Counted from the first letter of the stretch, positions 1 through 64,000 are shown. The stretch is 64,000 nucleotides of DNA from a bacterium (GCA_026416715.1 JAOAEQ010000001.1:178943-242942), one strand, 5' to 3'. Notes: generated from the letters alone by a model not told the origin. Translations and numbers: made by a program.

Positions 1-42
1 TTTACATCGCGGGTCAACAGAAGTGTGACTCCGCGTTAAACA

Positions 43-654
43 CTATTTCGCTAGTTTCGCAGCGATTGTTGCCACATGTTTCCCTTGGAACCGCGCGCCA
101 GCAAGCTCGTTCTCACTCGGGAACCGTTCACCCTTTGTGCCGGCAATCGTTGATGCGCCGTACGGTGAGCAACCGGTAATTTCATCATTACGCATCTGCC
201 CTTGAAAACTATACGGTAGACCAACAACTACCATTCCATGATGTAACAGCGTGATGATGAAACTTAAGATAGTTGCTTCCTGCCCGCCATGTTGTGTTGC
301 GGCACTAACGAAAATACTGCCGACTTTCCCGATCAATGCGCCTTTCGCCCAGAGTTGACCGGTTGCATCGAGAAACTGCCGCATCTGCCCGCAGATATTC
401 CCGAATCGCGTCGGAGTCCCGAAAATAATCGCATCCGCAGTCTCGAGTTCATCAACCGTACATATCGGAACATGCGCGAACGATTTCTGCGCATCTACCG
501 CACCCATCATCTGCAGAACTGCCGGTGGTAAAGTTTCCGGTACCCGACGCAAGACTACTTCCGTTCCTGGGACTTCTTTCGCCCCTTCAGCAACCGCTTC
601 CGCCATCCGATAGGTATGCCCATACATCGAATAGAAAACTATCAGGATTTTCAT
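43..654 (-). CDS. wrbA: WrbA-type NAD(P)H:quinone oxidoreductase
   Basis: Flavodoxin-fold cytoplasmic FMN enzyme expected to reduce quinones by two electrons, avoiding semiquinone radicals. The 203-residue length is usual for WrbA. Visible family motifs are the N-terminal FMN phosphate loop (YSMYGHT, residues 8-14), the isoalloxazine-binding loop GTPTRFGN, the [10 protein letters not shown] segment and the late SPYGAST loop. A GGAGGT ribosome site lies 7 bases before the ATG. It is the last minus-strand gene at the window edge, separated by about 265 AT-rich bases from the AIPR gene, so it is probably its own transcription unit and not part of the BMC operon. Family assignment is firm; the physiological quinone is unknown. 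Confidence 0.93.
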
Positions 655-919
655 AAGCGATACCTCCAGAAAACTTGATTAAACGCTAATATAACAAATT
701 TCAACTATAGCATTATAAAATTGGTCTTCCTGTCTCTTGAATTTTTTGTACAACAGACAAAAATTCAACTTGATAGAATAACTTCAATTAAATAAGCAAA
801 TTACCCAAATTTTAATCTTATTTGGAATACTTAGTCTATGATTTATATCACATCATTAATTACCCTGAACTTGGTATAAGTCAATTTATTACAGTTAAGG
901 CAAGCCACAAATAATACGT

Positions 920-2692
920 TTACTTCAAATATTTTTGAACCCATCTCCAACGACTATATGCAAAATTCATGCTGCGTTCATAAGCCTTATTAGCACGCAA
1001 GAAACTATAATTTCCTTCTGCAACTTTATCCGCATAAAATTTATCCTCTACTACACTTGAAATAATCGGTCTACAACGAGTAGAAGCAAGGTTTGCTAAG
1101 TAATCAGTATATTGTGCTGACATACTCATATCCTTACCATAATTTTCAGCCAGAGAATTAATATCAGGACTATTTAATAATCCCTGACAGAGTAATGCCC
1201 ACAAGAGATTTCTGGCGCGATAAATAAACCAATACTTATTTGGTCCTCTCTCTTCAATTTCTCTTAGCAACCTATGCAAACGGAATTGTATTTTATAACA
1301 AAGTACTATTAAACGAACATCTGAACGCAAACGACCTTGATTGAAAACCTGATTGTAAGCCCTGTCATCTTCAAATATTCTACGCATATTAGATAAAGCT
1401 GCAATATTTCCATCACTTACCAAGAATGTTTGAGCAAGTTTTACTAATTGAATAGCTCTAACTTCTTCTGTAATTCCTTCCTCTTCCATTTCTTCGGGAC
1501 TAAGATTTTGAAATGCGGCTTCTTGCCGTTCGTAATAGATTCCTAATTCATCTCTAAATCTGTCTTGCAGTTCAAGTTGTATTAAATCGTTTGCATGTAG
1601 ATTCCATGGTTCTATAGGATTTTGACGATTATTATTTATAGTTACTGATGTTACAAATTCTTGATCTGCTTGTGTTATTATTTTACACGGTACAAAAAGT
1701 TTATTTAAAATCTCTCTGTTCTCTTCCAAACGCTTATTATCTTTATTATTGTCAATAAACTCTCTAAAAGTGGTTATGGTTTGAGCTCCGTTAAGAAGTC
1801 GAGGAGCAGTTATATGACAATGTTCATCTTTATATTCTACTTTTTCAGCATAGAGAGTAATTCCATTATGATTAAAAGTAAAAACTTCAGGGCGTTCTAT
1901 ATTATCTAATACTATATGTTTTAGAGCTTTAGAAATTGCACGATTTACAGCCTTACTACTTCCAAGACCGTATCTAATATTTCTTTCAAAAAAGCGTTGT
2001 CCCATTTCTCTATACATATCCAATAAATCAACAAGTCGTACAAAACTGAAGTACATCTTTTCATCTTTTGGTCCAACACGAGAAAGTATATCTTTTAAAG
2101 GTGTCTTATAAGTATATGTTCTTGTTATGTCTTTAACTGTCCCCACTTTACCTGTTACAGATCTAAATTCTACTACCATATTAACCTGTCTTCCACTGAA
2201 AAATTGATCGATCAAGTATTTCTTATTTTCTAGATCTTCTCGAAGTTTATCCAAGACTTCACTCAGTTTTGCTTCTTGGGGATCTCCAGTAAACACAAAT
2301 CGGAAACAAACTTGTTCAATAATTGCTCTATTATCAACCATACAACTTCTAAGCTGAAGAATTATCTGATTTTTCTCAACATCAACATTAGGTGATGAAA
2401 AAATACGTTCCATACCCTTATCGATCAATCTTTGAAGAGAATCTTTAAATAAATGATATGAATTAGAATATTTAAATTGAAATAGATATAAATTACGCTT
2501 ATTCTTATCAAAATGAAATCCATCGATACCATAATCATTTCCACCAAAAGCTATTTGATTAATAGCTTCTTCTCTTTTCAAATCAAATTCATGTTCAAGG
2601 TATACTAAACCAAAATAATCATTTTTCACTCCACCATGAATATTTTTTAAGTCTGAGTACGCTTGATCAATTAATCGATCGAGATTCGCCAT
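920..2692 (-). CDS. AIPR-family (abortive infection phage resistance) protein with nuclease-like N terminus
   Basis: A 590-residue protein resembling the AIPR family (Pfam PF10592), linked to phage abortive infection. The core is visible around residues 230-320: an F-x-x-N-I-R-x-x-L-G stretch, then the FNHNGITLYAE segment and P-R-L-L-N-G-A-Q-T. The N terminus holds G-I-D-G-F (residues 55-59, Asp57) followed by Q-F-K (residues 72-74), the D...Q-x-K spacing of Mrr-like PD-(D/E)xK nucleases, so a DNA-cleaving module is plausible (inference). A good Shine-Dalgarno (GGAGG) precedes the ATG by about 9 bases. The gene looks more AT-rich than its neighbours, which suggests acquisition. No toxin, methylase or second defence gene flanks it. 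Confidence 0.8.
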   Translation of the reverse strand: MANLDRLIDQAYSDLKNIHGGVKNDYFGLVYLEHEFDLKREEAINQIAFGGNDYGIDGFHFDKNKRNLYLFQFKYSNSYHLFKDSLQRLIDKGMERIFSSPNVDVEKNQIILQLRSCMVDNRAIIEQVCFRFVFTGDPQEAKLSEVLDKLREDLENKKYLIDQFFSGRQVNMVVEFRSVTGKVGTVKDITRTYTYKTPLKDILSRVGPKDEKMYFSFVRLVDLLDMYREMGQRFFERNIRYGLGSSKAVNRAISKALKHIVLDNIERPEVFTFNHNGITLYAEKVEYKDEHCHITAPRLLNGAQTITTFREFIDNNKDNKRLEENREILNKLFVPCKIITQADQEFVTSVTINNNRQNPIEPWNLHANDLIQLELQDRFRDELGIYYERQEAAFQNLSPEEMEEEGITEEVRAIQLVKLAQTFLVSDGNIAALSNMRRIFEDDRAYNQVFNQGRLRSDVRLIVLCYKIQFRLHRLLREIEERGPNKYWFIYRARNLLWALLCQGLLNSPDINSLAENYGKDMSMSAQYTDYLANLASTRCRPIISSVVEDKFYADKVAEGNYSFLRANKAYERSMNFAYSRWRWVQKYLK

Positions 2693-2733
2693 ATAAATTA
2701 TCCTCCTATTGATTTCTCTTAAATCCTTAATTT

Positions 2734-2759
2734 ATCAGATTACAAAAATTACATCTGAT
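2734..2759 (-). promoter_or_regulatory. Palindrome upstream of the AIPR gene
   Basis: Perfect 7-bp inverted repeat ATCAGAT / ATCTGAT with a 12-base AT-rich spacer, centred about 55 bases before the AIPR start codon. It could be an operator limiting expression of a costly defence gene, or a weak leader hairpin. No regulator gene is adjacent. Confidence 0.35.
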
Positions 2760-2842
2760 TTTTATTTTATAGCCTTTATATGTTCTAGAACCAGAAAAGA
2801 TTGTTTATAATACTTCCTGAATTCATAATAATTTGCAGAATC

Positions 2843-4273
2843 TTAACTTATTTCTAGACTCTTTCTAAGCACTAACCGTCGGGCACGAGTAAAATGCCGG
2901 GCGGTAGTCGGTCCTTCCCCAGTTGGTCCGGCAATCGTGAACGAAGTCGGTCCATCAGCTTCATAACCGAGCGTTGACCCGCAATGCGTATTCGCAGCGA
3001 ATAACGTGCATTGGATAGCTTTCGCAAACGCGGTTATCCGGTCGATATTCTTCGAATGAATTAATGCGGTATGCCGGAACCCATGTTCAACTTCAACCGC
3101 AACTCTGACTGCTTCATCGAAATCGGTAACGCGAACTATCGGTAGTATCGGCATCATCAATTCTTCCTGCACAAACGGATGGTCTTTGTTCGTTTCAACT
3201 ATTATTAGGATAATCTCATCACTAACAGTTATCCCGAGTTGCGCAAGTATCAGTTTCGCATCTTTCCCAACCCAGTTTTTGTTCAGGGTATTATCCGGAT
3301 TCAATACTACCCAAGCTAACCTATTCAATTCACTTGGCTGAAGTAAATATGCACCGTTTTTCTGCATTTCATCAATTAGTTTATCCGCAACGGTTCGGAT
3401 AACAATCAGCTCTTTTTCGCAGACGCACGGCATGTTATTATCAAACGAACTCCCTTGAACGATATATTTCGCTGCCGATGCGATATCCGCAGTTTCGTCA
3501 ACGATAACCGGCGGATTCCCCGGACCGGCGGCGATAACTTTTTTCCCAGCGGTCATCGCTGCACGAACCACACCACCGCCGCCCGTTGCCGCAATCATAT
3601 TCACTTTCGGATGTTTCATTAATTCTGCAGAAGTGCGTAACGTCGGGTCCGCAACGGAAGTCATTAGATTCTCCGGACCGCCAGCAGCGACTATCGCGCG
3701 GTTCAACCGCTGCATCGTTTCAATGGTACAATTTTTAGCGCTCGGATGCGGATTGAATACCACCGCATTTCCTGCAGCAATCATGCTAATCCCGTTATTG
3801 ATAACGGTCGCGGTCGGATTGGTTACCGGAGTTATCGCTGCAATAACGCCTATCGGTGAATAGAGCGAAAATTCCGTAGTTTCATCGCCGCTTCGCGAGA
3901 GTAACGGTAAATCTTCTACACCGGGAGTTTTAGTCGCAACCAGAACATTTTTTATCTTTTTATCCGCAACACGACCCATTTTTGTTTCCGCAACCGCTAG
4001 TTCAGCTAGCGATAACGCATTATCGAGCGCGCATTTGCGCATCGCAGCAATGATTTCTTTCCGTTTCTCGAACCCGAGTTTGATAAGCTGTTTCTGCGCT
4101 CTTGCCGCAGCTTCAACTGCAGAATCTATATCTGCAAAAACGCCGTCTTTTTGCAGCGGGCGAGTTGCGACATCGCTTCCGGTTCCTTGAACTGCAGAAA
4201 CGATTTTTTCCTGCTGGATATTTTTTAAGACCTGGTTAACAATTCGGTTAAGTTCTTGTTCGCTAATAGCCAT
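2843..4273 (-). CDS. BMC-associated CoA-acylating aldehyde dehydrogenase (PduP/EutE type)
   Basis: Oxidises an aldehyde to acyl-CoA with NAD+ inside the microcompartment; with the aldolase of this operon the substrate is most likely lactaldehyde (inference). At 476 residues it matches PduP/EutE. Residues 1-20 form an amphipathic helix (ISEQELNRIVNQVLKNIQQ), typical of an encapsulation peptide, followed by a variable linker. The catalytic cysteine is in NNMPCVCEKE (Cys283), and the glycine-rich cofactor region ATGGGGVVRAA lies near residues 229-239. It is the last gene of the BMC run, 159 bases after the flavoprotein gene, with two strong hairpins in that gap. Confidence 0.92.
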   Translation of the reverse strand: MAISEQELNRIVNQVLKNIQQEKIVSAVQGTGSDVATRPLQKDGVFADIDSAVEAAARAQKQLIKLGFEKRKEIIAAMRKCALDNALSLAELAVAETKMGRVADKKIKNVLVATKTPGVEDLPLLSRSGDETTEFSLYSPIGVIAAITPVTNPTATVINNGISMIAAGNAVVFNPHPSAKNCTIETMQRLNRAIVAAGGPENLMTSVADPTLRTSAELMKHPKVNMIAATGGGGVVRAAMTAGKKVIAAGPGNPPVIVDETADIASAAKYIVQGSSFDNNMPCVCEKELIVIRTVADKLIDEMQKNGAYLLQPSELNRLAWVVLNPDNTLNKNWVGKDAKLILAQLGITVSDEIILIIVETNKDHPFVQEELMMPILPIVRVTDFDEAVRVAVEVEHGFRHTALIHSKNIDRITAFAKAIQCTLFAANTHCGSTLGYEADGPTSFTIAGPTGEGPTTARHFTRARRLVLRKSLEIS

Positions 4274-4292
4274 AATAGGTTACCTTTTCACT

Positions 4293-4349
4293 CGCTCCTA
4301 TCGGAGCGTCTTTATTGTTGTCTTATCGTATCCAGCGCTTCTGCGCTGG
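4293..4349 (-). promoter_or_regulatory. Two tandem hairpins between the flavoprotein and aldehyde dehydrogenase genes
   Basis: Two perfect stem-loops: CGCTCC/GGAGCG with a 4-base loop (4293-4308) and CCAGCGC/GCGCTGG with a TTCT loop (4332-4349). No U-run follows on the minus strand, so they look more like mRNA processing or stability elements than intrinsic terminators. Confidence 0.5.
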
Positions 4350-4432
4350 GCTATGGTCATCTTGTTGCTACCAGAACTAAAAATTGACTAGTAATCTGAG
4401 CTGGGGCTAACGGGACGAATTGATAGTATCTG

Positions 4433-5221
4433 TTAAATCCATTCTAATTCGATATTTAATTCTTTTGCGGTATCGCGAGCGAGCGGTGTAACGATACTTC
4501 CTTTGCGAACCCTAATTTTTTTATCACCGCTACTCGCTGCGGATTTGATATCGTATTCAGTTATGATTTTTTTCTCCGGTCCTTTCCGTGGGATTGATTC
4601 TAGTATAGAAACTGTCTCTTCAGCGAGATCGTCTACCGGAACCAATCGGATACCATATTGGATTAATTTATCTAATTCGGTATGAATCGATTGGATGATT
4701 GCCGGAGCCATTTCCGGTGTTCCGCAACGCGGGCAGTTAGCCAGCATCGGGTCAGCGCCGTTCCGCGCTGCGATAATCGGTTTTTTATTAACTAATGCGG
4801 TATATAATAAATCCGTAACTAAGGTATCAGTTATCGTGGAAGCGAGTTTAATTGCGGTAGTCCGACTTAAAGTAGCTACCAAAACAAGCTCTTGCTCCTG
4901 AATAAACGATAAAACGTTCTCAGCCGGAATATCGGTTAAAACCTGATATCCGGTGGTTATGGGAAGAAGTTTATCGGTGCCGATAATTTTTTGTGCGGCG
5001 TGACTTAATAGAAAGGTAAATGTATATTTTTTCTGCTGCTGGAGTTGTTTGATTTGGTCAATTGCCGGAACGAGTCCGACATCAGACCCAGTGAAAATAA
5101 CTAGGATATTCCGACCACCTGGGTTCGGGATATTTTCCGGTATATTCATCGGCCGGCTGGAAAGATATTTTTCTATTTCTTCCCGAACGATTTTAGCGAT
5201 TTGCGTAGAATCGAATTCCAT
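4433..5221 (-). CDS. BMC-associated flavoprotein-like protein with EutQ-like tail
   Basis: A 262-residue protein of unproven function. Residues 4-20 form an amphipathic helix (DSTQIAKIVREEIEKYL) of the encapsulation-peptide type. Residues about 36-200 look like the flavoprotein/PPC-decarboxylase fold (PF02441-like), starting RNILVIFTGSDVGL, with an unusual CPRC pair (Cys163, Cys166). The last 45 residues contain the pattern I-T-x-x-D-I...I-V-T-P-x-A-R-D, resembling the module at the N terminus of EutQ from the ethanolamine compartment. It lies between pduL and the dehydrogenase, 54 bases after pduL, and is predicted to be lumenal. A redox or cofactor role is inference; it lacks an obvious alcohol dehydrogenase domain. 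Confidence 0.72.
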   Translation of the reverse strand: MEFDSTQIAKIVREEIEKYLSSRPMNIPENIPNPGGRNILVIFTGSDVGLVPAIDQIKQLQQQKKYTFTFLLSHAAQKIIGTDKLLPITTGYQVLTDIPAENVLSFIQEQELVLVATLSRTTAIKLASTITDTLVTDLLYTALVNKKPIIAARNGADPMLANCPRCGTPEMAPAIIQSIHTELDKLIQYGIRLVPVDDLAEETVSILESIPRKGPEKKIITEYDIKSAASSGDKKIRVRKGSIVTPLARDTAKELNIELEWI

Positions 5222-5233
5222 TAGAGAAAACTT

Positions 5234-5276
5234 AACCGCAGAGTTCGCAGAGAAATTCTCTGTTCGCGCTGTGGTT
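5234..5276 (-). repeat. Imperfect palindromic element between pduL and the flavoprotein gene
   Basis: Outer arms AACCGCAG (5234-5241) and CTGTGGTT (5269-5276) pair with one mismatch. The inner arms CAGAGAA/TTCTCTG (5248-5262) are perfect. The left half, read on the minus strand, is GCGAACTCTGCGGT, close to copies at 6916-6929 and 8913-8926. The element reaches into the pduL stop codon. Confidence 0.5.
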
Positions 5277-5974
5277 TATTTTATGATTTCAGCTACGGAA
5301 TTACAATGGACGCCGGCAGCGTTGGCATCATCAGTATCAAGATGGAGTTCAAGCCGGAAATTCGGACTAACCCGAATGAGCACGTTATCAAATACAACTC
5401 CGGTTTCGCCCGGGATTCGAACTCGAACTACGTCCCGGTCTTTAACTCCAAACCGTTTCGCGTCATCCGGATGCATATGGATATGCCGAATTGACCGGAT
5501 CACCGCATTGATATGAACCGACCCTTTCGGCCCGATAATAGTTACCGCAGCACCGCCTTTAACTTTGACCGATTCAGCGACCGGCGGGTCGATTCCTAAC
5601 GGAATCGCATCCGTTCGCGCGAGTTCAACCTGTGTCTGGTCACGTTCCGGACCAAGGATACGAACCTCAGGTAACGCCCGTAATTTCGGTCCGACTAGCG
5701 TAACCACTTCTTTAGCGGCAAACTGTCCCGGCTGGGATAACTCGTTCCGTTTCGTGAGCGTATAACCTGAACCGTAAAGGATATCCAAATGTTCCCGGCT
5801 AATATGGATATGCCGAACGGAAACTCCAATTGGAATTCGTAACGGCTCTTTCACAACACGACTAACAGCTATCGGCTGGACAGACGGTTCTTCCGGAGCA
5901 ACGGTGATACCGGCTTTCTGCAATTCCGCAATGACGCGCTGGCTGATAATATTAACCAGCGTCTCCCATTCCAT
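5276..5974 (-). CDS. pduL: Phosphate propanoyltransferase (PduL), BMC phosphotransacylase
   Basis: Converts acyl-CoA plus phosphate to acyl phosphate and CoA, recycling CoA inside the compartment. Two PduL half-domains are visible, each starting with a metal-binding histidine motif: VRHIHISREH near residue 55 and IRHIHMHPDDAKRFGV near residue 170. The first 20 residues (WETLVNIISQRVIAELQKAG) form an amphipathic encapsulation-type helix separated by a Pro/Glu-rich linker. The ATG at 5974 is chosen; an in-frame GTG at 5983 is possible. Neither has a clear Shine-Dalgarno, and the region just upstream is a long inverted repeat that could affect initiation. No acetate/propionate kinase is nearby. 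Confidence 0.93.
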   Translation of the reverse strand: MEWETLVNIISQRVIAELQKAGITVAPEEPSVQPIAVSRVVKEPLRIPIGVSVRHIHISREHLDILYGSGYTLTKRNELSQPGQFAAKEVVTLVGPKLRALPEVRILGPERDQTQVELARTDAIPLGIDPPVAESVKVKGGAAVTIIGPKGSVHINAVIRSIRHIHMHPDDAKRFGVKDRDVVRVRIPGETGVVFDNVLIRVSPNFRLELHLDTDDANAAGVHCNSVAEIIK

Positions 5975-5981
5975 AGAAAAC

Positions 5982-6058
5982 ACTGATTACACAGATTAAA
6001 AGAAATCGATTCCACCGCTCTAAAATCGGTGGTTTCATTCTCAATCTGTGTAATCAGT
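5982..6058 (-). repeat. Nested inverted repeat with 16-bp perfect arms, between BMC-H and pduL
   Basis: ACTGATTACACAGATT (5982-5997) is perfectly complementary to 6043-6058. Inside it a second stem CCACCG/CGGTGG (6012-6017, 6027-6032) has a 9-base loop. The whole structure ends just before the pduL start. It may be a mobile palindromic repeat or an element setting the shell:enzyme expression ratio. Confidence 0.7.
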
Positions 6059-6066
6059 TTTTATGT

Positions 6067-6345
6067 TTACTTTCCGCTCGGTAGAATTTTATCCAGTTCC
6101 TGATGCGGTCGCGGGATAACATGCACGCTCACCAGTTCCCCGACGCGTTTCGCTGCCGCAGCTCCAGCATCAGTTGCGGCTTTCACCGCACCGACATCAC
6201 CACGAACCATAACGGTTACATACCCGCCCCCGATTTTTTCTTTTCCAATCAGGGTAACGTTCGCAGCTTTAACCATCGCATCTGCCGCTTCGATTGAAGC
6301 GACGTTTCCTTTCGTTTCAATAAGTCCTAACGCTTCACCGACCAT
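6067..6345 (-). CDS. BMC hexameric shell protein (BMC-H, PduA/EutM type)
   Basis: A 92-residue single BMC domain forming hexameric shell tiles. Visible signatures are ALGLIETKG at the N terminus, the [16 protein letters not shown] helix, the pore-loop region [26 protein letters not shown], and the end [13 protein letters not shown]. Length and sequence match canonical PduA/EutM/CcmK proteins. A GGAGGGG ribosome site lies about 10 bases upstream. It is the third gene of the BMC run and lies 112 bases after the other shell gene. The GGG pore loop suggests a small, generic pore. Very secure assignment; the passing metabolite is unknown. Confidence 0.97.
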
Positions 6346-6392
6346 GGTATTTCTCCCCTCCTTTATATAATTTCGAATAAATCAAATATTAG

Positions 6393-6445
6393 CGAATATA
6401 TACCGACTGACATCTGTTTGCGCGCAATTCGCGCTATATAATTCG
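6393..6445 (-). repeat. Nested palindrome between the two shell genes
   Basis: Outer arms CGAATATATA (6393-6402) and TATATAATTCG (6435-6445) match with one inserted base. An inner stem GCGCG/CGCGC with a 5-base loop lies at 6420-6434. Confidence 0.4.
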
Positions 6446-6457
6446 GATAATTCGATT

Positions 6458-6799
6458 CTATTTTTTCGGTTTTTCTGATTTCGGTTGGAGAACATCCGGC
6501 GCTCCGGTTTCCTGACTGACTACCGGAACCGAATTGATTAACGGTTCAATCTGGTCATCCGGTCGTGGAATAACATGCGCACCAACCACTTTCCCGACTT
6601 TTTGCGCAGCAACAACTCCAGCTTCAACCGCAGATTTTACCGCACTCACTTCACCAACAATTTTAACCGTCGCTAATCCCGCCCCGGGAAAAGATATTTC
6701 TTGTATGGTTACCAACGCTGCTTTAACTGCGGCATCCGCAGCTTCTAAACTCCCAACTAAACCGATCGTTTCAATCATGCCTAGCGCTTGGAGTGCCAT
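6458..6799 (-). CDS. BMC hexameric shell protein (BMC-H) with C-terminal tail
   Basis: A second single-domain BMC shell protein, 113 residues. The core (residues 1-90) has ALGMIETIGLVGSLEAADAA, a pore-loop segment with FPGAGLATVKIVGEVSAVKSAVEAG, and VGAHVIPRPDDQI. The loop differs from the first shell protein (PGAG instead of GGGY), so the pore chemistry is probably different. The last 23 residues are a Pro/Lys-rich extension ending KSEKPKK, absent from basic PduA-like proteins. GGAGGAAGACC precedes the ATG, a good ribosome site. It follows the aldolase gene by 137 bases. No BMC-T or BMC-P gene is adjacent. Confidence 0.95.
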   Translation of the reverse strand: MALQALGMIETIGLVGSLEAADAAVKAALVTIQEISFPGAGLATVKIVGEVSAVKSAVEAGVVAAQKVGKVVGAHVIPRPDDQIEPLINSVPVVSQETGAPDVLQPKSEKPKK

Positions 6800-6814
6800 G
6801 GTCTTCCTCCATTA

Positions 6815-6831
6815 AACTATCGTTAATAGTT
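6815..6831 (-). promoter_or_regulatory. Short perfect hairpin upstream of the first shell gene
   Basis: AACTAT/ATAGTT with a 5-base loop, just upstream of the ribosome site of the tailed BMC-H gene. It is small and AT-rich, so it may be chance. Confidence 0.25.
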
Positions 6832-6936
6832 ATCTTCGCTTAGCGGTTATTGTATAGTTCACGCTATGTGTGTAAAAAACAGCTGAACTGAACTTTGCAA
6901 ACTTTATAAAATCTAGCGAGCTTTGCGGTCAATTTT

Positions 6937-7791
6937 TTATTTCGATATTACTATGCGTCGAACGACTTCTTCCGTTATTTTAGCTATTAAATCATTCGCA
7001 TCTGTTTGGTTGGTTTCCGTGGTAACCGATTTCGCCTGGTGCCATAACTGCTGCTGTTTCTGCCGTAACCTTTCCTGCATCTCTTCGGTATCGCAGATAC
7101 CGCATTCTGCACATTCCGCTCCTTTACACGTTAGAACCGGACCGGTTATTCCCATCTGCTGTCGAACCGCCATTAATTTTTCTACTTGCGGTGCGGTTAA
7201 AACTTTTTCTCCGCCAAGTTGTCGCGCCGCAAGACTGATTTTCGCAAAATGCTCTAATGATTCCATTTTATAATATGCGTTATAAACATCTTTTCCAACA
7301 GTTAACGCACCGTGGTTCGCAAGCAAAACCGCATCGCATTGTTTAATCAAATCGCGAATTGAGTTCGGCACTTCTTCAGTTGATGGAGTGCCATATTGTG
7401 CGAGCGGTATACTTCCGATAGTCAGGATTATCTCCGGAAGAACGCATTTTTCGAGCGGAATGCCGGCTACCGCAAATCCGGTAGCTACCGGTGGATGCGC
7501 ATGAACAACCGCAGTTATATCCGGTCGTTCCATATATACAGCGCAATGCATTTTGATTTCTGAAGATGGTTTCAAATTCGGGTCACCAGCGATTTTATTA
7601 CCTAGCATATCGCATTTGATAAGCTGGTCAGGGGTTAAAAACCCTTTCGATAAACCACTCGGTGTCGCTAGGATTTCTTTCTCCGATATCCGAATGCTAA
7701 TATTGCCATCATTTGAAGCAACAAATCCTTTACTATACATTCGTCGACCGATTTCAACGATATCTAATTTCGCTTGGTATTCAGTTACCAT
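6937..7791 (-). CDS. Class II (fuculose/rhamnulose-phosphate type) aldolase with Cys-rich, targeting C terminus
   Basis: Zinc-dependent aldolase expected to split a deoxysugar phosphate into DHAP and lactaldehyde. Numbering from the upstream TTG at 7818, the active-site residues are Glu87 (SSEIKMH), His106 and His108 (HAHPP) and His169 (NHG). After the aldolase core (to about residue 225) come CKGAECAECGIC (Cys231, 236, 239, 242), a glutamine-rich linker, and an amphipathic helix at the extreme C terminus (DANDLIAKITEEVVRRIVIS), typical of cargo encapsulation. The ATG at 7791 is preferred over the TTG; neither has a clear ribosome site. It is the first gene of the BMC operon. The sugar is not certain; no kinase or isomerase is nearby. 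Confidence 0.87.
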   Translation of the reverse strand: MVTEYQAKLDIVEIGRRMYSKGFVASNDGNISIRISEKEILATPSGLSKGFLTPDQLIKCDMLGNKIAGDPNLKPSSEIKMHCAVYMERPDITAVVHAHPPVATGFAVAGIPLEKCVLPEIILTIGSIPLAQYGTPSTEEVPNSIRDLIKQCDAVLLANHGALTVGKDVYNAYYKMESLEHFAKISLAARQLGGEKVLTAPQVEKLMAVRQQMGITGPVLTCKGAECAECGICDTEEMQERLRQKQQQLWHQAKSVTTETNQTDANDLIAKITEEVVRRIVISK

Positions 7792-7893
7792 ATAGAACCC
7801 AAAAGTGGTAGAGTCCAAATAGTGAAAATTTTCCTAGCTTAACTTATTTTTCTTTGTTTATACATTTATTGAAGATAATCAGATTAAAAATAA

Positions 7894-7923
7894 ACTTTAA
7901 CGTAACCATATAGCTGTTGTCAA
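7894..7923 (-). promoter_or_regulatory. Candidate promoter of the BMC operon
   Basis: On the minus strand a perfect -35 TTGACA (7918-7923) is followed after 18 bases by TAAAGT (7894-7899), a partial -10, about 100 bases before the aldolase ATG. Confidence 0.35.
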
Positions 7924-8035
7924 GAGCAAATGTAGGAAAACTAGCAATAAAATCAATCGCTTAGCTACGCTTGCGACAAGTTGTTTTCCTTGACGAACTC
8001 CGAACGGTTTTATGCATAAAATTTATGTAATTTAC

Positions 8036-8065
8036 TTGACGGTATAACCGATTTTACCGTAGCAT
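8036..8065 (+). promoter_or_regulatory. Candidate promoter/operator of the MBL-fold gene
   Basis: TTGACG (8036-8041) with a weak TAGCAT-like -10 18 bases downstream (8060-8065). An inverted repeat ACGGTA/TACCGT (8039-8044, 8055-8060) overlaps it, as an operator would. Confidence 0.3.
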
Positions 8066-8130
8066 ACTTGGTTAAACCATTAATATTGTACTATATATTG
8101 CAGTATTTAGAATATTAGGGAGAATATATT

Positions 8131-8886
8131 ATGGAAATATTTATATTGGGTTCAGGTACTTGTGAACCGAATCCGAATCGAGGTCATTCGGGAATAGCGA
8201 TTCGATTACTTGATGGACAGATTATACTATTCGACAGTGGAAGCGGAACAATTCAGAAAATGGCTCAGATGGGGTTAGACTATCGTCAGGTAGATTATTT
8301 ATGTTATTCGCATATTCATGCTGACCATACCACCGACTTAATAACTTTTTTATTTGCCACGAACTGTTTACCCCAGAATCCGCGGGTGAAACCGTTGCAT
8401 ATCGTTGGGCCGAAAGGATTCCGCAAGTTTATCAAACAGCTGGTTAAATCATTTCCGCAACTTGAACCGAAATCGTATGAAATATTACTCCATCAGGTGG
8501 CAAGTAGCCGGTTGCGGTTCCCAAATTTCATCATTCGGACGAAACCGATGGCACATGGAGAACTTCCAGCGGTTGGATATCGGCTTGAATACAATCATAA
8601 AGTGCTGGTTTATTCCGGAGATACCGGATATTGCGATAATATCATTACATTAGCGCAGAATGCGGATGCGCTTATTCTGGAATGTTCTCTTCCTGAAGAA
8701 TACGCTGTGGATACGCATCTGTGTCCAAGTTTAGCTGGTAAACTTGCTAACCTAGCTAATGTTAAACGTCTGGTATTAACTCATCTCTATTCGGTCTGCG
8801 ACCGGTATCCGATTCTAGATCGATGCAAACAAGAATATTCAGGTGACGTACAAATAGCATCAGACTTAATGACCATTCAGGTTTAA
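8131..8886 (+). CDS. MBL-fold metal-dependent hydrolase (RNase Z-like)
   Basis: A 251-residue metallo-beta-lactamase fold protein related to RNase Z/ElaC-like hydrolases. The metal-binding motif is SHIHADHT (residues 60-67), preceded by LFDSGSGT. Later ligands are in KPMAHGELP and SGDTGY (the Asp bridging both metals), and LTHLY near the end. It lacks the long exosite arm of tRNase Z, so tRNA processing is uncertain; a phosphodiesterase or generic hydrolase is equally possible. GGGAG lies about 10 bases before the ATG. It heads a short plus-strand run with the flippase-like gene. Confidence 0.82.
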   Translation: MEIFILGSGTCEPNPNRGHSGIAIRLLDGQIILFDSGSGTIQKMAQMGLDYRQVDYLCYSHIHADHTTDLITFLFATNCLPQNPRVKPLHIVGPKGFRKFIKQLVKSFPQLEPKSYEILLHQVASSRLRFPNFIIRTKPMAHGELPAVGYRLEYNHKVLVYSGDTGYCDNIITLAQNADALILECSLPEEYAVDTHLCPSLAGKLANLANVKRLVLTHLYSVCDRYPILDRCKQEYSGDVQIASDLMTIQV

Positions 8887-8945
8887 GGAGGATATGTAGA
8901 TATAATTACGGAGCGAACTTTGCGGTAATAGAAATTTTTTAAATT

Positions 8946-9929
8946 ATGCGTACCTGGCGATTTTGGCTCGGAATCATTATCAGCGTGATATTTTTATATC
9001 TCGCATTTAATAAGGTTAACCTCCAGCAGATGTTCGGCGCATTTCGTACGGTTCAAGTATGGTATATCATTGGAGCTGTGGTAATTTATCTTATCGGACT
9101 GTGGATTCGAGCGTATCGCTGGAAGTTTCTGGTTGACCCAATTAAACTAATCCCCAATACCCGGTTATTCCCGGTGCTCATTATCGGATATATGGCAAAT
9201 AACATTTTCCCGTTGCGAATGGGAGATGTCTATCGCGCATACATCCTGGGGAGAAAAGAAAATATAAGTAAATCGGCGGCGTTGGCAACTATTGTCGTCG
9301 AACGAATTTTTGATGGCTTATCAATGATTATCTTTTTAGTGGTTGGACTTTTAGCGCTGCAATCGCATCCGCTATTCACCCCACAAGAACAAACGATCAT
9401 CTGGATGGTAACCATTATACTTCTAACGATATTATTCTTTTTCATCCTAATGATATGGAAACGGGATTTCGCCGAGCCTATGTTCCATGGGGTAAGCCGG
9501 TTTCTTCCGGCTCGGCTTGGGAGCAAATGCCAGCAATGGTCAAGCGCATTTCTCGATGGATTAACTGTTCTTAAAAGCGGAACGGTAGCAAGTATTGTTC
9601 TCGGATTATCAATCGTATCCTGGTTGATTGAAGCGGTAATGTATCTCCTCATCGGGTATGGGATGCAACTTGCGGTTCCTTATCATGCTGGACCGATTAT
9701 TTTAGCAGTATCCAATCTCGGGATGATCATTCCTTCATCTCCAGGCGCAATCGGTACCTTTGAATATTTTTTCGCGAGAAGTGCAGCGTTATTTGCGCTC
9801 GATTCAACGGGTGCATTAAGTTATGCGATTTTAGTTCATGCGTTATGGTGGTTCCCGATAACCATCCTTGGTTTTATCTATATGGCTAGAGAACATATCT
9901 CATTTGCAATGAGGTCAACAGAAGAATGA
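8946..9929 (+). CDS. Lysylphosphatidylglycerol synthase transmembrane-region (flippase-like) protein
   Basis: A 327-residue integral membrane protein of the UPF0104/LPG_synthase_TM family (PF03706). It has about seven or eight hydrophobic helices, the charged GLWIRAYRWKFLVDP and LRMGDVYRAYILGRKE loops typical of the family, and a late P-S-S-P-G-A-I-G-T-F-E motif. No aminoacyl-transferase domain is attached, so it is probably a lipid or glycolipid flippase-like protein and not an MprF. It follows the MBL gene by 59 bases, the gap containing the short word GCGAACTTTGCGGT. Substrate unknown. Confidence 0.86.
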   Translation: MRTWRFWLGIIISVIFLYLAFNKVNLQQMFGAFRTVQVWYIIGAVVIYLIGLWIRAYRWKFLVDPIKLIPNTRLFPVLIIGYMANNIFPLRMGDVYRAYILGRKENISKSAALATIVVERIFDGLSMIIFLVVGLLALQSHPLFTPQEQTIIWMVTIILLTILFFFILMIWKRDFAEPMFHGVSRFLPARLGSKCQQWSSAFLDGLTVLKSGTVASIVLGLSIVSWLIEAVMYLLIGYGMQLAVPYHAGPIILAVSNLGMIIPSSPGAIGTFEYFFARSAALFALDSTGALSYAILVHALWWFPITILGFIYMAREHISFAMRSTEE

Positions 9930-10059
9930 TATAAAACATGTTAAAAGTCAATCTGCTCCAGCGGATTAAAAATATCAAAACAATTCCTATGGAATCTGGT
10001 ATTTGACTTAAGTAAACATGTGAATCAATTTAATTAATGGTACTGGGGGAATAAAAACT

Positions 10060-10689
10060 ATGGCAATCAAGATTATAGACCATCCTTTAATTCAGCATAA
10101 ACTAACGAATATGCGAGATAAAAATACCGGGTCGAAAGATTTTCGAGAATTAGTCGATGAAGTTAGCAATCTGCTAGCGTATGAAGCGACCCGGGAGATG
10201 GAAACGATACCTGTTGAAGTAGAAACCCCATTGAATATGTTCGCAAAAGGGAGAATTCTCGCTGGGAAAATGCCAGCGATTATTCCGATTCTCCGTGCAG
10301 GACTCGGAATGGTTGATGGTATCCTGCGGCTTATCCCCATGGCGAAAGTAGGACATCTAGGGATATATCGCGACCACGAAACACTCCAGCCGGTAGTATA
10401 TTATAACAAAATGCCGAAAGATATCCAGGAACGGGACGTGTTTATTGTTGACCCGATGTTTGCGACTGGCGGGTCGCTTATTGCCGCCTGCGATTTGATT
10501 AAAGAGTTACGCCCGAAATCGTTGAAAGCGATGTGTATCATCGCATCGCCGGAAGCGTTATCCGCATTTGAAAAAACCCATCCGGAAGTAACGGTTTATA
10601 CCGCAGCAGTTGATGAACGGCTGAATGAAAAGGGTTATATTCTCCCCGGACTTGGTGATGCTGGTGACCGGTTGTTTGGAACGAAGTAA
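10060..10689 (+). CDS. upp: Uracil phosphoribosyltransferase
   Basis: Salvages uracil with PRPP to make UMP. The 209-residue length is standard. The PRPP-binding motif is VDPMFATGGSLIAACDLIK, and the uracil-binding C terminus reads DERLNEKGYILPGLGDAGDRLFGT. The N-terminal HPLIQHKLTNMRDKNTGSKDFRELVDE is classic. A GGGGG-containing ribosome site lies about 11 bases before the ATG. It stands alone and is followed by a convergent zapA; the 107-base gap contains a TGGTGTTCGTGGTAA word of the kind seen in dispersed bacterial repeats. Very secure. Confidence 0.97.
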   Translation: MAIKIIDHPLIQHKLTNMRDKNTGSKDFRELVDEVSNLLAYEATREMETIPVEVETPLNMFAKGRILAGKMPAIIPILRAGLGMVDGILRLIPMAKVGHLGIYRDHETLQPVVYYNKMPKDIQERDVFIVDPMFATGGSLIAACDLIKELRPKSLKAMCIIASPEALSAFEKTHPEVTVYTAAVDERLNEKGYILPGLGDAGDRLFGTK

Positions 10690-10796
10690 CCCACTAAGAC
10701 TCTATGGCACCGAGAGAAAATATAATGTCGCATTATCAATTATCAAATAATTGTACTGGATGTTTTGGTGTTCGTGGTAAGATTTAGATTTAAGGA

Positions 10797-11213
10797 TTAG
10801 CTTTTACTTAGCTCTTCGTCAATCAAACTGTGGAGTAACGCAACTTTCTTTTGAATTTCCGGAGAAGATTCTTTCTTATCTTTAATCTCGGTAATAACCT
10901 CTTTTGGTTCTTTTGTTTCTTTGATTTCTTTAGTTGGTTTGGGAAGAGTAGGTTTATGCGCCGGTTTCTCTGGTTCAGCCGGTGTCCCCTCTATTCTCTC
11001 ACGAAGACTGAATAGTTCATCTGCTATTGCTAACGCGGTGAGAACCGCAACTCGAGATGTGGTTACTGTCCCTGATTTCTGGGAGATATCATGCATTCGC
11101 TGGTTAACAAACTGAACCAGTTGTTTCGCTTGGTCGATTTTACTCGGCGGAACTCGGAGCGTATATTCCTGCCCGGCGATTTGAACAACCAATGGCACGA
11201 AATCTTCTAACAT
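10797..11213 (-). CDS. zapA: Cell division protein ZapA
   Basis: FtsZ-bundling Z-ring protein. The N-terminal 75 residues match ZapA (VVQIAGQEYTLRVPPSK, then FVNQRMHDISQKSG and TALAIADELFSLRERI). The protein is longer than usual (138 residues): a low-complexity Pro/Lys/Glu linker of about 40 residues (KPTKEIKETKEPKE) leads to a short C-terminal helix. It lies downstream of pheT with a coiled-coil gene between, a common bacterial arrangement (pheT-zapA). Assignment secure for the head; the function of the linker is unknown. Confidence 0.88.
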   Translation of the reverse strand: MLEDFVPLVVQIAGQEYTLRVPPSKIDQAKQLVQFVNQRMHDISQKSGTVTTSRVAVLTALAIADELFSLRERIEGTPAEPEKPAHKPTLPKPTKEIKETKEPKEVITEIKDKKESSPEIQKKVALLHSLIDEELSKS

Positions 11214-11286
11214 ACCAGAATTTCGAATATCACGAATGATATCGAAAGAACTGAAAATTCGATATATTCGCGCGATTCGTTTCGGT

Positions 11287-11574
11287 TTATTCGATTTCTA
11301 ATGAAAATTTATCCAGAACGTTGAGCAACGATTCTATCCGTGATTTGATTTCTTTCCGTTCTGCGACAAGATTATTATATTCTTCTTCGAGTTTCGCCAG
11401 TTCTAACTCTTGCGATTTTGCGGTTTCCTTAGCTTGTTTTTCTAGCGTGGTAATCTGTTTCTGCAATTCTTTATTTTCTTCCGCTAATTTATCACGTTCA
11501 CTACGGAGTTTTTTTATCAGCGCTAACATCGCCTGGATTTTCTCTTCGAGCGCAGCGAGTTCAGTTGAATCCAT
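11287..11574 (-). CDS. Small coiled-coil protein (ZapB-like)
   Basis: A 95-residue, almost entirely charged heptad-repeat protein (IQAMLALIKKLRSERDKLAE onward) with no signal peptide or membrane segment. It lies between pheT and zapA, 73 bases before zapA, on the same strand. Size, coiled coil and position next to zapA suggest a ZapB-like divisome partner, but coiled coils carry little family signal, so this is inference. The upstream gap to pheT contains a nested inverted repeat. Confidence 0.6.
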   Translation of the reverse strand: MDSTELAALEEKIQAMLALIKKLRSERDKLAEENKELQKQITTLEKQAKETAKSQELELAKLEEEYNNLVAERKEIKSRIESLLNVLDKFSLEIE

Positions 11575-11597
11575 ATTTTCTTGACGGATGAACTAAA

Positions 11598-11666
11598 GAA
11601 CGAAAGAACACTCGAACAGCAATCGTGTACTACTCACGATTCTTTCTTTTCTCCGTTCTTTCGTTC
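11598..11666 (-). repeat. Nested inverted repeat between pheT and the coiled-coil gene
   Basis: Perfect 12-bp outer arms GAACGAAAGAAC (11598-11609) and 11655-11666, enclosing a second perfect stem AATCGTG/CACGATT (11621-11627, 11635-11641) with a 7-base loop. Confidence 0.6.
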
Positions 11667-11679
11667 CGACGTTATCACG

Positions 11680-13779
11680 TTATCTTATTTTGATTTCTAA
11701 TGTTTCTATTAATGTTTGGAGTACTTGCTGGTTGAGCTGGTTCACTTCTTCATCGGATAACGTGCGGTCATCTGCACGATAGGTTATCCGATATGATAAT
11801 GACCGAAACCCAGCCGGAATTTTATCTCCGGAATATACGTCAAACAGTTCAATCCCGGCAATATTTTCTTTAACCACTGATTGAATTAACGATGTGATTT
11901 GGATTGAACTAACGGAATTGGGAACCAATAACGAAACATCTCGAATTACTGCCGGATATTTCGGTAATGGCTGATATTGCCGCTGTCTTTTCGGTAAATT
12001 ATATATTGCATCCAGATTAAGTTCAAACAAAAACGTCTCTTTTTTAATATCCAGTTTCCCAGCGATAGAATTTGCTAGTTGTCCAATTAAACCGATGCTT
12101 TGCTTCCCGACTTTAATCTCAGCGGCGCGTGTTGAATGGAGAAACGTTCGCTGAATAGCATGATAATTCAACCTGGTACTATCTATCTCTAATGCTTCTA
12201 ATACCGATTCGATTACGCCTTTCAAATAATAAAAATCTGGATAGGTGAATGGTTCATTCCAACTTTGTCCGCTCAGTTTACGATACAGTACTGCTGCAAG
12301 GTTGGTTATCTGACGGTAAGGATTGGATTTCTTAATTGGAACATTCGTTTGCGGAGGATTCGTATCTTCTTCATAGACATAATTTAACTCAAATAACGCA
12401 ACTTCATTTGCCCCTTGTTTGATGTTATCTGCAAGGTTGCGCAGTAAACTCGGGAGAAGCGATGTTCGAACGATTGATTGTTCAACGCTCATCGGATTTT
12501 TTAACGAGATGGCAGCGGTCGAATCCCAACCGAGTTTTTGCCATTCAATAGGGTCAACTAGGGAATGGTTAACCGCTTCATAGAATCCAGCGGATATCAT
12601 CTGGTTCCGAATAACCCGTTCCGTTTTCCGATGGTAAGTATCGGTATACGGCATAATATGGATCACAGGAGTAGTTGTCGGGATACGATTATAACCATAA
12701 ATCCGAGCGATTTCTTCAATTAAATCTATTTCTCGGGATATATCTCTGCGGAAACTTGGGATTCTCACCTGCAACGTATCCACATCAATAATTGTTGGCG
12801 AAAGCTGTAATCGAACGAGAATATCTTGAATTGCATCTAATTCTAATTTAGTACCTAGAATATGGTTGGTTCGCGAAACGCGTAAAGTAATACTTGTAGG
12901 AGATACGATTGGTTTCGGATAAACATCAATAATTCCTCGGGCGATTCGCCCCCCAGCTAACTTTTGAATTAGCTGGATTCCCCGATTCACTGCTGGAATG
13001 GTTCCTTCCGGATCAGCTCCGCGTTCGAACCGATACGATGCTTCTGTTTTCAATCCTAATGCAGAAGCGGTTTTCCGCGTTGAAACTGGATTGAAATATG
13101 CTGATTCAAGTAATATATCGGTGGTAGAGTTAACCACCTGCGAATTCGCTCCGCCCATAATTCCAGCTAACGCTACCGGTTTCTTCCCATCTGCGATAAC
13201 CAACATCTCCGGAGTTATCAATCGTTCCTGTTCGTCAAGGGTTTTTAATGTTTCACCAGGGTAGGGAGTGCGAACGACTATGTTATGTCCGTCTAAACAA
13301 TTTAAGTCGAACGCATGCATCGGATGACCATATTCCATAAGAACATAGTTGGTTACATCAACGACATTATTAATCGTTCGAACTCCAACCGCTGTAAGCC
13401 GTTTCACGAGCCAATCCGGTGATGGACCGATTTTAACACCGGTGATAACTCGAGCGCTATATCTCGGACAAAGCTCGGGAGCCAAGATAGTTACCGTTGC
13501 TAAAGTTTCTACCGGCGGATCACTTTCAATAATTTTTATTTCTGGTTCTTTCAATGGACTACCAGTTAACGCGCTAATCTCGCGAGCGACCCCAATAACA
13601 CTTAACAAATCCGGTCGATTCGCTGTGATTTCTAACTCAAGAACAAAATCGTCGGAGTCATACGGATTCGAGGTTACTGAAACCACTTCAATCCCTGCGT
13701 CGGTTAGCTGTTCCGCTAATTGTTCCGGGGTTAAGGAAAAATCAACATATTCTTTCAGCCATTGAATCGTAACTTTCAT
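11680..13779 (-). CDS. pheT: Phenylalanyl-tRNA synthetase beta subunit lacking the B2 (EMAP-II-like) domain
   Basis: Beta chain of the alpha2-beta2 PheRS, with B3/B4 editing region, B5 and the C-terminal FDX-ACB anticodon-binding domain (YPAVIRDVSLLVP onward) all visible. The N terminus MKVTIQWLKEYVDFSLTPEQLAE is canonical, but after G-I-E-V the sequence passes within about a dozen residues to LELEITANRPDLLSVIGVARE. In ordinary bacterial PheT the tRNA-binding EMAP-II-like B2 domain, roughly 100 residues, sits there. The 699-residue length (usually near 800) agrees. pheS is not next to it. The reading frame is intact, so this is a natural deletion and not a frameshift. Confidence 0.95.
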   Translation of the reverse strand: MKVTIQWLKEYVDFSLTPEQLAEQLTDAGIEVVSVTSNPYDSDDFVLELEITANRPDLLSVIGVAREISALTGSPLKEPEIKIIESDPPVETLATVTILAPELCPRYSARVITGVKIGPSPDWLVKRLTAVGVRTINNVVDVTNYVLMEYGHPMHAFDLNCLDGHNIVVRTPYPGETLKTLDEQERLITPEMLVIADGKKPVALAGIMGGANSQVVNSTTDILLESAYFNPVSTRKTASALGLKTEASYRFERGADPEGTIPAVNRGIQLIQKLAGGRIARGIIDVYPKPIVSPTSITLRVSRTNHILGTKLELDAIQDILVRLQLSPTIIDVDTLQVRIPSFRRDISREIDLIEEIARIYGYNRIPTTTPVIHIMPYTDTYHRKTERVIRNQMISAGFYEAVNHSLVDPIEWQKLGWDSTAAISLKNPMSVEQSIVRTSLLPSLLRNLADNIKQGANEVALFELNYVYEEDTNPPQTNVPIKKSNPYRQITNLAAVLYRKLSGQSWNEPFTYPDFYYLKGVIESVLEALEIDSTRLNYHAIQRTFLHSTRAAEIKVGKQSIGLIGQLANSIAGKLDIKKETFLFELNLDAIYNLPKRQRQYQPLPKYPAVIRDVSLLVPNSVSSIQITSLIQSVVKENIAGIELFDVYSGDKIPAGFRSLSYRITYRADDRTLSDEEVNQLNQQVLQTLIETLEIKIR

Positions 13780-13998
13780 AAATAATAATGATTATAAAAA
13801 TCTTCTTAACGTTTACGGAAACACCTAATCACCGCCATCTGCGGGTTAATCGCCTGATATACTTAAAATTTAATAATATCACAAAATCCAAAAAAACAAA
13901 AATTTACCATTGTTTCTCAATGTCGCAAAGGTTCATTCAAGAAAAATATATTGCCAAATGCTGAACAATAAATTTCAGCATACATCTTTGACCTGCTG

Positions 13999-14646
13999 CT
14001 ATAAGGTTTGAATTAATTCTATGGAAATCGCATCTAGCGAATCAACTATGATATCCGCTCGCGAAAAATCCTGGTTTCGTGTATGTTGATGCGGAACAAT
14101 GATACATTTCATCCCTGCATCTTTCGCGGCGCGAAGTCCAGGGTTACTATCTTCTATTGCTACACAATTCGATGGCGGAAGATTCAATCGACTCGCAGCT
14201 AGGAGAAACAATGCTGGATTGGGTTTTCCTTCTTTAACCTCATCTCCACTAGCGATAACTTCAAATTTGTCCTTGATATTTAACCCGGTTAAGACCATAT
14301 CAACATCTGTTCGAACTGAACTCGATGCGACGGCTAATCGAAACTTTGCGGCTAATAATCGTTCTAATAATGGCGATAATCCAGGCATTTCAACTAGATT
14401 TTTCGCTAAAATCGAATGATATGCTGCTCTTTTCTGCTGGGCAAACGTAGCATAATCTACCGGAATATGATATTGCCGTTGTATTTCAGAAAAATCATCC
14501 GCTAATTTCCGACCTATCATTTTCTGGAATTCTATCTCTGACAATTGGATATTCCATTGAGCCATAACCTGATTAATTGCAATCATTTGTAACGGTTCGC
14601 TATCAATAATAATACCGTCCATATCGAAAATCACAGCTTGGATCAT
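13999..14646 (-). CDS. HAD-superfamily sugar-phosphate hydrolase (beta-phosphoglucomutase-like)
   Basis: A 215-residue HAD phosphatase/mutase. Motif I is DMDGIIIDSEP (the two Asp nucleophile/acid residues), motif II the VASSS segment, motif III the Lys in KEGKPNPALF, and motif IV EDSNPGLRAAKDAGM. A helical cap lies between motifs I and II (subclass I). Resembles beta-phosphoglucomutase or phosphoglycolate/sugar phosphatases; exact substrate cannot be read. It is 219 bases upstream of pheT on the same strand, the gap being AT-rich with no gene, and is probably independent. Confidence 0.85.
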   Translation of the reverse strand: MIQAVIFDMDGIIIDSEPLQMIAINQVMAQWNIQLSEIEFQKMIGRKLADDFSEIQRQYHIPVDYATFAQQKRAAYHSILAKNLVEMPGLSPLLERLLAAKFRLAVASSSVRTDVDMVLTGLNIKDKFEVIASGDEVKEGKPNPALFLLAASRLNLPPSNCVAIEDSNPGLRAAKDAGMKCIIVPHQHTRNQDFSRADIIVDSLDAISIELIQTL

Positions 14647-14858
14647 AATCGTTTGTTACACTTTACTCCTTGTCTCACCAGAATTTATGTAAAGATAACA
14701 AAAAATCTCCAATATCCATAGTGTTATCTTTTCAGTATTAGCTAAATATCGTAGCGAAAGATAGTTAGTCTCGTCAACTTAAGCAGGATAAGTAGCTAAA
14801 TCTCAAAAAATAAAGTAAAATAGAATGTTATGTTAAATCCAACAAATGACCTTTAACC

Positions 14859-16586
14859 ATGGAACTGCCAATAACTGAAACACCTAATGAATTAACGAGC
14901 AATATCGATATCGCTGACCCGACAGGTATTGTTCGGCTTTTTCGACAAACCGATAGTCAGATTTTTAATGGATATTCAATTTATCCTGGATTAAACGATA
15001 CGGAGATCCTGAATAGAATTGAAGTAGCAGTTGATAGAATTGTTCCCGTAGTAAAAGCAAAAAGAAAGAAAGCGATTGTTATTTCCGGAGCGGGAACCAG
15101 CGGTCGATTAGCGATGTTTATCTCACGAACGTTTAATCGGATACTCAAACAATCCGGTCATCCGCCGATATTCAATTATCTAATTGCTGGCGGGGATAAA
15201 GCGTTAATTCAAGCGCAGGAAGGAGCTGAAGATGACCCGAACCAGGCGGTAACCGATTTAACCTCGATTATTTCAGATGCTGAACTTGTAGCATACTTCG
15301 GAGTCACCTGCGGGTTTTCAGCGCCCTACATCGCCGGACAGTTGAATTATACTGCCAACCGTAAAAATATTTTCAGCGTTCTGCTCGGATTCAATCCGAC
15401 AGAAGCAGCACGAAATGTTCCAATTGAAAACTGGGATAAAACCTTTCTCGATGTCGTCCATTCTATTCATCGGAAAAAGAACTGTTTAATTCTCAATCCC
15501 ATTATCGGACCGGAACCGATAACCGGGTCAACGAGAATGAAAAGCGGTTCGGCAACCAAAATTATTTTAGAACTGATTTTTACTTTAGCGTTTGAAAAAA
15601 GTGGAATATTAGATAAAATACCCTATTCCAAAACTCAAATTCCAACTGTGAAATCTAAAATTCAATCTCTGCTTCAGCAATATGAAATCACGCGAACAGA
15701 AACCTATCGTGAGCTAGACGCAATATCCGCATTGGTGCATCGTGCTGGATATACGCTACGTAATAAGGGACACATCTATTATCTTGGATTGGCACCATAT
15801 GCTATCCTGGGAATTATTGACGCGTCGGAATGTCCACCAACGTTTGGCGCAGAGTTCGATGATGTGCGTGGATTCATTGATCACGGTTGGTACGGGTTAC
15901 TCGAAACCGGAAATGATTTAAGTGCGGTAGGTCCGCAGTATCGAATTGGAATTGAAGAATTTATTACACATAAATTACCGAAGTTAACACGACATGATAC
16001 GGTTCTCTATCTCGGCGAAACGAAGATACCTAACCGGTTTGTTACCCTACTGAAAAAAAGCCAGGCACATAATGCCTATACTGGAGCAATCATTATAAAT
16101 GGAACGGATAAACAGATTGCAGGAGTAGACACCCTGGTTACCCCACGACTTTCTTGCTCATCGTTAACCGCTGATGGACACCAAGCGTTTTCGGAATTTG
16201 CTATGAAACTAATTCTGAACGCCATAACTACTGGCGGCCATATTCTTGCTGGTAAAATCTATCAGAATCGAATGATTGATTTGAAAATAAGCAACAATAA
16301 ATTATATTATCGGACGATGAATATTATCTCTGATATCATGAAGGTGAGTAAACGGAACGCAATGGAATGTATGTTAAAAGCGATTTATGGAACCAATCGT
16401 CTGACCGAATCGCAGAAAACTGCGCCGATATCCGCCCATATTAATGCTGCTACTGGTAAAGAAAAAATTGTTCCGACGGCAATGCTATTAGCGACGGGAC
16501 GATTTAGCGTAGCGGAGGCAACCGCAGCGTTAAAAAAAGAACCGATTGTACGAAATATCATAAAGACGTATATTGAGAATAACTAG
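14859..16586 (+). CDS. Glucokinase-regulatory-protein-like double SIS protein (MurQ relative)
   Basis: A 575-residue two-SIS protein. The first SIS domain has VISGAGTSGRLAMFISRTF and the EGAEDD segment shared with MurQ etherases. Next come LLGFNPTEAARN, LNPIIGPEPITGSTRMKSGSATK and a second SIS-like half, giving a layout and length close to animal GKRP rather than the roughly 300-residue MurQ. Bacterial GKRP-like proteins exist but are poorly understood. It could bind fructose or muramic phosphates and regulate a sugar kinase, or be a long etherase. No glucokinase, anhMurNAc kinase or transporter lies beside it. No clear Shine-Dalgarno. Confidence 0.75.
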   Translation: MELPITETPNELTSNIDIADPTGIVRLFRQTDSQIFNGYSIYPGLNDTEILNRIEVAVDRIVPVVKAKRKKAIVISGAGTSGRLAMFISRTFNRILKQSGHPPIFNYLIAGGDKALIQAQEGAEDDPNQAVTDLTSIISDAELVAYFGVTCGFSAPYIAGQLNYTANRKNIFSVLLGFNPTEAARNVPIENWDKTFLDVVHSIHRKKNCLILNPIIGPEPITGSTRMKSGSATKIILELIFTLAFEKSGILDKIPYSKTQIPTVKSKIQSLLQQYEITRTETYRELDAISALVHRAGYTLRNKGHIYYLGLAPYAILGIIDASECPPTFGAEFDDVRGFIDHGWYGLLETGNDLSAVGPQYRIGIEEFITHKLPKLTRHDTVLYLGETKIPNRFVTLLKKSQAHNAYTGAIIINGTDKQIAGVDTLVTPRLSCSSLTADGHQAFSEFAMKLILNAITTGGHILAGKIYQNRMIDLKISNNKLYYRTMNIISDIMKVSKRNAMECMLKAIYGTNRLTESQKTAPISAHINAATGKEKIVPTAMLLATGRFSVAEATAALKKEPIVRNIIKTYIENN

Positions 16587-16714
16587 TCTCAGGTAAAATT
16601 TATATATACTTATATACTCAATGACATCTTTTTCGAAAACAGCTAGAGTGAAGGAGGGTTATCGTATCAGGTAGAATTGACGTTCATTGCGGATTAAGCC
16701 AAAGTTAAACCCGA

Positions 16715-16740
16715 TACGTAGTTACTACCGCTACTACGTA
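16715..16740 (+). promoter_or_regulatory. Palindrome upstream of the MCE gene
   Basis: Perfect 8-bp inverted repeat TACGTAGT/ACTACGTA with a 10-base spacer, about 50 bases before the MCE start codon. Possible operator or leader hairpin. Confidence 0.35.
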
Positions 16741-16787
16741 TACGTAACGATATATTGCGAACCATATTATATCGGGAGGAATAATCT

Positions 16788-18218
16788 ATGGCAAAGTTAA
16801 GTGCGGAAACTAAAGTGGGGATATTAACGATTATCGCTGTTGGGATTCTTGTTATCGGGACATTGATGATTGGTAAATTTACCTGGTTTGGAAAAACCTA
16901 TACGATAAAATTATACTTCGATTTCGTTAGCGGGATTGAACGTGGTGCTCCAGTTCGACTTGGAGGAGTCAAAGTTGGTATCGTCAAAGATATCCGGATT
17001 GTTCCGGAACATAAACCTGCGATTGAAGTCGAACTCCGACTCGCAAAAACCGCTCAGATCCATCGTGATGCACGAGCGTTTATTGCCACAATGGGGCTGA
17101 TGGGTGAAAAATATGTTGAGATTTATGCCGGCTCACCGGGATCTCCACTTCTTGCCGACGGTGATAGCATTAATGGACAGAATCCGTTACAGATGGAAGA
17201 TATTTTAGCTGCAAGTAAACAAATTAGTGAAGATTTAGCGAAAACCATTCAAGCGATTTCTGAAGTGGTAACGAAAGAAGAAACCAAACATTCGATTACC
17301 AACTTTATAACTCGGCTCGATTCGATTTCCGCAAAAATCGATGGGATTCTCGCTCGTAGGCAGGGAGATTTAGAAACCTTCGCTACAAACCTCAAAACAT
17401 TGACTGAACAAATGAAACTGGTTGTTAGCGACGTTGATGCCATTATTAAGGAAAACCGAGCAGAAATCAAATCGACAGTAAGTGATTTTTCCGCAACTGC
17501 GGATACTATCCATAAGAACATTGACCGGATTATAGAAAATTTAGATAAAATCACGCAGCACATGAGTTCGCTCCTGGCGGAAAATCAACCGGAACTGAAT
17601 GCAACGATAAAAAATTTCCGGTCTGCTTCAGATGATTTTAAAAAGGCAATGGAAAAAATCAATGCGATGACAGAAAAAATCGAATCTGGTCAAGGTACTA
17701 TCGGGAAGCTCATTAATGACCCGAACCTTTACGAACATACTTCTTCTACGCTCGGGTCAGTTAAACAAGCAGCGGACGCCATAAAAGATGTCGCTGGGAA
17801 AACCGGTGATTTCTTTACCAACATTAATTTTGAATATGACCTGCGCTATTATGATAAGCTAGACCGATGGCGAAATGATATTGATATCCGATTTAATCCT
17901 AGTAAAGGAAAATATTATCTCGGCGGCGTCAGCGATATCGGACACGACCCGAAAGTGAATTTATTGTTTGCGAAATCATTAAATAACTGGGATGTTAAAC
18001 TCGGCGTATTGGAATCGGAAGCGGCAGTCGGACTAGATTATCGCGCTTTTAGCGATAATCTGAAACTTGGTTTCAAAACGGTTGGGGTAACTGAAGAAGA
18101 ACCGCGATTGGATTTCGATAGTGAATTACATCTTTTTTCATATTGGTATCTCGTGTTTGGTGCCCAGGACATAACGCGAGATGTAAAATCGAATGCTGGA
18201 GTAAAAATTAGGTACTAG
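16788..18218 (+). CDS. MCE/MlaD-family lipid transport protein with beta-rich C terminus
   Basis: A 476-residue periplasmic protein anchored by one N-terminal membrane helix (residues 10-30). The MCE domain follows at about 38-115 (GIERGAPVRLGGVKVGIVKDI is characteristic). A long helical region, residues 140-330, likely forms a tunnel-like coiled coil. The C-terminal 120 residues switch to alternating, aromatic-rich strands (NINFEYDLRYYDKLDRW onward), perhaps an outer-membrane-associated segment. Expected to carry lipids between membranes with an MlaFE-type ABC transporter, but no such genes are in the window. GGGAGGA lies 8 bases before the ATG. Confidence 0.87.
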   Translation: MAKLSAETKVGILTIIAVGILVIGTLMIGKFTWFGKTYTIKLYFDFVSGIERGAPVRLGGVKVGIVKDIRIVPEHKPAIEVELRLAKTAQIHRDARAFIATMGLMGEKYVEIYAGSPGSPLLADGDSINGQNPLQMEDILAASKQISEDLAKTIQAISEVVTKEETKHSITNFITRLDSISAKIDGILARRQGDLETFATNLKTLTEQMKLVVSDVDAIIKENRAEIKSTVSDFSATADTIHKNIDRIIENLDKITQHMSSLLAENQPELNATIKNFRSASDDFKKAMEKINAMTEKIESGQGTIGKLINDPNLYEHTSSTLGSVKQAADAIKDVAGKTGDFFTNINFEYDLRYYDKLDRWRNDIDIRFNPSKGKYYLGGVSDIGHDPKVNLLFAKSLNNWDVKLGVLESEAAVGLDYRAFSDNLKLGFKTVGVTEEEPRLDFDSELHLFSYWYLVFGAQDITRDVKSNAGVKIRY

Positions 18219-18292
18219 ACGACTGCTGCATGGAGAAAGCTATCCAGTAATGGTGTATCAATGTTTTAGGTATGCTGGGGTTTGTAACAGGT

Positions 18293-19681
18293 ATGGGTAA
18301 GATACGAACCAAATTTGTCTGTCAGCAATGTGGCGGAGAAAGTTTAAAGTGGGTTGGAAAATGCCCGCATTGCGATGCCTGGAATTCGTTGGTTGAAGAA
18401 TTCGAACCGTTTTCTGTAAAAACTGAATCGCGGGTTAGCCAGCGTTTTGCTGAAATAGAAGCTGAACAGGTTCCGGTTCGGTTGAATGAGATTTTGCAGG
18501 AACCACAGGAGCGATTGGAGACTAACATTAATGAAGTTGACCGTGTTCTCGGCGGTGGGTTTGTATTGGGTTCATTAGTATTACTGGGCGGAGAACCCGG
18601 CATTGGAAAATCAACGCTATTACTGCAATGCGGAAATGCGATTGCTGAACGTTATGGAGTAGTACTTTATGTATCTGCAGAGGAGTCGGTTAACCAAATC
18701 AAGTTACGCGCTGACCGATTAGGCTCGATTTCATCAAATCTTGTCGTATTATCGCAGACAAATTTAGATAAAATTTGTTCTCAGATTCAGCAGATTAACC
18801 CGAAATTGGTTATTGTCGATTCAATTCAAACTATCTATAATTCTGAACTCGCTTCTGCTCCAGGAAGTGTTAGTCAAGTTCGGGAATGTGCAACGCAGTT
18901 GATGTATTTGGCAAAAGGAACAGGAATAGCTATTATTCTGGTCGGGCATGTGACAAAAGATGGTTCTCTTGCGGGACCAAGAACCCTTGAACATTTGGTA
19001 GATACAGTTCTATATCTTGAAGGTGAACGGTTCCATCGGCACCGGATACTTCGTTCAGTTAAAAACCGCTTCGGATCAACTAATGAACTCGGGATATTTG
19101 AAATGCGAGAGAAAGGATTGATTGAAGTAACCAATCCTTCGGAGATACTTTTGTCCGAACGACCAAAGCACGCTAGCGGTTCAGTTGTGGTTCCGAGTAT
19201 GGAAGGCACTCGCCCGATTCTGGTAGAGATTCAGGCGTTAACCAGTCCAGGATCGGGATTTGGTATTCCACGCCGGATGGCGACCGGAGTAGATGTACGC
19301 CGTGTTAGCCTTTTAATTGCAGTATTGGAAAAGCGGATAGGTTTAAATTTAGCCGGCAATGATGTTTTTGTTAACGTTGCTGGTGGGGTTAAGATTGAAG
19401 AACCGGCCGTAGATTTAGGAATCATTTTAGCATTAGCATCGAGTTTCCGTAACCGGCCAGTTTGCGCGAATTTAGTTGCGATCGGTGAAGTGGGGTTATC
19501 CGGTGAAGTGCGTTCAGTTAATTTTATTGATAAACGGATTCAAGAAGCTATCCATCTCGGGTTTACCGGAGCGGTTATGGCTCAAAGCAATCTTTCGGGG
19601 TTGAATTTAATATCCGAATTTACGGTGTATGGGGTTCAAACGGTTGCGGAAGCGTTAGAGGTTGCATTGATGCAGTCGTAA
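18293..19681 (+). CDS. radA: DNA repair protein RadA
   Basis: RecA-like branch-migration ATPase of recombination. Visible: a four-Cys zinc finger (CQQCGGESLKWVGKCPHC), Walker A GGEPGIGKST, Walker B-like VIVDSIQ, the family-specific KNRFG motif, and a Lon-protease-like C-terminal domain. The ATG at 18293 (start MGKIRTKF) is chosen because homologues start just before the zinc finger; an in-frame start at 18272 would add seven residues. It begins the run radA - PIN/TRAM - ispD - ispF, well known in Firmicutes and other phyla, here without the disA gene often inserted after radA. Confidence 0.96.
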   Translation: MGKIRTKFVCQQCGGESLKWVGKCPHCDAWNSLVEEFEPFSVKTESRVSQRFAEIEAEQVPVRLNEILQEPQERLETNINEVDRVLGGGFVLGSLVLLGGEPGIGKSTLLLQCGNAIAERYGVVLYVSAEESVNQIKLRADRLGSISSNLVVLSQTNLDKICSQIQQINPKLVIVDSIQTIYNSELASAPGSVSQVRECATQLMYLAKGTGIAIILVGHVTKDGSLAGPRTLEHLVDTVLYLEGERFHRHRILRSVKNRFGSTNELGIFEMREKGLIEVTNPSEILLSERPKHASGSVVVPSMEGTRPILVEIQALTSPGSGFGIPRRMATGVDVRRVSLLIAVLEKRIGLNLAGNDVFVNVAGGVKIEEPAVDLGIILALASSFRNRPVCANLVAIGEVGLSGEVRSVNFIDKRIQEAIHLGFTGAVMAQSNLSGLNLISEFTVYGVQTVAEALEVALMQS

Positions 19682-19726
19682 GATATAACTTCTCTACGTT
19701 AAATCTTAAGAAAGGAGGTGATTGAG

Positions 19727-20725
19727 ATGTTCTTATGGGTTGTTCGAATATTATTTCTTGTAGGAAGTACAAGTGCAGTATTTTATCTTGTATATCAATA
19801 TTATCATAATTTATATTATGCTATTATCTCTACCGTAGGAGCAATAGGGTTCGTGGCGATTATTATCGGATTAGAATATTTATTACGCCGTGCGCGAATC
19901 AAACAGCTTACGGTAGGAGTATTCGGTTTATTAGCTGGGCTTATTTCCGCAAATTTATTAGCATACGCATTATCATCATTTATTACCGACCGATTTATAT
20001 CTCCATTACTTCAAATTTTATTAAATCTTGGGCTAGGTTATCTCGGGTTCGCCCTGGGAATTAAAAAAGCGGAACATATCAGCTGGGAAGATGCGGGTAT
20101 TGTGGTAACCCGACCGAGCGGGGAGCTAAATAAAAAAATTCTTGATACCAGCACGATTATTGATGGCCGAATTGCTGACATCGCGGCGACAAAGTTTATG
20201 GAAGGTAAATTTATCATTCCACGGTTCGTGTTAAAAGAACTCCAATATATCGCCGATTCTCCGGATCCGATGAAACGGAAACGTGGTCGGCGCGGGTTGG
20301 ATATCCTGAACCGTTTGCAGAAAGGCGATTTGCAAGTTGAAATTGTAGAACAGGATTTTCCGACCATCAACGAGGTTGACCATAAACTCGTCGAACTAGC
20401 TAAATCGATGCAAGCGAGTATCATAACGAATGATTATAATCTGAATAAAGTGGCTGAATTGCAAGGTATAACGGTATTGAATATCAATGAATTAGCGAAT
20501 GCGTTAAAGCCGGTTGTGCTCCCAGGTGAAGAATTGAAAGTATTTGTGCTTCGTGAAGGAAAAGAATATAATCAGGGGGTTGGATATCTAGACGACGGGA
20601 CGATGGTCGTAATAGATAGCGGAAAAGAGTATATCAATCAGAAAGTTGATGTTACCGTCACCAGCGTATTGCAAACCCCAGCAGGGAGAATGGTATTTGC
20701 GAAAATTGCCGGAGTTGCTGAATAA
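19727..20725 (+). CDS. PIN/TRAM-domain membrane protein (YacL-like)
   Basis: Four N-terminal membrane helices (to about residue 115) followed by a PIN RNase-like domain beginning LDTSTIIDGRI with conserved acids (also in TNDYNLNKVA), and a C-terminal TRAM domain (ELKVFVLREGKEYNQGVGYLDDG onward). Likely membrane-anchored RNA-binding or RNA-cleaving. The ATG at 19727 is preferred because AAGGAGGTG lies just ahead of it; a GTG at 19718 would overlap that ribosome site. It lies 45 bases after radA and before ispD, the familiar yacL neighbourhood. Target RNA unknown. Confidence 0.9.
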   Translation: MFLWVVRILFLVGSTSAVFYLVYQYYHNLYYAIISTVGAIGFVAIIIGLEYLLRRARIKQLTVGVFGLLAGLISANLLAYALSSFITDRFISPLLQILLNLGLGYLGFALGIKKAEHISWEDAGIVVTRPSGELNKKILDTSTIIDGRIADIAATKFMEGKFIIPRFVLKELQYIADSPDPMKRKRGRRGLDILNRLQKGDLQVEIVEQDFPTINEVDHKLVELAKSMQASIITNDYNLNKVAELQGITVLNINELANALKPVVLPGEELKVFVLREGKEYNQGVGYLDDGTMVVIDSGKEYINQKVDVTVTSVLQTPAGRMVFAKIAGVAE

Positions 20726-20743
20726 AAATTAGCTGGGGTAGCA

Positions 20744-20772
20744 GGCAGAAAGCAATGTATTAGGTTTCTGCC
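20744..20772 (+). repeat. Palindrome between the PIN/TRAM gene and ispD
   Basis: Perfect GGCAGAAA/TTTCTGCC arms with a 13-base loop, ending 21 bases before the ispD ATG. No U-run follows, so it does not look like an intrinsic terminator. Confidence 0.4.
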
Positions 20773-20793
20773 ATCTGGCTTTTGGTTTGTATT

Positions 20794-21504
20794 ATGAAAA
20801 CAGCCGCAATAGTTGTTGCTGCGGGAGCGAGTACTCGGTTCGGGCGTAAAACCAAAAAACAGTTTTCGCTTCTTGCTGGGAAACCGCTTGTCGTGTACCC
20901 GTTAAGGGTACTTAATCACAGTCGGTATATTAATCGGATAATTTTAGTTGTACCTGCAGGGCAAATTAATCTAGTTGAACGTCAAATTCTGCAGAAAGAA
21001 CGGTTCGATAAAATAACTGATATTATTGCCGGCGGTGAAGAACGAACCGATTCGGTTTGGAATGCGCTCCGATTATTGCACGAATCACAACTCCCGAACC
21101 GCAACTTGGAATTGGTTCTCATTCACGATGGAGTTCGACCATTTATCACAGAAAAAATGATTCGCGATACCATTCAAATCGCTCGGCGGACTGGCGCCGC
21201 TTGTATTGCAACGAAAATAACTGATACGGTCAAATTAGCTGATGCGAACCTAATTATTCAGAAAACGATACCCCGAGATAACCTTTGGTGCGTTCAGACA
21301 CCGCAAGTATTTAAATTTACTCTCTTATTCGAAGCATATCAGGATGCGCGAAATAAAAATAGGAAATCTACTGACGATGCCGGGATATTAGAATATCGTG
21401 GTATTCCCGTAACTCTTGTTCCGGGTCCGGTAACCAATATAAAAATCACTACTCAGCAAGATATGGTTCTAGCAGAAACGATTTTGACAAGCAGGTGCCA
21501 TTGA
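20794..21504 (+). CDS. ispD: 2-C-methyl-D-erythritol 4-phosphate cytidylyltransferase
   Basis: Third step of the MEP isoprenoid pathway, forming CDP-methylerythritol from CTP and MEP. N-terminal nucleotide loop VVAAGASTRFGRKTKKQF, HDGVRPFI in the middle, and DTVKLAD plus a TPQVF segment for substrate. The ATG at 20794 (MKTAAIVVAAG) is chosen over an upstream TTG at 20782. Followed directly by ispF in the usual order. About 236 residues, a standard length. Confidence 0.96.
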   Translation: MKTAAIVVAAGASTRFGRKTKKQFSLLAGKPLVVYPLRVLNHSRYINRIILVVPAGQINLVERQILQKERFDKITDIIAGGEERTDSVWNALRLLHESQLPNRNLELVLIHDGVRPFITEKMIRDTIQIARRTGAACIATKITDTVKLADANLIIQKTIPRDNLWCVQTPQVFKFTLLFEAYQDARNKNRKSTDDAGILEYRGIPVTLVPGPVTNIKITTQQDMVLAETILTSRCH

Positions 21505-21555
21505 TAAACCTAAAGGTAACCATTTAGATATCAGAAAATTTGAGCTTTATATATT

Positions 21556-22083
21556 ATGAATTTTCGAATCGGTTATGGGTTTGATATACACCCGCTGGTT
21601 TCAGGGCGAGATTTATTTCTTGGTGGAATAAAAATCCCGTTCCATAAAGGACTCGATGGTGATTCTGACGCTGATGTCGTGATTCATGCTATAATAGATT
21701 CTATTCTGGGCGGATTAGGTGCCGGCGATATCGGCCGGATATTCGGTGTCGGAAAGCCAGAATTGATGGGGATATCGAGTCTGAAATTGTTAGAACGGGT
21801 TGTCCATCAACTCGAGCAATCGGAATATACAATTGGCAATATTGATGTAACGATTATCGCGGAAGAACCGAAATTAAGCGAATATATCGCAGCAATGCAA
21901 ATGCAGTTACGGCAAGTACTACATCTATCTGACCCAACTGCAATCAATATTAAGGCAACCACCGCAAAAAAAATCGGACCGCTTGGTGCGGGTGAAGGAA
22001 TTGCTGCTATTGCCGTAGTGCTATTAGAAAAAAGATGTCAGAAGTTAGAAGTCAGACATTACGAAAAAACAAATGAAAACTGA
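21556..22083 (+). CDS. ispF: 2-C-methyl-D-erythritol 2,4-cyclodiphosphate synthase
   Basis: MEP-pathway enzyme forming the cyclic diphosphate with loss of CMP. Metal ligands are in GFDIHP and DADVVIHAI, and the C-terminal region carries INIKATTAKKIGPLGAGEGIAA. The protein is about 15 residues longer than usual: the tail after VVLLEKR is encoded by the left arm and loop of a 62-bp inverted repeat, so insertion of that repeat appears to have extended the reading frame. The active site is unaffected. Confidence 0.96.
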   Translation: MNFRIGYGFDIHPLVSGRDLFLGGIKIPFHKGLDGDSDADVVIHAIIDSILGGLGAGDIGRIFGVGKPELMGISSLKLLERVVHQLEQSEYTIGNIDVTIIAEEPKLSEYIAAMQMQLRQVLHLSDPTAINIKATTAKKIGPLGAGEGIAAIAVVLLEKRCQKLEVRHYEKTNEN

Positions 22084-22098
22084 GTTCTAACCTCTGAC
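22037..22098 (+). repeat. Inverted repeat across the ispF 3' end, with U-run
   Basis: The 19-base arms 22037-22055 and 22080-22098 pair at 17 of 19 positions around a 24-base loop, followed by CTTTTT. It may act as an intrinsic terminator. The word CAGAAGTTAGAAGT (22039-22052) recurs exactly at 33894-33907. Confidence 0.6.
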
Positions 22099-22116
22099 CT
22101 TTTTAAGGAGCATCTT

Positions 22117-23121
22117 ATGCCAGAACTAAGAAAAGACCCGGTTATAGGTCGGTGGGTTATTATCGCATCTGAACGCGGGAAACGGCCATCAGATTTTGGC
22201 GCTGAACCGGATAAAAAGCAAGCTGAATTCTGTCCGTTTTGCTATGGAAATGAAGATAAAACGCCGCCTGAAGTATTAGCGTATCGCGAGCCAGGAACAC
22301 AAAAAAACGGTCCCGGATGGTGGGTGCGGGTTGTTCCGAATAAATTTCCGGCGTTGAAAATTGAAGGAGATTTAAATCGTGAAGGTGAAGGAATGTACGA
22401 TAAAATGAACGGTATTGGGGCACATGAAGTGGTAATTGAATCGCCGGACCATTTTGCAAGTTTCGCTACATTAGACGAAAAATATATCCAAGAAGTCATC
22501 TGGGCATTTCGGGATCGATACATTGATTTAGCGAAAGATACGCGATTTAAGTATATTATTATTTTTAAAAATCATGGGAGCGCTGCCGGCGCATCGCTTG
22601 AACACACCCATAGCCAGATTATTGCTACCCCGATTGTGCCGAAACGTGCCCGCGAAGAACTCAATGGTGCACGAGAGTATTATGAGTATAAAGAACGGTG
22701 CGTGTTCTGTGATATTGTTCGGCAGGAACTGTCTTCAGGGATACGAATGGTTCTTGAGAACCAAGATTTTATTGCGTTTTGTCCGTTTGCAAGTCGGTTT
22801 CCGTTTGAGGTCTGGATCCTACCGAAAAAACATTGGGCGAATATTGAGCATTTAAAAAAGGGGGAGGTAACCGAACTGGCAGCAATCTTGAAAGGGGTAT
22901 TAGGTAAACTGCGTAATGCGCTAAATGACCCGCCATATAATTTTATGATTCATTGCGCTCCATTAAGTGAACCGGAACTGCCTTTTTATCATTGGCATAT
23001 TGAAATTATGCCTAAATTAACGAAAGTTGCCGGATTCGAATGGGGAACCGGATTTTATATCAATCCAACGCCACCAGAAGAAGCAGCTAAATATCTTCGG
23101 GAAACTGAAATCGAAGGATGA
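22117..23121 (+). CDS. galT: Galactose-1-phosphate uridylyltransferase
   Basis: Histidine-triad Leloir enzyme moving UMP between UDP-glucose and galactose-1-phosphate. The catalytic segment is HTHSQIIATPIVP (nucleophile His) and the second zinc/His region is FYHWHIEIMPKL. Zinc ligands are probably in FCPFCYGNE. The N-terminal ELRKDPVIGRWVIIASERGKRP is typical of bacterial and archaeal GalT. The AAGGAG ribosome site lies 7 bases before the ATG. galK and galE are not linked, so it may serve nucleotide-sugar supply for the envelope. Confidence 0.94.
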   Translation: MPELRKDPVIGRWVIIASERGKRPSDFGAEPDKKQAEFCPFCYGNEDKTPPEVLAYREPGTQKNGPGWWVRVVPNKFPALKIEGDLNREGEGMYDKMNGIGAHEVVIESPDHFASFATLDEKYIQEVIWAFRDRYIDLAKDTRFKYIIIFKNHGSAAGASLEHTHSQIIATPIVPKRAREELNGAREYYEYKERCVFCDIVRQELSSGIRMVLENQDFIAFCPFASRFPFEVWILPKKHWANIEHLKKGEVTELAAILKGVLGKLRNALNDPPYNFMIHCAPLSEPELPFYHWHIEIMPKLTKVAGFEWGTGFYINPTPPEEAAKYLRETEIEG

Positions 23122-23134
23122 TAAAAATATGAGA

Positions 23135-23182
23135 GGAGAATGAAAGAAAAATGTCGTGGGTTCACCGGTTCTTCCATTCTCC
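23135..23182 (+). terminator. Hairpin downstream of galT
   Basis: GGAGAATG (23135-23142) pairs perfectly with 23175-23182, extended by a GAA/TTC pairing inside. No strong U-run follows, so it is a possible 3' end or a repeat element in the convergent galT/leuB-like gap. Confidence 0.35.
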
Positions 23183-23269
23183 GATACATTGGAAAATATT
23201 TTTTAGTATCCTTAAAGATATATTCTCTGTGGACTAAGCGTATTCTGAGGTTAAATTTTGTTTCGTTTT

Positions 23270-24325
23270 TTATTGAGTTGCAAATTGTGCAACCATATCT
23301 CCAATTTGAGATGTTCCCGGGTCGCTACTTGCCGATAACGTCTTAATATATCCTTCTGTCATAATTTTAATAATCGCCTGTTCAATACGTTTCGCTGCAT
23401 TCAATTCTCCAAGATGCTCCAACATCATTCCACCAGCGGCAATAGCAGCTAATGGATTAATCATATTCTTGCCAGTATATTTCGGAGCAGAACCGTGAAT
23501 TGGTTCAAACATTGATACCCCTTGCGGATTCAAATTTCCTGATGCCGCAATGCCCATACCTCCTTGAATCATCGCACCTAAATCGGTAATAATATCACCA
23601 AACATATTCGGGGTAACAATAACATCAAACCATTCCGGATTCTTAACAAACCACATGGTGATCGCATCGACATGGGCATGATCCTGTTTTATATCCGGAT
23701 ATTCCGCACCAACCTCTTTAAATACCCGCTGCCATAAATCGTGACCATAGGTCAATACATTCGATTTGTCGCATAACGTTAATTTCTTCATCTTGTTACG
23801 TTTTCTGGTCAATTCGAATGCGTATCGAACACAGCGTTCTACTCCTTTTCGGGTATTCACATCTTCCTGAATAGCGATTTCATCCGGTGTCCCCTTTTTA
23901 AACACACCGCCCATGCCAACATACGCTCCCTCAGTGTTTTCACGAACCACGACAAAATCTATATCCGCAGGAGTTTTATCTTTTAACGGGCAGAACTGTT
24001 CCGCATATAACTTAATTGGTCGTAGATTGATATACTGGTCGAGTTTAAATCGTAACGTTAATAATATCCCGCGTTCTAAAATTCCGGTCGGTACTCCCGG
24101 ATGGCCGATGGCTCCGAGATAAATTGCATCTGCTTGTTTAAATTCTTCAATAGCGGAATCCGGTAATAACTCGCCAGTTTTTAAATAATGGTCTCCGCCA
24201 AACGGATAATGGATTATTTCATAACTGAACCGTTCAATTTTTGATACCGCATTTAATACCTTCAACCCTTCATTAATAATTTCCGGGCCCACCCCATCAC
24301 CTGGGATAACAGCTATTTTATACAT
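23270..24325 (-). CDS. Isocitrate/isopropylmalate dehydrogenase family protein (LeuB-like)
   Basis: NAD-dependent beta-decarboxylating dehydrogenase, 351 residues. Opening motif [13 protein letters not shown], the substrate segment [22 protein letters not shown], and the metal/substrate signature [12 protein letters not shown] with [10 protein letters not shown]-like [10 protein letters not shown]. Most likely 3-isopropylmalate dehydrogenase, but isocitrate, homoisocitrate or tartrate specificity cannot be excluded, and no leuA/C/D gene is in the window. It follows the lpx genes with a gap of 154 bases, on the same strand. Confidence 0.87.
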
Positions 24326-24479
24326 TCTCTAACTACCCCCTCTTTAAATTTAATAATAATTTGAAATAAGCTAAATTCTCAATAAATATTCTATTAGATT
24401 TAGATTGAAACCAACTTCAACTTTGTTTTAGATATTTTTGTAACCTAACCTTCGGATTTCGTACCTGTTTTTATTTTAG

Positions 24480-25850
24480 TTATACTTCAACCAGTGAAAA
24501 GGTTAACTCTGCTTCCGCAACAATTTTATCTTCAACGAACGCATAGGTTTGCACTTTCCCGGTTCGTTCTTTGAGCCGTTTCACTTCAACTTCAAACCGC
24601 AACTGGTCGCCTGGAACAACGGTTTTACGAAACTTCGCATTATCAATACCAAGAATGTAAGCCAGTTTTCCCTCATTGTTGGATTTACTTAACATCAAAA
24701 CACCAGCAACCTGCGCCATTGCTTCGATAAGCAGAACGCCTGGCATAACCGGATGTCCAGGGAAATGACCGACAAAAAAATGTTCATTGGCGGTAACATT
24801 CTTAATCCCAACCGCACGTTTATCTTCTTCTAATTCGAGGATTCGGTCGACCAATAGGAATGGATATCGATGCGGAAGAATTTGTTGGATGCGCGAAATA
24901 TCGAGCGGCGCAACTACCGGTCGCGAAATTGGTGTCGGTTTGATGGTAATTCCTGCGGCTTGCCGTTTTGCCAGCTGACGAAGTCGTTGAACCAGTTTAA
25001 CGTTAGACGCATGTCCGGATTTAACGACTATAACATGCCCCTTAATTGGCTGACCTAATAAATAGAGGTCGCCAATTAAATCCAATATTTTATGGCGCAC
25101 AAATTCGTTTTCGAACCTTAATGAATCATTTAAAATCGTATCCTCACCGATAACAACTGCATTATTCAGGTTGCCTCCTTTAATCAATCCTTGCTGGCGT
25201 AAGGCTTCTACTTCATGCAGAAAACAAAATGTTCTCGCGGGAGCAATTTCAGTGGTGAATATCCCATTGTTAATAACAAAAGAAGCAAATTGTGATTTTA
25301 GGAGCGGATGTTGATATGATACCGTATAGGTTATTTTCAATTCGTCTGCCGGTAGCATAACGAGATAAACATCGTCGGAAAAGGTTAACCATAGTGGTTC
25401 TTTGAGTTGGAAATAACGTTTCGGTGCAGATTGTTCAACAATTCCAACTTCGAGTAATTTCTCTACAAACGGAATAGAACTTCCATCTCCGACCGGGGGC
25501 TCGTTTGCATTTACTTCAATCCGGAGATTATCTATACTTAACCCAGCTACCGCAGCTAAAATATGTTCTACTGTATGAACCTTAACCGAATCAGTTCCTA
25601 ATGTGGTTCCCCGGGTAATATCAATGACATGGTCAATATCACAGGGGATTTCTGGCGCATGGTCTAAATCGGTTCTTACAAACCGTACCCCATAATTTTC
25701 CGGTGCCGGATGAAAGGTTACGGTCGTTTCGTTCCCCGTATGCAATCCGATACCGGAATATACCACGGATTGTCTAATTGTCCGTTGTTTTTCCATTGTG
25801 AATATTTCAGCCCCAGAGACATCAGGATCGCTGAAAAAGAAACTCTTCAT
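24480..25850 (-). CDS. LpxC-FabZ fusion: UDP-3-O-acyl-GlcNAc deacetylase / 3-hydroxyacyl-ACP dehydratase
   Basis: Bifunctional protein joining the committed lipid A deacetylase to a hotdog-fold dehydratase. LpxC occupies residues about 20-300 ([13 protein letters not shown], the zinc site HTVEHILAA, and the late [13 protein letters not shown]). FabZ fills about 310-456 ([26 protein letters not shown]). Such fusions are known in several diderm phyla. The start overlaps the lpxD stop by four bases (ATGA), implying translational coupling; an internal ATG at 25796 matches homologues and is an alternative start. Balances fatty-acid elongation against lipid A synthesis. Confidence 0.96.
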
Positions 25851-26914
25851 TGTTTCTTTTTTCGTTGCGATTTTGCGCCCTGATGGCTAAGTTTCTGCTC
25901 CAATTCTTCAATTCTTTGTTCCAAAATTTTGATTTTTTCAACTAATTTTGGTAGTCGCTGGACATGCGCTTGAATTCGTTGTTCCTGCCGATGTAACCGT
26001 GCAGGAAATCCTGAAACACAAACGTTCGGCGGGATACTTTTCGTCACCCCGCTTTTTGCCGCGACCGTAGTTCCGGAACCGATTTTCAAATGCCCAGCAA
26101 TACCAGCTTGTCCGGCAAGAGTTACCCGGTCACCGATTTCTACACTACCGGAAATACCTACTTGAGCAACAATTATAGCATGTTCGCCGATCACTACATT
26201 ATGCGCAATATGCACGAGATTATCTATTTTCGTTCCTTTTTTTATCCAGGTTCTCCCTAACGCAGCACGGTCTATCGTAACGTTTGCACCTATTTCCACG
26301 TCATCTTCGATCAACACGGTTCCTAACTGCGGCATTTTATATTGCATCCCATTAGTCTCGGTATAGCCAAATCCATCACAGCCTATTACTGTTCCGCTAT
26401 GGATCGTCACGCGATTACCAATACTAACCTTTTCCCAGATAGTTACATTCGGATATATTCTGGTTTGTGAACCGAGTTTGCTGCCTCTACCTATGTAAGT
26501 CCCGGCATAGATGATACTATGGTCACCAATCTGAACCCCTTCTTCAATCACGACATTCGGTCCGATATAAACATCGGTACCAAGTTCGACATTATGCGCG
26601 AGCACCGCCGTTGCATCTATTCCTGGAACTATAGGGGGCGAAGGTGGTGCAAATAATTCCATTGCTTTAATAAACGCTAATTTCGGCTGTGCACTACGAA
26701 TTATCGGTCGAAATTTTAACTCCGCATTCTCCGGAACTATCAAAGCTGACGCCCGCGTATGTTCTACATCAGCAAAATATTTTGCGTTCGCGATAAAACT
26801 AAGCTGACCCGGTCCAGCTTCTCGAATTCCCGCTACACTATCAATAAGTGTGTCACCATCTCCTTCAAATGTTGCACCTAATTGTTTTGCTATTTCCCGA
26901 ACGGTTTTTTGCAT
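25847..26914 (-). CDS. lpxD: UDP-3-O-acylglucosamine N-acyltransferase
   Basis: Adds the N-linked hydroxyacyl chain in lipid A synthesis. N-terminal uridine-binding domain (residues 1-100) then a left-handed beta-helix of hexapeptide repeats (V-I-G-x-x-x style, residues about 105-310). The catalytic His is likely in [17 protein letters not shown]. The C terminus is a coiled coil with a basic tail. 355 residues, standard. It lies between the ompH-type gene and the lpxC-fabZ fusion on the same strand. Confidence 0.96.
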
Positions 26915-27035
26915 AAGTGTATTGTACCACTTTTCTCCTGTTTATTACAACGGAGACATATAACCAAAGTTATCTGCAATATTGATATCGTCTCGCTTTT
27001 GCTAAGAACAATTCAATTGCCAACATCAATGCTGC

Positions 27036-27707
27036 TTACTTGGTTTTCTTACTTCCCGTAGATGTTGCGGTCGTCGCAGATGACGTTGCTGCTGGAACAG
27101 GTTTACTCATGGAAGTTTTTGTCGTATCCGTCGCCGTTCCTGTCGTTGAGGCTATGGTATTTAATAGGTTCGTTATCCGCTCGGTTAAATCCATTTCTGG
27201 ACGATAATACCGCACCGCTCGTTTATCTAGTATCAAGGTATATCCTTCCTGGTCAGCCAGTATCGTATAGATCTTATGTAGGTTAATCTCTAATTCTTTC
27301 GTCAGCTCTTCCGCAGTTTTATCTATTTTGGCTGATAGGTCTTCAATGTTATCACGCAGTTCACGTTCTGCAGATTTTATTGCCGCTTCTCGTTTAGCAA
27401 TTTCTTCCGGTTTCAGAACACTCTTTTGTTTTCTTAAATCCTCTTTCAGCGCGCTAATCTGTTTATCTTGCTCCTGCAGTTTATCCCGCAATGGCTGAAA
27501 TTCAGCATCTGCTTTCTTCTGGACGTCCCAAGATTTATATACTTTAAAAACATCTACGACCCCAATCTTTTGTTCTGGTTTTTTGCTACTTTCCGAAGCA
27601 GCAGTTGGTATCGCTCGCATCGTTGTATCCATCGGTTGCGCTAAGGCGAGTACTCCGATTGTCACCACAATGCTGGTTATCACAATAACTCGCATAAAAT
27701 TGCTCAT
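27036..27707 (-). CDS. OmpH/Skp-family periplasmic chaperone
   Basis: Signal-bearing, mostly helical protein (223 residues) that should chaperone unfolded outer-membrane proteins. N-terminal hydrophobic segment to about residue 24 ending LALAQ, then KIGVVDVFKVYKSWDVQKKADAE and a long coiled coil (QDKQISALKEDLRKQK), and the strand segment EGYTLILDKRAVRYY. The C-terminal 35 residues are a Thr/Ser/Ala-rich tail not found in short Skp. GGAGGA lies 7 bases before the ATG. Directly downstream of bamA, the classic order. Confidence 0.9.
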   Translation of the reverse strand: MSNFMRVIVITSIVVTIGVLALAQPMDTTMRAIPTAASESSKKPEQKIGVVDVFKVYKSWDVQKKADAEFQPLRDKLQEQDKQISALKEDLRKQKSVLKPEEIAKREAAIKSAERELRDNIEDLSAKIDKTAEELTKELEINLHKIYTILADQEGYTLILDKRAVRYYRPEMDLTERITNLLNTIASTTGTATDTTKTSMSKPVPAATSSATTATSTGSKKTK

Positions 27708-27781
27708 ACCAATGTCCTCCTAACTCTACTTCGTATAGTTTCCCTGGGTAAATCGATATCAGATTTAGCTTTAGGTATGCA

Positions 27782-30223
27782 TTAAAAGGTTGACCCGAAC
27801 GTAAAATAAAACCCTTGCGTTTCGTCTCCAGATTGGGTATTGATTGGAATTCCGTATCCTAACTGGATAGTGCCGAAAAACAGATTGAACAGAATCCCAG
27901 CACCAACTCCATAGCGAACCTCATCGAAATTTACATCATCAATCTTACGCCAAACCCCTCCTGCATCAAGAAAAACTATTCCATAAATTCTATCCACTAG
28001 CGGACGCCGGAGCTCTACATTCGCATTGAGCATTACATCACCACCTACATTCACTTCCAAGACCTCCTGCTGGTCTTCATCAATATAGGTTACCCGGGGT
28101 GATACCCCGCGAAAATCATATCCGCGTAACGAATTCGCCCCACCGAGATAAAATCGATCCGGTAACGGCGCATCGTCAGTATCATCATAGGGGGCTATAT
28201 ATCCACCACGAACTCGTAACGCTCCGACAACTTGGTGCCCAAGTCGTTTATACCAACACGATTCACCATAATATTTTATATAATTATTATCGCCACCAAA
28301 TGGACCACCAGCAATTTCAATATTCGCTACATACCGACTTCCGCGTGTCGGCCAGAGATAATTGTCCCGGGTATCATAAATGATTCCTGGGGTAATGCTA
28401 TGTGTTATCGATTCAGTTGGTCCGACAATGCTCGGAATGATATACCCTTCTTCTTCTGGAGTTAAGGAAAATTTAACATGTTTTAATTGGGTAGTCAACC
28501 GCAAGTTCTGATTGATGGGATACGAAACAAACAAAGTTGCGCCAGTCTTTTTCTCCTGATAATCATGTGATGAACTTTCCGAATACACCTGATTCCCGGT
28601 TGAATCATATTCGAACGGAGTACTAGTTAGACTTCGCTCTAGACTTTCACGGAATATCGCGAACTCGGCCGTCCATGGCGTATCAAGAAAATAGGGATCA
28701 CGAAAAGTTAAACTATAATCGGTTCCTTCTTCTGCGATTTCGGTATGAACCCGAACCTGTCGCCCAGTACCTAACAGATTTAGTTCAGAAATATCGAGGT
28801 ATAACGCTGCTTTTTTCTCACTACTATATCCCCCACCCAGCATAATATTCCCTGTTTTCTTCTCGATTACCGCAATAGATAAATCCATTGTATCTTCCGC
28901 TACGGTCGGTTCTGGAATAATACTTACCCGATCGAAAAATCCTAAATTGTAAAGTCTCTGCTGCGATTTGAGGATTTCATTCCGGCTCATAACATCTCCC
29001 CGCTGCAAAGTTACCTCGCGTAATATTACCTTCTGTTTTGTCTTTAACGGAACCTCTTCCATTGTGCGGGATTCTTCTAGTTTAAATCCGAGAATATTTA
29101 TTTCCCCGACATAACACCGCGGTCGCTCAAAAATGCTATAGGTAACGTTAACCGTATGATTGTTATCATCCAGTTCAAGTTGCGGTTTAACTTCCGTTTG
29201 AATATATCCGAGATTCGCATAATGTTCGTATATCCGAACGATATCTCTTTCGAGAATCGTCTGACTATATCGCGCTCCTGAACTCGACTGAACATACCGT
29301 TGCAACTCGTTCGTTGAAAATAATGTATTTCCAGCAATCGTAATATTCCTCCAGCTATATACTGTTCCTTCTTCGACCTTAAAACAGACTCGAACCCCAT
29401 CTTGACCATGAACTGGTTCTGGGTCAAGTGCGGTCACTTTCACTCGGAGAAATCCTTCATCTTTATACAACCTTTCTATCGTTACACAATCGCTAGCGAT
29501 ATCTTCTGGATTATAATATCGGCGAACAATCCACCAACTTTTTCTACTTTTTAATTTTTTAAGCAACCGGTGAGTCTTTATATGTTCATTGCCGAGAATT
29601 TCAAGCCGGATAATTTTCTGCCGTTTATGTTCGGTTATCGTATAGCGGAGTCGGCAAGAATCCGCAGTGACTGGTTCAATGGTTCCGGTAACCTCAGCCT
29701 CAATTTCTTTACTATCATAAAACCGTTTGATTTTTTCAGCATAGTCATCCAAAGTATCTGAGGTTAACACCGCTGATTTGCGAAAACCGATTTCCGATTT
29801 TAATCGTTTTGCCCGGAACGTCTTATTCCCAACGAAAACGATATCCGTAACTATCGGATTCTCTTTTACAACAAACGTTATCGCTACACCATCTGGTTTT
29901 TTGACTACATCAAGCTTCACATCGGCAAAATAACCGAGCTGGTATATTTGCCGTAGGTCTTCTTCCACCGCTGACTGCAGATACGTTTGCCCAACGTTCG
30001 ACTTAACCACACGTAAAATATCCTTGCGCCGAATATGATTATTTCCGGTGATGGTTATAGACCGAATCTGATCAGGAGAACTTATTTTAGCCCGCGCTAC
30101 TGCGGTAGAAGAACCGAAAAAAAGAAAAACAACAAAACTGCATAGGCAAAATAAAATCTTTGCACAGGAAATTAATTTCTGTAATCCTTGACGGTTTCCC
30201 CAAGCGGCTAGTTGCGTGAACAT
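27782..30223 (-). CDS. bamA: Outer membrane protein assembly factor BamA
   Basis: Essential Omp85 insertase of the BAM complex, 813 residues. A hydrophobic N-terminal region (about residues 17-45) is the signal. Five POTRA domains fill residues about 50-430 (IRSITITGNNHIRRKDIL first), then a 16-strand barrel; the last residue is Phe (FYFTFGSTF), the usual barrel end. The VRGGYIAPY and FYLGGANSLRGYDFRGVSPR segments include the RGF-type loop-6 motif as RGYDFRG. It starts only 9 bases after clpC, so it is co-transcribed with the mcsB-clpC genes. Confidence 0.97.
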   Translation of the reverse strand: MFTQLAAWGNRQGLQKLISCAKILFCLCSFVVFLFFGSSTAVARAKISSPDQIRSITITGNNHIRRKDILRVVKSNVGQTYLQSAVEEDLRQIYQLGYFADVKLDVVKKPDGVAITFVVKENPIVTDIVFVGNKTFRAKRLKSEIGFRKSAVLTSDTLDDYAEKIKRFYDSKEIEAEVTGTIEPVTADSCRLRYTITEHKRQKIIRLEILGNEHIKTHRLLKKLKSRKSWWIVRRYYNPEDIASDCVTIERLYKDEGFLRVKVTALDPEPVHGQDGVRVCFKVEEGTVYSWRNITIAGNTLFSTNELQRYVQSSSGARYSQTILERDIVRIYEHYANLGYIQTEVKPQLELDDNNHTVNVTYSIFERPRCYVGEINILGFKLEESRTMEEVPLKTKQKVILREVTLQRGDVMSRNEILKSQQRLYNLGFFDRVSIIPEPTVAEDTMDLSIAVIEKKTGNIMLGGGYSSEKKAALYLDISELNLLGTGRQVRVHTEIAEEGTDYSLTFRDPYFLDTPWTAEFAIFRESLERSLTSTPFEYDSTGNQVYSESSSHDYQEKKTGATLFVSYPINQNLRLTTQLKHVKFSLTPEEEGYIIPSIVGPTESITHSITPGIIYDTRDNYLWPTRGSRYVANIEIAGGPFGGDNNYIKYYGESCWYKRLGHQVVGALRVRGGYIAPYDDTDDAPLPDRFYLGGANSLRGYDFRGVSPRVTYIDEDQQEVLEVNVGGDVMLNANVELRRPLVDRIYGIVFLDAGGVWRKIDDVNFDEVRYGVGAGILFNLFFGTIQLGYGIPINTQSGDETQGFYFTFGSTF

Positions 30224-30232
30224 TACTTGTCC

Positions 30233-32695
30233 TTATGTGAGACTGGAAGCTATTTCGATAGGTTTCGTTTCGACATTAAATATAATCTTGTCGTTCTGAA
30301 CATCGGCGATAATCTCTCCGCCTTCTTTAAATCGACCACGGAGCAACTCTTCTGATAACGGGTCTTCAACATATCGTTGTAACGCACGACGTAACGGGCG
30401 TGCGCCATTAGTCGGGTCAAACCCTACAGTACCAAGAAACTCTTTTGCCGCTTCAGTTAATCGCAACGTCAACCCCTGTTCCGCCAATCGTTGTTTCATC
30501 TCGGTTAACATTAATTCGATAATTTTAATTATCTCCGGTTTGCCGAGTGGATGGAATACAACCACTTCATCCACCCGGTTCAAAAATTCTGGGTTGAACG
30601 TTTTTTTCAATTCGCCTATAATTTTTTCTTTCATTTGTTGATACGACGCTTCCGCCCCTGCTCCATGAAATCCTAATGTTCCTTTTTGATGGATTAATCG
30701 CGCGCCAAGATTCGATGTCATGATCACCACACTATTCCGAAAATCAACCGTTCTACCTGTAGCATCGGTTAATCTCCCATCATCAAGTACCTGCAACAGA
30801 ATGTTAAACACATCCGGATGCGCTTTTTCTATTTCATCCAACAGAACTACACTATATGGTTTTCGTCGAACTTTTTCGGTTAACTGACCGCCTTCATCAT
30901 GACCGATATATCCTGGTGGCGCGCCAACCAACCGAGATACCGCGAATTTCTCCATATACTCGGACATATCAATCCGAATCAACGCATCTTCATCGCCAAA
31001 CAAAAATTCCGCTAAGGCCCGCGCTAGTTCAGTTTTTCCTACGCCGGTCGGTCCGAGGAAAATAAACGAACCGACTGGTCGTTTATGGTCTTTCAATCCT
31101 GCACGAGCTCGCCGAATCGCTCGCGAGATAACTTCAAGCGCTTCATCTTGTCCAACGATCCGGTGGCGTAACGCGTCGGTCATCCGCAATAATTTTTCTG
31201 ATTCTTTCTCTTCTAGCTTAATGACCGGGATGCCGGTCCATTTCGATACAATATAAGCGATATCTTCTTCCGTGATAATATTTTCCCGCTGGATTTGGGC
31301 TTTCCGTTCTTCCCATTGTTTCTTTTCGACTTCATAACGAAGCCGAAGTTTTCGTTCATGGTCGCGCAGTCGTGCCGCTTTTTCATATTCCTGCGCTTTA
31401 ATTGCATTTTCTTTTTCGATCCGAACCGATTCAATTTCTTTTTCTAACTCTTTAAAATCTGGCGGACGCATATGGGATTTCAATCTCGCGCGAGCACCAG
31501 CTTCATCAATCACATCAATCGCTTTATCCGGAAGGAATCGACCGCTAATATATCGGTCAGCAAGTTTCGCTGCCGCTTCAATCGCATCTTCCGTAATCGT
31601 TACATCGTGGTATTCCTGATATTTATCTCGGAGTCCTTTCAGGATGCGAATCGTATCATTGACCGACGGCGGGTCAACGATAACCATCTGAAACCGCCGT
31701 TCTAACGCGCCATCACGTTCGATATATTTTCGATAATCTTCCAGCGTCGTTGCCCCGATACATTGCAGTTCACCTCGAGCTAACGCCGGTTTTAACATAC
31801 TACTCGCATCAATCGCCCCTTCTGCGGCACCAGCACCAATTAACGTGTGTAATTCATCGATAAATAAAATGATATCATCTGACCGGCGGATTTCATGCAT
31901 AATCGCTTTCATCCGCTCTTCAAACTGACCTCGATATTTTGTTCCCGCGATAACCGCCGCTAAATCGAGCGTTAACAATCGCCGATTGCTCAGAATATCC
32001 GGCGCTTTTCCGGAGACAATGCGTTGCGCTATCCCTTCAACGATAGCGGTTTTCCCAACCCCCGGTTCACCGACTAACACGGGATTATTTTTCGTTCTAC
32101 GACAGAGGATTTGGAGCACACGTTCAATTTCATCCTCCCGCCCGATAACCGGGTCAAGTTTATTTTCTCGAGCTAGTTCCGTTAAATCTCGACCGAACGT
32201 ATCGAGCGCTGGCGTTTTACTTTTCTTTTTCGCTCCCGCCGCAGAAGCTGGGGTTCCACCGAGTAAACTTATAATTTGATTCCTAGCCGCATCGATGGTT
32301 ATTCCAAATGCATCAAGCGACTTATATGCTATACCTTCTCCTTCACGAATGAGACCAAGCAGAATATGTTCCGTCCCGATATATGAATGCCCGAGGTTCT
32401 GCGCTTCTTCTCGGGCTAAATCAATTACTTTTCGCGCTCGGGGAGTATAGGGGACATCACCTAACGTTGGCACACTACTCCCGGGTTTTGCTAGCTTTTC
32501 GATTTCATGACGAAGTAAATCAATATCAACATTCAGCCGTTGGATTGTTTCAAATCCAACGCCACTGCCTTCTCGCAACAATGCGAGCAGAATATGTTCT
32601 GTACCAATATAATCATGGCCAAGCCGTGCAGCTTCTTCCCGGGCAATATGGGTTACGATTTTTTTCGCTCGTTCAGTAAATTCAGCACCATTCAT
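30233..32695 (-). CDS. clpC: ATP-dependent Clp protease ATPase subunit ClpC
   Basis: AAA+ unfoldase that feeds ClpP. Two Clp-N repeats (residues about 1-145), AAA-1 with GEPGVGKTA, a UVR/coiled-coil middle domain ([20 protein letters not shown]), AAA-2 with GPTGVGKTE, and the C-terminal D2 domain. Start set at the ATG at 32695 ([12 protein letters not shown]), as in homologues; an upstream in-frame start at 32716 is less likely. No Shine-Dalgarno is visible; instead a long hairpin ends 8 bases upstream. McsB just upstream implies the phospho-arginine degradation route. Confidence 0.97.
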
Positions 32696-32703
32696 AGGAA
32701 AAC

Positions 32704-32821
32704 AAATTCGAAACAAAATTAAACCGCAGAGAATACATTTGGGGGGTATTCACAGCCTCAGCGAATTTGCCGGTATCAAGTTTGATTTTGTTTCGAATTT
32801 CGATATTTGAATGTCGAAATT
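32704..32821 (-). promoter_or_regulatory. Multi-stem leader between mcsB and clpC
   Basis: The 21-base arms 32704-32724 and 32780-32800 pair at 20 positions, the exception being a G-U-type mismatch. Inside lies GAATAC/GTATTC (10-base loop). A third stem AATTTCGA/TCGAAATT (32796-32803, 32814-32821) overlaps the outer arm, so the two are mutually exclusive. The last base of the long stem is 8 bases before the clpC ATG. Could be an RNA switch, thermosensor or repeat element. Confidence 0.6.
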
Positions 32822-32832
32822 ATCTTTTTAGG

Positions 32833-33876
32833 TTATGTTAGTCGTTCTCGGATTAATTTCGCGCGCAAAATATCACGCATTCGGCTATCCAATTCTTTCC
32901 CAAACAGGCGCTGTAAATGTGCGGGTTGCGTGATAAACATCAATTCGTTTATCGTTACCAACGGTATATCAATCCACCCTAAGTTTACGCCGAGTCGTAC
33001 CTGGGATAACAAATTGATTGTTTCGCGCGCGGAAATTAACCGTGCTTGTGTTAATATACCATACGCACGATAGACAATATCTTCAACTTCACTGCGCATT
33101 TCTTTCTGCAAATGAAACCGAGCAGTCTGTTCACGACCAATAATCTGTTTCACATAATTTTCAAGATTAGTAACGATGGTCTCTTCCGATTGTCCTAACG
33201 TTGTCTGATTTGATATCTGATATAAATCTCCATAAACTTCGCTTCCCTCTCCATATAATCCACGAAAAGTTAACCCGAGTTGGTTGATTGAATGCAGGAT
33301 GCGGTCTATCTGTTTTGTCAATCCCAATGCCGGAAGATGCAGCATAGCAGATGCACGAATTCCTGTTCCAACATTGGTGGGACAAGCGGTTAAATATCCG
33401 ATATGCGCGTGAACTGCATAGGGTAAATATTGCGATAATTCATCATCAACCGCGTTAATTTCCTGCCAGGCATTTTTTATCTGGAATCCGGGGTAGATAC
33501 ACTGGAGTCGCAAATGGTCTTCCTCATTAATCATCACACTAATCGCTTCTGTCTCGTTGATTACAACCGCCCGTTGTTTTCCACCTTTCGAAAGTTCCTG
33601 CGAAATCAGATGCCGTTCTAAGAGAAACTGCCGATCGAGTTTAGATGTTTGGTCAAGGAAGATAGAGTCCGCCGATTTCAATCGGTCAGTCTGTTTCATT
33701 GCTGCAAGAGCGAGTTGTACAATCTGTTCTAGTTCAGTCGAATTTGCTCGTTGCGGAAAACAATACCCTGCCACATTCCGAGCCAACCGAACTCGACTCG
33801 AAATAACCGTTTCGTATAACGGACCTACCGCAGCAAACCAAACAGTATGCTGACTCCGGGATATTGTCCTCGCCAT
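32833..33876 (-). CDS. mcsB: Protein-arginine kinase McsB
   Basis: Phosphorylates arginines in damaged proteins, marking them for ClpCP. Guanido-kinase fold; substrate and catalytic segments are VMINEEDHLRLQCIYPGF and CPTNVGTGIRASAMLHLP (conserved Cys loop). The C terminus carries RDILRA, matching the RDxxRA phospho-arginine-binding motif described for the Bacillus enzyme. 347 residues, usual. Upstream is an Rrf2 regulator and downstream clpC; the activator mcsA is absent, so McsB may act without it here. Confidence 0.95.
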   Translation of the reverse strand: MARTISRSQHTVWFAAVGPLYETVISSRVRLARNVAGYCFPQRANSTELEQIVQLALAAMKQTDRLKSADSIFLDQTSKLDRQFLLERHLISQELSKGGKQRAVVINETEAISVMINEEDHLRLQCIYPGFQIKNAWQEINAVDDELSQYLPYAVHAHIGYLTACPTNVGTGIRASAMLHLPALGLTKQIDRILHSINQLGLTFRGLYGEGSEVYGDLYQISNQTTLGQSEETIVTNLENYVKQIIGREQTARFHLQKEMRSEVEDIVYRAYGILTQARLISARETINLLSQVRLGVNLGWIDIPLVTINELMFITQPAHLQRLFGKELDSRMRDILRAKLIRERLT

Positions 33877-33893
33877 ATGATAAAATTTAAAAC

Positions 33894-33954
33894 CAGAAGT
33901 TAGAAGTTAAATTTCAGAATTCAACCAAATCTGATTTTTGCTTTTTGCCTTCTG
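33894..33954 (-). repeat. Imperfect palindrome between the Rrf2 gene and mcsB
   Basis: CAGAAG...TCAGA on the left roughly mirrors TCTGA...CTTCTG on the right (about 17 of 25 positions). The left arm contains CAGAAGTTAGAAGT, identical to the copy in the ispF repeat. Confidence 0.4.
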
Positions 33955-33956
33955 TT

Positions 33957-34394
33957 TCATTTTAGGTTTTTTTGATTCTTTAACAACTTCGCTGCATGGT
34001 CAGCAAGTTCCGCTAAATTATGCTGTTCAAAGACTTCCAGTAAACATTTTTGCGCTTTCTTCCAGACAGGATATAGCGGACATTTTTCGCTTCGGTCACA
34101 GCCCATGTTCCGAATTAAACAGCGATTTAAAAATATTGGTCCCTCAACCCCTTCAATGATTTCACGTAACGTTATCCGTGAAGCGGGTCTGGCTAACACG
34201 TATCCGCCTTTACTCCCTCGAACCGATTTAACTAACCCTTTCTTCGACAACTGCTGGAAAATTTTTATCATAAACGCCCGAGGGGTATTTTGTGCTATAC
34301 ATAAATCTTTAAGCAGCACTACCTTTTTATCGCGATACAATGCTAAATATACCATTCCACGAATCGCATATTCGCCCATTCGAGTTAATTCCAT
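33957..34394 (-). CDS. Rrf2-family transcriptional regulator
   Basis: Winged-helix repressor/activator that in known members (IscR, NsrR, RsrR) often senses iron-sulfur clusters or NO. N-terminal HTH MELTRMGEYAIRGMVYLAL and the wing GSKGGYVLARP are diagnostic. A three-Cys cluster CLIRNMGCDRSEKC is present, the normal [Fe-S] ligand set. The ATG at 34394 is preferred over a TTG at 34409. It occupies the place CtsR has in Firmicutes, so it may control mcsB-clpC and the outer-membrane genes behind it (inference). Confidence 0.92.
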   Translation of the reverse strand: MELTRMGEYAIRGMVYLALYRDKKVVLLKDLCIAQNTPRAFMIKIFQQLSKKGLVKSVRGSKGGYVLARPASRITLREIIEGVEGPIFLNRCLIRNMGCDRSEKCPLYPVWKKAQKCLLEVFEQHNLAELADHAAKLLKNQKNLK

Positions 34395-34453
34395 AATAGC
34401 TATCCCCAAAAATAATACGAATAAACCAGCATTCCACCCTATCGTTTCCGTGT

Positions 34454-34488
34454 ATTATATTATATCATTTTATCAGGAAAATGGTAAA
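34454..34488 (-). promoter_or_regulatory. Sigma-70-type promoter of the Rrf2-mcsB-clpC run
   Basis: On the minus strand TTTACC (34483-34488), 18 bases, then TATAAT (34459-34464), with a second overlapping TATAAT at 34454-34459. About 65 bases before the Rrf2 ATG. It probably drives the long stress and outer-membrane operon. Confidence 0.55.
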
Positions 34489-34601
34489 GTCAGAGTTATT
34501 GATATTAGTCGTTAGTTAAAAATATGGTTAGAAAAATAAGGTATGTGGTTAAAACTTAATTTCAACCTCTTATTAACGTGTAACTCATCAAGGAGTTCTC
34601 T

Positions 34602-35135
34602 ATGCAATCGCTTCTCTTACATGTTTGCTGTGGCCCCTGTGCAACGCAGGTTATTCGGGTTCTATCGCAGGAATATTCCGTAACAGGATTTTTCTATAAT
34701 CCGAACATTTTCCCCGAAGAAGAATATCAGCGGAGAGTAGCGTCGTTCCGCCGGTTAGCCGAACAATTCCATCTCCCCTATCAAATCGGAAATTATGATT
34801 ATACTCGCTGGGAAGAAGCTGTTCAAGGATATACAACCGAACCAGAAGGTAAAACCAGATGTTCAATCTGCTATCGATTCCGATTAGAGCGAACCGCTCA
34901 ACAAGCAATAAAGACAGGTTTTAGTCTATTTACCACCACACTCACGATTAGTCCGCATAAATCCGCTAGGGTTATTAATCCCATCGGACTCGACTTGGCG
35001 CAACAGTACCATATTTCCTTTTATCAAGCGGATTTTAAGAAAAAAGATGGATTTAAACAGAGTTGTTCTCTCGCAAAAGAATATAATCTTTATCGACAAA
35101 CTTACTGCGGATGCAAATATAGTCTTCGCAAATAA
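34602..35135 (+). CDS. queH: Epoxyqueuosine reductase QueH
   Basis: Last step of queuosine tRNA modification, reducing epoxyqueuosine in tRNA; QueH (DUF208) is the cobalamin-free alternative to QueG. Cysteine motifs are all visible: HVCCGPCA near the N terminus, CSICYRFRLERT mid-protein and YCGCKYS at the end, ligands for Fe-S and a further metal. 177 residues, standard. The AGGAG site lies 6 bases before the ATG. Stands alone between divergent and convergent genes. Confidence 0.93.
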   Translation: MQSLLLHVCCGPCATQVIRVLSQEYSVTGFFYNPNIFPEEEYQRRVASFRRLAEQFHLPYQIGNYDYTRWEEAVQGYTTEPEGKTRCSICYRFRLERTAQQAIKTGFSLFTTTLTISPHKSARVINPIGLDLAQQYHISFYQADFKKKDGFKQSCSLAKEYNLYRQTYCGCKYSLRK

Positions 35136-35300
35136 CCCCTATAATACACTACACAAGTATATACAAAATATATACCAATCAAGATTGAACGGCATCTATT
35201 TAGATTTGTTATTGATATTATTATGGTTAGCTAGTAAAGTCCTATATTCAGACTTTGACTAAATATTAGATAATCAGCGGTGAATCAAATATATTTGAAG

Positions 35301-37424
35301 TTATTCGTATAACTCAAACCAAGAAACCCCGGTCACCTGAACAAACCCGGTCATGATAATCGTATAATCTTGTTGGCTGCCGGTAAGCGAGCCCGTATGG
35401 CTAACTTGAATTTGGTATGGTCCGACCTCAACCGGAGCATCGATAACTATTTGTTCAACATTATCGAGATGATTCGGTCCAAGCGTAGTCGCTGCTTTCG
35501 CTGGATTGGTTTTGTCTAACTGATACGGATATCTAATCGTAGTCGATGGTGTGACAACCATCAAATCTAAATCGTTTACTAACGTTGGAGTTGCGTCATC
35601 TAATCCGCCGGTGTTCGCATTCCCCGCAGGGTCAGTCCAGACCAAGGTAACTTTAATCGGTTGGGTTCCATCGCTTATACGGGTATACGTTTTCGGGGAA
35701 CCAAAATAGGTATCATTAACAATATATTTATTGTTGATTGCGGTCGTTGCATTCGCAACGAGTAAATCTGCTGCACCACGGCCATTAAGTAATCCCCAAC
35801 CGAATCGGTAGTCCGGACCGGCAGTGTTGCCAGCTTCAAAAGCAGTATGGATCAGAATCGCTTTCATTTCAGCAGCTGTTGGTCGTGCGAGCGCTCCATG
35901 CTGCTGACGATACAATTGGGTTAATAATCCGATAGTTCCGGTAACCACTGGAGTTGCATGAGACGTACCGGAATTAACTAAATGGGCATAATCGTGGGTG
36001 CTATAAGTCGAATAAACATTGATTCCACTAGCGCAGAGGTCAGGTTTAATTCTTCCGTCATCAGGAGGACCCCAACTACTAAAAGTTGTCATCCGAATTG
36101 AATCCGTTGAAAACGGGTCGGCTAATATATAATATACCGCTCCGACAACAATAACGTTTTTCGCTACTGCTATTCCCTCGAGCGTATCAAATCCACCGCT
36201 ATCCCAGGCATCACTTGAATGGATACAATAAAACGTATGAACTGGTGTAGGCCATTCATCTCCATGATAATGGGCGCCACTGGTGCCGACATCAGTCCGG
36301 TCATTTCCGGCAGCACGGCAGACGATTATATTGGTATCATAAACGATATCATCTACTTCAGCAGATTCAACGATATATTTGCCAAATAGATAATCTTCAG
36401 TTAAATTGACGGTCGTATCGCCAAACCACCACCAATCCGTAGTAAACAATCCCGATTCGGGATGCCATCCTCTCACATAACCATACGAATGGTTCGAAGC
36501 GATTATCGTTAGCGCAGCTGAACGCAGTTCAGGAAAATCATTGTTCCAATCATAAGCCCATAGTGTTCCTTCATACGCCATACCGAGCGTTAACGGTTCT
36601 GTCGCTCCGTTGCCAACCATTGTTCCCGCAACATGGGTCGCATGACCTGACATACCCGCCGGCGAATCTTTCTGGATAACCCGGCTGGTAGCAAAATCAT
36701 AATGTGTTGCACGAACTGACCCTTCATCCCATTCACCGAGGATGACCCCTGCACCGGTTAGGTTATATCCCGCATCTCCACCCGGTTGAATCTGGTCGAT
36801 ATCGGACGTATCTGCTGCTTTCCGGTTGAACGGGATTTTAGGATTCGGGGTCAGCCAGAGTTGATATACCGCATCTTCATTCGCAAGTTCAAGAATTTGC
36901 TTTTTGGTTAGATAAACCGCTTGTTGTTTAGAACCGATACTACCACAGGTATCATTAGATAATTTCATATAAACCTTATTTTTTTCTTCTGCAGTAACAT
37001 CGGGGTAGAAATAGATTATTACGGCAAGTTTATCCTGTTCACCCATCATTGTAAGTCTTTTTTTAATTCCATATGCAAGTTTATCCTGTGGGTCGATATT
37101 CCCGACCCCATATACGAAATCTAATGATTTTACTGTAGCTAAATTTTCTTTTTTTACGGTAGCAAAATAAGCGTTAACTGGAAGATATTGATGGAGGATA
37201 ACTTCTAATTCTGTTAGTTTTTGCTTCTCTGCTATACTGAGTGGTTTCGTAAATTGGATTATAAGATGCCCCCGAGCTCCAGCTATGGTTGCTGAAGATG
37301 TTCGTAATTTCAGATCTAGTTGCCGGCCTCCAATATAAACCAGATTTTCCGAATAAACGATACCTGCGCCGACTATCATCAACATCAACACAATCATTAT
37401 ATAACTTTTTCTAAAGTGGTTCAT
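35301..37424 (-). CDS. Secreted S8 (subtilisin-like) serine protease
   Basis: Exported endopeptidase. N-terminal hydrophobic signal (IMIVLMLMIVGAGIVYS), an inhibitor/propeptide-like region to about residue 190, then the catalytic triad: Asp in GEWDEGSV, His in SGHATHVAGTM, the oxyanion Asn in RAAGNDRTD and Ser in SGTSHATP. A beta-sandwich domain of about 140 residues follows. The ATG at 37424 is chosen: GGAG lies upstream and a promoter -10 overlaps the longer upstream start, which would otherwise be untranscribed. No sorting tag is obvious; the C terminus is YE. Confidence 0.9.
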   Translation of the reverse strand: MNHFRKSYIMIVLMLMIVGAGIVYSENLVYIGGRQLDLKLRTSSATIAGARGHLIIQFTKPLSIAEKQKLTELEVILHQYLPVNAYFATVKKENLATVKSLDFVYGVGNIDPQDKLAYGIKKRLTMMGEQDKLAVIIYFYPDVTAEEKNKVYMKLSNDTCGSIGSKQQAVYLTKKQILELANEDAVYQLWLTPNPKIPFNRKAADTSDIDQIQPGGDAGYNLTGAGVILGEWDEGSVRATHYDFATSRVIQKDSPAGMSGHATHVAGTMVGNGATEPLTLGMAYEGTLWAYDWNNDFPELRSAALTIIASNHSYGYVRGWHPESGLFTTDWWWFGDTTVNLTEDYLFGKYIVESAEVDDIVYDTNIIVCRAAGNDRTDVGTSGAHYHGDEWPTPVHTFYCIHSSDAWDSGGFDTLEGIAVAKNVIVVGAVYYILADPFSTDSIRMTTFSSWGPPDDGRIKPDLCASGINVYSTYSTHDYAHLVNSGTSHATPVVTGTIGLLTQLYRQQHGALARPTAAEMKAILIHTAFEAGNTAGPDYRFGWGLLNGRGAADLLVANATTAINNKYIVNDTYFGSPKTYTRISDGTQPIKVTLVWTDPAGNANTGGLDDATPTLVNDLDLMVVTPSTTIRYPYQLDKTNPAKAATTLGPNHLDNVEQIVIDAPVEVGPYQIQVSHTGSLTGSQQDYTIIMTGFVQVTGVSWFELYE

Positions 37425-37468
37425 AATCGTATTACTCCGATATAATACATATTTTTTATAATTATTTA

Positions 37469-37497
37469 ACAATAGCGCATAATCGGTTTTCTGTCAA
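37469..37497 (-). promoter_or_regulatory. Promoter of the S8 protease gene
   Basis: Minus-strand TTGACA (37492-37497), 17-base spacer, TATTGT (37469-37474). The -35 is a perfect consensus. This supports the protease start at 37424. Confidence 0.5.
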
Positions 37498-37660
37498 CAA
37501 AATCAGCGGCGGTTTGCCTGATATATTTTTTGTATTTTCTCTGGTTATCGCTTTATTTTGCATAGCATTTTCAAATTGTGATATAGTTAAAAATGATATT
37601 GCTCTATGCTAATCTATTTAGTCTGAAGAATGTCGAAGGATGTAACCTGCGCTTGGAGTT

Positions 37661-38899
37661 ATGAAAAAATCTTACTTAGTTTGTACAAGTTGTAAGTCGA
37701 CTTATTCCATTACCCGAGCTGCACCCCGATGCGACGTCTGCGCTGAACCGCTCGAAGTAAGGATTCAATATTTCAAATCTTATCAACCCAGAATCAAGCA
37801 CGGCAATCCCCTTACCCAGACCATCCTCGACCGCTATGCAGATTTTTTTCCTTTTACAAAAAAAATACACCATACTCTTTCTTTGCATGAAGGATACACG
37901 CCGTTGATTGAGCATAGTGAACTTGCAAGCGAACTTCGGATTCGCCGTATCTTATTCAAGAACGAAACACAAAATCCGACTTGGTCGTTTAAAGATCGTG
38001 GAACGGTTACGGGACTGGCACATGCAATCAGTTTAGGATATAAACGAATTGGAACGGTATCAACCGGAAACATGGCCGTATCAGTTGCAGCGTATGGTGC
38101 AAAAGTTGGACTCGAAACCATTATTTTAGTTAGTGCCTCGCTCCCGCTAGAAAAATTGTATCCGATTGCGATATATAATCCGACGCTTATTAAAGTTAAG
38201 GGAGACTATAGTCAGCTGTATTTCGCAAGTTTAGAACTCGGGAAAAAGAAAAGAATCTATTTCATCAATTCCGATGTTCCCTTTCGGGTTGAAGGGTCGA
38301 AAACAATTGCGTTCGAACTCTGCGAACAGCTGGAGTTTAAGGTTCCAGATTATGTCGTCGTTCCAACCAGTTCTGGCGGGAATTTCCGCGGGATTCTTAA
38401 AGGATTCGAAGAATTCAAACAAGCGGGATTCATTGATACAATTCCGATAATGGTCTGTGCGCAAGCTGCGGGTTGTTCTCCAATCTATAACGCTTTCAGT
38501 GCTGGGAAAGAAACCATATCTCGAATTAAAAACCCCGATACCCTATGCCATGCGATAGATAATCCATATCCACCCAGCGGCAATGCTGTACTCCGAAAAT
38601 TGAAAGAGCATAACGGAATTGCGGTTGCGGTTTCGGATGAAGAAATTCTAAACGCGCAGAGAACAATGGCTCAATGTGGGATATTCGGTCAGCCGGATTC
38701 TGCAGTTCCATTGGCTGCAATCGAAAAAATGCACCGCGAGAAGAAACTGAAACCGTCGGATACGATTGTTGCTATTGTTACCGGTAGCGGGCTAAAATAT
38801 TCCGCAGTATTGACTCACCATACGATGAATATTCAGTCCTGTAAACTCGATAACCTTGACCAATTTTTTTCTCGCTGCAGATACCCGCAGATGGCATAG
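37661..38899 (+). CDS. thrC: Threonine synthase (PLP-dependent)
   Basis: Makes threonine from O-phosphohomoserine. The 412-residue protein has an N-terminal zinc-ribbon-like region (CTSCKSTYSIT...CDVC), the PLP lysine in NPTWSFKDRGTVTG, and the phosphate-binding segments VSTGNMAVSVAAYGAK and TSSGGNFRG. The threonine-synthase label rests on this layout; a related serine/threonine dehydratase is less likely. No other thr gene is adjacent. Divergent from the S8 protease. Confidence 0.85.
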   Translation: MKKSYLVCTSCKSTYSITRAAPRCDVCAEPLEVRIQYFKSYQPRIKHGNPLTQTILDRYADFFPFTKKIHHTLSLHEGYTPLIEHSELASELRIRRILFKNETQNPTWSFKDRGTVTGLAHAISLGYKRIGTVSTGNMAVSVAAYGAKVGLETIILVSASLPLEKLYPIAIYNPTLIKVKGDYSQLYFASLELGKKKRIYFINSDVPFRVEGSKTIAFELCEQLEFKVPDYVVVPTSSGGNFRGILKGFEEFKQAGFIDTIPIMVCAQAAGCSPIYNAFSAGKETISRIKNPDTLCHAIDNPYPPSGNAVLRKLKEHNGIAVAVSDEEILNAQRTMAQCGIFGQPDSAVPLAAIEKMHREKKLKPSDTIVAIVTGSGLKYSAVLTHHTMNIQSCKLDNLDQFFSRCRYPQMA

Positions 38900-39217
38900 A
38901 TTCATCAAACAGCAAACTCCAGAGTCTGGCGTTTATTTACCATCTTAATACCATCAACAATAAATTAGATTACTGCTTTCGAAAACTGTTTTTGTTTGCT
39001 CTAACGCTTTTTGTGGAATATCGCGATTCTCGCTACTGTATTTTATCTTTTGCACTCTGCGAGCGGATATATCTGGAGTGGATACGGAATTGAACTGATC
39101 AATTCCGTTTCCACACCGCTTTCCCCACGAAAAAATGGGTTAAATCACACCACCATTACTGGTGGGTTAACTCTGTCAAGATTCATCTTGAGATAGCAAA
39201 ACCCGAGGTGCAAAAAA
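38900..39217. terminator. Convergent gap with three hairpins
   Basis: 318 bases between convergent thrC and the GH116-like gene, with no credible ORF. A 15-pair hairpin with one T-T mismatch and a 5-base loop spans 39078-39114. CCACCA/TGGTGG with a TTAC loop lies at 39150-39165, and TCAAGAT/ATCTTGA at 39176-39191. The cluster suits a bidirectional 3' end, although long U-runs are lacking. Confidence 0.55.
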
Positions 39218-42103
39218 TTAGATCGTTATCACGATAGATTTTAGGGACAGCATAGGAACGGACGAAGCTAATTTCAATATTTTCTGTGTTCCATCTTGAT
39301 TGCGAATCCGAATCTGTTGAATTCTAATCGGCTTCCCAAACGATTTAATCACTTGGAGTTTCGTTTTTCCTGTTTTGGGAACAAAATGTATCCACGCCCA
39401 AAACTGCGGGAAAAAAATCGGGAGTTTAAATTCTGCTGTCCCCTTTTTCGCATTTTCTTTCCATATTTTTGGACTGAGTTCGAGCGTCTGATTTGGAACA
39501 TCAAGGGTCGCTCCGGTAAGGGCATTGAGAATATGCCAAGTTGCTGGGCAGGTCATATAACTAACCAGAAATCCTTGTTGTCCCTCCGGTGCATAATAGT
39601 TTAACGATTGATTCCATGGGCTATGATTCTGTTCCCAAGCGACCTTATATACCCGTCTGATAACATCAAGTCCGGCATCAACATATCCTTCGTAAATCGC
39701 TTCACAACCGAAATAAGGTTCATGCTGAATAATAAAACAATACCGAGTCGCACATCTCCCATCCGGAGTAACTTCCATCGGCGGCACTGGGTAGAATTTC
39801 TCAAGATGCATTTTGATGATATGTTTCAACCCGGTCTGGATATATGATTTCGGTAAGGTGTTTCCGAGTCCAGCGAGTTGGGTTAGCCAATCACCTGCAA
39901 ACTGCGCAATAAACGAGTTCGGATTCTTCTCGCCGGTTATCGGATTATATTGTTTAATAAAATATTTTCCATTCCAGAGCAGGTTAATAACCTGCTTTTG
40001 AACTAAAGCAAATCGTTGCTCGTATCTTTTTTGTCGTGTTGTATCGTGCTGAATCCTTGCTATTTCGATTGCGGTTTTCAGCGCACCGAGATAACAGCTT
40101 GCTGTGTAAATAAACGCACCGGGAAACGGTTTTTCATAGTCATAGGTTGACCCGCCTTCCGGAATCGAATCTTCGTCTTTATCCGCTGATTCTAACCAAT
40201 CGAGCGCGCGATAAATATGCGGTGTCATACGATTCAAGAACTTCGCATCTCCTGTCCAACGATATTCTTTGAACACCTGCATGATAAACGAACAGCTTAA
40301 ATCCGGCCAGTCGGTTATCCCATAACCGACATTCGCATCCCCGATAATCTCATGGATATTCCCATCGAAGTGGGGTATTCGGCCATCTGGTTGCTGGCAT
40401 TGAGCGAACAGTTCTAACTCGGATTTATTCTGTTCCGGATAAAACATCGCCATAACCGCATGGGCTGCCATTCGCTGATCCATTGTTCCAAGCGCACCGC
40501 CCATATCTACCGGACTCTCCAGTACTGCGAATCGTTTATCTTTCGTAAAAATAGTATTGGAAACCATCGGGAAAACCGTATTGATAAGCTTTAGTTTCAG
40601 CCAGTAAGGGAGACTAGATTCGAGAATGAGATTCTGCCATTCTTGCGTTTGCGCAAGAAACTTCTGCCGATGGGTATAAGCATATTTGGCTAATGATTTT
40701 ATATTCGAAAAATAGTTCTGGTAATAATGTCCATTATCTCGGTTATCTCGTTTGGTTATGCAATGCGGCATATACCAGCAGAAAATGAAATCGATCGTTT
40801 TTGTTTCCTTTTTATGAAGCGTAACTTTGGTACTGAGCGTTCCTGCTGGACGACTAAAGCATAACTTGTCGCCATCTCCGATTTCAGCCCGCTGAATTTC
40901 TCCGGTTTCCGCAAATTCTTCCCAGAACGGAATAACCTCGGATGTCGCATCCCAGGCCTGGCAATAGGAGAATCGAACATCATTGTTCTTCTCGGTAGCC
41001 AAAAGATATTCTCCAACAACATTTTGTCGGTTCGTGATATACTTTTGTTTGGTTTTAAATAGGAGTCCGGTTAGCGTTTTATACTCGAATAACTCTTGGT
41101 AATTGGTAGAAGTATCTTCCCATTGTTCACCCTCATTTTTACTTCCGCCACGTCCAAGGCAGTTCTCAAATGAAAAGAGCAGTGACGTTTCAATCTTATG
41201 TGATGTAGGGTTCGATAGTGTAAAAGAAAAAATCACCGTGGGTAAACTCGAATTCTTCGCATCGGACGGAATAAGAAACGAATAAGTGTGGAGTACAACT
41301 TTTATCGGGATAGAGTTATCCTTAACCGTCAATTCTGCTCGAGGGAATAATCCGAGATAATCAATTGTCTTTACGGTTTCAACGTTTGTATATTCCCGAA
41401 CGATATTATACGGTTGTTTGACTCGGAGTAATTTCGCTTGTTTCTTTTTCCCATCGTTAGTAAATAACCCGAAAAATGAACCGCATAAATATGGTATTGG
41501 CCGGTCCCAATTATGATTAAACGTTATATTACCAATAGCGCCGTTTGTGAACAATTCGAATTTGCCGGTTCCGATACCGCCGAAGGGAACTCCACTTTGC
41601 CATCGAAGTTCGTTTTCTGCATTCTGAATCACACCGGTTCTAGGATTAAACCGCGCACAATTCGGGGTAATAAGTTTCAGGGTTCCGGCGCAATCTACAT
41701 CATAATACGTATTCCTTTTAATCAACCGGAGATAATTTACTTTCGCATTATCAACTCGCGCTTTAAATTCAATATCTAAGGTATGGTTTTTAACTTCGGT
41801 TCTAACCTGTTTAACCAACGCCTTATATTTCCCGACTACTGCGAAAACATCAAGGTTTTCGAGCATCGGTTTCCCTTGAATAATCACATCGAAAATCCGT
41901 TTTCCCGGTTCATCGAAAAATAACTCAGCAAAGCCAAGTTCAACCGTATACATTCCGTTCGGTAAATCTACCAGATGATATCGAAACTCGCGCCCGAAAC
42001 GCTCCCCTTGGAATAAATGTTGATGCTCGGTTCCCGCAATTTTTTCGATAATGGTGTATGCATTAGTATCACCGATAACCACTCCTTTTATCTGTTGCAT
42101 CAT
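39218..42103 (-). CDS. Malectin-domain GH116-like (GBA2/DUF608-type) glycosidase
   Basis: A large 961-residue enzyme without an obvious signal peptide. Residues about 5-150 form a malectin-like carbohydrate-binding domain (IIEKIAGTEHQHLFQGERF...). From about 170 an N-terminal GH116-type beta domain follows (GVPFGGIGTGKFELFTNGAIGN), then an alpha/alpha-barrel with DWPDLSCSFIMQVFKEYRWTGD and GGSTYDYEKPFPGAFIYTA. The late TYD region is a plausible acid/base site; the nucleophile Glu of GBA2 could not be placed with confidence (the segment reads DMGGALGTMD). Substrate is likely a beta-glucoside or glucosylceramide-like lipid, unproven. Confidence 0.75.
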   Translation of the reverse strand: MMQQIKGVVIGDTNAYTIIEKIAGTEHQHLFQGERFGREFRYHLVDLPNGMYTVELGFAELFFDEPGKRIFDVIIQGKPMLENLDVFAVVGKYKALVKQVRTEVKNHTLDIEFKARVDNAKVNYLRLIKRNTYYDVDCAGTLKLITPNCARFNPRTGVIQNAENELRWQSGVPFGGIGTGKFELFTNGAIGNITFNHNWDRPIPYLCGSFFGLFTNDGKKKQAKLLRVKQPYNIVREYTNVETVKTIDYLGLFPRAELTVKDNSIPIKVVLHTYSFLIPSDAKNSSLPTVIFSFTLSNPTSHKIETSLLFSFENCLGRGGSKNEGEQWEDTSTNYQELFEYKTLTGLLFKTKQKYITNRQNVVGEYLLATEKNNDVRFSYCQAWDATSEVIPFWEEFAETGEIQRAEIGDGDKLCFSRPAGTLSTKVTLHKKETKTIDFIFCWYMPHCITKRDNRDNGHYYQNYFSNIKSLAKYAYTHRQKFLAQTQEWQNLILESSLPYWLKLKLINTVFPMVSNTIFTKDKRFAVLESPVDMGGALGTMDQRMAAHAVMAMFYPEQNKSELELFAQCQQPDGRIPHFDGNIHEIIGDANVGYGITDWPDLSCSFIMQVFKEYRWTGDAKFLNRMTPHIYRALDWLESADKDEDSIPEGGSTYDYEKPFPGAFIYTASCYLGALKTAIEIARIQHDTTRQKRYEQRFALVQKQVINLLWNGKYFIKQYNPITGEKNPNSFIAQFAGDWLTQLAGLGNTLPKSYIQTGLKHIIKMHLEKFYPVPPMEVTPDGRCATRYCFIIQHEPYFGCEAIYEGYVDAGLDVIRRVYKVAWEQNHSPWNQSLNYYAPEGQQGFLVSYMTCPATWHILNALTGATLDVPNQTLELSPKIWKENAKKGTAEFKLPIFFPQFWAWIHFVPKTGKTKLQVIKSFGKPIRIQQIRIRNQDGTQKILKLASSVPMLSLKSIVITI

Positions 42104-42180
42104 AGACCCTTTCTTTAAAGTAAAATGGTATGCATCAAATAGTTAAATGTTTATTGAATAATGCGAGAGGGAAAATACCG

Positions 42181-42199
42181 ATTCCTGCTTTCGCTGGGA
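42181..42199 (-). repeat. REP-like word ATTCCTGCTTTCGC...
   Basis: CCGATTCCTGCTTTCGCTGG starting at 42178 resembles the palindromic CCGATTCCTGCTTGTACAGG element at 44366-44385. Both are intergenic. Here the right arm is degraded. Confidence 0.35.
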
Positions 42200-42271
42200 A
42201 AACTATTAGCATTGTTTTATACCGCTAATAATACGCGATATCTTTTTTATTTTCATAGGTAAGGAGAGAGG

Positions 42272-42673
42272 TTATGATTTTTTATTGGATTTAGTTCCCG
42301 GAGCAAGAAGTTTCCGCACCGCATTGAGCAAATCCCCGGGTTCAAATGGTTTCCGAATAAATCCGGTTGCGCCTGCTTGTTTAGCCATTCGTTCATCTTC
42401 TTCAAGTCCTCGAGCGGTGAGAACCAAGATTGGTATCTGGTAAAATATTTTATGTTTCCGCACTTGTTTGATTACCCCAAACCCATCTAGTTTCGGCATC
42501 ACAATATCAGTGATAATCAACTGCAATTCATCGTGATGAAGTTGATCGAGTTTCAGTAGTCCGTCGATTCCGTCGATAGCATTGATAGGTTCATATCCCT
42601 CCAATTGCAACGTGAATGAGACTAAATCTCGAATGGTTGGATTATCATCTATGACCAAAATCTTTTTTGCCAT
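42272..42673 (-). CDS. Stand-alone CheY-like response regulator
   Basis: A single receiver domain of 133 residues with no output domain. Phospho-acceptor Asp in QLIITDIVMPKLDG, acidic pair in ILVIDDNPT, switch Thr in LVLTARG, and Lys in FIRKPFEPGDLL. The ATG at 42673 is favoured (MAKKILVIDD); a GTG at 42700 sits 7 bases after the KaiC-like stop. Follows the KaiC-like gene, so it may be its phospho-signal partner, or modulate PilT motility (inference). No kinase is adjacent. Confidence 0.93.
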   Translation of the reverse strand: MAKKILVIDDNPTIRDLVSFTLQLEGYEPINAIDGIDGLLKLDQLHHDELQLIITDIVMPKLDGFGVIKQVRKHKIFYQIPILVLTARGLEEDERMAKQAGATGFIRKPFEPGDLLNAVRKLLAPGTKSNKKS

Positions 42674-42706
42674 AATATTTTGAATGCGTTGCCTTTCCAC
42701 CGAACG

Positions 42707-44350
42707 TTATTTTTTGAACTTTCTCGGGTCAATATCGAAATACTCACCGAGTTTTGTAATTACATGTTCAATTTGCGATTGCACCTTCTCCGCCACCATT
42801 TTCCGTTCCCTATTATCTCTCGCTTTATTCAATAACTCCATCATCCCTTCAACGAAAAATAATGGCTGGAATATCTCTTCAATCGTTTCGCGGTATTTCC
42901 CAGTCGGCATTCCGCTTAGTACCCCAGTTAATCCGAGGAATTTCGTGGCAACTTCAAGTCCGGATTCGGTTATCAGGAGTTTTCTCAGTTCGGTATCGTG
43001 CTGGCTTCCTCGCATTTTCAGAACCGAAACTACCCGATGTATCTTACTCTCGATTTCGACAAACCCCAGATAAATTATGGTATCCGCAATGACCGCATAT
43101 CCGATATCAGAAATGTTCACCGCACCAGCAACCTGTGGTATCTGATTTAATAGCACTGCGGTTACCCCGCTATCTTCCAGCAGTCGAACCAGAACATACA
43201 TATAATCTCGCAAATCGTTTACATCACGCACCGCAACCGCGAAATCAGATAGACTATCCACAACGACCCGCTTGACTTTTTTTTCTTTAATAATCTGGTC
43301 AAGGCGCAAAAACAATTCTTCTACACAGAGACTAATCGGAACCACATGTTCGATGGTTAGGAGTTTAGCTACATTTGTTCTAGTTAGGTCTAATCCAACA
43401 ATCGGGAGATAGCTCAGCATTTTATCTGGCGTTTCCTCTAACGTTATATACAAACTCGGTTCATCGGATTTAATTCCTTCCGCAAGGAAATGCGCTGCAA
43501 ATAAGGTTTTTCCGGATCCGGCAGTACCAGCAACTAACGTTACGCTATTAGCTAATAATCCGCCATGGAGCATGGTATCGATACCGTCAATTCCTACCGG
43601 AACCCGAGAGGCGGTTTTAAGTTTTTCAATCGGTTGTATTCTCGATTTAACTTTTGGACGCGGGAATATCCGAATTCCATCATGAAAAAATTTTAACGGA
43701 TGCCGTCCTGGCAGATGGTCATGCCCGCGCGTTTTTCGAACTTCAATACTGCGGAGATTCTCTCCAATACCACTTGGCGCAGTATTATATAATCGAACTG
43801 AAGCATCTACTACATATTCTTCAAAATAGATTTTATTACTTTCCGCTTCTTCAAGTTCCTTCGTCAGAAAAACCGTTAAGCCACGTTGTTTAAGTTGGTT
43901 TTGGAACCGGAACAATAATTCACGCTGTTCAACCACGTCCGGAGTAACTCGGACGAAATGAGAAACACTATCGAGAAGAATCCGTTTCGCACCGAGTTGA
44001 AATATCGCTTCATGCACTTCGCTTGCAGTCGGACCAGGAAGACGGTCGATACTCTGTTGCATTTCACTCGGTGAAGTATGAATAACCTTCATTTTCCCTT
44101 GCAGTTCAAGGTTTTTCAAATCCCAACCGAACCGTGCGGCATCACGATATATCTGTTCCGGAAACTCTTCGAACGTAACAATTACCCCCGGCTCGTTATA
44201 GTGGACAGCGCCATTTACTAAAATCTGCATCCCGAGATTTGTTTTCCCTGACCCGGGCGGTCCTTCAATCAATATACTACTTCCGGAAACGAACCCACCG
44301 CATAAAATCTCATCTAATCCCGGTACACCGGTTTTCATCAGTTCAGCCAT
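42707..44350 (-). CDS. Two-domain KaiC-like RecA-fold ATPase
   Basis: 547 residues with two KaiC/RadA-type ATPase domains. Walker A motifs are EGPPGSGKTNLG (residues 28-39) and VAGTAGSGKTLFA (about residue 270). Each domain has KaiC-like catalytic acids (FEEFPE; LEETPD). This doubles the RecA fold as in cyanobacterial KaiC, but kaiA and kaiB are absent, so a circadian role is not implied. Such proteins are often coupled to receivers and type IV pili. Spaced 47 bases after pilT, with GGAG before the ATG. Confidence 0.9.
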   Translation of the reverse strand: MAELMKTGVPGLDEILCGGFVSGSSILIEGPPGSGKTNLGMQILVNGAVHYNEPGVIVTFEEFPEQIYRDAARFGWDLKNLELQGKMKVIHTSPSEMQQSIDRLPGPTASEVHEAIFQLGAKRILLDSVSHFVRVTPDVVEQRELLFRFQNQLKQRGLTVFLTKELEEAESNKIYFEEYVVDASVRLYNTAPSGIGENLRSIEVRKTRGHDHLPGRHPLKFFHDGIRIFPRPKVKSRIQPIEKLKTASRVPVGIDGIDTMLHGGLLANSVTLVAGTAGSGKTLFAAHFLAEGIKSDEPSLYITLEETPDKMLSYLPIVGLDLTRTNVAKLLTIEHVVPISLCVEELFLRLDQIIKEKKVKRVVVDSLSDFAVAVRDVNDLRDYMYVLVRLLEDSGVTAVLLNQIPQVAGAVNISDIGYAVIADTIIYLGFVEIESKIHRVVSVLKMRGSQHDTELRKLLITESGLEVATKFLGLTGVLSGMPTGKYRETIEEIFQPLFFVEGMMELLNKARDNRERKMVAEKVQSQIEHVITKLGEYFDIDPRKFKK

Positions 44351-44367
44351 AATTCGCTCCTAACCCG

Positions 44368-44387
44368 ATTCCTGCTTGTACAGGAAT
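44368..44387 (-). repeat. Hairpin between pilT and the KaiC-like gene
   Basis: Perfect ATTCCTG/CAGGAAT with a 6-base loop. Resembles the widespread attcctgcttNNcaggaatgac-type REP element and the partial copy at 42178. Confidence 0.5.
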
Positions 44388-44397
44388 GACGTAACAC

Positions 44398-45492
44398 TTA
44401 AAATATAATGCTCGTTTTATCCCCGGTTGCCCAAGCGCCTTTTGCCATTCGGCGAAACGCTCCAGGGTCATCAGAGTTTGCTTCTCCCTCTTCAAACGTT
44501 ATCTTTTTTGCTAGATAAAGTTCAACCAGCGCTTGCGTAAAGGTTTGCATTCCCGCTTCTTTATTCTGAATCGCTTGATAGAGTTCTTTCAACTTTCCTT
44601 CCCGGAAAAGTTTGGTGACAATAGGAGTATTGATGAGTACTTCAACCGCAGCAACTCGACCGCAACCATCGGCTAATGGCACCAACCGTTGTGCAACTAC
44701 TCCAATTAAATTTAACGCTAGCATCAGTCGGATTCGTTCATGCTGTTCTGGAGGGAAAAAACTCATAATTCGGTCAATCGTTTGCGTAGCATCAGGGGTG
44801 TGCAGCGTACTTAAAATTAAATGACCAGTTTCAGCGGCATGAATTGCGGTATAAATCGTTTCCTTATCTCGCATTTCACCGATGAGGATAACATCCGGGT
44901 CTTGCCGAAGTGAAAATTTTAATGCATCGTAAAATGAGGGGCTATCTTTTCCAATTTCAATCTGACTAATTACACTTTTTTTGCTTGTATATAGGAATTC
45001 AATTGGGTCTTCGATGGTAATAATTCGGCGTGAAAAATTTTGATTGATATATTCAACAATTGCCGCCAGCGTAGTTGATTTTCCAGAACCAGTTGGACCT
45101 ACCATTAACATTAATCCACGCCGTTTCTCCGCTAACGTTTTAATTACCGGTGGTAACTTTAGCTGGTCAAAATCAAGAATATCGTTTCGAAGACAACGAA
45201 TCGCAATAACCGTCGTTCCTTTTTGATGGAACGCATTGATCCGATACCGATAATAGGGAGGTAACGAATACGCGAAATCAACTGCACTTTCATTTTTAAA
45301 TTTCTCTACCAATCGGGTTGGAGCAATTGATTCGAATATTTCATGGACTTGCTCAGCAGATAATGGTGGTGTATCTAATGGAACCAGCTTACCATCAATC
45401 CGGTAGGTTGGCGGCGTTCCTTCCTGTAGATGGAGGTCAGACGCGTTTTTTTCGCCCATTTCTGCTAAAAGTTCATTAATGTCTATATTCAT
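44398..45492 (-). CDS. pilT: Twitching motility ATPase PilT
   Basis: Hexameric retraction ATPase for type IV pili. N-terminal domain LHLQEGTPPTYRIDGKL, Walker A GPTGSGKSTT, the Asp box IEDPIE, Walker B-like EMRDKETI and the His box HLILSTLHT. 364 residues, usual for PilT. Structural pilin and pilB genes are not in the window. It lies at the head of a pilT - KaiC-like - receiver run, which suggests that pilus retraction is tied to those two regulators. Confidence 0.95.
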   Translation of the reverse strand: MNIDINELLAEMGEKNASDLHLQEGTPPTYRIDGKLVPLDTPPLSAEQVHEIFESIAPTRLVEKFKNESAVDFAYSLPPYYRYRINAFHQKGTTVIAIRCLRNDILDFDQLKLPPVIKTLAEKRRGLMLMVGPTGSGKSTTLAAIVEYINQNFSRRIITIEDPIEFLYTSKKSVISQIEIGKDSPSFYDALKFSLRQDPDVILIGEMRDKETIYTAIHAAETGHLILSTLHTPDATQTIDRIMSFFPPEQHERIRLMLALNLIGVVAQRLVPLADGCGRVAAVEVLINTPIVTKLFREGKLKELYQAIQNKEAGMQTFTQALVELYLAKKITFEEGEANSDDPGAFRRMAKGAWATGDKTSIIF

Positions 45493-45586
45493 AATAATTC
45501 TTTCACCAACCAGTCCTATGTTTTATAAAAGGTCTGATAAGTACCTACCGTAAGCGTCTCTGTTCATTTATCCATTATTATACCAT

Positions 45587-45618
45587 ACCTCCAAAGTGGA
45601 GGTTTGATTTATCAAACC
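45587..45618 (-). terminator. Two overlapping hairpins upstream of pilT
   Basis: ACCTCC/GGAGGT (45587-45592, 45598-45603) and GGTTTGA/TCAAACC (45601-45607, 45612-45618) share three bases, so they cannot both form. They lie between the glycosyltransferase stop and pilT. A TATAAT follows on the minus strand. Could be a terminator or attenuator. Confidence 0.45.
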
Positions 45619-45656
45619 CATCTCTTTCGAGCTCACCTTGGTATACATCAATTAGG

Positions 45657-46358
45657 TTAGCTTCGAAATCGAACTCTTAGCAATGATATTATCCAGCGGA
45701 GAATAAGCTTTAGTGAAACTTTTGATTTTCCCTGTTCTCGGTTGATAAACGTTATCGGAATTTCGCGGATTCGGTATTTTTTCTTAACGCAATAGTAGAG
45801 AATCTCTTCGACAATTGACGGACCCGGAGAAATCATACTCTCCCACGGAAGCGATTGAACCACCTCTTTTCGGAACGCACGAAACCCACTGGTACAATCA
45901 GCAAATTTGAGACCAAGAATCCAGCGCGAAACATGGTTCGCTACCCAGCTGTTTAGTTTCCGATGCCAGCTCCACCCCACCACATCGCCTCCTTGAATAT
46001 ACCGGGAACCGATAACAACATCCGCATCTTGAATCGCATCGAGAAAATCCGGGATAAATATCGGCTGATGTGATAAATCGCCATCCATTTCAATAATAAC
46101 ATCGGTATCCAAGTTTGCAGCATATTGAAACCCAGCAATACCCGCATAACCGCGACCACGAGGCGGACCACGGTGGAGAACCTTAACCCGACCGGGATAC
46201 TCGGCAGCAAGTTCATCAGCAATTTTATCGGTACCGTCAGGCGATTGGTCGTCAACAATCAGTATCTGGATATCCAGTTTCAACTGGAGAATCTGCTCAA
46301 CTAACGGCCGTAGATTATCTTTTTCGTTATAAGTTGGAATGAAGACAGTCGTTTTCAA
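45657..46358 (-). CDS. Family 2 glycosyltransferase (polyprenol-phosphate mannosyl/glucosyl type)
   Basis: A 233-residue inverting transferase of the DPM1/polyprenol-monophosphomannose synthase type, using a nucleotide sugar and a polyprenyl phosphate. GT-A motifs are VFIPTYNEKDNLRPLV, LIVDDQSPDGT and the metal site EMDGDLSHQP, with DVVIGSRY in the middle. No membrane anchor is fused. Co-oriented with the DUF116 gene 17 bases upstream, so they form a pair, expected to supply lipid-linked sugar for cell-surface glycans. Confidence 0.92.
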   Translation of the reverse strand: MKTTVFIPTYNEKDNLRPLVEQILQLKLDIQILIVDDQSPDGTDKIADELAAEYPGRVKVLHRGPPRGRGYAGIAGFQYAANLDTDVIIEMDGDLSHQPIFIPDFLDAIQDADVVIGSRYIQGGDVVGWSWHRKLNSWVANHVSRWILGLKFADCTSGFRAFRKEVVQSLPWESMISPGPSIVEEILYYCVKKKYRIREIPITFINREQGKSKVSLKLILRWIISLLRVRFRS

Positions 46359-46375
46359 TGATTATATAATGATTC

Positions 46376-47173
46376 TTACTCTCGTCCTAATACCGTTTTA
46401 ATAGCAATTTCTATTTGTGAAACATCAACTTCGGTATTTTTACACGGTCCTTCCGGTCGTTTATTCGGAAATCCAAGCACCGGAATATACGGGGCAACAT
46501 CGCGAATTCCGGAAACCAAATCGCGTTCGCAGGCGATAGCAATAATCGTTTTCGGTTTCTTTTTTCGAATCATTTCCCGAGCGACATCTCCGCCACCAGC
46601 AGTGAACATTTCTACTTGATATTTCTCTTTAAGTGCTCGTAATTGCTGGAACATTTCGCGATTCAAACAGCGCGGTAATAGAATCAGTAATTGCGTATGG
46701 TCAATTGGTTTCCGAAGTGAACTGGTTAGGAGATTATGAACTTTCAAGAAAGAATTAGTAACTTTATCTCTAGAAAATCCGACCCAGTTTGCAAGTCGGG
46801 TTGACCAGGGAAGTAACATCCCAAGATAACTCGGGTTCCGGATAAGTTGAATGATAACCGGAGATTCCGTGGTTACTGCAAGCACAAGAATACATAAACA
46901 CAGGGCAACAAACGCAACGAGCAGATAAATGACCACGGTACCAAGTTGAACAACGAGTGTTCCGAATTGGGCTAATCTCGGTTGAATCAACCAATGAAAT
47001 AAAAGCAAACCTAGACCGAGTATAATCAAACTCAAAATAGAAAAAGAAATAAATAATCCTTTACCCGATTCGGTTATTCCCGGGTTAGATTTTCCATCCC
47101 AATCCAGCCATTCATCACCAAGTTGTCGATCGCTAATTTCTGGTGGTTGCGGTAGTTTCGATTCTGGTCTCAT
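46376..47173 (-). CDS. DUF116 membrane protein
   Basis: Unknown function. Two to three hydrophobic segments (residues about 40-120) precede the DUF116 domain, with LLPRCLNREMFQQLRALKEKY, TAGGGDVARE and the closing VLGFPNKRPEGPCKNTEVD, whose Cys residues suggest a metal or redox site. Often found near glycan-related or translation genes. It shares a promoter region divergently with lexA, and is followed by the glycosyltransferase, so a role in lipid-linked sugar handling is possible. Confidence 0.85.
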   Translation of the reverse strand: MRPESKLPQPPEISDRQLGDEWLDWDGKSNPGITESGKGLFISFSILSLIILGLGLLLFHWLIQPRLAQFGTLVVQLGTVVIYLLVAFVALCLCILVLAVTTESPVIIQLIRNPSYLGMLLPWSTRLANWVGFSRDKVTNSFLKVHNLLTSSLRKPIDHTQLLILLPRCLNREMFQQLRALKEKYQVEMFTAGGGDVAREMIRKKKPKTIIAIACERDLVSGIRDVAPYIPVLGFPNKRPEGPCKNTEVDVSQIEIAIKTVLGRE

Positions 47174-47194
47174 TGCGTAATATTATATATCACT

Positions 47195-47224
47195 ATTATA
47201 GAAGGTAGAAGATTAAGTTATCAA
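47195..47224 (-). promoter_or_regulatory. Promoter of the DUF116-glycosyltransferase pair
   Basis: Minus-strand TTGATA (47219-47224), 18 bases, perfect TATAAT (47195-47200), about 20 bases before the DUF116 ATG. Confidence 0.55.
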
Positions 47225-47360
47225 GTCCTATACTTAAAAATCCAAAAAGTAATAGTATCCCAGTCCATTACGTCGCTAATGGCAAGACGGATTATCGACC
47301 TACTCCTAGGGCATGATTTTTGGAGAAAATCAAACGAAGGTTAATCTGGTTCCATTCCGC

Positions 47361-47389
47361 TTGACAACCTAACTAATGTTAGGTATAAT
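47361..47389 (+). promoter_or_regulatory. lexA promoter, consensus sigma-70
   Basis: Perfect TTGACA (47361-47366), 17-base spacer, perfect TATAAT (47384-47389). The transcript start is predicted near 47396, giving a leader of about 155 bases. The strength suggests a promoter that must be repressed. Confidence 0.85.
47367..47384 (+). promoter_or_regulatory. Perfect palindrome in the lexA promoter spacer: probable LexA operator
   Basis: ACCTAAC (47367-47373) and GTTAGGT (47378-47384) with a TAAT spacer form an 18-base perfect inverted repeat filling the -35/-10 spacer. Its AAC-N4-GTT core is that of the Gram-positive LexA box (GAAC-N4-GTTC) with changed flanking bases. Autoregulation by LexA is inferred. 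Confidence 0.7.
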
Positions 47390-47463
47390 AGAATTGAACC
47401 AACCAATCCAAATGTCAAATTTAAAAGCTAAATTACTAGTGTGTCAATGAAAACAGACTACGG

Positions 47464-47533
47464 GCGGGAGTGAATCTGTTTTATGCGGATTCGCCTGAAT
47501 ATGTAACTGGGCGAATCAATGACTTCCTCCCGC
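47464..47533 (+). promoter_or_regulatory. Structured lexA leader
   Basis: Outer arms GCGGGAG/CTCCCGC (47464-47470, 47527-47533) and inner arms GATTCGCC/GGCGAATC (47488-47495, 47510-47517) are both perfect and nested, ending 16 bases before the lexA ATG. No other copy was seen. Confidence 0.55.
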
Positions 47534-47549
47534 TTGAAAAGATTCTCCC

Positions 47550-48170
47550 ATGCAAGAGCTAACCGACCGACAACAAGCCATTTTAAATTATATCAAGCAG
47601 TTTATTCGGAAAGAAGGATATCCGCCTACGGTTCGTGAACTCGCTGAGAAATTTGCAATGAAATCATCGAGTATGTTCGACCATTTGAATGCATTGCAAC
47701 GAAAAGGATTGGTGAAGCGGGTATCGCGTAAATCCCGCAGTCTGGAGGTAGCCGAGTTTATCGAATCGAAGCGATCGTTGGCACCGGTCCGTGAGATTCC
47801 GCTTCTCGGGCGAGTATCTGCAGGAAAACCGTTATTTGCGATAGAGAATCTTGATGGAAACCTCTGGCTGGATACATCCTGGATTAAAGCGGAAAAAGTG
47901 TTTGCCTTGAAGGTAAAAGGAGAAAGTATGCAAAATGCGCATATTCTTGATGGCGATATTGTTATGGTTCGGGTGCAACATGATGCGGATAACGGTGATA
48001 TTGTGGTGGTTCTTCTCGGGGACGAAGCAACGGTTAAACGGTTCTATCGGGAAAATGGGCGGATTCGTCTTCAACCGGAGAATCCAAATATGGAACCAAT
48101 TATATTGAATTCAGCTTCTTCTGAATTTACTATATTAGGAAAAGTCATAGGCGTATTTCGGAAATTCTAA
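47550..48170 (+). CDS. lexA: SOS repressor LexA
   Basis: Self-cleaving repressor of the DNA damage response. N-terminal HTH (LTDRQQAILNYIKQFIRKEG, then TVRELAEKFAMKSSS), cleavage site Ala-Gly in VSAGKP, catalytic Ser in KGESMQNA and Lys in ATVKRFY. 206 residues, standard. Directly followed by dinB in the same direction 99 bases downstream, a common SOS pairing. Start ATG at 47550 has no strong Shine-Dalgarno, the upstream leader being a hairpin. Confidence 0.97.
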   Translation: MQELTDRQQAILNYIKQFIRKEGYPPTVRELAEKFAMKSSSMFDHLNALQRKGLVKRVSRKSRSLEVAEFIESKRSLAPVREIPLLGRVSAGKPLFAIENLDGNLWLDTSWIKAEKVFALKVKGESMQNAHILDGDIVMVRVQHDADNGDIVVVLLGDEATVKRFYRENGRIRLQPENPNMEPIILNSASSEFTILGKVIGVFRKF

Positions 48171-48185
48171 ATCTTAAAAATCGGG

Positions 48186-48236
48186 TCTCGCAATGACCGC
48201 AAAGAAAAAAAATGAATCTTTGCGTGTGTTGCGAGA
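48186..48236 (+). repeat. Interrupted inverted repeat between lexA and dinB
   Basis: TCTCGCAA/TTGCGAGA (48186-48193, 48229-48236) and CGCAAAGA/TCTTTGCG (48198-48205, 48217-48224) are both perfect, separated by symmetric 4-base internal loops. It could attenuate dinB relative to lexA, or be a dispersed palindromic repeat. Confidence 0.6.
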
Positions 48237-48275
48237 AATGTAGTTTTGACATTTGGCATCTGACATTCTTTGCGT

Positions 48276-49580
48276 ATGCAAAGCTATATTCTCCATATTG
48301 ATATGGACGCATTTTATGCCTCGGTTGAACAACGGGAACGTCCTTGGCTCCGTGGGAAACCAGTTATTGTTGGAAATCACCCGAGTGGACGGGGGGTGGT
48401 TTGTGCAGCGTCATATTCTGCGCGCAAGTTTGGTCTCTATGCCGGAATGCCGTTAACCCGGGCGAAACGGTTGTGTCCTCAAGGTATCTTTCTGCCGGTG
48501 CGAATGGGATTATACGAAGAAGTTTCGATGCAGATTATGTCAATTTTGCGACAATACTCGCCGTTAGTCGAACCGATTTCGTTAGATGAAGCGTATGTAG
48601 ATTTAACAGGAACAGAACGATTATTCGGTCCCCCGATTGAAACCGCCAAACGAATTAAACTCAGGATTAAACAGGAAATCAAATTAACCGCATCGGTTGG
48701 ACTTGCTTCCAATAAATTTCTGGCGAAAGTCGCTTCTGAATTAGATAAACCGGATGGATTTGTGGTTATCCCGCCGGAACAGGAAACAGAAATCCTCTGG
48801 CAACTACCGATTGAAGTTATCTGGGGTGTTGGTCATAAAACAGAAAAGAAACTCCGCGAGTTAGGGTTTGATACCGTTGGCAGTTTAGCCCGAGTATCAC
48901 GGAAGTATCTGCAATCTCTGTTGGGTAAACCGGGGGAAACTATCCATAAACTCGCTTGCGGAATTGATGACCGTAAAGTTGACCCCAGTCTGAAAGAATA
49001 TATCAGTGCGCATCGACCCGGAGTCCGTGAACGAACCAATCCGGAGCTCGAACTTGCATTGCCGAAATCGTGCGGTCATTCGGTCACGTTCGAAAAAGAT
49101 TATACTGACTGTGTGCCAGTCTATGCGATGCTATTAAATCTTGCTGAAAAAGTCGGGTATCGGCTGCGGAAAATGCGTTTGGTAGGAAAAACGGTTACCG
49201 TATGTATCCGGTTCGCAGATTTTTCTACATTCGCCCATGCGAAAACCCTTGAGTATGAAACGAATCAAGGGTATCAGATTTATTCTTGTGGATTAGAACT
49301 ACTGCGAGAAATGGGAGTTGTTATCACCTCGCTATCCAAGAGCGAAACTAATCAGCCGATACGGTTCAAACAACCAGTTCGATTGATTGGCATTTCGGTC
49401 TCCAACCTGACCCAAGATAATGAAGAACAACTATGGTTATTCGATCAATCACCTTTTGGTGGAGAACGAGGACGACGACTATATAAAGCAATCGATACAT
49501 TACAGGAGAAGTTCGGCGAGAGAATTGTTTATCGGGCAAGTCTGCGGTATCCGGAAAAAACGGTTTACCAATGGAACTGA
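48276..49580 (+). CDS. dinB: DNA polymerase IV (Y-family, DinB)
   Basis: Error-prone translesion polymerase. The palm opens with ILHIDMDAFYASVEQRERP, and the second acid motif is SLDEAYVDLTG. Little-finger region present, and the C terminus contains EQLWLFDQ, a probable beta-clamp-binding motif (QLWLF). 434 residues, a bit longer than E. coli DinB. The ATG at 48276 is chosen over a TTG at 48270. It shares the SOS neighbourhood of lexA and is probably co-transcribed. Confidence 0.96.
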   Translation: MQSYILHIDMDAFYASVEQRERPWLRGKPVIVGNHPSGRGVVCAASYSARKFGLYAGMPLTRAKRLCPQGIFLPVRMGLYEEVSMQIMSILRQYSPLVEPISLDEAYVDLTGTERLFGPPIETAKRIKLRIKQEIKLTASVGLASNKFLAKVASELDKPDGFVVIPPEQETEILWQLPIEVIWGVGHKTEKKLRELGFDTVGSLARVSRKYLQSLLGKPGETIHKLACGIDDRKVDPSLKEYISAHRPGVRERTNPELELALPKSCGHSVTFEKDYTDCVPVYAMLLNLAEKVGYRLRKMRLVGKTVTVCIRFADFSTFAHAKTLEYETNQGYQIYSCGLELLREMGVVITSLSKSETNQPIRFKQPVRLIGISVSNLTQDNEEQLWLFDQSPFGGERGRRLYKAIDTLQEKFGERIVYRASLRYPEKTVYQWN

Positions 49581-49591
49581 GAAATCAAGTA

Positions 49592-49675
49592 CGAATAACC
49601 AAAGGTAAATCCAAATATAGAGTAGGTGGTAGATGATTCCTTTTACCTCAAAGTTCTTATTCGTTACTCTATATT
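49592..49675 (+). promoter_or_regulatory. Competing stems between dinB and the membrane protein gene
   Basis: CGAATAA/TTATTCG (49592-49598, 49657-49663), AGGTAAA/TTTACCT (49603-49609, 49642-49648) and an 11-base perfect repeat AATATAGAGTA/TACTCTATATT (49614-49624, 49665-49675). The third pairs across the first two, so alternative folds are possible. Confidence 0.4.
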
Positions 49676-49760
49676 CTAATGTATTAGGTTGCTCATATTC
49701 TGATATGATAATACTCGATTCTCTATATTCAAGTGGTTGATTGATATCCAATTGTACCGT

Positions 49761-50498
49761 ATGAATATTGCAAAAATGTTTGGTTCGAAGGCAAGTTATT
49801 TTTATTTAGGAGTAGTAGCGATTATCAGTTGTTTGTTCGGGGTAATCCTTCCCGGAAAATGGTTTCTTCCGCTACTCAATACTCTCGGAATATATCCTTT
49901 GTACGTTTATAATCTAAAAGAGCAAAGATACACCCGCGGGTTTATCCAGATGCTACTCTGGGCGGGAGTAATGTCTATTACCGTTATTCTATTGACCTAT
50001 TATTTCAATCCGACGATTCACGCGAAAATCCTTCGCGGAGAAGCATATCGGAACGAGATGTTCTCTTGGATTCGGACTGGTGTCGGAGAAGAAAGTTCGC
50101 CGAGCCAATTCATTCCGAAACAGCTGATGCATTTTATCCTGTTTTCACTTTTAACCATTCTAACCGGCGGATTCGCCGCGTTATTCTTCGGTGCTGTTCT
50201 GTTAAATTATATGAATTTTTATGTCGGCAGTCTCTTTCTCCATACCACGAACCCTTTTCTAACCATTTTATTTTCCTGGCAACCTTGGGCAATTGTTCGG
50301 GTTGTTGGATATATTGCAACCGCTATAGGATTATCCGAGTTATTCTACAGTTACGTTCTAAACCGCCAGCAACGAATCGAGATAATTAAAAAGTATTGTA
50401 TCTGGGGAGTAGGACTCATTTCCCTTGATTTACTCCTTAAAACCCTCCTTGCACCAACCTGGCAGAAAGTCTTACAGAAGATTATTTCAGGATTCTAG
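49761..50498 (+). CDS. Unrecognised integral membrane protein
   Basis: About 245 residues with roughly five to six hydrophobic segments. No family is recognised. Segment GEESSPSQFIPKQLMHFILFS and a glycine-rich GGFAALFFGAVLLNY helix are visible; charged KKYCIWG follows near the end. The ATG at 49761 is preferred to a TTG at 49737. It follows dinB by about 180 bases and precedes a convergent gene, so it may be an independent gene. No catalytic motif is visible. Confidence 0.6.
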   Translation: MNIAKMFGSKASYFYLGVVAIISCLFGVILPGKWFLPLLNTLGIYPLYVYNLKEQRYTRGFIQMLLWAGVMSITVILLTYYFNPTIHAKILRGEAYRNEMFSWIRTGVGEESSPSQFIPKQLMHFILFSLLTILTGGFAALFFGAVLLNYMNFYVGSLFLHTTNPFLTILFSWQPWAIVRVVGYIATAIGLSELFYSYVLNRQQRIEIIKKYCIWGVGLISLDLLLKTLLAPTWQKVLQKIISGF

Positions 50499-50567
50499 TC
50501 TGGTTTCGCTACCAAGAATATATAGTAAGAAAGTGGGCGGGTAAGGGTTGGATACTTCAATCTCTTG

Positions 50568-53500
50568 TTATAGGAACGTGAAGTTTTTCTCTCGGAAAAG
50601 AGCAATACAGATATCAACGATTCGCGCGTCATAAAGGATATGGCAATTTTTTGCAATTTCATCTAACGCTACTTCAACACCGAGCATCGGACGATATGGA
50701 CGATTTGATGCCATTGCTTCAACCACATCTGCAACCGCAATTATTTTTGCTTCTAATAAAATTGCTTCTTCAGGTAACCCTTTTGGATATCCGGAACCGT
50801 TCAGCCGTTCGTGATGCTGGAAAACTATCTGTGCTACCGGCCAAGGGAATTCGATTCCTTTCAAAATATCATATCCACTCTCCGCATGAGTTTTAATTAA
50901 ATTAAATTCTAGTTCCGTTAGTTTTGTCGGTTTCGTTAATATTTCTGCAGGAATATACATTTTCCCGATATCGTGGAGTATTCCAGCAACGCGAATCCCC
51001 TCGATTTGTTGGGAAGATAATTGTAACGCTTGAGCGATCGCTACCGCCAATTTTGCTACGCCACGCTGATGCCCCGCAGTATATGGATCACGTTTTTCTA
51101 CGGTCTCGGCAATTGCACCTACCGTCCCCTCCAATGCACGTCGTACCTGCTCGAAACTATTTCGCAATGCTACTTCCGCTTGTTTTCGGTCAGTAATATC
51201 CTGTAAGAAACCAAGCGACCCGGTTCGCTTACCGGTTGCATCAAAAAGATGAATGGAAGAATCTGATAACCATCTTGTCTTCCCGGTTTTAGTTGTAATT
51301 TTATACTCCGCTCGCCATTTCTTATATGCTCCATTTCGGGCACGTTGCGATACTATCTCTAGCGGCAATCCCGTATCTTCACCATATACTATTGTCTCTT
51401 GAATTAATGACCGCCAGATTTGCGGTGTTATTTCCAGTGTGGTATACTCAGTCAGCCGCTCTATTCCCTCTCCGATAAAAATATATCGGTTAGTAATATA
51501 ATCCAGTAGGTACGGCACCGCATCCGCTTGAATTAATGCCTGACGATATAGTTCGTGGGTTTCGCGCTGTTTTTCTTCAGCTAATTTTCGGTCAGTAATA
51601 TCTTGGAGAAAACCGAGGAATCCGGTAACATTTCCTTGTGCATCGAATAATTGGATTGCTGAATCAGTTAACCATTTCGTTTCACCAGATTTCGTTGTAA
51701 TCCGATACTCCGCACGCCATTTGTTTATTTTTCCAGCGCGCGCTAGTTTCCCTGCTTCGTCAATTGGCATCCCAACCGTTTCTCCCAGCATAACCACCTC
51801 TTGAATTAGTGTTTTCCAGAGTGATGGGGTAAATTCTGCTACGGGATAACCAGTTAGGTATTCTATTCGTTCTCCCATAAATCCATAGCAATTATTCACA
51901 TAATCGAAAAAATACGGCACCGCATCCGCCTGACTGATAGCTTCCTGATATAATTCATGGGTTCTTCGGATAGTTTCTTCTGCGCGTTTATGTTCGGTGA
52001 TATCCTGCAAGATACCCAATGAACCGATTGCTTTACCGGTTTCATCACGGAGTTGTATTGAAGCATCGGATAACCATTTAGTTTCTCCGGATTTTGTCGT
52101 AATGCGATATTCTGCATGCCATTGTTTAATTTCCCCTGCTCGAATCTGCTGTATCGCCTCCTCAGTTGATAATCCAGCGGCTTCGCCGTATAAAATTGAT
52201 TCTTGGACGAGCTTGTCGAATAATTGCGCCGTAAATTCTTCTTTTGAATATCCGGTTAGGGTTTCTATTTCTTCACCAACGATAGTAAATTCATTGGTGA
52301 GATAATCGCGTTGATATGGTACTGCTTTTGCTTGGGTAATAACTTTAAGATACCGCTGATGCGTTTCAAATAACTCTGCTTCCGCTCGATTTCGTTCCTC
52401 TGCAGCTAATGCGAGGGAGACCATATCAGCAACCTGCGCAGCAAACTCCTGTTCTTCCACAGTCCATTCGCGAATTGAACCGGTATGCTCATGGCAGAGA
52501 ATCCCTACAACCACGCCACGAAGTCGAACCGGAACATCGAGCATAGCCATTATTCGCAGCGGTTTTAGATATCCTTCGTTAAATTCGTTTGTTCGCAAAT
52601 CATTCTGTGCATCTGATGCAGCAATCATTCGATTTTCGTCCAGCGCACGGAAATATCGCGGATATCTTATACTCTGCAACTGCTGTCCCTGCTGATGTGT
52701 GTGATCAGCTAAGCAATACAAATCCTTACAAATTATTTCGTTCCGTTCCCTATTAAATTGCCAGAAACTTACCCGAGCGATATTCAGAGTTTGTGCGTCA
52801 ATTTCTGTAATACGGTTTAACGCTAGATCTAAACTAGAAAATTCCATTTTCGCTAAGGATAATAACGCAGATTGATATCGAACTAATTGTTCCTGCTTGT
52901 GTTTGTCAACGAGTTCTCTCTGTTTCAATTCAGTAACATCCTGCATAACCTGAACAGCACCAAGTAATGCTCCGGTAGCATCAACCATCGGGTCAACCGT
53001 AATATCAAACCACCGGCGGTTAATGAATATCGTTCCCAATTCCCGTTTTCGCGTTCGATGTATTCGTATAAATGGAAAATCTGCCGGCGGTTCTTGATTG
53101 CCGAAAAACAATTCACAAACATTCTTCCCTAAAATTTCGAGAAATGGACGCTGGAGATACTCGCAAAACGCAACGTTGCAGCGGATGATATTTCCATTTG
53201 CATCTAATAGACAAATCAAATCTCGCATCGCATCGAACGTGGTTCGCCACTGATTTACCGCTAATGCTAGCGCTTCTTCGGTTTTTTTCTGCTGTATCGC
53301 ACTGGTAAAGATTTCACCAACAATCCGCAATAACGCAACCTCGTCCGCTAACCACCTTCTTTCTTTTTTAACCGAATCGAACCCTACAAATCCAATTATG
53401 GTTTTCTTATAGACTAACGGAACCACAAGCAGTGATTGAATATTTTCCGTTAGAAACTCTTGTTTTTCCGCTTCTGCTTCTCTAGGTAAATCGACTACTC

Positions 53501-55391
53501 GCGATATATTGATTTCTTCACGTTGATTCAGTTTCCGTAGCAGCCATGGAAAGGTATCGGTTGGAATATTTTGTAATCGGGTCTTTTTAGAAGAAATATC
53601 TGGCGCACACCATTCATGCGTATTCGACATATATTCACCATCTTCAGAAAACAGAAATACATAACTCCGGTCAACCGCGACGAAGGTTCCGATAACCTGA
53701 AGCGCGTTTTGGAGCGCAGAATCAATTTCTCCAGAAGGAAGATTGATGAACTGGTTGGAAACCGAAATAATCAAATTTTCGAGTTCGATATGGCGGAGTA
53801 GGTCGGTTTCTGTCTTTTTTCGTTCGGTGATATCATAGGTGATTTCGAGAATAGCTGTCGGTTGATGTTGTTCATTGCGAATGTAAGCCGTTGAAACCCA
53901 GCTCGGAAAGAATGTTCCGTCTTTCCGTTTATTCCAGAGTTCACCGTGCCAGAATCCTTTTTGGATTGTGTCCGCCAGTATAGAATGTGTGAATTTCTGT
54001 TGTTCAAATTCTGGAACCAGAATTTCCCGAGGTTTTCCGAGTATTTCTTCTTGGGTATATCCATAGTTTTTTTCAAATGGTTCATTGACAAAAATAATTC
54101 GGTTCTGCATATCGGTTATGATGACACAATCATTAACGCTTCGAACCGCATTGGAAAGCAAGCGAATCTTTTCTTCCGATTGAATGCGTGCGGTTACATC
54201 CTGTGCTAAAACCAGTTCTGCCGGTCTACCAGAATAGAGAAGGGTATGCGATGTTATTTCTACATAGATAATACTTCCATCTTTTGTCCGATGCCGCCAT
54301 AGACCGGATTCATCTAATCCCACGGTAATATGGGCAAGATTGGAGAGCAACGATGGAATATCTTCTTCGAACCAGATTTCTTTTATCGTCATTTGCAGGA
54401 ATTCTTCTCGGGTATATCCATATCGAGCAACTGCTGCATCATTCACGGCGAGAAATTGCAACGTCGCTAAATCATAGACCCACATCGGTAGCGGATTACT
54501 TTCAAAAAGAAGACGATATCGCGTTTCCGATTCCTGAATCGCCTGAATTGTTTGCTCTCGTTCAGTAATATTTTCAACTGTAGCGAGCATACCCTCGAAC
54601 TCGCCGAATGGGTTAAACAACGGTATTCCGTTAATTGAAAGAAAAACCCGATTGCCATTAGGCCATTCAATGGCGTGACGAATATCGAAAACCGGTTTAT
54701 GGGTAGTCTTAACCTTAAAAAATGGTAGCTCGCTCTCCGGAAACGGTTGCCCGTTGAAATCGGTTATTTTCCATTCCGGAGCATTATAGGTTCGCTGAAG
54801 TATATGCGATTTTTTTAACCCGAGCACTTTTTCAGCTTGTGCATTCGCGTAGGTGATTTGTCCTGAACGGTTGACAATGGCAATACCTACCGGATTCATA
54901 TCAATAATCTGACGGGTTAGTTCACGGTTCGCAAGAATTCGTTCGATAGCGTTATCTTTTTCCGGTTCAGATTGTTTTTTCTCTGCTATTGTTCGAACTA
55001 GGGAAGGCAGTTTCTGTAACTGCGATTTTAATATGCAATCATCTGCACCAGCTTTCATGAATTCACTGGCAAGTTCTTCCGATAACGATTGGGTAACCAA
55101 AATAAACGGAATACTTTGGTTACTCTTTTTCAACAGATGTAATGCGGTCAGCCCATCGAATTCCGGTAATGTATAATCGGAAATAACAAGGTCGGGATTA
55201 AACCTTTTCAGTTCTTGTAAAAATGCAAGTTTAGTTTCAACCCGAGAAAGAAAAAAATGTATCCCGGCTTGTTTGAGGTTCCGCTCAATGAGCAATGCAT
55301 CATCGTCATTGTCTTCAACTAACAGAATATGCACCAGCTTTTTCAAGGTCGGTTCCGGTTTAGATTTAGATTTGGTTACTCTTCGTGGCAT
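50568..55391 (-). CDS. REC-PAS/GAF-HD-GYP giant cyclic-di-GMP phosphodiesterase
   Basis: A soluble protein of about 1607 residues. Order: receiver domain (phospho-Asp in LVISDYTLPEFDG), three PAS domains, GAF, PAS, GAF, three near-identical tandem PAS domains, and a C-terminal HD-GYP phosphodiesterase. The HD-GYP motifs are intact: HDIGK, THAESGYDIL and HHERLNGSGYP. Expected to hydrolyse c-di-GMP in response to several signals. The ATG at 55391 is favoured over the long upstream extension. The last three PAS copies repeat every 402 bp. It has no membrane segment, unlike the next gene. Confidence 0.88.
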   Translation of the reverse strand: MPRRVTKSKSKPEPTLKKLVHILLVEDNDDDALLIERNLKQAGIHFFLSRVETKLAFLQELKRFNPDLVISDYTLPEFDGLTALHLLKKSNQSIPFILVTQSLSEELASEFMKAGADDCILKSQLQKLPSLVRTIAEKKQSEPEKDNAIERILANRELTRQIIDMNPVGIAIVNRSGQITYANAQAEKVLGLKKSHILQRTYNAPEWKITDFNGQPFPESELPFFKVKTTHKPVFDIRHAIEWPNGNRVFLSINGIPLFNPFGEFEGMLATVENITEREQTIQAIQESETRYRLLFESNPLPMWVYDLATLQFLAVNDAAVARYGYTREEFLQMTIKEIWFEEDIPSLLSNLAHITVGLDESGLWRHRTKDGSIIYVEITSHTLLYSGRPAELVLAQDVTARIQSEEKIRLLSNAVRSVNDCVIITDMQNRIIFVNEPFEKNYGYTQEEILGKPREILVPEFEQQKFTHSILADTIQKGFWHGELWNKRKDGTFFPSWVSTAYIRNEQHQPTAILEITYDITERKKTETDLLRHIELENLIISVSNQFINLPSGEIDSALQNALQVIGTFVAVDRSYVFLFSEDGEYMSNTHEWCAPDISSKKTRLQNIPTDTFPWLLRKLNQREEINISRVVDLPREAEAEKQEFLTENIQSLLVVPLVYKKTIIGFVGFDSVKKERRWLADEVALLRIVGEIFTSAIQQKKTEEALALAVNQWRTTFDAMRDLICLLDANGNIIRCNVAFCEYLQRPFLEILGKNVCELFFGNQEPPADFPFIRIHRTRKRELGTIFINRRWFDITVDPMVDATGALLGAVQVMQDVTELKQRELVDKHKQEQLVRYQSALLSLAKMEFSSLDLALNRITEIDAQTLNIARVSFWQFNRERNEIICKDLYCLADHTHQQGQQLQSIRYPRYFRALDENRMIAASDAQNDLRTNEFNEGYLKPLRIMAMLDVPVRLRGVVVGILCHEHTGSIREWTVEEQEFAAQVADMVSLALAAEERNRAEAELFETHQRYLKVITQAKAVPYQRDYLTNEFTIVGEEIETLTGYSKEEFTAQLFDKLVQESILYGEAAGLSTEEAIQQIRAGEIKQWHAEYRITTKSGETKWLSDASIQLRDETGKAIGSLGILQDITEHKRAEETIRRTHELYQEAISQADAVPYFFDYVNNCYGFMGERIEYLTGYPVAEFTPSLWKTLIQEVVMLGETVGMPIDEAGKLARAGKINKWRAEYRITTKSGETKWLTDSAIQLFDAQGNVTGFLGFLQDITDRKLAEEKQRETHELYRQALIQADAVPYLLDYITNRYIFIGEGIERLTEYTTLEITPQIWRSLIQETIVYGEDTGLPLEIVSQRARNGAYKKWRAEYKITTKTGKTRWLSDSSIHLFDATGKRTGSLGFLQDITDRKQAEVALRNSFEQVRRALEGTVGAIAETVEKRDPYTAGHQRGVAKLAVAIAQALQLSSQQIEGIRVAGILHDIGKMYIPAEILTKPTKLTELEFNLIKTHAESGYDILKGIEFPWPVAQIVFQHHERLNGSGYPKGLPEEAILLEAKIIAVADVVEAMASNRPYRPMLGVEVALDEIAKNCHILYDARIVDICIALFREKNFTFL
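51191..52396 (-). repeat. Three tandem PAS-coding repeats, 402-bp period
   Basis: The landmark word CAGTAATATC/CGGTGATATC begins at 51191, 51593 and 51995, exactly 402 bases (134 codons) apart. Each unit encodes ADAVPY (AKAVPY in the first copy), RAEY[RK]ITTK[ST]G[EK]T[KR]WL and GFLQDIT (GILQDIT in the first). This indicates in-frame amplification by unequal recombination. Confidence 0.85.
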
Positions 55392-55553
55392 ATCTTTAAC
55401 AATAGTTCGAAAATTAAAATCGTTAACCACAAAAACGATCAATAGATTCACCAAGAACGCTCAGCGATTGCGTGTTTTCTATAGTACTTTTGCGGGTTTA
55501 TGCAGCAAACGCTGCGGTCAGTTTCATCTTTGGTTCGGATTTGTTGCTCTCAA

Positions 55554-57545
55554 TTATTCTAACTTAAAGTTTTTTTCAGTAAACAATCGAATACAGGCAT
55601 CAACTACCGTCGAATCATACAGGTCGATCCGATGCCGGTCAATTTCAGCTAGTGCCTCATTGATTGAAAGCGCCGGACGATAAGGACGATGGGTTGCCAT
55701 TGCTTCCACCACATCTGCAACCGCAATAATGCGCGCTTCGAGCAAAATACGATCTGCCGTAAGTTTACGCGGATATCCGGAACCGTTCAATCGCTCGTGG
55801 TGCTGGACAACGATTTCCGCTATTGGCCAAGGGAATTCGATATCTTTTAAAATATCGTATCCACCTTGCGGATGGGTTTTAATCAAATCGAACTCGACTT
55901 CGGTTAATTTTGTCGGTTTCGTTAAAATTTCTGCTGGGACATAAATTTTCCCGATATCGTGAACGGTAGCAGCAATTCGAATACCTTCAATCTGGTCTTT
56001 AGTTAACCCCATTTCCGTAGCAATCGCCCGCGCGAGATTAGCTACCCGTCTCTGATGTCCTGCGGTATACGGGTCACGGAGTTCGGTAGCGGAAGCGAGT
56101 GCGCTGATAGTTCCGCCCATAGCCCGCCGTAACCGCTGATACCCCTGCTGTCGCTCTTCTTCAGCTGCGCGATGTGCCGTGATATCCGTGATAAATCCTT
56201 CCAGTGCGAGCAACTCGCCCCTGTCAGAATATACCCCACGACCCTGTTCCCAGACCCATTTCTCCTGCTGCGTTGCGGTTATAATGCGATAGGATATCTG
56301 AAACGAGGTTGTATTCTGAATGGATGATTGAACCTTATTCCAGACCTCTTCTCGGTCATCCGGATGGATAAGTTCTGCATAGGAAATTCGGTTGTTGTTG
56401 ATCAGCTCGTTCGGTTGATATCCTGTCAGCGGATAACATCCGTCACTCACAAACTCCATCGTCCAATTCCGGTCATTCCTACACCGATATACCATTCCTG
56501 GTAGATTGCTGATTAACGTCGATAGCATCCGCTGGTTTTCCTGCAGTGTATTTCTTTGAATAAAAAATAAATTGATCAATCGGGCGATATGCCCGAATTC
56601 AGTCGAGGTATTCTGTAATGGCTTAACAAGTTCAGGATTCTGCGCATTGAGACTTTGCGTAATTAACCGTAACGGTTGACTTATCCATCGCGTTAAAAAT
56701 ACCATGAGTAAAAATAACATCGCCAATGAAAAACCGAATAGGATGACAAACTCACGTTTCGCTCCTTGCAAATACACTTTCATAATTGGCGATTCACTCT
56801 GAGCGATTAGCCTCATTACCGGTCGATCATCCCATCCTTTTAGGACTCGAGAAAAAACTATTCTCGTCTGGCTAACGCTCTTCTTTGATTCCTGTAGCAT
56901 ACTATCTCTAGCAATATTTTCTACATCCGGTTGAAATTGGACTGGAACTAACGTCAGCGTATTTCCGGTTAATTCTGCTAACTCTTTCATCCTTACAGAA
57001 GACCAGATTCGTCCTACGAAAAAATACCCTTGAGCCGGATTTCTCCGTTCCTGGTCGACTGTCGGATGAATTGATGCACCGTTTACTTCGAGTAATCCGG
57101 TAGCCGTATTTATGAAAAAATGGCAAAACGGTCCTTGAGCAAATAATCTGGGATACAACGTTCTAGGTAACGGCAATTGGTTGTTGATTTCGCTCCCTTC
57201 ACGGCTAACGAAATACACTAATTTCCAATCGCGATTATATATCCATACCGCATCGGTGTCATAGGTTGACAAGCTGGCATCAATGTTTTGTTTCGCCCAT
57301 TTCTTATTCTCCTTTTCGACAAATGTTACCATTTCATCCCAGTAGGTATAATCATAGGCAAACGTCGCTAATGATGCCGATTTTAGCATAAGGACTTTAT
57401 CAAAAAACTGTTCTCGGCTTGCTACAAAATCATTGAACAACAAATCGCGTCGCTCTTGTTCAGCAAAATTCATAACGAGTAACGCTATAAGAAACAGGAT
57501 TGTGGTAGATAATATCAGTACGATTAATCGTTTTCGGATATGCAT
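55554..57545 (-). CDS. CHASE4-PAS-HD-GYP membrane phosphodiesterase
   Basis: 663-residue membrane sensor. An N-terminal helix (IVLILSTTILFLIALLV), a periplasmic CHASE4 domain containing FAYDYTYWDEM and KQNIDASLSTY, then a second helix (LFGFSLAMLFLLMVFL), a PAS_3-type domain and an HD-GYP with HDIGK, THPQGGYDIL and HHERLNGSGYP. The ATG at 57545 is preferred over an upstream TTG. Its HD-GYP closely resembles that of the giant neighbour, and its CHASE4 that of the GGDEF protein at 61355. Confidence 0.9.
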   Translation of the reverse strand: MHIRKRLIVLILSTTILFLIALLVMNFAEQERRDLLFNDFVASREQFFDKVLMLKSASLATFAYDYTYWDEMVTFVEKENKKWAKQNIDASLSTYDTDAVWIYNRDWKLVYFVSREGSEINNQLPLPRTLYPRLFAQGPFCHFFINTATGLLEVNGASIHPTVDQERRNPAQGYFFVGRIWSSVRMKELAELTGNTLTLVPVQFQPDVENIARDSMLQESKKSVSQTRIVFSRVLKGWDDRPVMRLIAQSESPIMKVYLQGAKREFVILFGFSLAMLFLLMVFLTRWISQPLRLITQSLNAQNPELVKPLQNTSTEFGHIARLINLFFIQRNTLQENQRMLSTLISNLPGMVYRCRNDRNWTMEFVSDGCYPLTGYQPNELINNNRISYAELIHPDDREEVWNKVQSSIQNTTSFQISYRIITATQQEKWVWEQGRGVYSDRGELLALEGFITDITAHRAAEEERQQGYQRLRRAMGGTISALASATELRDPYTAGHQRRVANLARAIATEMGLTKDQIEGIRIAATVHDIGKIYVPAEILTKPTKLTEVEFDLIKTHPQGGYDILKDIEFPWPIAEIVVQHHERLNGSGYPRKLTADRILLEARIIAVADVVEAMATHRPYRPALSINEALAEIDRHRIDLYDSTVVDACIRLFTEKNFKLE

Positions 57546-57690
57546 AAATTTATCAAGTTGACTCCTATATTTATATATTATGGATAAGAATAATTCGGTA
57601 ATGCAGCTAATATCGGATTGGTTCAATCAATCCTTGCGACTATCCGGACGGTTGCATGCGGTATACACCAGAACTTATCATCGGAATATT

Positions 57691-58434
57691 CTAGAACTCT
57701 TTGCCAATAGCAATCCCGCCATAAACCAGCGTGGTATCTTTTAGCTGGTCTGCTAATGCACCGTCTAAAATTCGGCTAACGGCAAGATGGGGTCGGAAAT
57801 AAATACAATGTTTTGGCGTATAGGATACCGCCAACTCCGCCTGAATAACGTTCAACGCTGATTTCCGTAAACCGACATAGGTTTCATTGAATCGGGAGGA
57901 ACCCCATCCGAGACTGAGTGAAGATTCGAAGGTTGCTATCGGATTTATTTCTCTGGAATATGCTAAGCCAATATCACCAAAATACGCACCGTGGTATTCT
58001 TTAACATCAACATTATGGTTGCTGAAAAACTCTACCAGGTCAAGCGCATACGCAAATTTCATTGCAAGTTCCCCTGTTGATGGCGATGCTTCCTGATTCG
58101 GATACCAATAATAGTTGAACGACGGTTCGAGAGTAAATTGTCCGAGTTCTTTCGTATAGCGTACGGTCAAATCAAATTCATTTACTTGAAGATGATTCGG
58201 TTCATTATGTAAGACATAGTTATCCCAGAACGTTACCGTTAAATCGCGATACACAAACCAGACCGACGTCTGTTTCACCGCACCGTCACTCCAAGGTATT
58301 CCATGCCAGACATAGCGCGAACAGAAATCCATTTCAACCCCATAGGTCAAGCCAGAACCATTTTCTTTCGCGGGAGCAAAAGTAATCAGTAAAAAACATA
58401 ATCCCAAGATACTACTAATATTTTGATGATACAC
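57691..58434 (-). CDS. Small outer-membrane beta-barrel-like protein
   Basis: 247 residues with a signal peptide (SSILGLCFLLITFAPAKE), then alternating aromatic strands typical of porin-like outer membrane proteins (YGVEMDFCSRYVWHGIPW onward; ends GIAIGKEF). Resembles the Gcw_chp/TIGR02001-type family by its opening strand, but no function is known. A GTG start is supported by AAGGA about 8 bases upstream. It lies within the c-di-GMP array, 22 bases after the neighbouring GGDEF gene, so possibly an output or sensor partner. Confidence 0.65.
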   Translation of the reverse strand: MYHQNISSILGLCFLLITFAPAKENGSGLTYGVEMDFCSRYVWHGIPWSDGAVKQTSVWFVYRDLTVTFWDNYVLHNEPNHLQVNEFDLTVRYTKELGQFTLEPSFNYYWYPNQEASPSTGELAMKFAYALDLVEFFSNHNVDVKEYHGAYFGDIGLAYSREINPIATFESSLSLGWGSSRFNETYVGLRKSALNVIQAELAVSYTPKHCIYFRPHLAVSRILDGALADQLKDTTLVYGGIAIGKEF

Positions 58435-58456
58435 AAAACAGTTTCCTTTATAAAAC

Positions 58457-61204
58457 TTAAGTAGAACTTGACGTGTATCCGCTCTGTTTCTTTCGTTTCT
58501 GCTCGTACATCAATTTATCCGCTTGTTCTAACAATTCGTCTAACGGACGTGGGCTTTCCGGTACATAGCGGGATATCCCAATACTGAGTGCAAGTTTATA
58601 CTTTTGATTCTCTTGAGCATTGTATGTATCAAGGTTCTCCTGTAATCGAGAGGTAAGAATTTCGGCACTAGCTGCGTCGATTTCAATCGCTAAAATAACG
58701 AACTCGTCCCCGCCAATGCGTGCAATAATATCCGATTCGCGAAAGGTTTCGCGTAGTATTGTCGTGGTATTGATTAATGCACGGTCACCTTCTTGATGGC
58801 CATAGGTATCATTAATCCATTTCATATTATCGATGTCGGCAAACAGTAAAAGCATTCGTTTTTCTAGCCGGTGTGCAATTTTTATTTGCTGTTCCGCAAG
58901 TGTTAAAAACCCTCGACGATTATACAATCCAGTTAAATCGTCGATGAGCGATAACGCCCGCAGCTGTTCTTCCAACCGAATACGGTCGGTTATATCGCGA
59001 AATATTGCAAAGGCACCAGCAAATTGATGCTGGGTATCGAATTGTGGAGTAGCGGTAACTAAAAGATACCGTCTTTCACCTTCGGGGTTCACGAATCGTA
59101 GTACATAAGTACTTCTTTCACCCTGACGCCGTTTTGCGGTTTGCGCCCGTAATAATTCTATATCTTCTGGAATAATAAACTCTTCGATATTTCTCCCGAT
59201 ACATTGTTCTACCGATAAACCGAAAATCTCCGCTCCTGCCGGATTGGTGAACAGTATCCGTTCGTCCGGACTAATCATTACGATTCCTTCCCCTTGATTT
59301 TCAATAATGGTTCGGAGTCGAGATTCGCTTTCACGCAGTGCAGCTTCTATTTTCTTCCGTTCGGTAATATCGATAATCGAAACCACAACTTCATTTGCGG
59401 TTTGCTCATGTCCAGGTGCAATAGACCACCGGAGAAAAATATGAATTTTTTCTCCAGTGAGCGTCTGGTTTATTGTTTCCGTTTCAAACTCAGGTTTTCC
59501 CTCCGCAAGAGCTATAAGTTCTTCGATAAATATAGGATATGATTCCGGACAAAGGTATGTACTTAGCCCCGAACGAAATTCGTCTATATTTTTTGCCTGA
59601 TACAACTTGATGGTTGCTTGGTTAACCTGCATTACGTTAATCATGCCAGCACATTTCATTACCTCATCAGGGCGACTCGCAAAATAGGTCGCAAAATCGG
59701 TTACCCCAGAATTACGCAATTCCGTTAAATAAGATTTCACAGCGGAGAAATCACCTTCCCATATAGATATCGGTGAATTTTCAAAAAGCACCTGAAATCG
59801 TCGTTGGTTCTCTTGCATAGTGATAACCGCTTGTTTCCGTTCGATAATACTCCCTAACAATGAACAATAAACCGCAACAATCTCCTGTTTAGCTGGATCG
59901 AATGGCGCTCCGGTTATCGCCGCATCATTGAAAAACACGCCGAGTCGGGTGCGAACTGATTTTATCGGAGTTGCTACCAGCCAACCGGTTCCTACCACCG
60001 CCATTGTTTCCCCTATCCATTCCCGGAGCGGTTCTTCAAAGAGTAACCAGTGTAATAGTTCGTTTGGCTGTTCCGGTTGTAGATACTGCTTCCATTGCGT
60101 TATCGGTTCGCAGAAACACCGTTCATCAGTGGTTTGACCTTGAAGGTTTGTCCCGTAAGTACCAACTATCTTATCTCCTTCTTCGAGGTAGAGCGAACAT
60201 CGTTCTAACCCTAATTTGTCTCTTCCTAATTCAACAGCACGCCGGTATAAAACATCCAAGTCCGGTTCCATAATCAACTCATCTGCAATCGCTAATATCG
60301 CCCGCAAACCCTGAATGATCGTTTTTTGCTGCTGTTCCGCTTGTTTCCGAGCAGTGATATCGCGAACATATTCGATAACGCCGGTTATGGTTCCGCTATC
60401 CTGGTCGAAGAGAGGAAAACTGTATAAATCAAGCCAACCGGTTATGACACCACCTGCTCCCCGTTTCGGAACCACCTCATACGCAGTTCGTTTTGTAGCT
60501 AACGCTTGTACGCTAGGACAGATATCACACGGTTCATTTCGTCCATGGTACGCTTGGTAACATTTCTTACCGAGTAATGGCATCGCATGCGCATACCATC
60601 TTTCCATCGTTGGATTCACGCGCAGAATCCGCATTTCTTTATCCAAAATACTTATTCCATCCTGAACGCTGTTAAAAATACCGGATAAAAACCGCTCTTC
60701 TTCCTGCAATTGTTGTGTCCTTTCCCTAACCTTCTGTTCAAGTTCAGCATGCGCTTTCGCTAACGCTTCTTCAGCCAGTTTATGTTCCGTAATATCTTCT
60801 ATCGTTCCTTCGTAGTAAATAATTTTACCAGTTTCATCACGAACCGCTTTCGCATTCTCACGAACCAGAATCACGGATTTATCCCGTCGAACCCAGGAAT
60901 ATTCTAATCCTTTAATTTCATTCTTTTGTTCCATAATTTCTTTAAACTGCTGTCGCGAATACGTAGGTTCAAAAAATCCATCTTCTAAATTCCGAGCCGC
61001 AAGTTCCGCAAATGAGGTATAGCCGAGCATCCGAACTAACGCAGTGTTCGCAAACAGGATTTTACCATCCGGCGTTGTTCGATATATGCCAATCGGGATT
61101 TCATTAATGAAATTAAAATATACCTGGTCACTGATTGAATTGGGAGCGGTATCTTTTTTGCGGAAAACCGATTTTGTCTTTTTCGATTTCTTTCTTTCTG
61201 GCAT
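58457..61204 (-). CDS. PAS/GAF-GGDEF diguanylate cyclase
   Basis: 915-residue soluble sensor cyclase. Order: PAS (GIYRTTPDGKILFANTALV), a short coiled coil, PAS with a Cys pair (EPCDICPS), GAF, two more PAS units, then GGDEF. The active site is intact (RIGGDEF), and RESD nine residues earlier is the RxxD product-inhibition site, so it should make c-di-GMP with feedback. No membrane helix. A hairpin abuts the start codon. Confidence 0.9.
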   Translation of the reverse strand: MPERKKSKKTKSVFRKKDTAPNSISDQVYFNFINEIPIGIYRTTPDGKILFANTALVRMLGYTSFAELAARNLEDGFFEPTYSRQQFKEIMEQKNEIKGLEYSWVRRDKSVILVRENAKAVRDETGKIIYYEGTIEDITEHKLAEEALAKAHAELEQKVRERTQQLQEEERFLSGIFNSVQDGISILDKEMRILRVNPTMERWYAHAMPLLGKKCYQAYHGRNEPCDICPSVQALATKRTAYEVVPKRGAGGVITGWLDLYSFPLFDQDSGTITGVIEYVRDITARKQAEQQQKTIIQGLRAILAIADELIMEPDLDVLYRRAVELGRDKLGLERCSLYLEEGDKIVGTYGTNLQGQTTDERCFCEPITQWKQYLQPEQPNELLHWLLFEEPLREWIGETMAVVGTGWLVATPIKSVRTRLGVFFNDAAITGAPFDPAKQEIVAVYCSLLGSIIERKQAVITMQENQRRFQVLFENSPISIWEGDFSAVKSYLTELRNSGVTDFATYFASRPDEVMKCAGMINVMQVNQATIKLYQAKNIDEFRSGLSTYLCPESYPIFIEELIALAEGKPEFETETINQTLTGEKIHIFLRWSIAPGHEQTANEVVVSIIDITERKKIEAALRESESRLRTIIENQGEGIVMISPDERILFTNPAGAEIFGLSVEQCIGRNIEEFIIPEDIELLRAQTAKRRQGERSTYVLRFVNPEGERRYLLVTATPQFDTQHQFAGAFAIFRDITDRIRLEEQLRALSLIDDLTGLYNRRGFLTLAEQQIKIAHRLEKRMLLLFADIDNMKWINDTYGHQEGDRALINTTTILRETFRESDIIARIGGDEFVILAIEIDAASAEILTSRLQENLDTYNAQENQKYKLALSIGISRYVPESPRPLDELLEQADKLMYEQKRKKQSGYTSSST

Positions 61205-61210
61205 ATTTTT

Positions 61211-61230
61211 CTACCCGATAGCTCGGGTAG
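61211..61230 (-). promoter_or_regulatory. Hairpin abutting the start of the GGDEF gene
   Basis: Perfect CTACCCGA/TCGGGTAG with a 4-base loop; the stem ends 6 bases before the ATG of the gene starting at 61204 and leaves only AAAAAT between. It takes the place of a Shine-Dalgarno. It is followed by A's, not U's, on this strand. Confidence 0.5.
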
Positions 61231-61354
61231 TCAATGGTGAAACGTTATTGGCATCCCGATTTACCGGAGTTCGATAATAAGTTGCTATAACGACGATGTA
61301 TCGTTTCAACAGTTTGTTTTGGCGAATAAAAAGCCTTTTGAATCCTAATTTATT

Positions 61355-63664
61355 CTATTTTTTCGTCTTTTTCATCTTTTTCTGTTCATACATCAGGGTA
61401 TCCCCTTGTTTCAGTAACTCTTCGATGGAACAGGGATTATCCGGGTCATATTGCGTTACGCCGAGACTGAGAGAAAGTTTATATTTTCGACGCCCCTGAA
61501 TATTAATCGCATTAATATTTTCCATTATTCTCGCAGTAATCGATTCGCCACTTTTTTCCGTAGTTTCAATCGCTAGCCCGACAAACTCATCTCCGCCAAT
61601 CCGTGCAATGATATCCGCCGCCCGAAACGACGCTCGCAACACCTCCGCAATATCAATTATAGCACGGTCACCTTCCTGATGCCCAAAATTATCATTAATC
61701 CATTTCAAGTTATCCATATCCCCATAAATGAGACAGAGCTGTTGTTTGAGCCGGTCGGCAATCTTAAGCTGTTGTTCCGCTAACGTCAAAAAACCTCGAC
61801 GGTTATATAACCCCGTCAACTCATCCGTCAGCGATAACGCTCGCAGCAGCTGTTCCAACTCCTTCCGCTCGGTAATATCCTCAATCACCCCATCAAAATA
61901 TACCTGACCCTGCTCATCTACTTTCTTCACCGCAGTCACTGACGCCCAAAACCGTCTCCCTTTGAACGTCAGTAATTCTATCTCCTCGTTTTTAACGTAT
62001 CCTTGTTGCATTAACTTATCGCTTAACACCTTCCGCTGACTCGGCTCCACATATTGCGACGCGACACTCCGACGCATAAATTCTTCCTTCGACTCCGCTT
62101 CAAACATCGCTACCATCGCCGGATTCACCTCCAAAAACCGACCCTCGGCACCCGGCGTATTCCGATACACCCCAACCGCTAGATTATTCACTAAATCCGC
62201 ATATCGCTGTTGCGCCGCATAAACCTCCGCCTCCGCCCGCTTCCGCTCGGTAATGTCTCTGATTGATTCAATTGCACCGATGATATTCCCTTGAGTATCA
62301 TATAATGGAGATGCGATTATCCAAAGCGTTGCTCCCTTACCTTGATAGAGATTAGGGACATAGGTATCGGCAACTATCGTGTTACCTTTTTTCGTTACAT
62401 TATGATAACGAGACTCGATCTCCGATTGGTCGACAAAGATTAAATCTATCAGAATCGGTCTTCGTTCGCCGTAGAATGGAAGCGCATATTCGTAAGTGCC
62501 CTTTCCAATCATAATCTCGGCTTTAATTCCAGTCATTTCCTCAATCGCTTTATTCCACGCAATAACAATACCTTCTCGGTTAATAGCAAACGTTGCGTCT
62601 GGCAAAAAATTGATGATATCAATCATTTGTTGTTTGGTTTCGCGAAGCTGCTGTTCCGTTTGTTTACGTTCGTTAATTTCTCTAACCAGTTCCCGTTCTT
62701 GGGCGAAAGAGCTCGCTATTAGTTTACTGATATGTCTGAACTCGGTGGGGTTCTGATGCAGCGAGATGAGGAGCTCTGGATTTCTGCTGCCGAGACTGCG
62801 TGAAATCAACCGAAGTGGTATACTAACCCATCGGGTTATGAAGATGGTCAGAACGAGAAGGAGAATAATCGTGAATCCGAATAATAATAGTAATTCCTGA
62901 TTGGCAGTGCGCTGCAGACTTTGGATGATGGGAGATTCACTTTTAACTACAATCTGTTTTACCGGTCGGTTATCCCACCCATGCAGGGTGCGTGTAAAAC
63001 CGATTGTTCCGCTTGCCAAGTTCTCTTGGTTTTGGGAATGAGATTCTGGCTTAAACGAAATCAAACTAAGTTTACTGCCGGTTAATTCCGCAAGTTCTTG
63101 CAGATATTCGGCAGTCCAAAGCCGACCAGCGAGAAAATACCCCTTCGCTGACGTTTTTCGTTCCTGGTCTGATGACGGATGAATCGAAGCACCGTGGAGT
63201 TCAAGAAGTCCGGCAGGCGTATCGAGATAAAAATGAACTAACGGACTTCTCTTAAATAATTGCGGATAGATAGCTCGTGGAAGCGGGAATTCTTGTTCAC
63301 GTTGCATACCCTCTCCCCGAGCGGTATATACTAACTGCCACTGGGAATTATATACCCAGACTACGTCTGTCTTAAAAGTGGCTAAACTCGCATCAATATT
63401 CTGTTTTGCCCATTGTTTATTTCCACTAGCAACAAACTCGACCATTTCATCCCAATAGGTATAGTCATAGGCAAAGTTAGCTAGTGTAGTTTCTTTCAGC
63501 TTAACAATTTTATCAAAAAATAACTCTTTACTAGCGATTTGTTCTTGCAGCAACAATGCCGCCCGTTGTTTTTCGTAAGTATTGACTATAAATAGTACAA
63601 CGAAAAATACTAAAATAATGAAACAGAGCAGGATGGTTAGTTTCGTCTGAATTTTGGTATTCAT
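61355..63664 (-). CDS. CHASE4-PAS-PAS-GGDEF membrane diguanylate cyclase
   Basis: 769-residue membrane sensor. N-terminal helix (LTILLCFIILVFFVVLFIV), periplasmic CHASE4 domain (FAYDYTYWDEM, KQNIDASLATF), a second helix (LLLLFGFTIILLLVLTIF), two PAS domains and a C-terminal GGDEF. The site is intact: RAAD then RIGGDEF, with the RxxD inhibition motif. Its CHASE4 matches the HD-GYP protein at 55554, giving opposite outputs from one sensor type. Its 3' end is 134/138 identical to the partial gene at the window edge. Confidence 0.91.
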   Translation of the reverse strand: MNTKIQTKLTILLCFIILVFFVVLFIVNTYEKQRAALLLQEQIASKELFFDKIVKLKETTLANFAYDYTYWDEMVEFVASGNKQWAKQNIDASLATFKTDVVWVYNSQWQLVYTARGEGMQREQEFPLPRAIYPQLFKRSPLVHFYLDTPAGLLELHGASIHPSSDQERKTSAKGYFLAGRLWTAEYLQELAELTGSKLSLISFKPESHSQNQENLASGTIGFTRTLHGWDNRPVKQIVVKSESPIIQSLQRTANQELLLLFGFTIILLLVLTIFITRWVSIPLRLISRSLGSRNPELLISLHQNPTEFRHISKLIASSFAQERELVREINERKQTEQQLRETKQQMIDIINFLPDATFAINREGIVIAWNKAIEEMTGIKAEIMIGKGTYEYALPFYGERRPILIDLIFVDQSEIESRYHNVTKKGNTIVADTYVPNLYQGKGATLWIIASPLYDTQGNIIGAIESIRDITERKRAEAEVYAAQQRYADLVNNLAVGVYRNTPGAEGRFLEVNPAMVAMFEAESKEEFMRRSVASQYVEPSQRKVLSDKLMQQGYVKNEEIELLTFKGRRFWASVTAVKKVDEQGQVYFDGVIEDITERKELEQLLRALSLTDELTGLYNRRGFLTLAEQQLKIADRLKQQLCLIYGDMDNLKWINDNFGHQEGDRAIIDIAEVLRASFRAADIIARIGGDEFVGLAIETTEKSGESITARIMENINAINIQGRRKYKLSLSLGVTQYDPDNPCSIEELLKQGDTLMYEQKKMKKTKK

Positions 63665-63827
63665 AGTAAGGACGATATCCTAACGTGGATCATTGTCCAA
63701 ATATAGTTCACAGAACACGACTAATACTAGCTCCTTGAGACTATATTCTCGAGTATAAGATTTCAGGGATTAACATCCATAAATAAATGTATACCTTATA
63801 GAGATTTATCGCAAATAAAAAGTTAGA

Positions 63828-64000
63828 TTACTTAGCTCGTTCTCTGCTCTGTTTCATTCGTTTCTGTTCATACATCAGCATATCCCCTTGTTTCAGTAAT
63901 TCTTCGATGGAACAGGGATTATTCGGGTCATATTGCGTTACGCCGAGACTGAGAGAAAGTTTATATTTTCGACGCCCCTGAATATTAATCGCATTAATAT
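63828..64000 (-). CDS. C-terminal end of a third GGDEF protein (partial)
   Basis: 57 codons, reading NINAIN (first codon cut by the edge) through GRRKYKLSLSLGVTQYDP to KRMKQSRERAK and a TAA at 63828-63830. The GGDEF signature itself lies beyond the window. DNA is nearly identical to the end of the previous GGDEF gene, then diverges in the last 11 codons. Confidence 0.85.
   Translation of the reverse strand, partial: INAINIQGRRKYKLSLSLGVTQYDPNNPCSIEELLKQGDMLMYEQKRMKQSRERAK

Follow-up and report, generated by a model that had tools for sequence, protein, structure and literature searches.

A microcompartment operon without a vertex gene as the core of a dispersed metabolosome, with a proposed nucleoside-sugar function

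The bacterial microcompartment (BMC) operon at positions 2843 to 7791 of the window, by which we mean the whole stretch of 64,000 nucleotides analysed here, contains no pentamer (BMC-P) gene. A known organisation accounts for the missing vertex: the window holds the core operon of a FRAG-type metabolosome whose other shell genes lie at remote sites in the same genome. The best explanation of the gene content, to which we assign a probability of about 0.6, is a dispersed metabolosome that would oxidise acetaldehyde and be fed by two encapsulated aldolases.

All six open reading frames (ORFs) of the operon were confirmed on the minus strand, separated by gaps of 54 to 159 bases, with the positions and family contents that the earlier note had given. 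In order of transcription, and preceded by a putative promoter, they are as follows.

7894..7923, minus strand: candidate sigma-70-type promoter, TTGACA-N18-TAAAGT, upstream of the aldolase (consensus match only)
6937..7791, minus strand: class II aldolase, operon gene 1 (Aldolase_II PF00596, 167 bits)
6458..6799, minus strand: BMC-H hexamer protein of 113 amino acids (PF00936)
6067..6345, minus strand: BMC-H hexamer protein of 92 amino acids, EutM-like (PF00936; PRK15474 above cut-off)
5276..5974, minus strand: PduL phosphotransacylase (PF06130, 230 bits; PRK15070 above cut-off)
4433..5221, minus strand: UbiX/EpiD-fold flavoprotein, TIGR02536-related (PF02441, a weak 29.7 bits; TIGR02536 under cut-off)
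2843..4273, minus strand: CoA-acylating aldehyde dehydrogenase, EutE/PduP type, final operon gene (PRK15398, 619 bits)

The two BMC-H proteins score 78.5 and 104 bits against PF00936. The ATG at 7791 is the probable start of the aldolase, and the PduL ORF opens with a GTG at 5983 and has an ATG at 5974. Sigma-70-type matches in the region upstream of the aldolase show no excess over shuffled sequences, and no Rfam RNA, riboswitches included, was found in the window or the satellite loci. The earlier note had also remarked on the lack of an alcohol or lactate dehydrogenase, and indeed neither was seen in the operon or beside the satellite genes.

The host genome (2.96 Mb in 64 contigs, rated 100% complete) was listed throughout for matches to the PF03319 and PF00936 profiles. 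There are exactly three PF03319 matches, at 105, 83 and 79 bits, and four PF00936 matches, one in each of the two window hexamers and two in a single protein encoded on contig C20. The shell genes outside the operon are as follows.

C1:37035-37775: tandem pair of BMC-P genes, at C1:37035 and C1:37485 (PF03319), on the same contig as the operon and about 144 kb from it
C2:56256-56558: third BMC-P gene (PF03319), on a separate contig
C20:22298-22906: tandem-domain BMC-T, a PduT-like trimer (two PF00936 domains)

Between C1:37736 and the operon (C1:181785-186733) the genome-wide lists contain no PF03319 match and no third PF00936 match. The inventory is H+H+T+P+P+P, at four sites on three contigs. 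By gene content the shell set is shown to be complete and to be the only such set in the genome, and we are nearly certain that it represents a complete dispersed shell; we infer that all of its parts assemble into one compartment. The PduT-like trimer has a cysteine in its loop (C-P/S-G-K), and the trimers of the other genomes retain it. The earlier note had offered two explanations for the absent vertex, that the missing genes lie elsewhere or that the compartment is assembled in an unusual way, and had proposed a genome search for BMC-P (PF03319) and BMC-T. That search yields three of the former and one of the latter at three remote sites, which bears out the first explanation and leaves no need for the second. 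A pentamer-free shell is unnecessary because the three BMC-P genes lie at remote sites in a FRAG organisation; as a candidate in its own right it was ruled out by their presence in the genome.

Such dispersal has precedents. Sutter et al. (2021) gave the name FRAG to systems with shell genes at up to six locations, a BMC-P triplet and no obvious signature enzyme (PMC8217296), and Axen et al. (2014) described a PVM-like locus without BMC-P for which a partner locus supplies BMC-P (PMC4207490). Among 60 sampled genomes, 12 carry BMC genes, both shell families pointing to the identical 12, and several of these have scattered shell genes; on the closed chromosome G013 the six of them occupy six separate places. 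A BMC-P tree of nine dispersed genomes and one Bacteroidetes contig broadly separates the proteins into three groups, to each of which a genome contributes a single member, with support that is modest in places, and two of the genomes have a fourth paralogue. By this tree and by the pattern of best hits, the three host BMC-P proteins fall one to a group, as in the other dispersed genomes; this, together with the recurrence of dispersal, counts in favour of a dispersed shell. The host shares with FRAG the several genomic places, the BMC-P triplet and occurrence in little-studied phyla. FRAG systems were reported to lack an obvious aldehyde-making enzyme and to have shell genes mostly remote from enzymes (PMC8217296), whereas in the host the hexamer operon includes a class II aldolase, PduL and an aldehyde dehydrogenase beside BMC-H, and close to the third BMC-P there is a second aldolase, DeoC, that carries an encapsulation peptide.

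To look for encapsulation peptides, a profile of 16 residues was built exclusively from the cargo termini of other genomes and applied to both termini of 110 host ORFs, 220 termini in all. The highest score belongs to the N-terminus of DeoC, whose gene lies outside the window; the next ranks are dominated by the window operon.

C2:47243-48136: DeoC aldolase, with an 84-residue N-terminal extension bearing an encapsulation peptide (rank 1 of 220)
6940..6999, minus strand: aldolase C-terminal encapsulation peptide ANDLIAKITEEVVRRIVISK, after a Cys-rich linker (rank 2 of 220, 17.9 bits)
5909..5974, minus strand: PduL N-terminal encapsulation peptide (rank 3 of 220, 17.0 bits)
4208..4273, minus strand: aldehyde dehydrogenase N-terminal encapsulation peptide (rank 4 of 220, 16.5 bits)
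5156..5221, minus strand: probable flavoprotein N-terminal encapsulation peptide (rank 7 of 220, 11.9 bits, weaker than the others)

Encapsulation helices had been claimed for all four non-shell proteins. The claim holds for the aldolase, PduL and the dehydrogenase; for the flavoprotein such a peptide is likely but not proven, because two presumed non-cargo N-terminal helices score above it, those of a purine nucleoside phosphorylase (14.5) and of an 827-residue ORF (window 30233-32716; 12.5). In G001, a genome of the same class as the host that has no BMC genes, the single class II aldolase ends at the catalytic core, with neither linker nor encapsulation helix. The predicted model of the flavoprotein (mean pLDDT 75) resembles UbiX, DmrB and EpiD. 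Genome G019 encodes one protein in which a flavoprotein-like domain stands between an encapsulation peptide and DeoC (hhalign probability of 94%, E 2e-7, from a three-sequence profile), and this fusion links the window flavoprotein to DeoC function. The flavoprotein and the pore-loop cysteine of the trimer may carry electrons in the re-oxidation of NADH. PduS lies beside BMC-T in six of the nine dispersed genomes, the host not being one of them, which counts against the proposal made below; neither PduS nor an alcohol dehydrogenase occurs at any of the four host BMC sites.

The genes around the third BMC-P suggest, by their family assignments, a compartment for nucleoside-sugar phosphates. On contig C2 a same-strand, operon-like run comprises BMC-P, a histidine kinase, MtnA, a DUF167 gene, purine nucleoside phosphorylase (PNP) and DeoB, with 3 bp between BMC-P and the kinase and 23 bases before MtnA. 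RpiB, MTA phosphorylase (338 bits against a cut-off of 275) and DeoC (285 bits against 117) lie 8 to 11 kb upstream of this BMC-P. Within 6.5 kb of the BMC genes of the nine dispersed genomes, which are of different families, DeoC, RpiB or DeoB occurs 10 times against 0.4 to 0.8 expected with one or two copies assumed in each genome. Because the three genes were chosen after the data had been seen, the nominal P of 1e-8 overstates the significance; the excess itself is large. MtnA is present in 12 of 13 genomes and stands beside a BMC gene only in the host; no co-location with BMC genes was found in the others. The wide occurrence of MtnA and MTA phosphorylase counts against the proposal made below, as does their separation from the window aldolase: the two lie about 11 kb apart on C2 and the aldolase on C1. 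Nor is any upstream motif shared by the four BMC sites, or by DeoC and RpiB, beyond what control promoters show. In G001, MtnA, PNP and DeoB are found in one region and an MTA-phosphorylase-like protein elsewhere.

PF00596 has a single member in the host genome, the window aldolase. MtnB belongs to this family, so the host has no MtnB, and with MtnA present no consumer of the MtnA product other than the window aldolase is visible. The sequence of the aldolase does not fix its substrate. The aldolase tree leaves the substrate groups unseparated, and curated models and matches to solved structures likewise do not settle the question. A scan of named genomes returned six relatives. Relatives on plasmids sit in differing contexts (fucose genes in Staphylococcus, MtnA and PNP in Pusillibacter, a sugar kinase in Rhodobacter), so that the context of homologues does not decide the matter either. 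The closest relatives, BMC aldolases of Moorella at 63%, adjoin L-fucose isomerase, an observation that speaks against the proposal. On balance we put at close to even odds that the enzyme acts on substrates of the 5-deoxyribulose-1-phosphate type.

The proposed compartment would take its hexamers from the window operon, its pentamers from the C1 pair and the C2 gene, and its PduT-like trimer from C20. DeoC would cleave 2-deoxyribose-5-phosphate derived from deoxynucleosides via PNP and DeoB, a reaction that yields acetaldehyde. MTA phosphorylase and MtnA would convert 5'-deoxyadenosine or MTA to 5-deoxyribulose-1-phosphate or its methylthio analogue, which the window aldolase would then cleave. 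Triose phosphates would leave the compartment and acetaldehyde would be retained; the aldehyde dehydrogenase would convert it to acetyl-CoA, and PduL would convert acetyl-CoA to acetyl phosphate, recycling CoA inside. A nucleoside-sugar compartment with DeoC is in our judgement rather probable. The fuller version, in which DeoC serves deoxynucleosides and the class II aldolase serves 5'-deoxyadenosine or MTA, making this an encapsulated DHAP shunt and giving at least some FRAG systems their function, is tentative, a little short of an even chance. The known DHAP shunt leads from 5'-deoxyadenosine to DHAP and acetaldehyde by MTA phosphorylase or a kinase, MtnA and a class II aldolase (PMC6079011, PMC10986504). 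All three components of this 5-deoxyribose salvage (the phosphorylase, MtnA and the aldolase) are present in the host. In those reports the products are DHAP and acetaldehyde or methylthioacetaldehyde, the genes are clustered and microcompartments are not mentioned; in the host, by contrast, the genes are unclustered, and the aldolase bears an encapsulation peptide and belongs to a BMC operon of a different contig. None of the papers searched joins microcompartments with 5-deoxyribose or MtnA.

Three other readings have to be weighed. That the window operon forms a pentamer-less structure, such as tubes, sheets or open shells, is highly improbable: the operon itself has no BMC-P, but the same genome encodes three full-length BMC-P proteins, representing three conserved groups, and a BMC-T. 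Another reading keeps the complete dispersed BMC but has the aldolase cleave L-fuculose-1-phosphate or L-rhamnulose-1-phosphate, as in PVM, PVM-like and GRM5 compartments, with lactaldehyde as the aldehyde. The earlier note had compared the operon with such compartments and suggested a search for rhamnulokinase or fuculokinase. Class II aldolases are promiscuous (PMC4207490, PMC6079011), in Moorella and a KSB1 bacterium the related BMC aldolases have L-fucose isomerase close by, as do the BMC genes of G046, and the host operon, like the PVM, PVM-like and GRM5 ones, combines a class II aldolase, an aldehyde dehydrogenase and shell proteins. Unlike them, the host operon has no lactate or alcohol dehydrogenase, and neither L-fucose isomerase nor a matching kinase was found in the host genome: of its two FGGY kinases, both far under the fuculokinase and rhamnulokinase cut-offs, one is a xylulokinase and the other, below every such cut-off, is unassigned. 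Curated fuculose aldolase models miss their own cut-offs on the window aldolase, and the encapsulated DeoC and the MtnA operon would be left unaccounted for. The satellite genes suggest nucleoside-sugar phosphates instead. Judged by L-fucose isomerase and the FGGY kinases, the lactaldehyde reading looks wrong, and we consider it unlikely.

Quite unlikely, too, is a dispersed BMC of the SPU type, in which DeoC makes acetaldehyde from DNA-derived deoxyribose, the class II aldolase acts on another sugar phosphate (for example ribulose-1-phosphate, giving glycolaldehyde) and MtnA is an unrelated remnant of methionine salvage. DeoC with its encapsulation peptide and RpiB are present, the combination of a class II aldolase with RpiB has been described in SPU-like loci (PMC4207490), and the haloarchaeal ribulose-1-phosphate aldolase model matches the window aldolase, at 96 bits against a cut-off of 300. 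SPU and SPU-like systems share with the host DeoC, RpiB, aldehyde dehydrogenase and PduL, and the SPU-like ones also a class II aldolase (PMC4207490, PMC8217296). The host differs from SPU in that DeoC and RpiB lie 8 to 11 kb from a lone BMC-P, outside a BMC locus, and in that both types of aldolase occur together with MTA phosphorylase and MtnA nearby. Against the SPU-type reading, the lack of MtnB leaves MtnA without a salvage partner, and MtnA shares an operon-like run with the third BMC-P.

The dispersed organisation is already known; what would be new is the dual-aldolase nucleoside-sugar function, whose second substrate route is a new proposal. FRAG systems have been listed without an identified aldehyde-making enzyme, and the host genome offers a concrete candidate; the over-representation of DeoC, RpiB and DeoB beside dispersed shell genes makes this function testable. 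It also follows that 'incomplete' BMC operons need to be judged genome-wide. If the proposal is true, the salvage of 5'-deoxyadenosine and MTA, by-products of radical-SAM and polyamine metabolism, would be added to the known encapsulated catabolisms, those of ethanolamine, propanediol, choline and fucose.

A PduS-like protein gene adjoins the BMC-T gene, with a gap of 0 to 27 bp, in six of the nine genomes with dispersed shell genes (stretches L071, L085, L091, L097, L101, and L104); none was found in the neighborhood of BMC-T in the window's genome. The dispersed shell genes of genome G046 (stretches L085 and L083) include a BMC-P triplet that adjoins an encapsulation-tagged class II aldolase, and its BMC-H genes neighbor L-fucose isomerase and acetate kinase. 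G046 is a mixed case; its compartment looks like a dispersed BMC of the fucose type.

Immediately downstream of the BMC operon in the window lies the following gene, whose product bears a weak likeness to MzaE, part of an anti-phage system:
920-2692, minus strand, AIPR-family protein (PF10592, 87 bits)

In G001, the same-class genome without BMC genes, visual inspection of the interval between MtnA and PNP (L138:6838-8995) suggests a gene like that of a very-short-patch-repair endonuclease and another like that of a DNA methyltransferase, both on the strand opposite to MtnA/PNP.

The linkers that join the core of the BMC aldolases to the encapsulation helix are rich in cysteine (24 in 576 residues, versus 29 in 1,944 for the cores). 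The window aldolase (6937-7791) carries the motif C-x4-C-x2-C-G-x-C before its C-terminal helix, and the N-terminal extension of DeoC (L136:7244-8137) has a similar one. A further DeoC, in genome G019 (L103:50-1480), is combined with an encapsulation peptide and a flavoprotein-like domain in one protein. The Cys-rich linker of the BMC aldolases is possibly a metal site or a disulfide cross-link.
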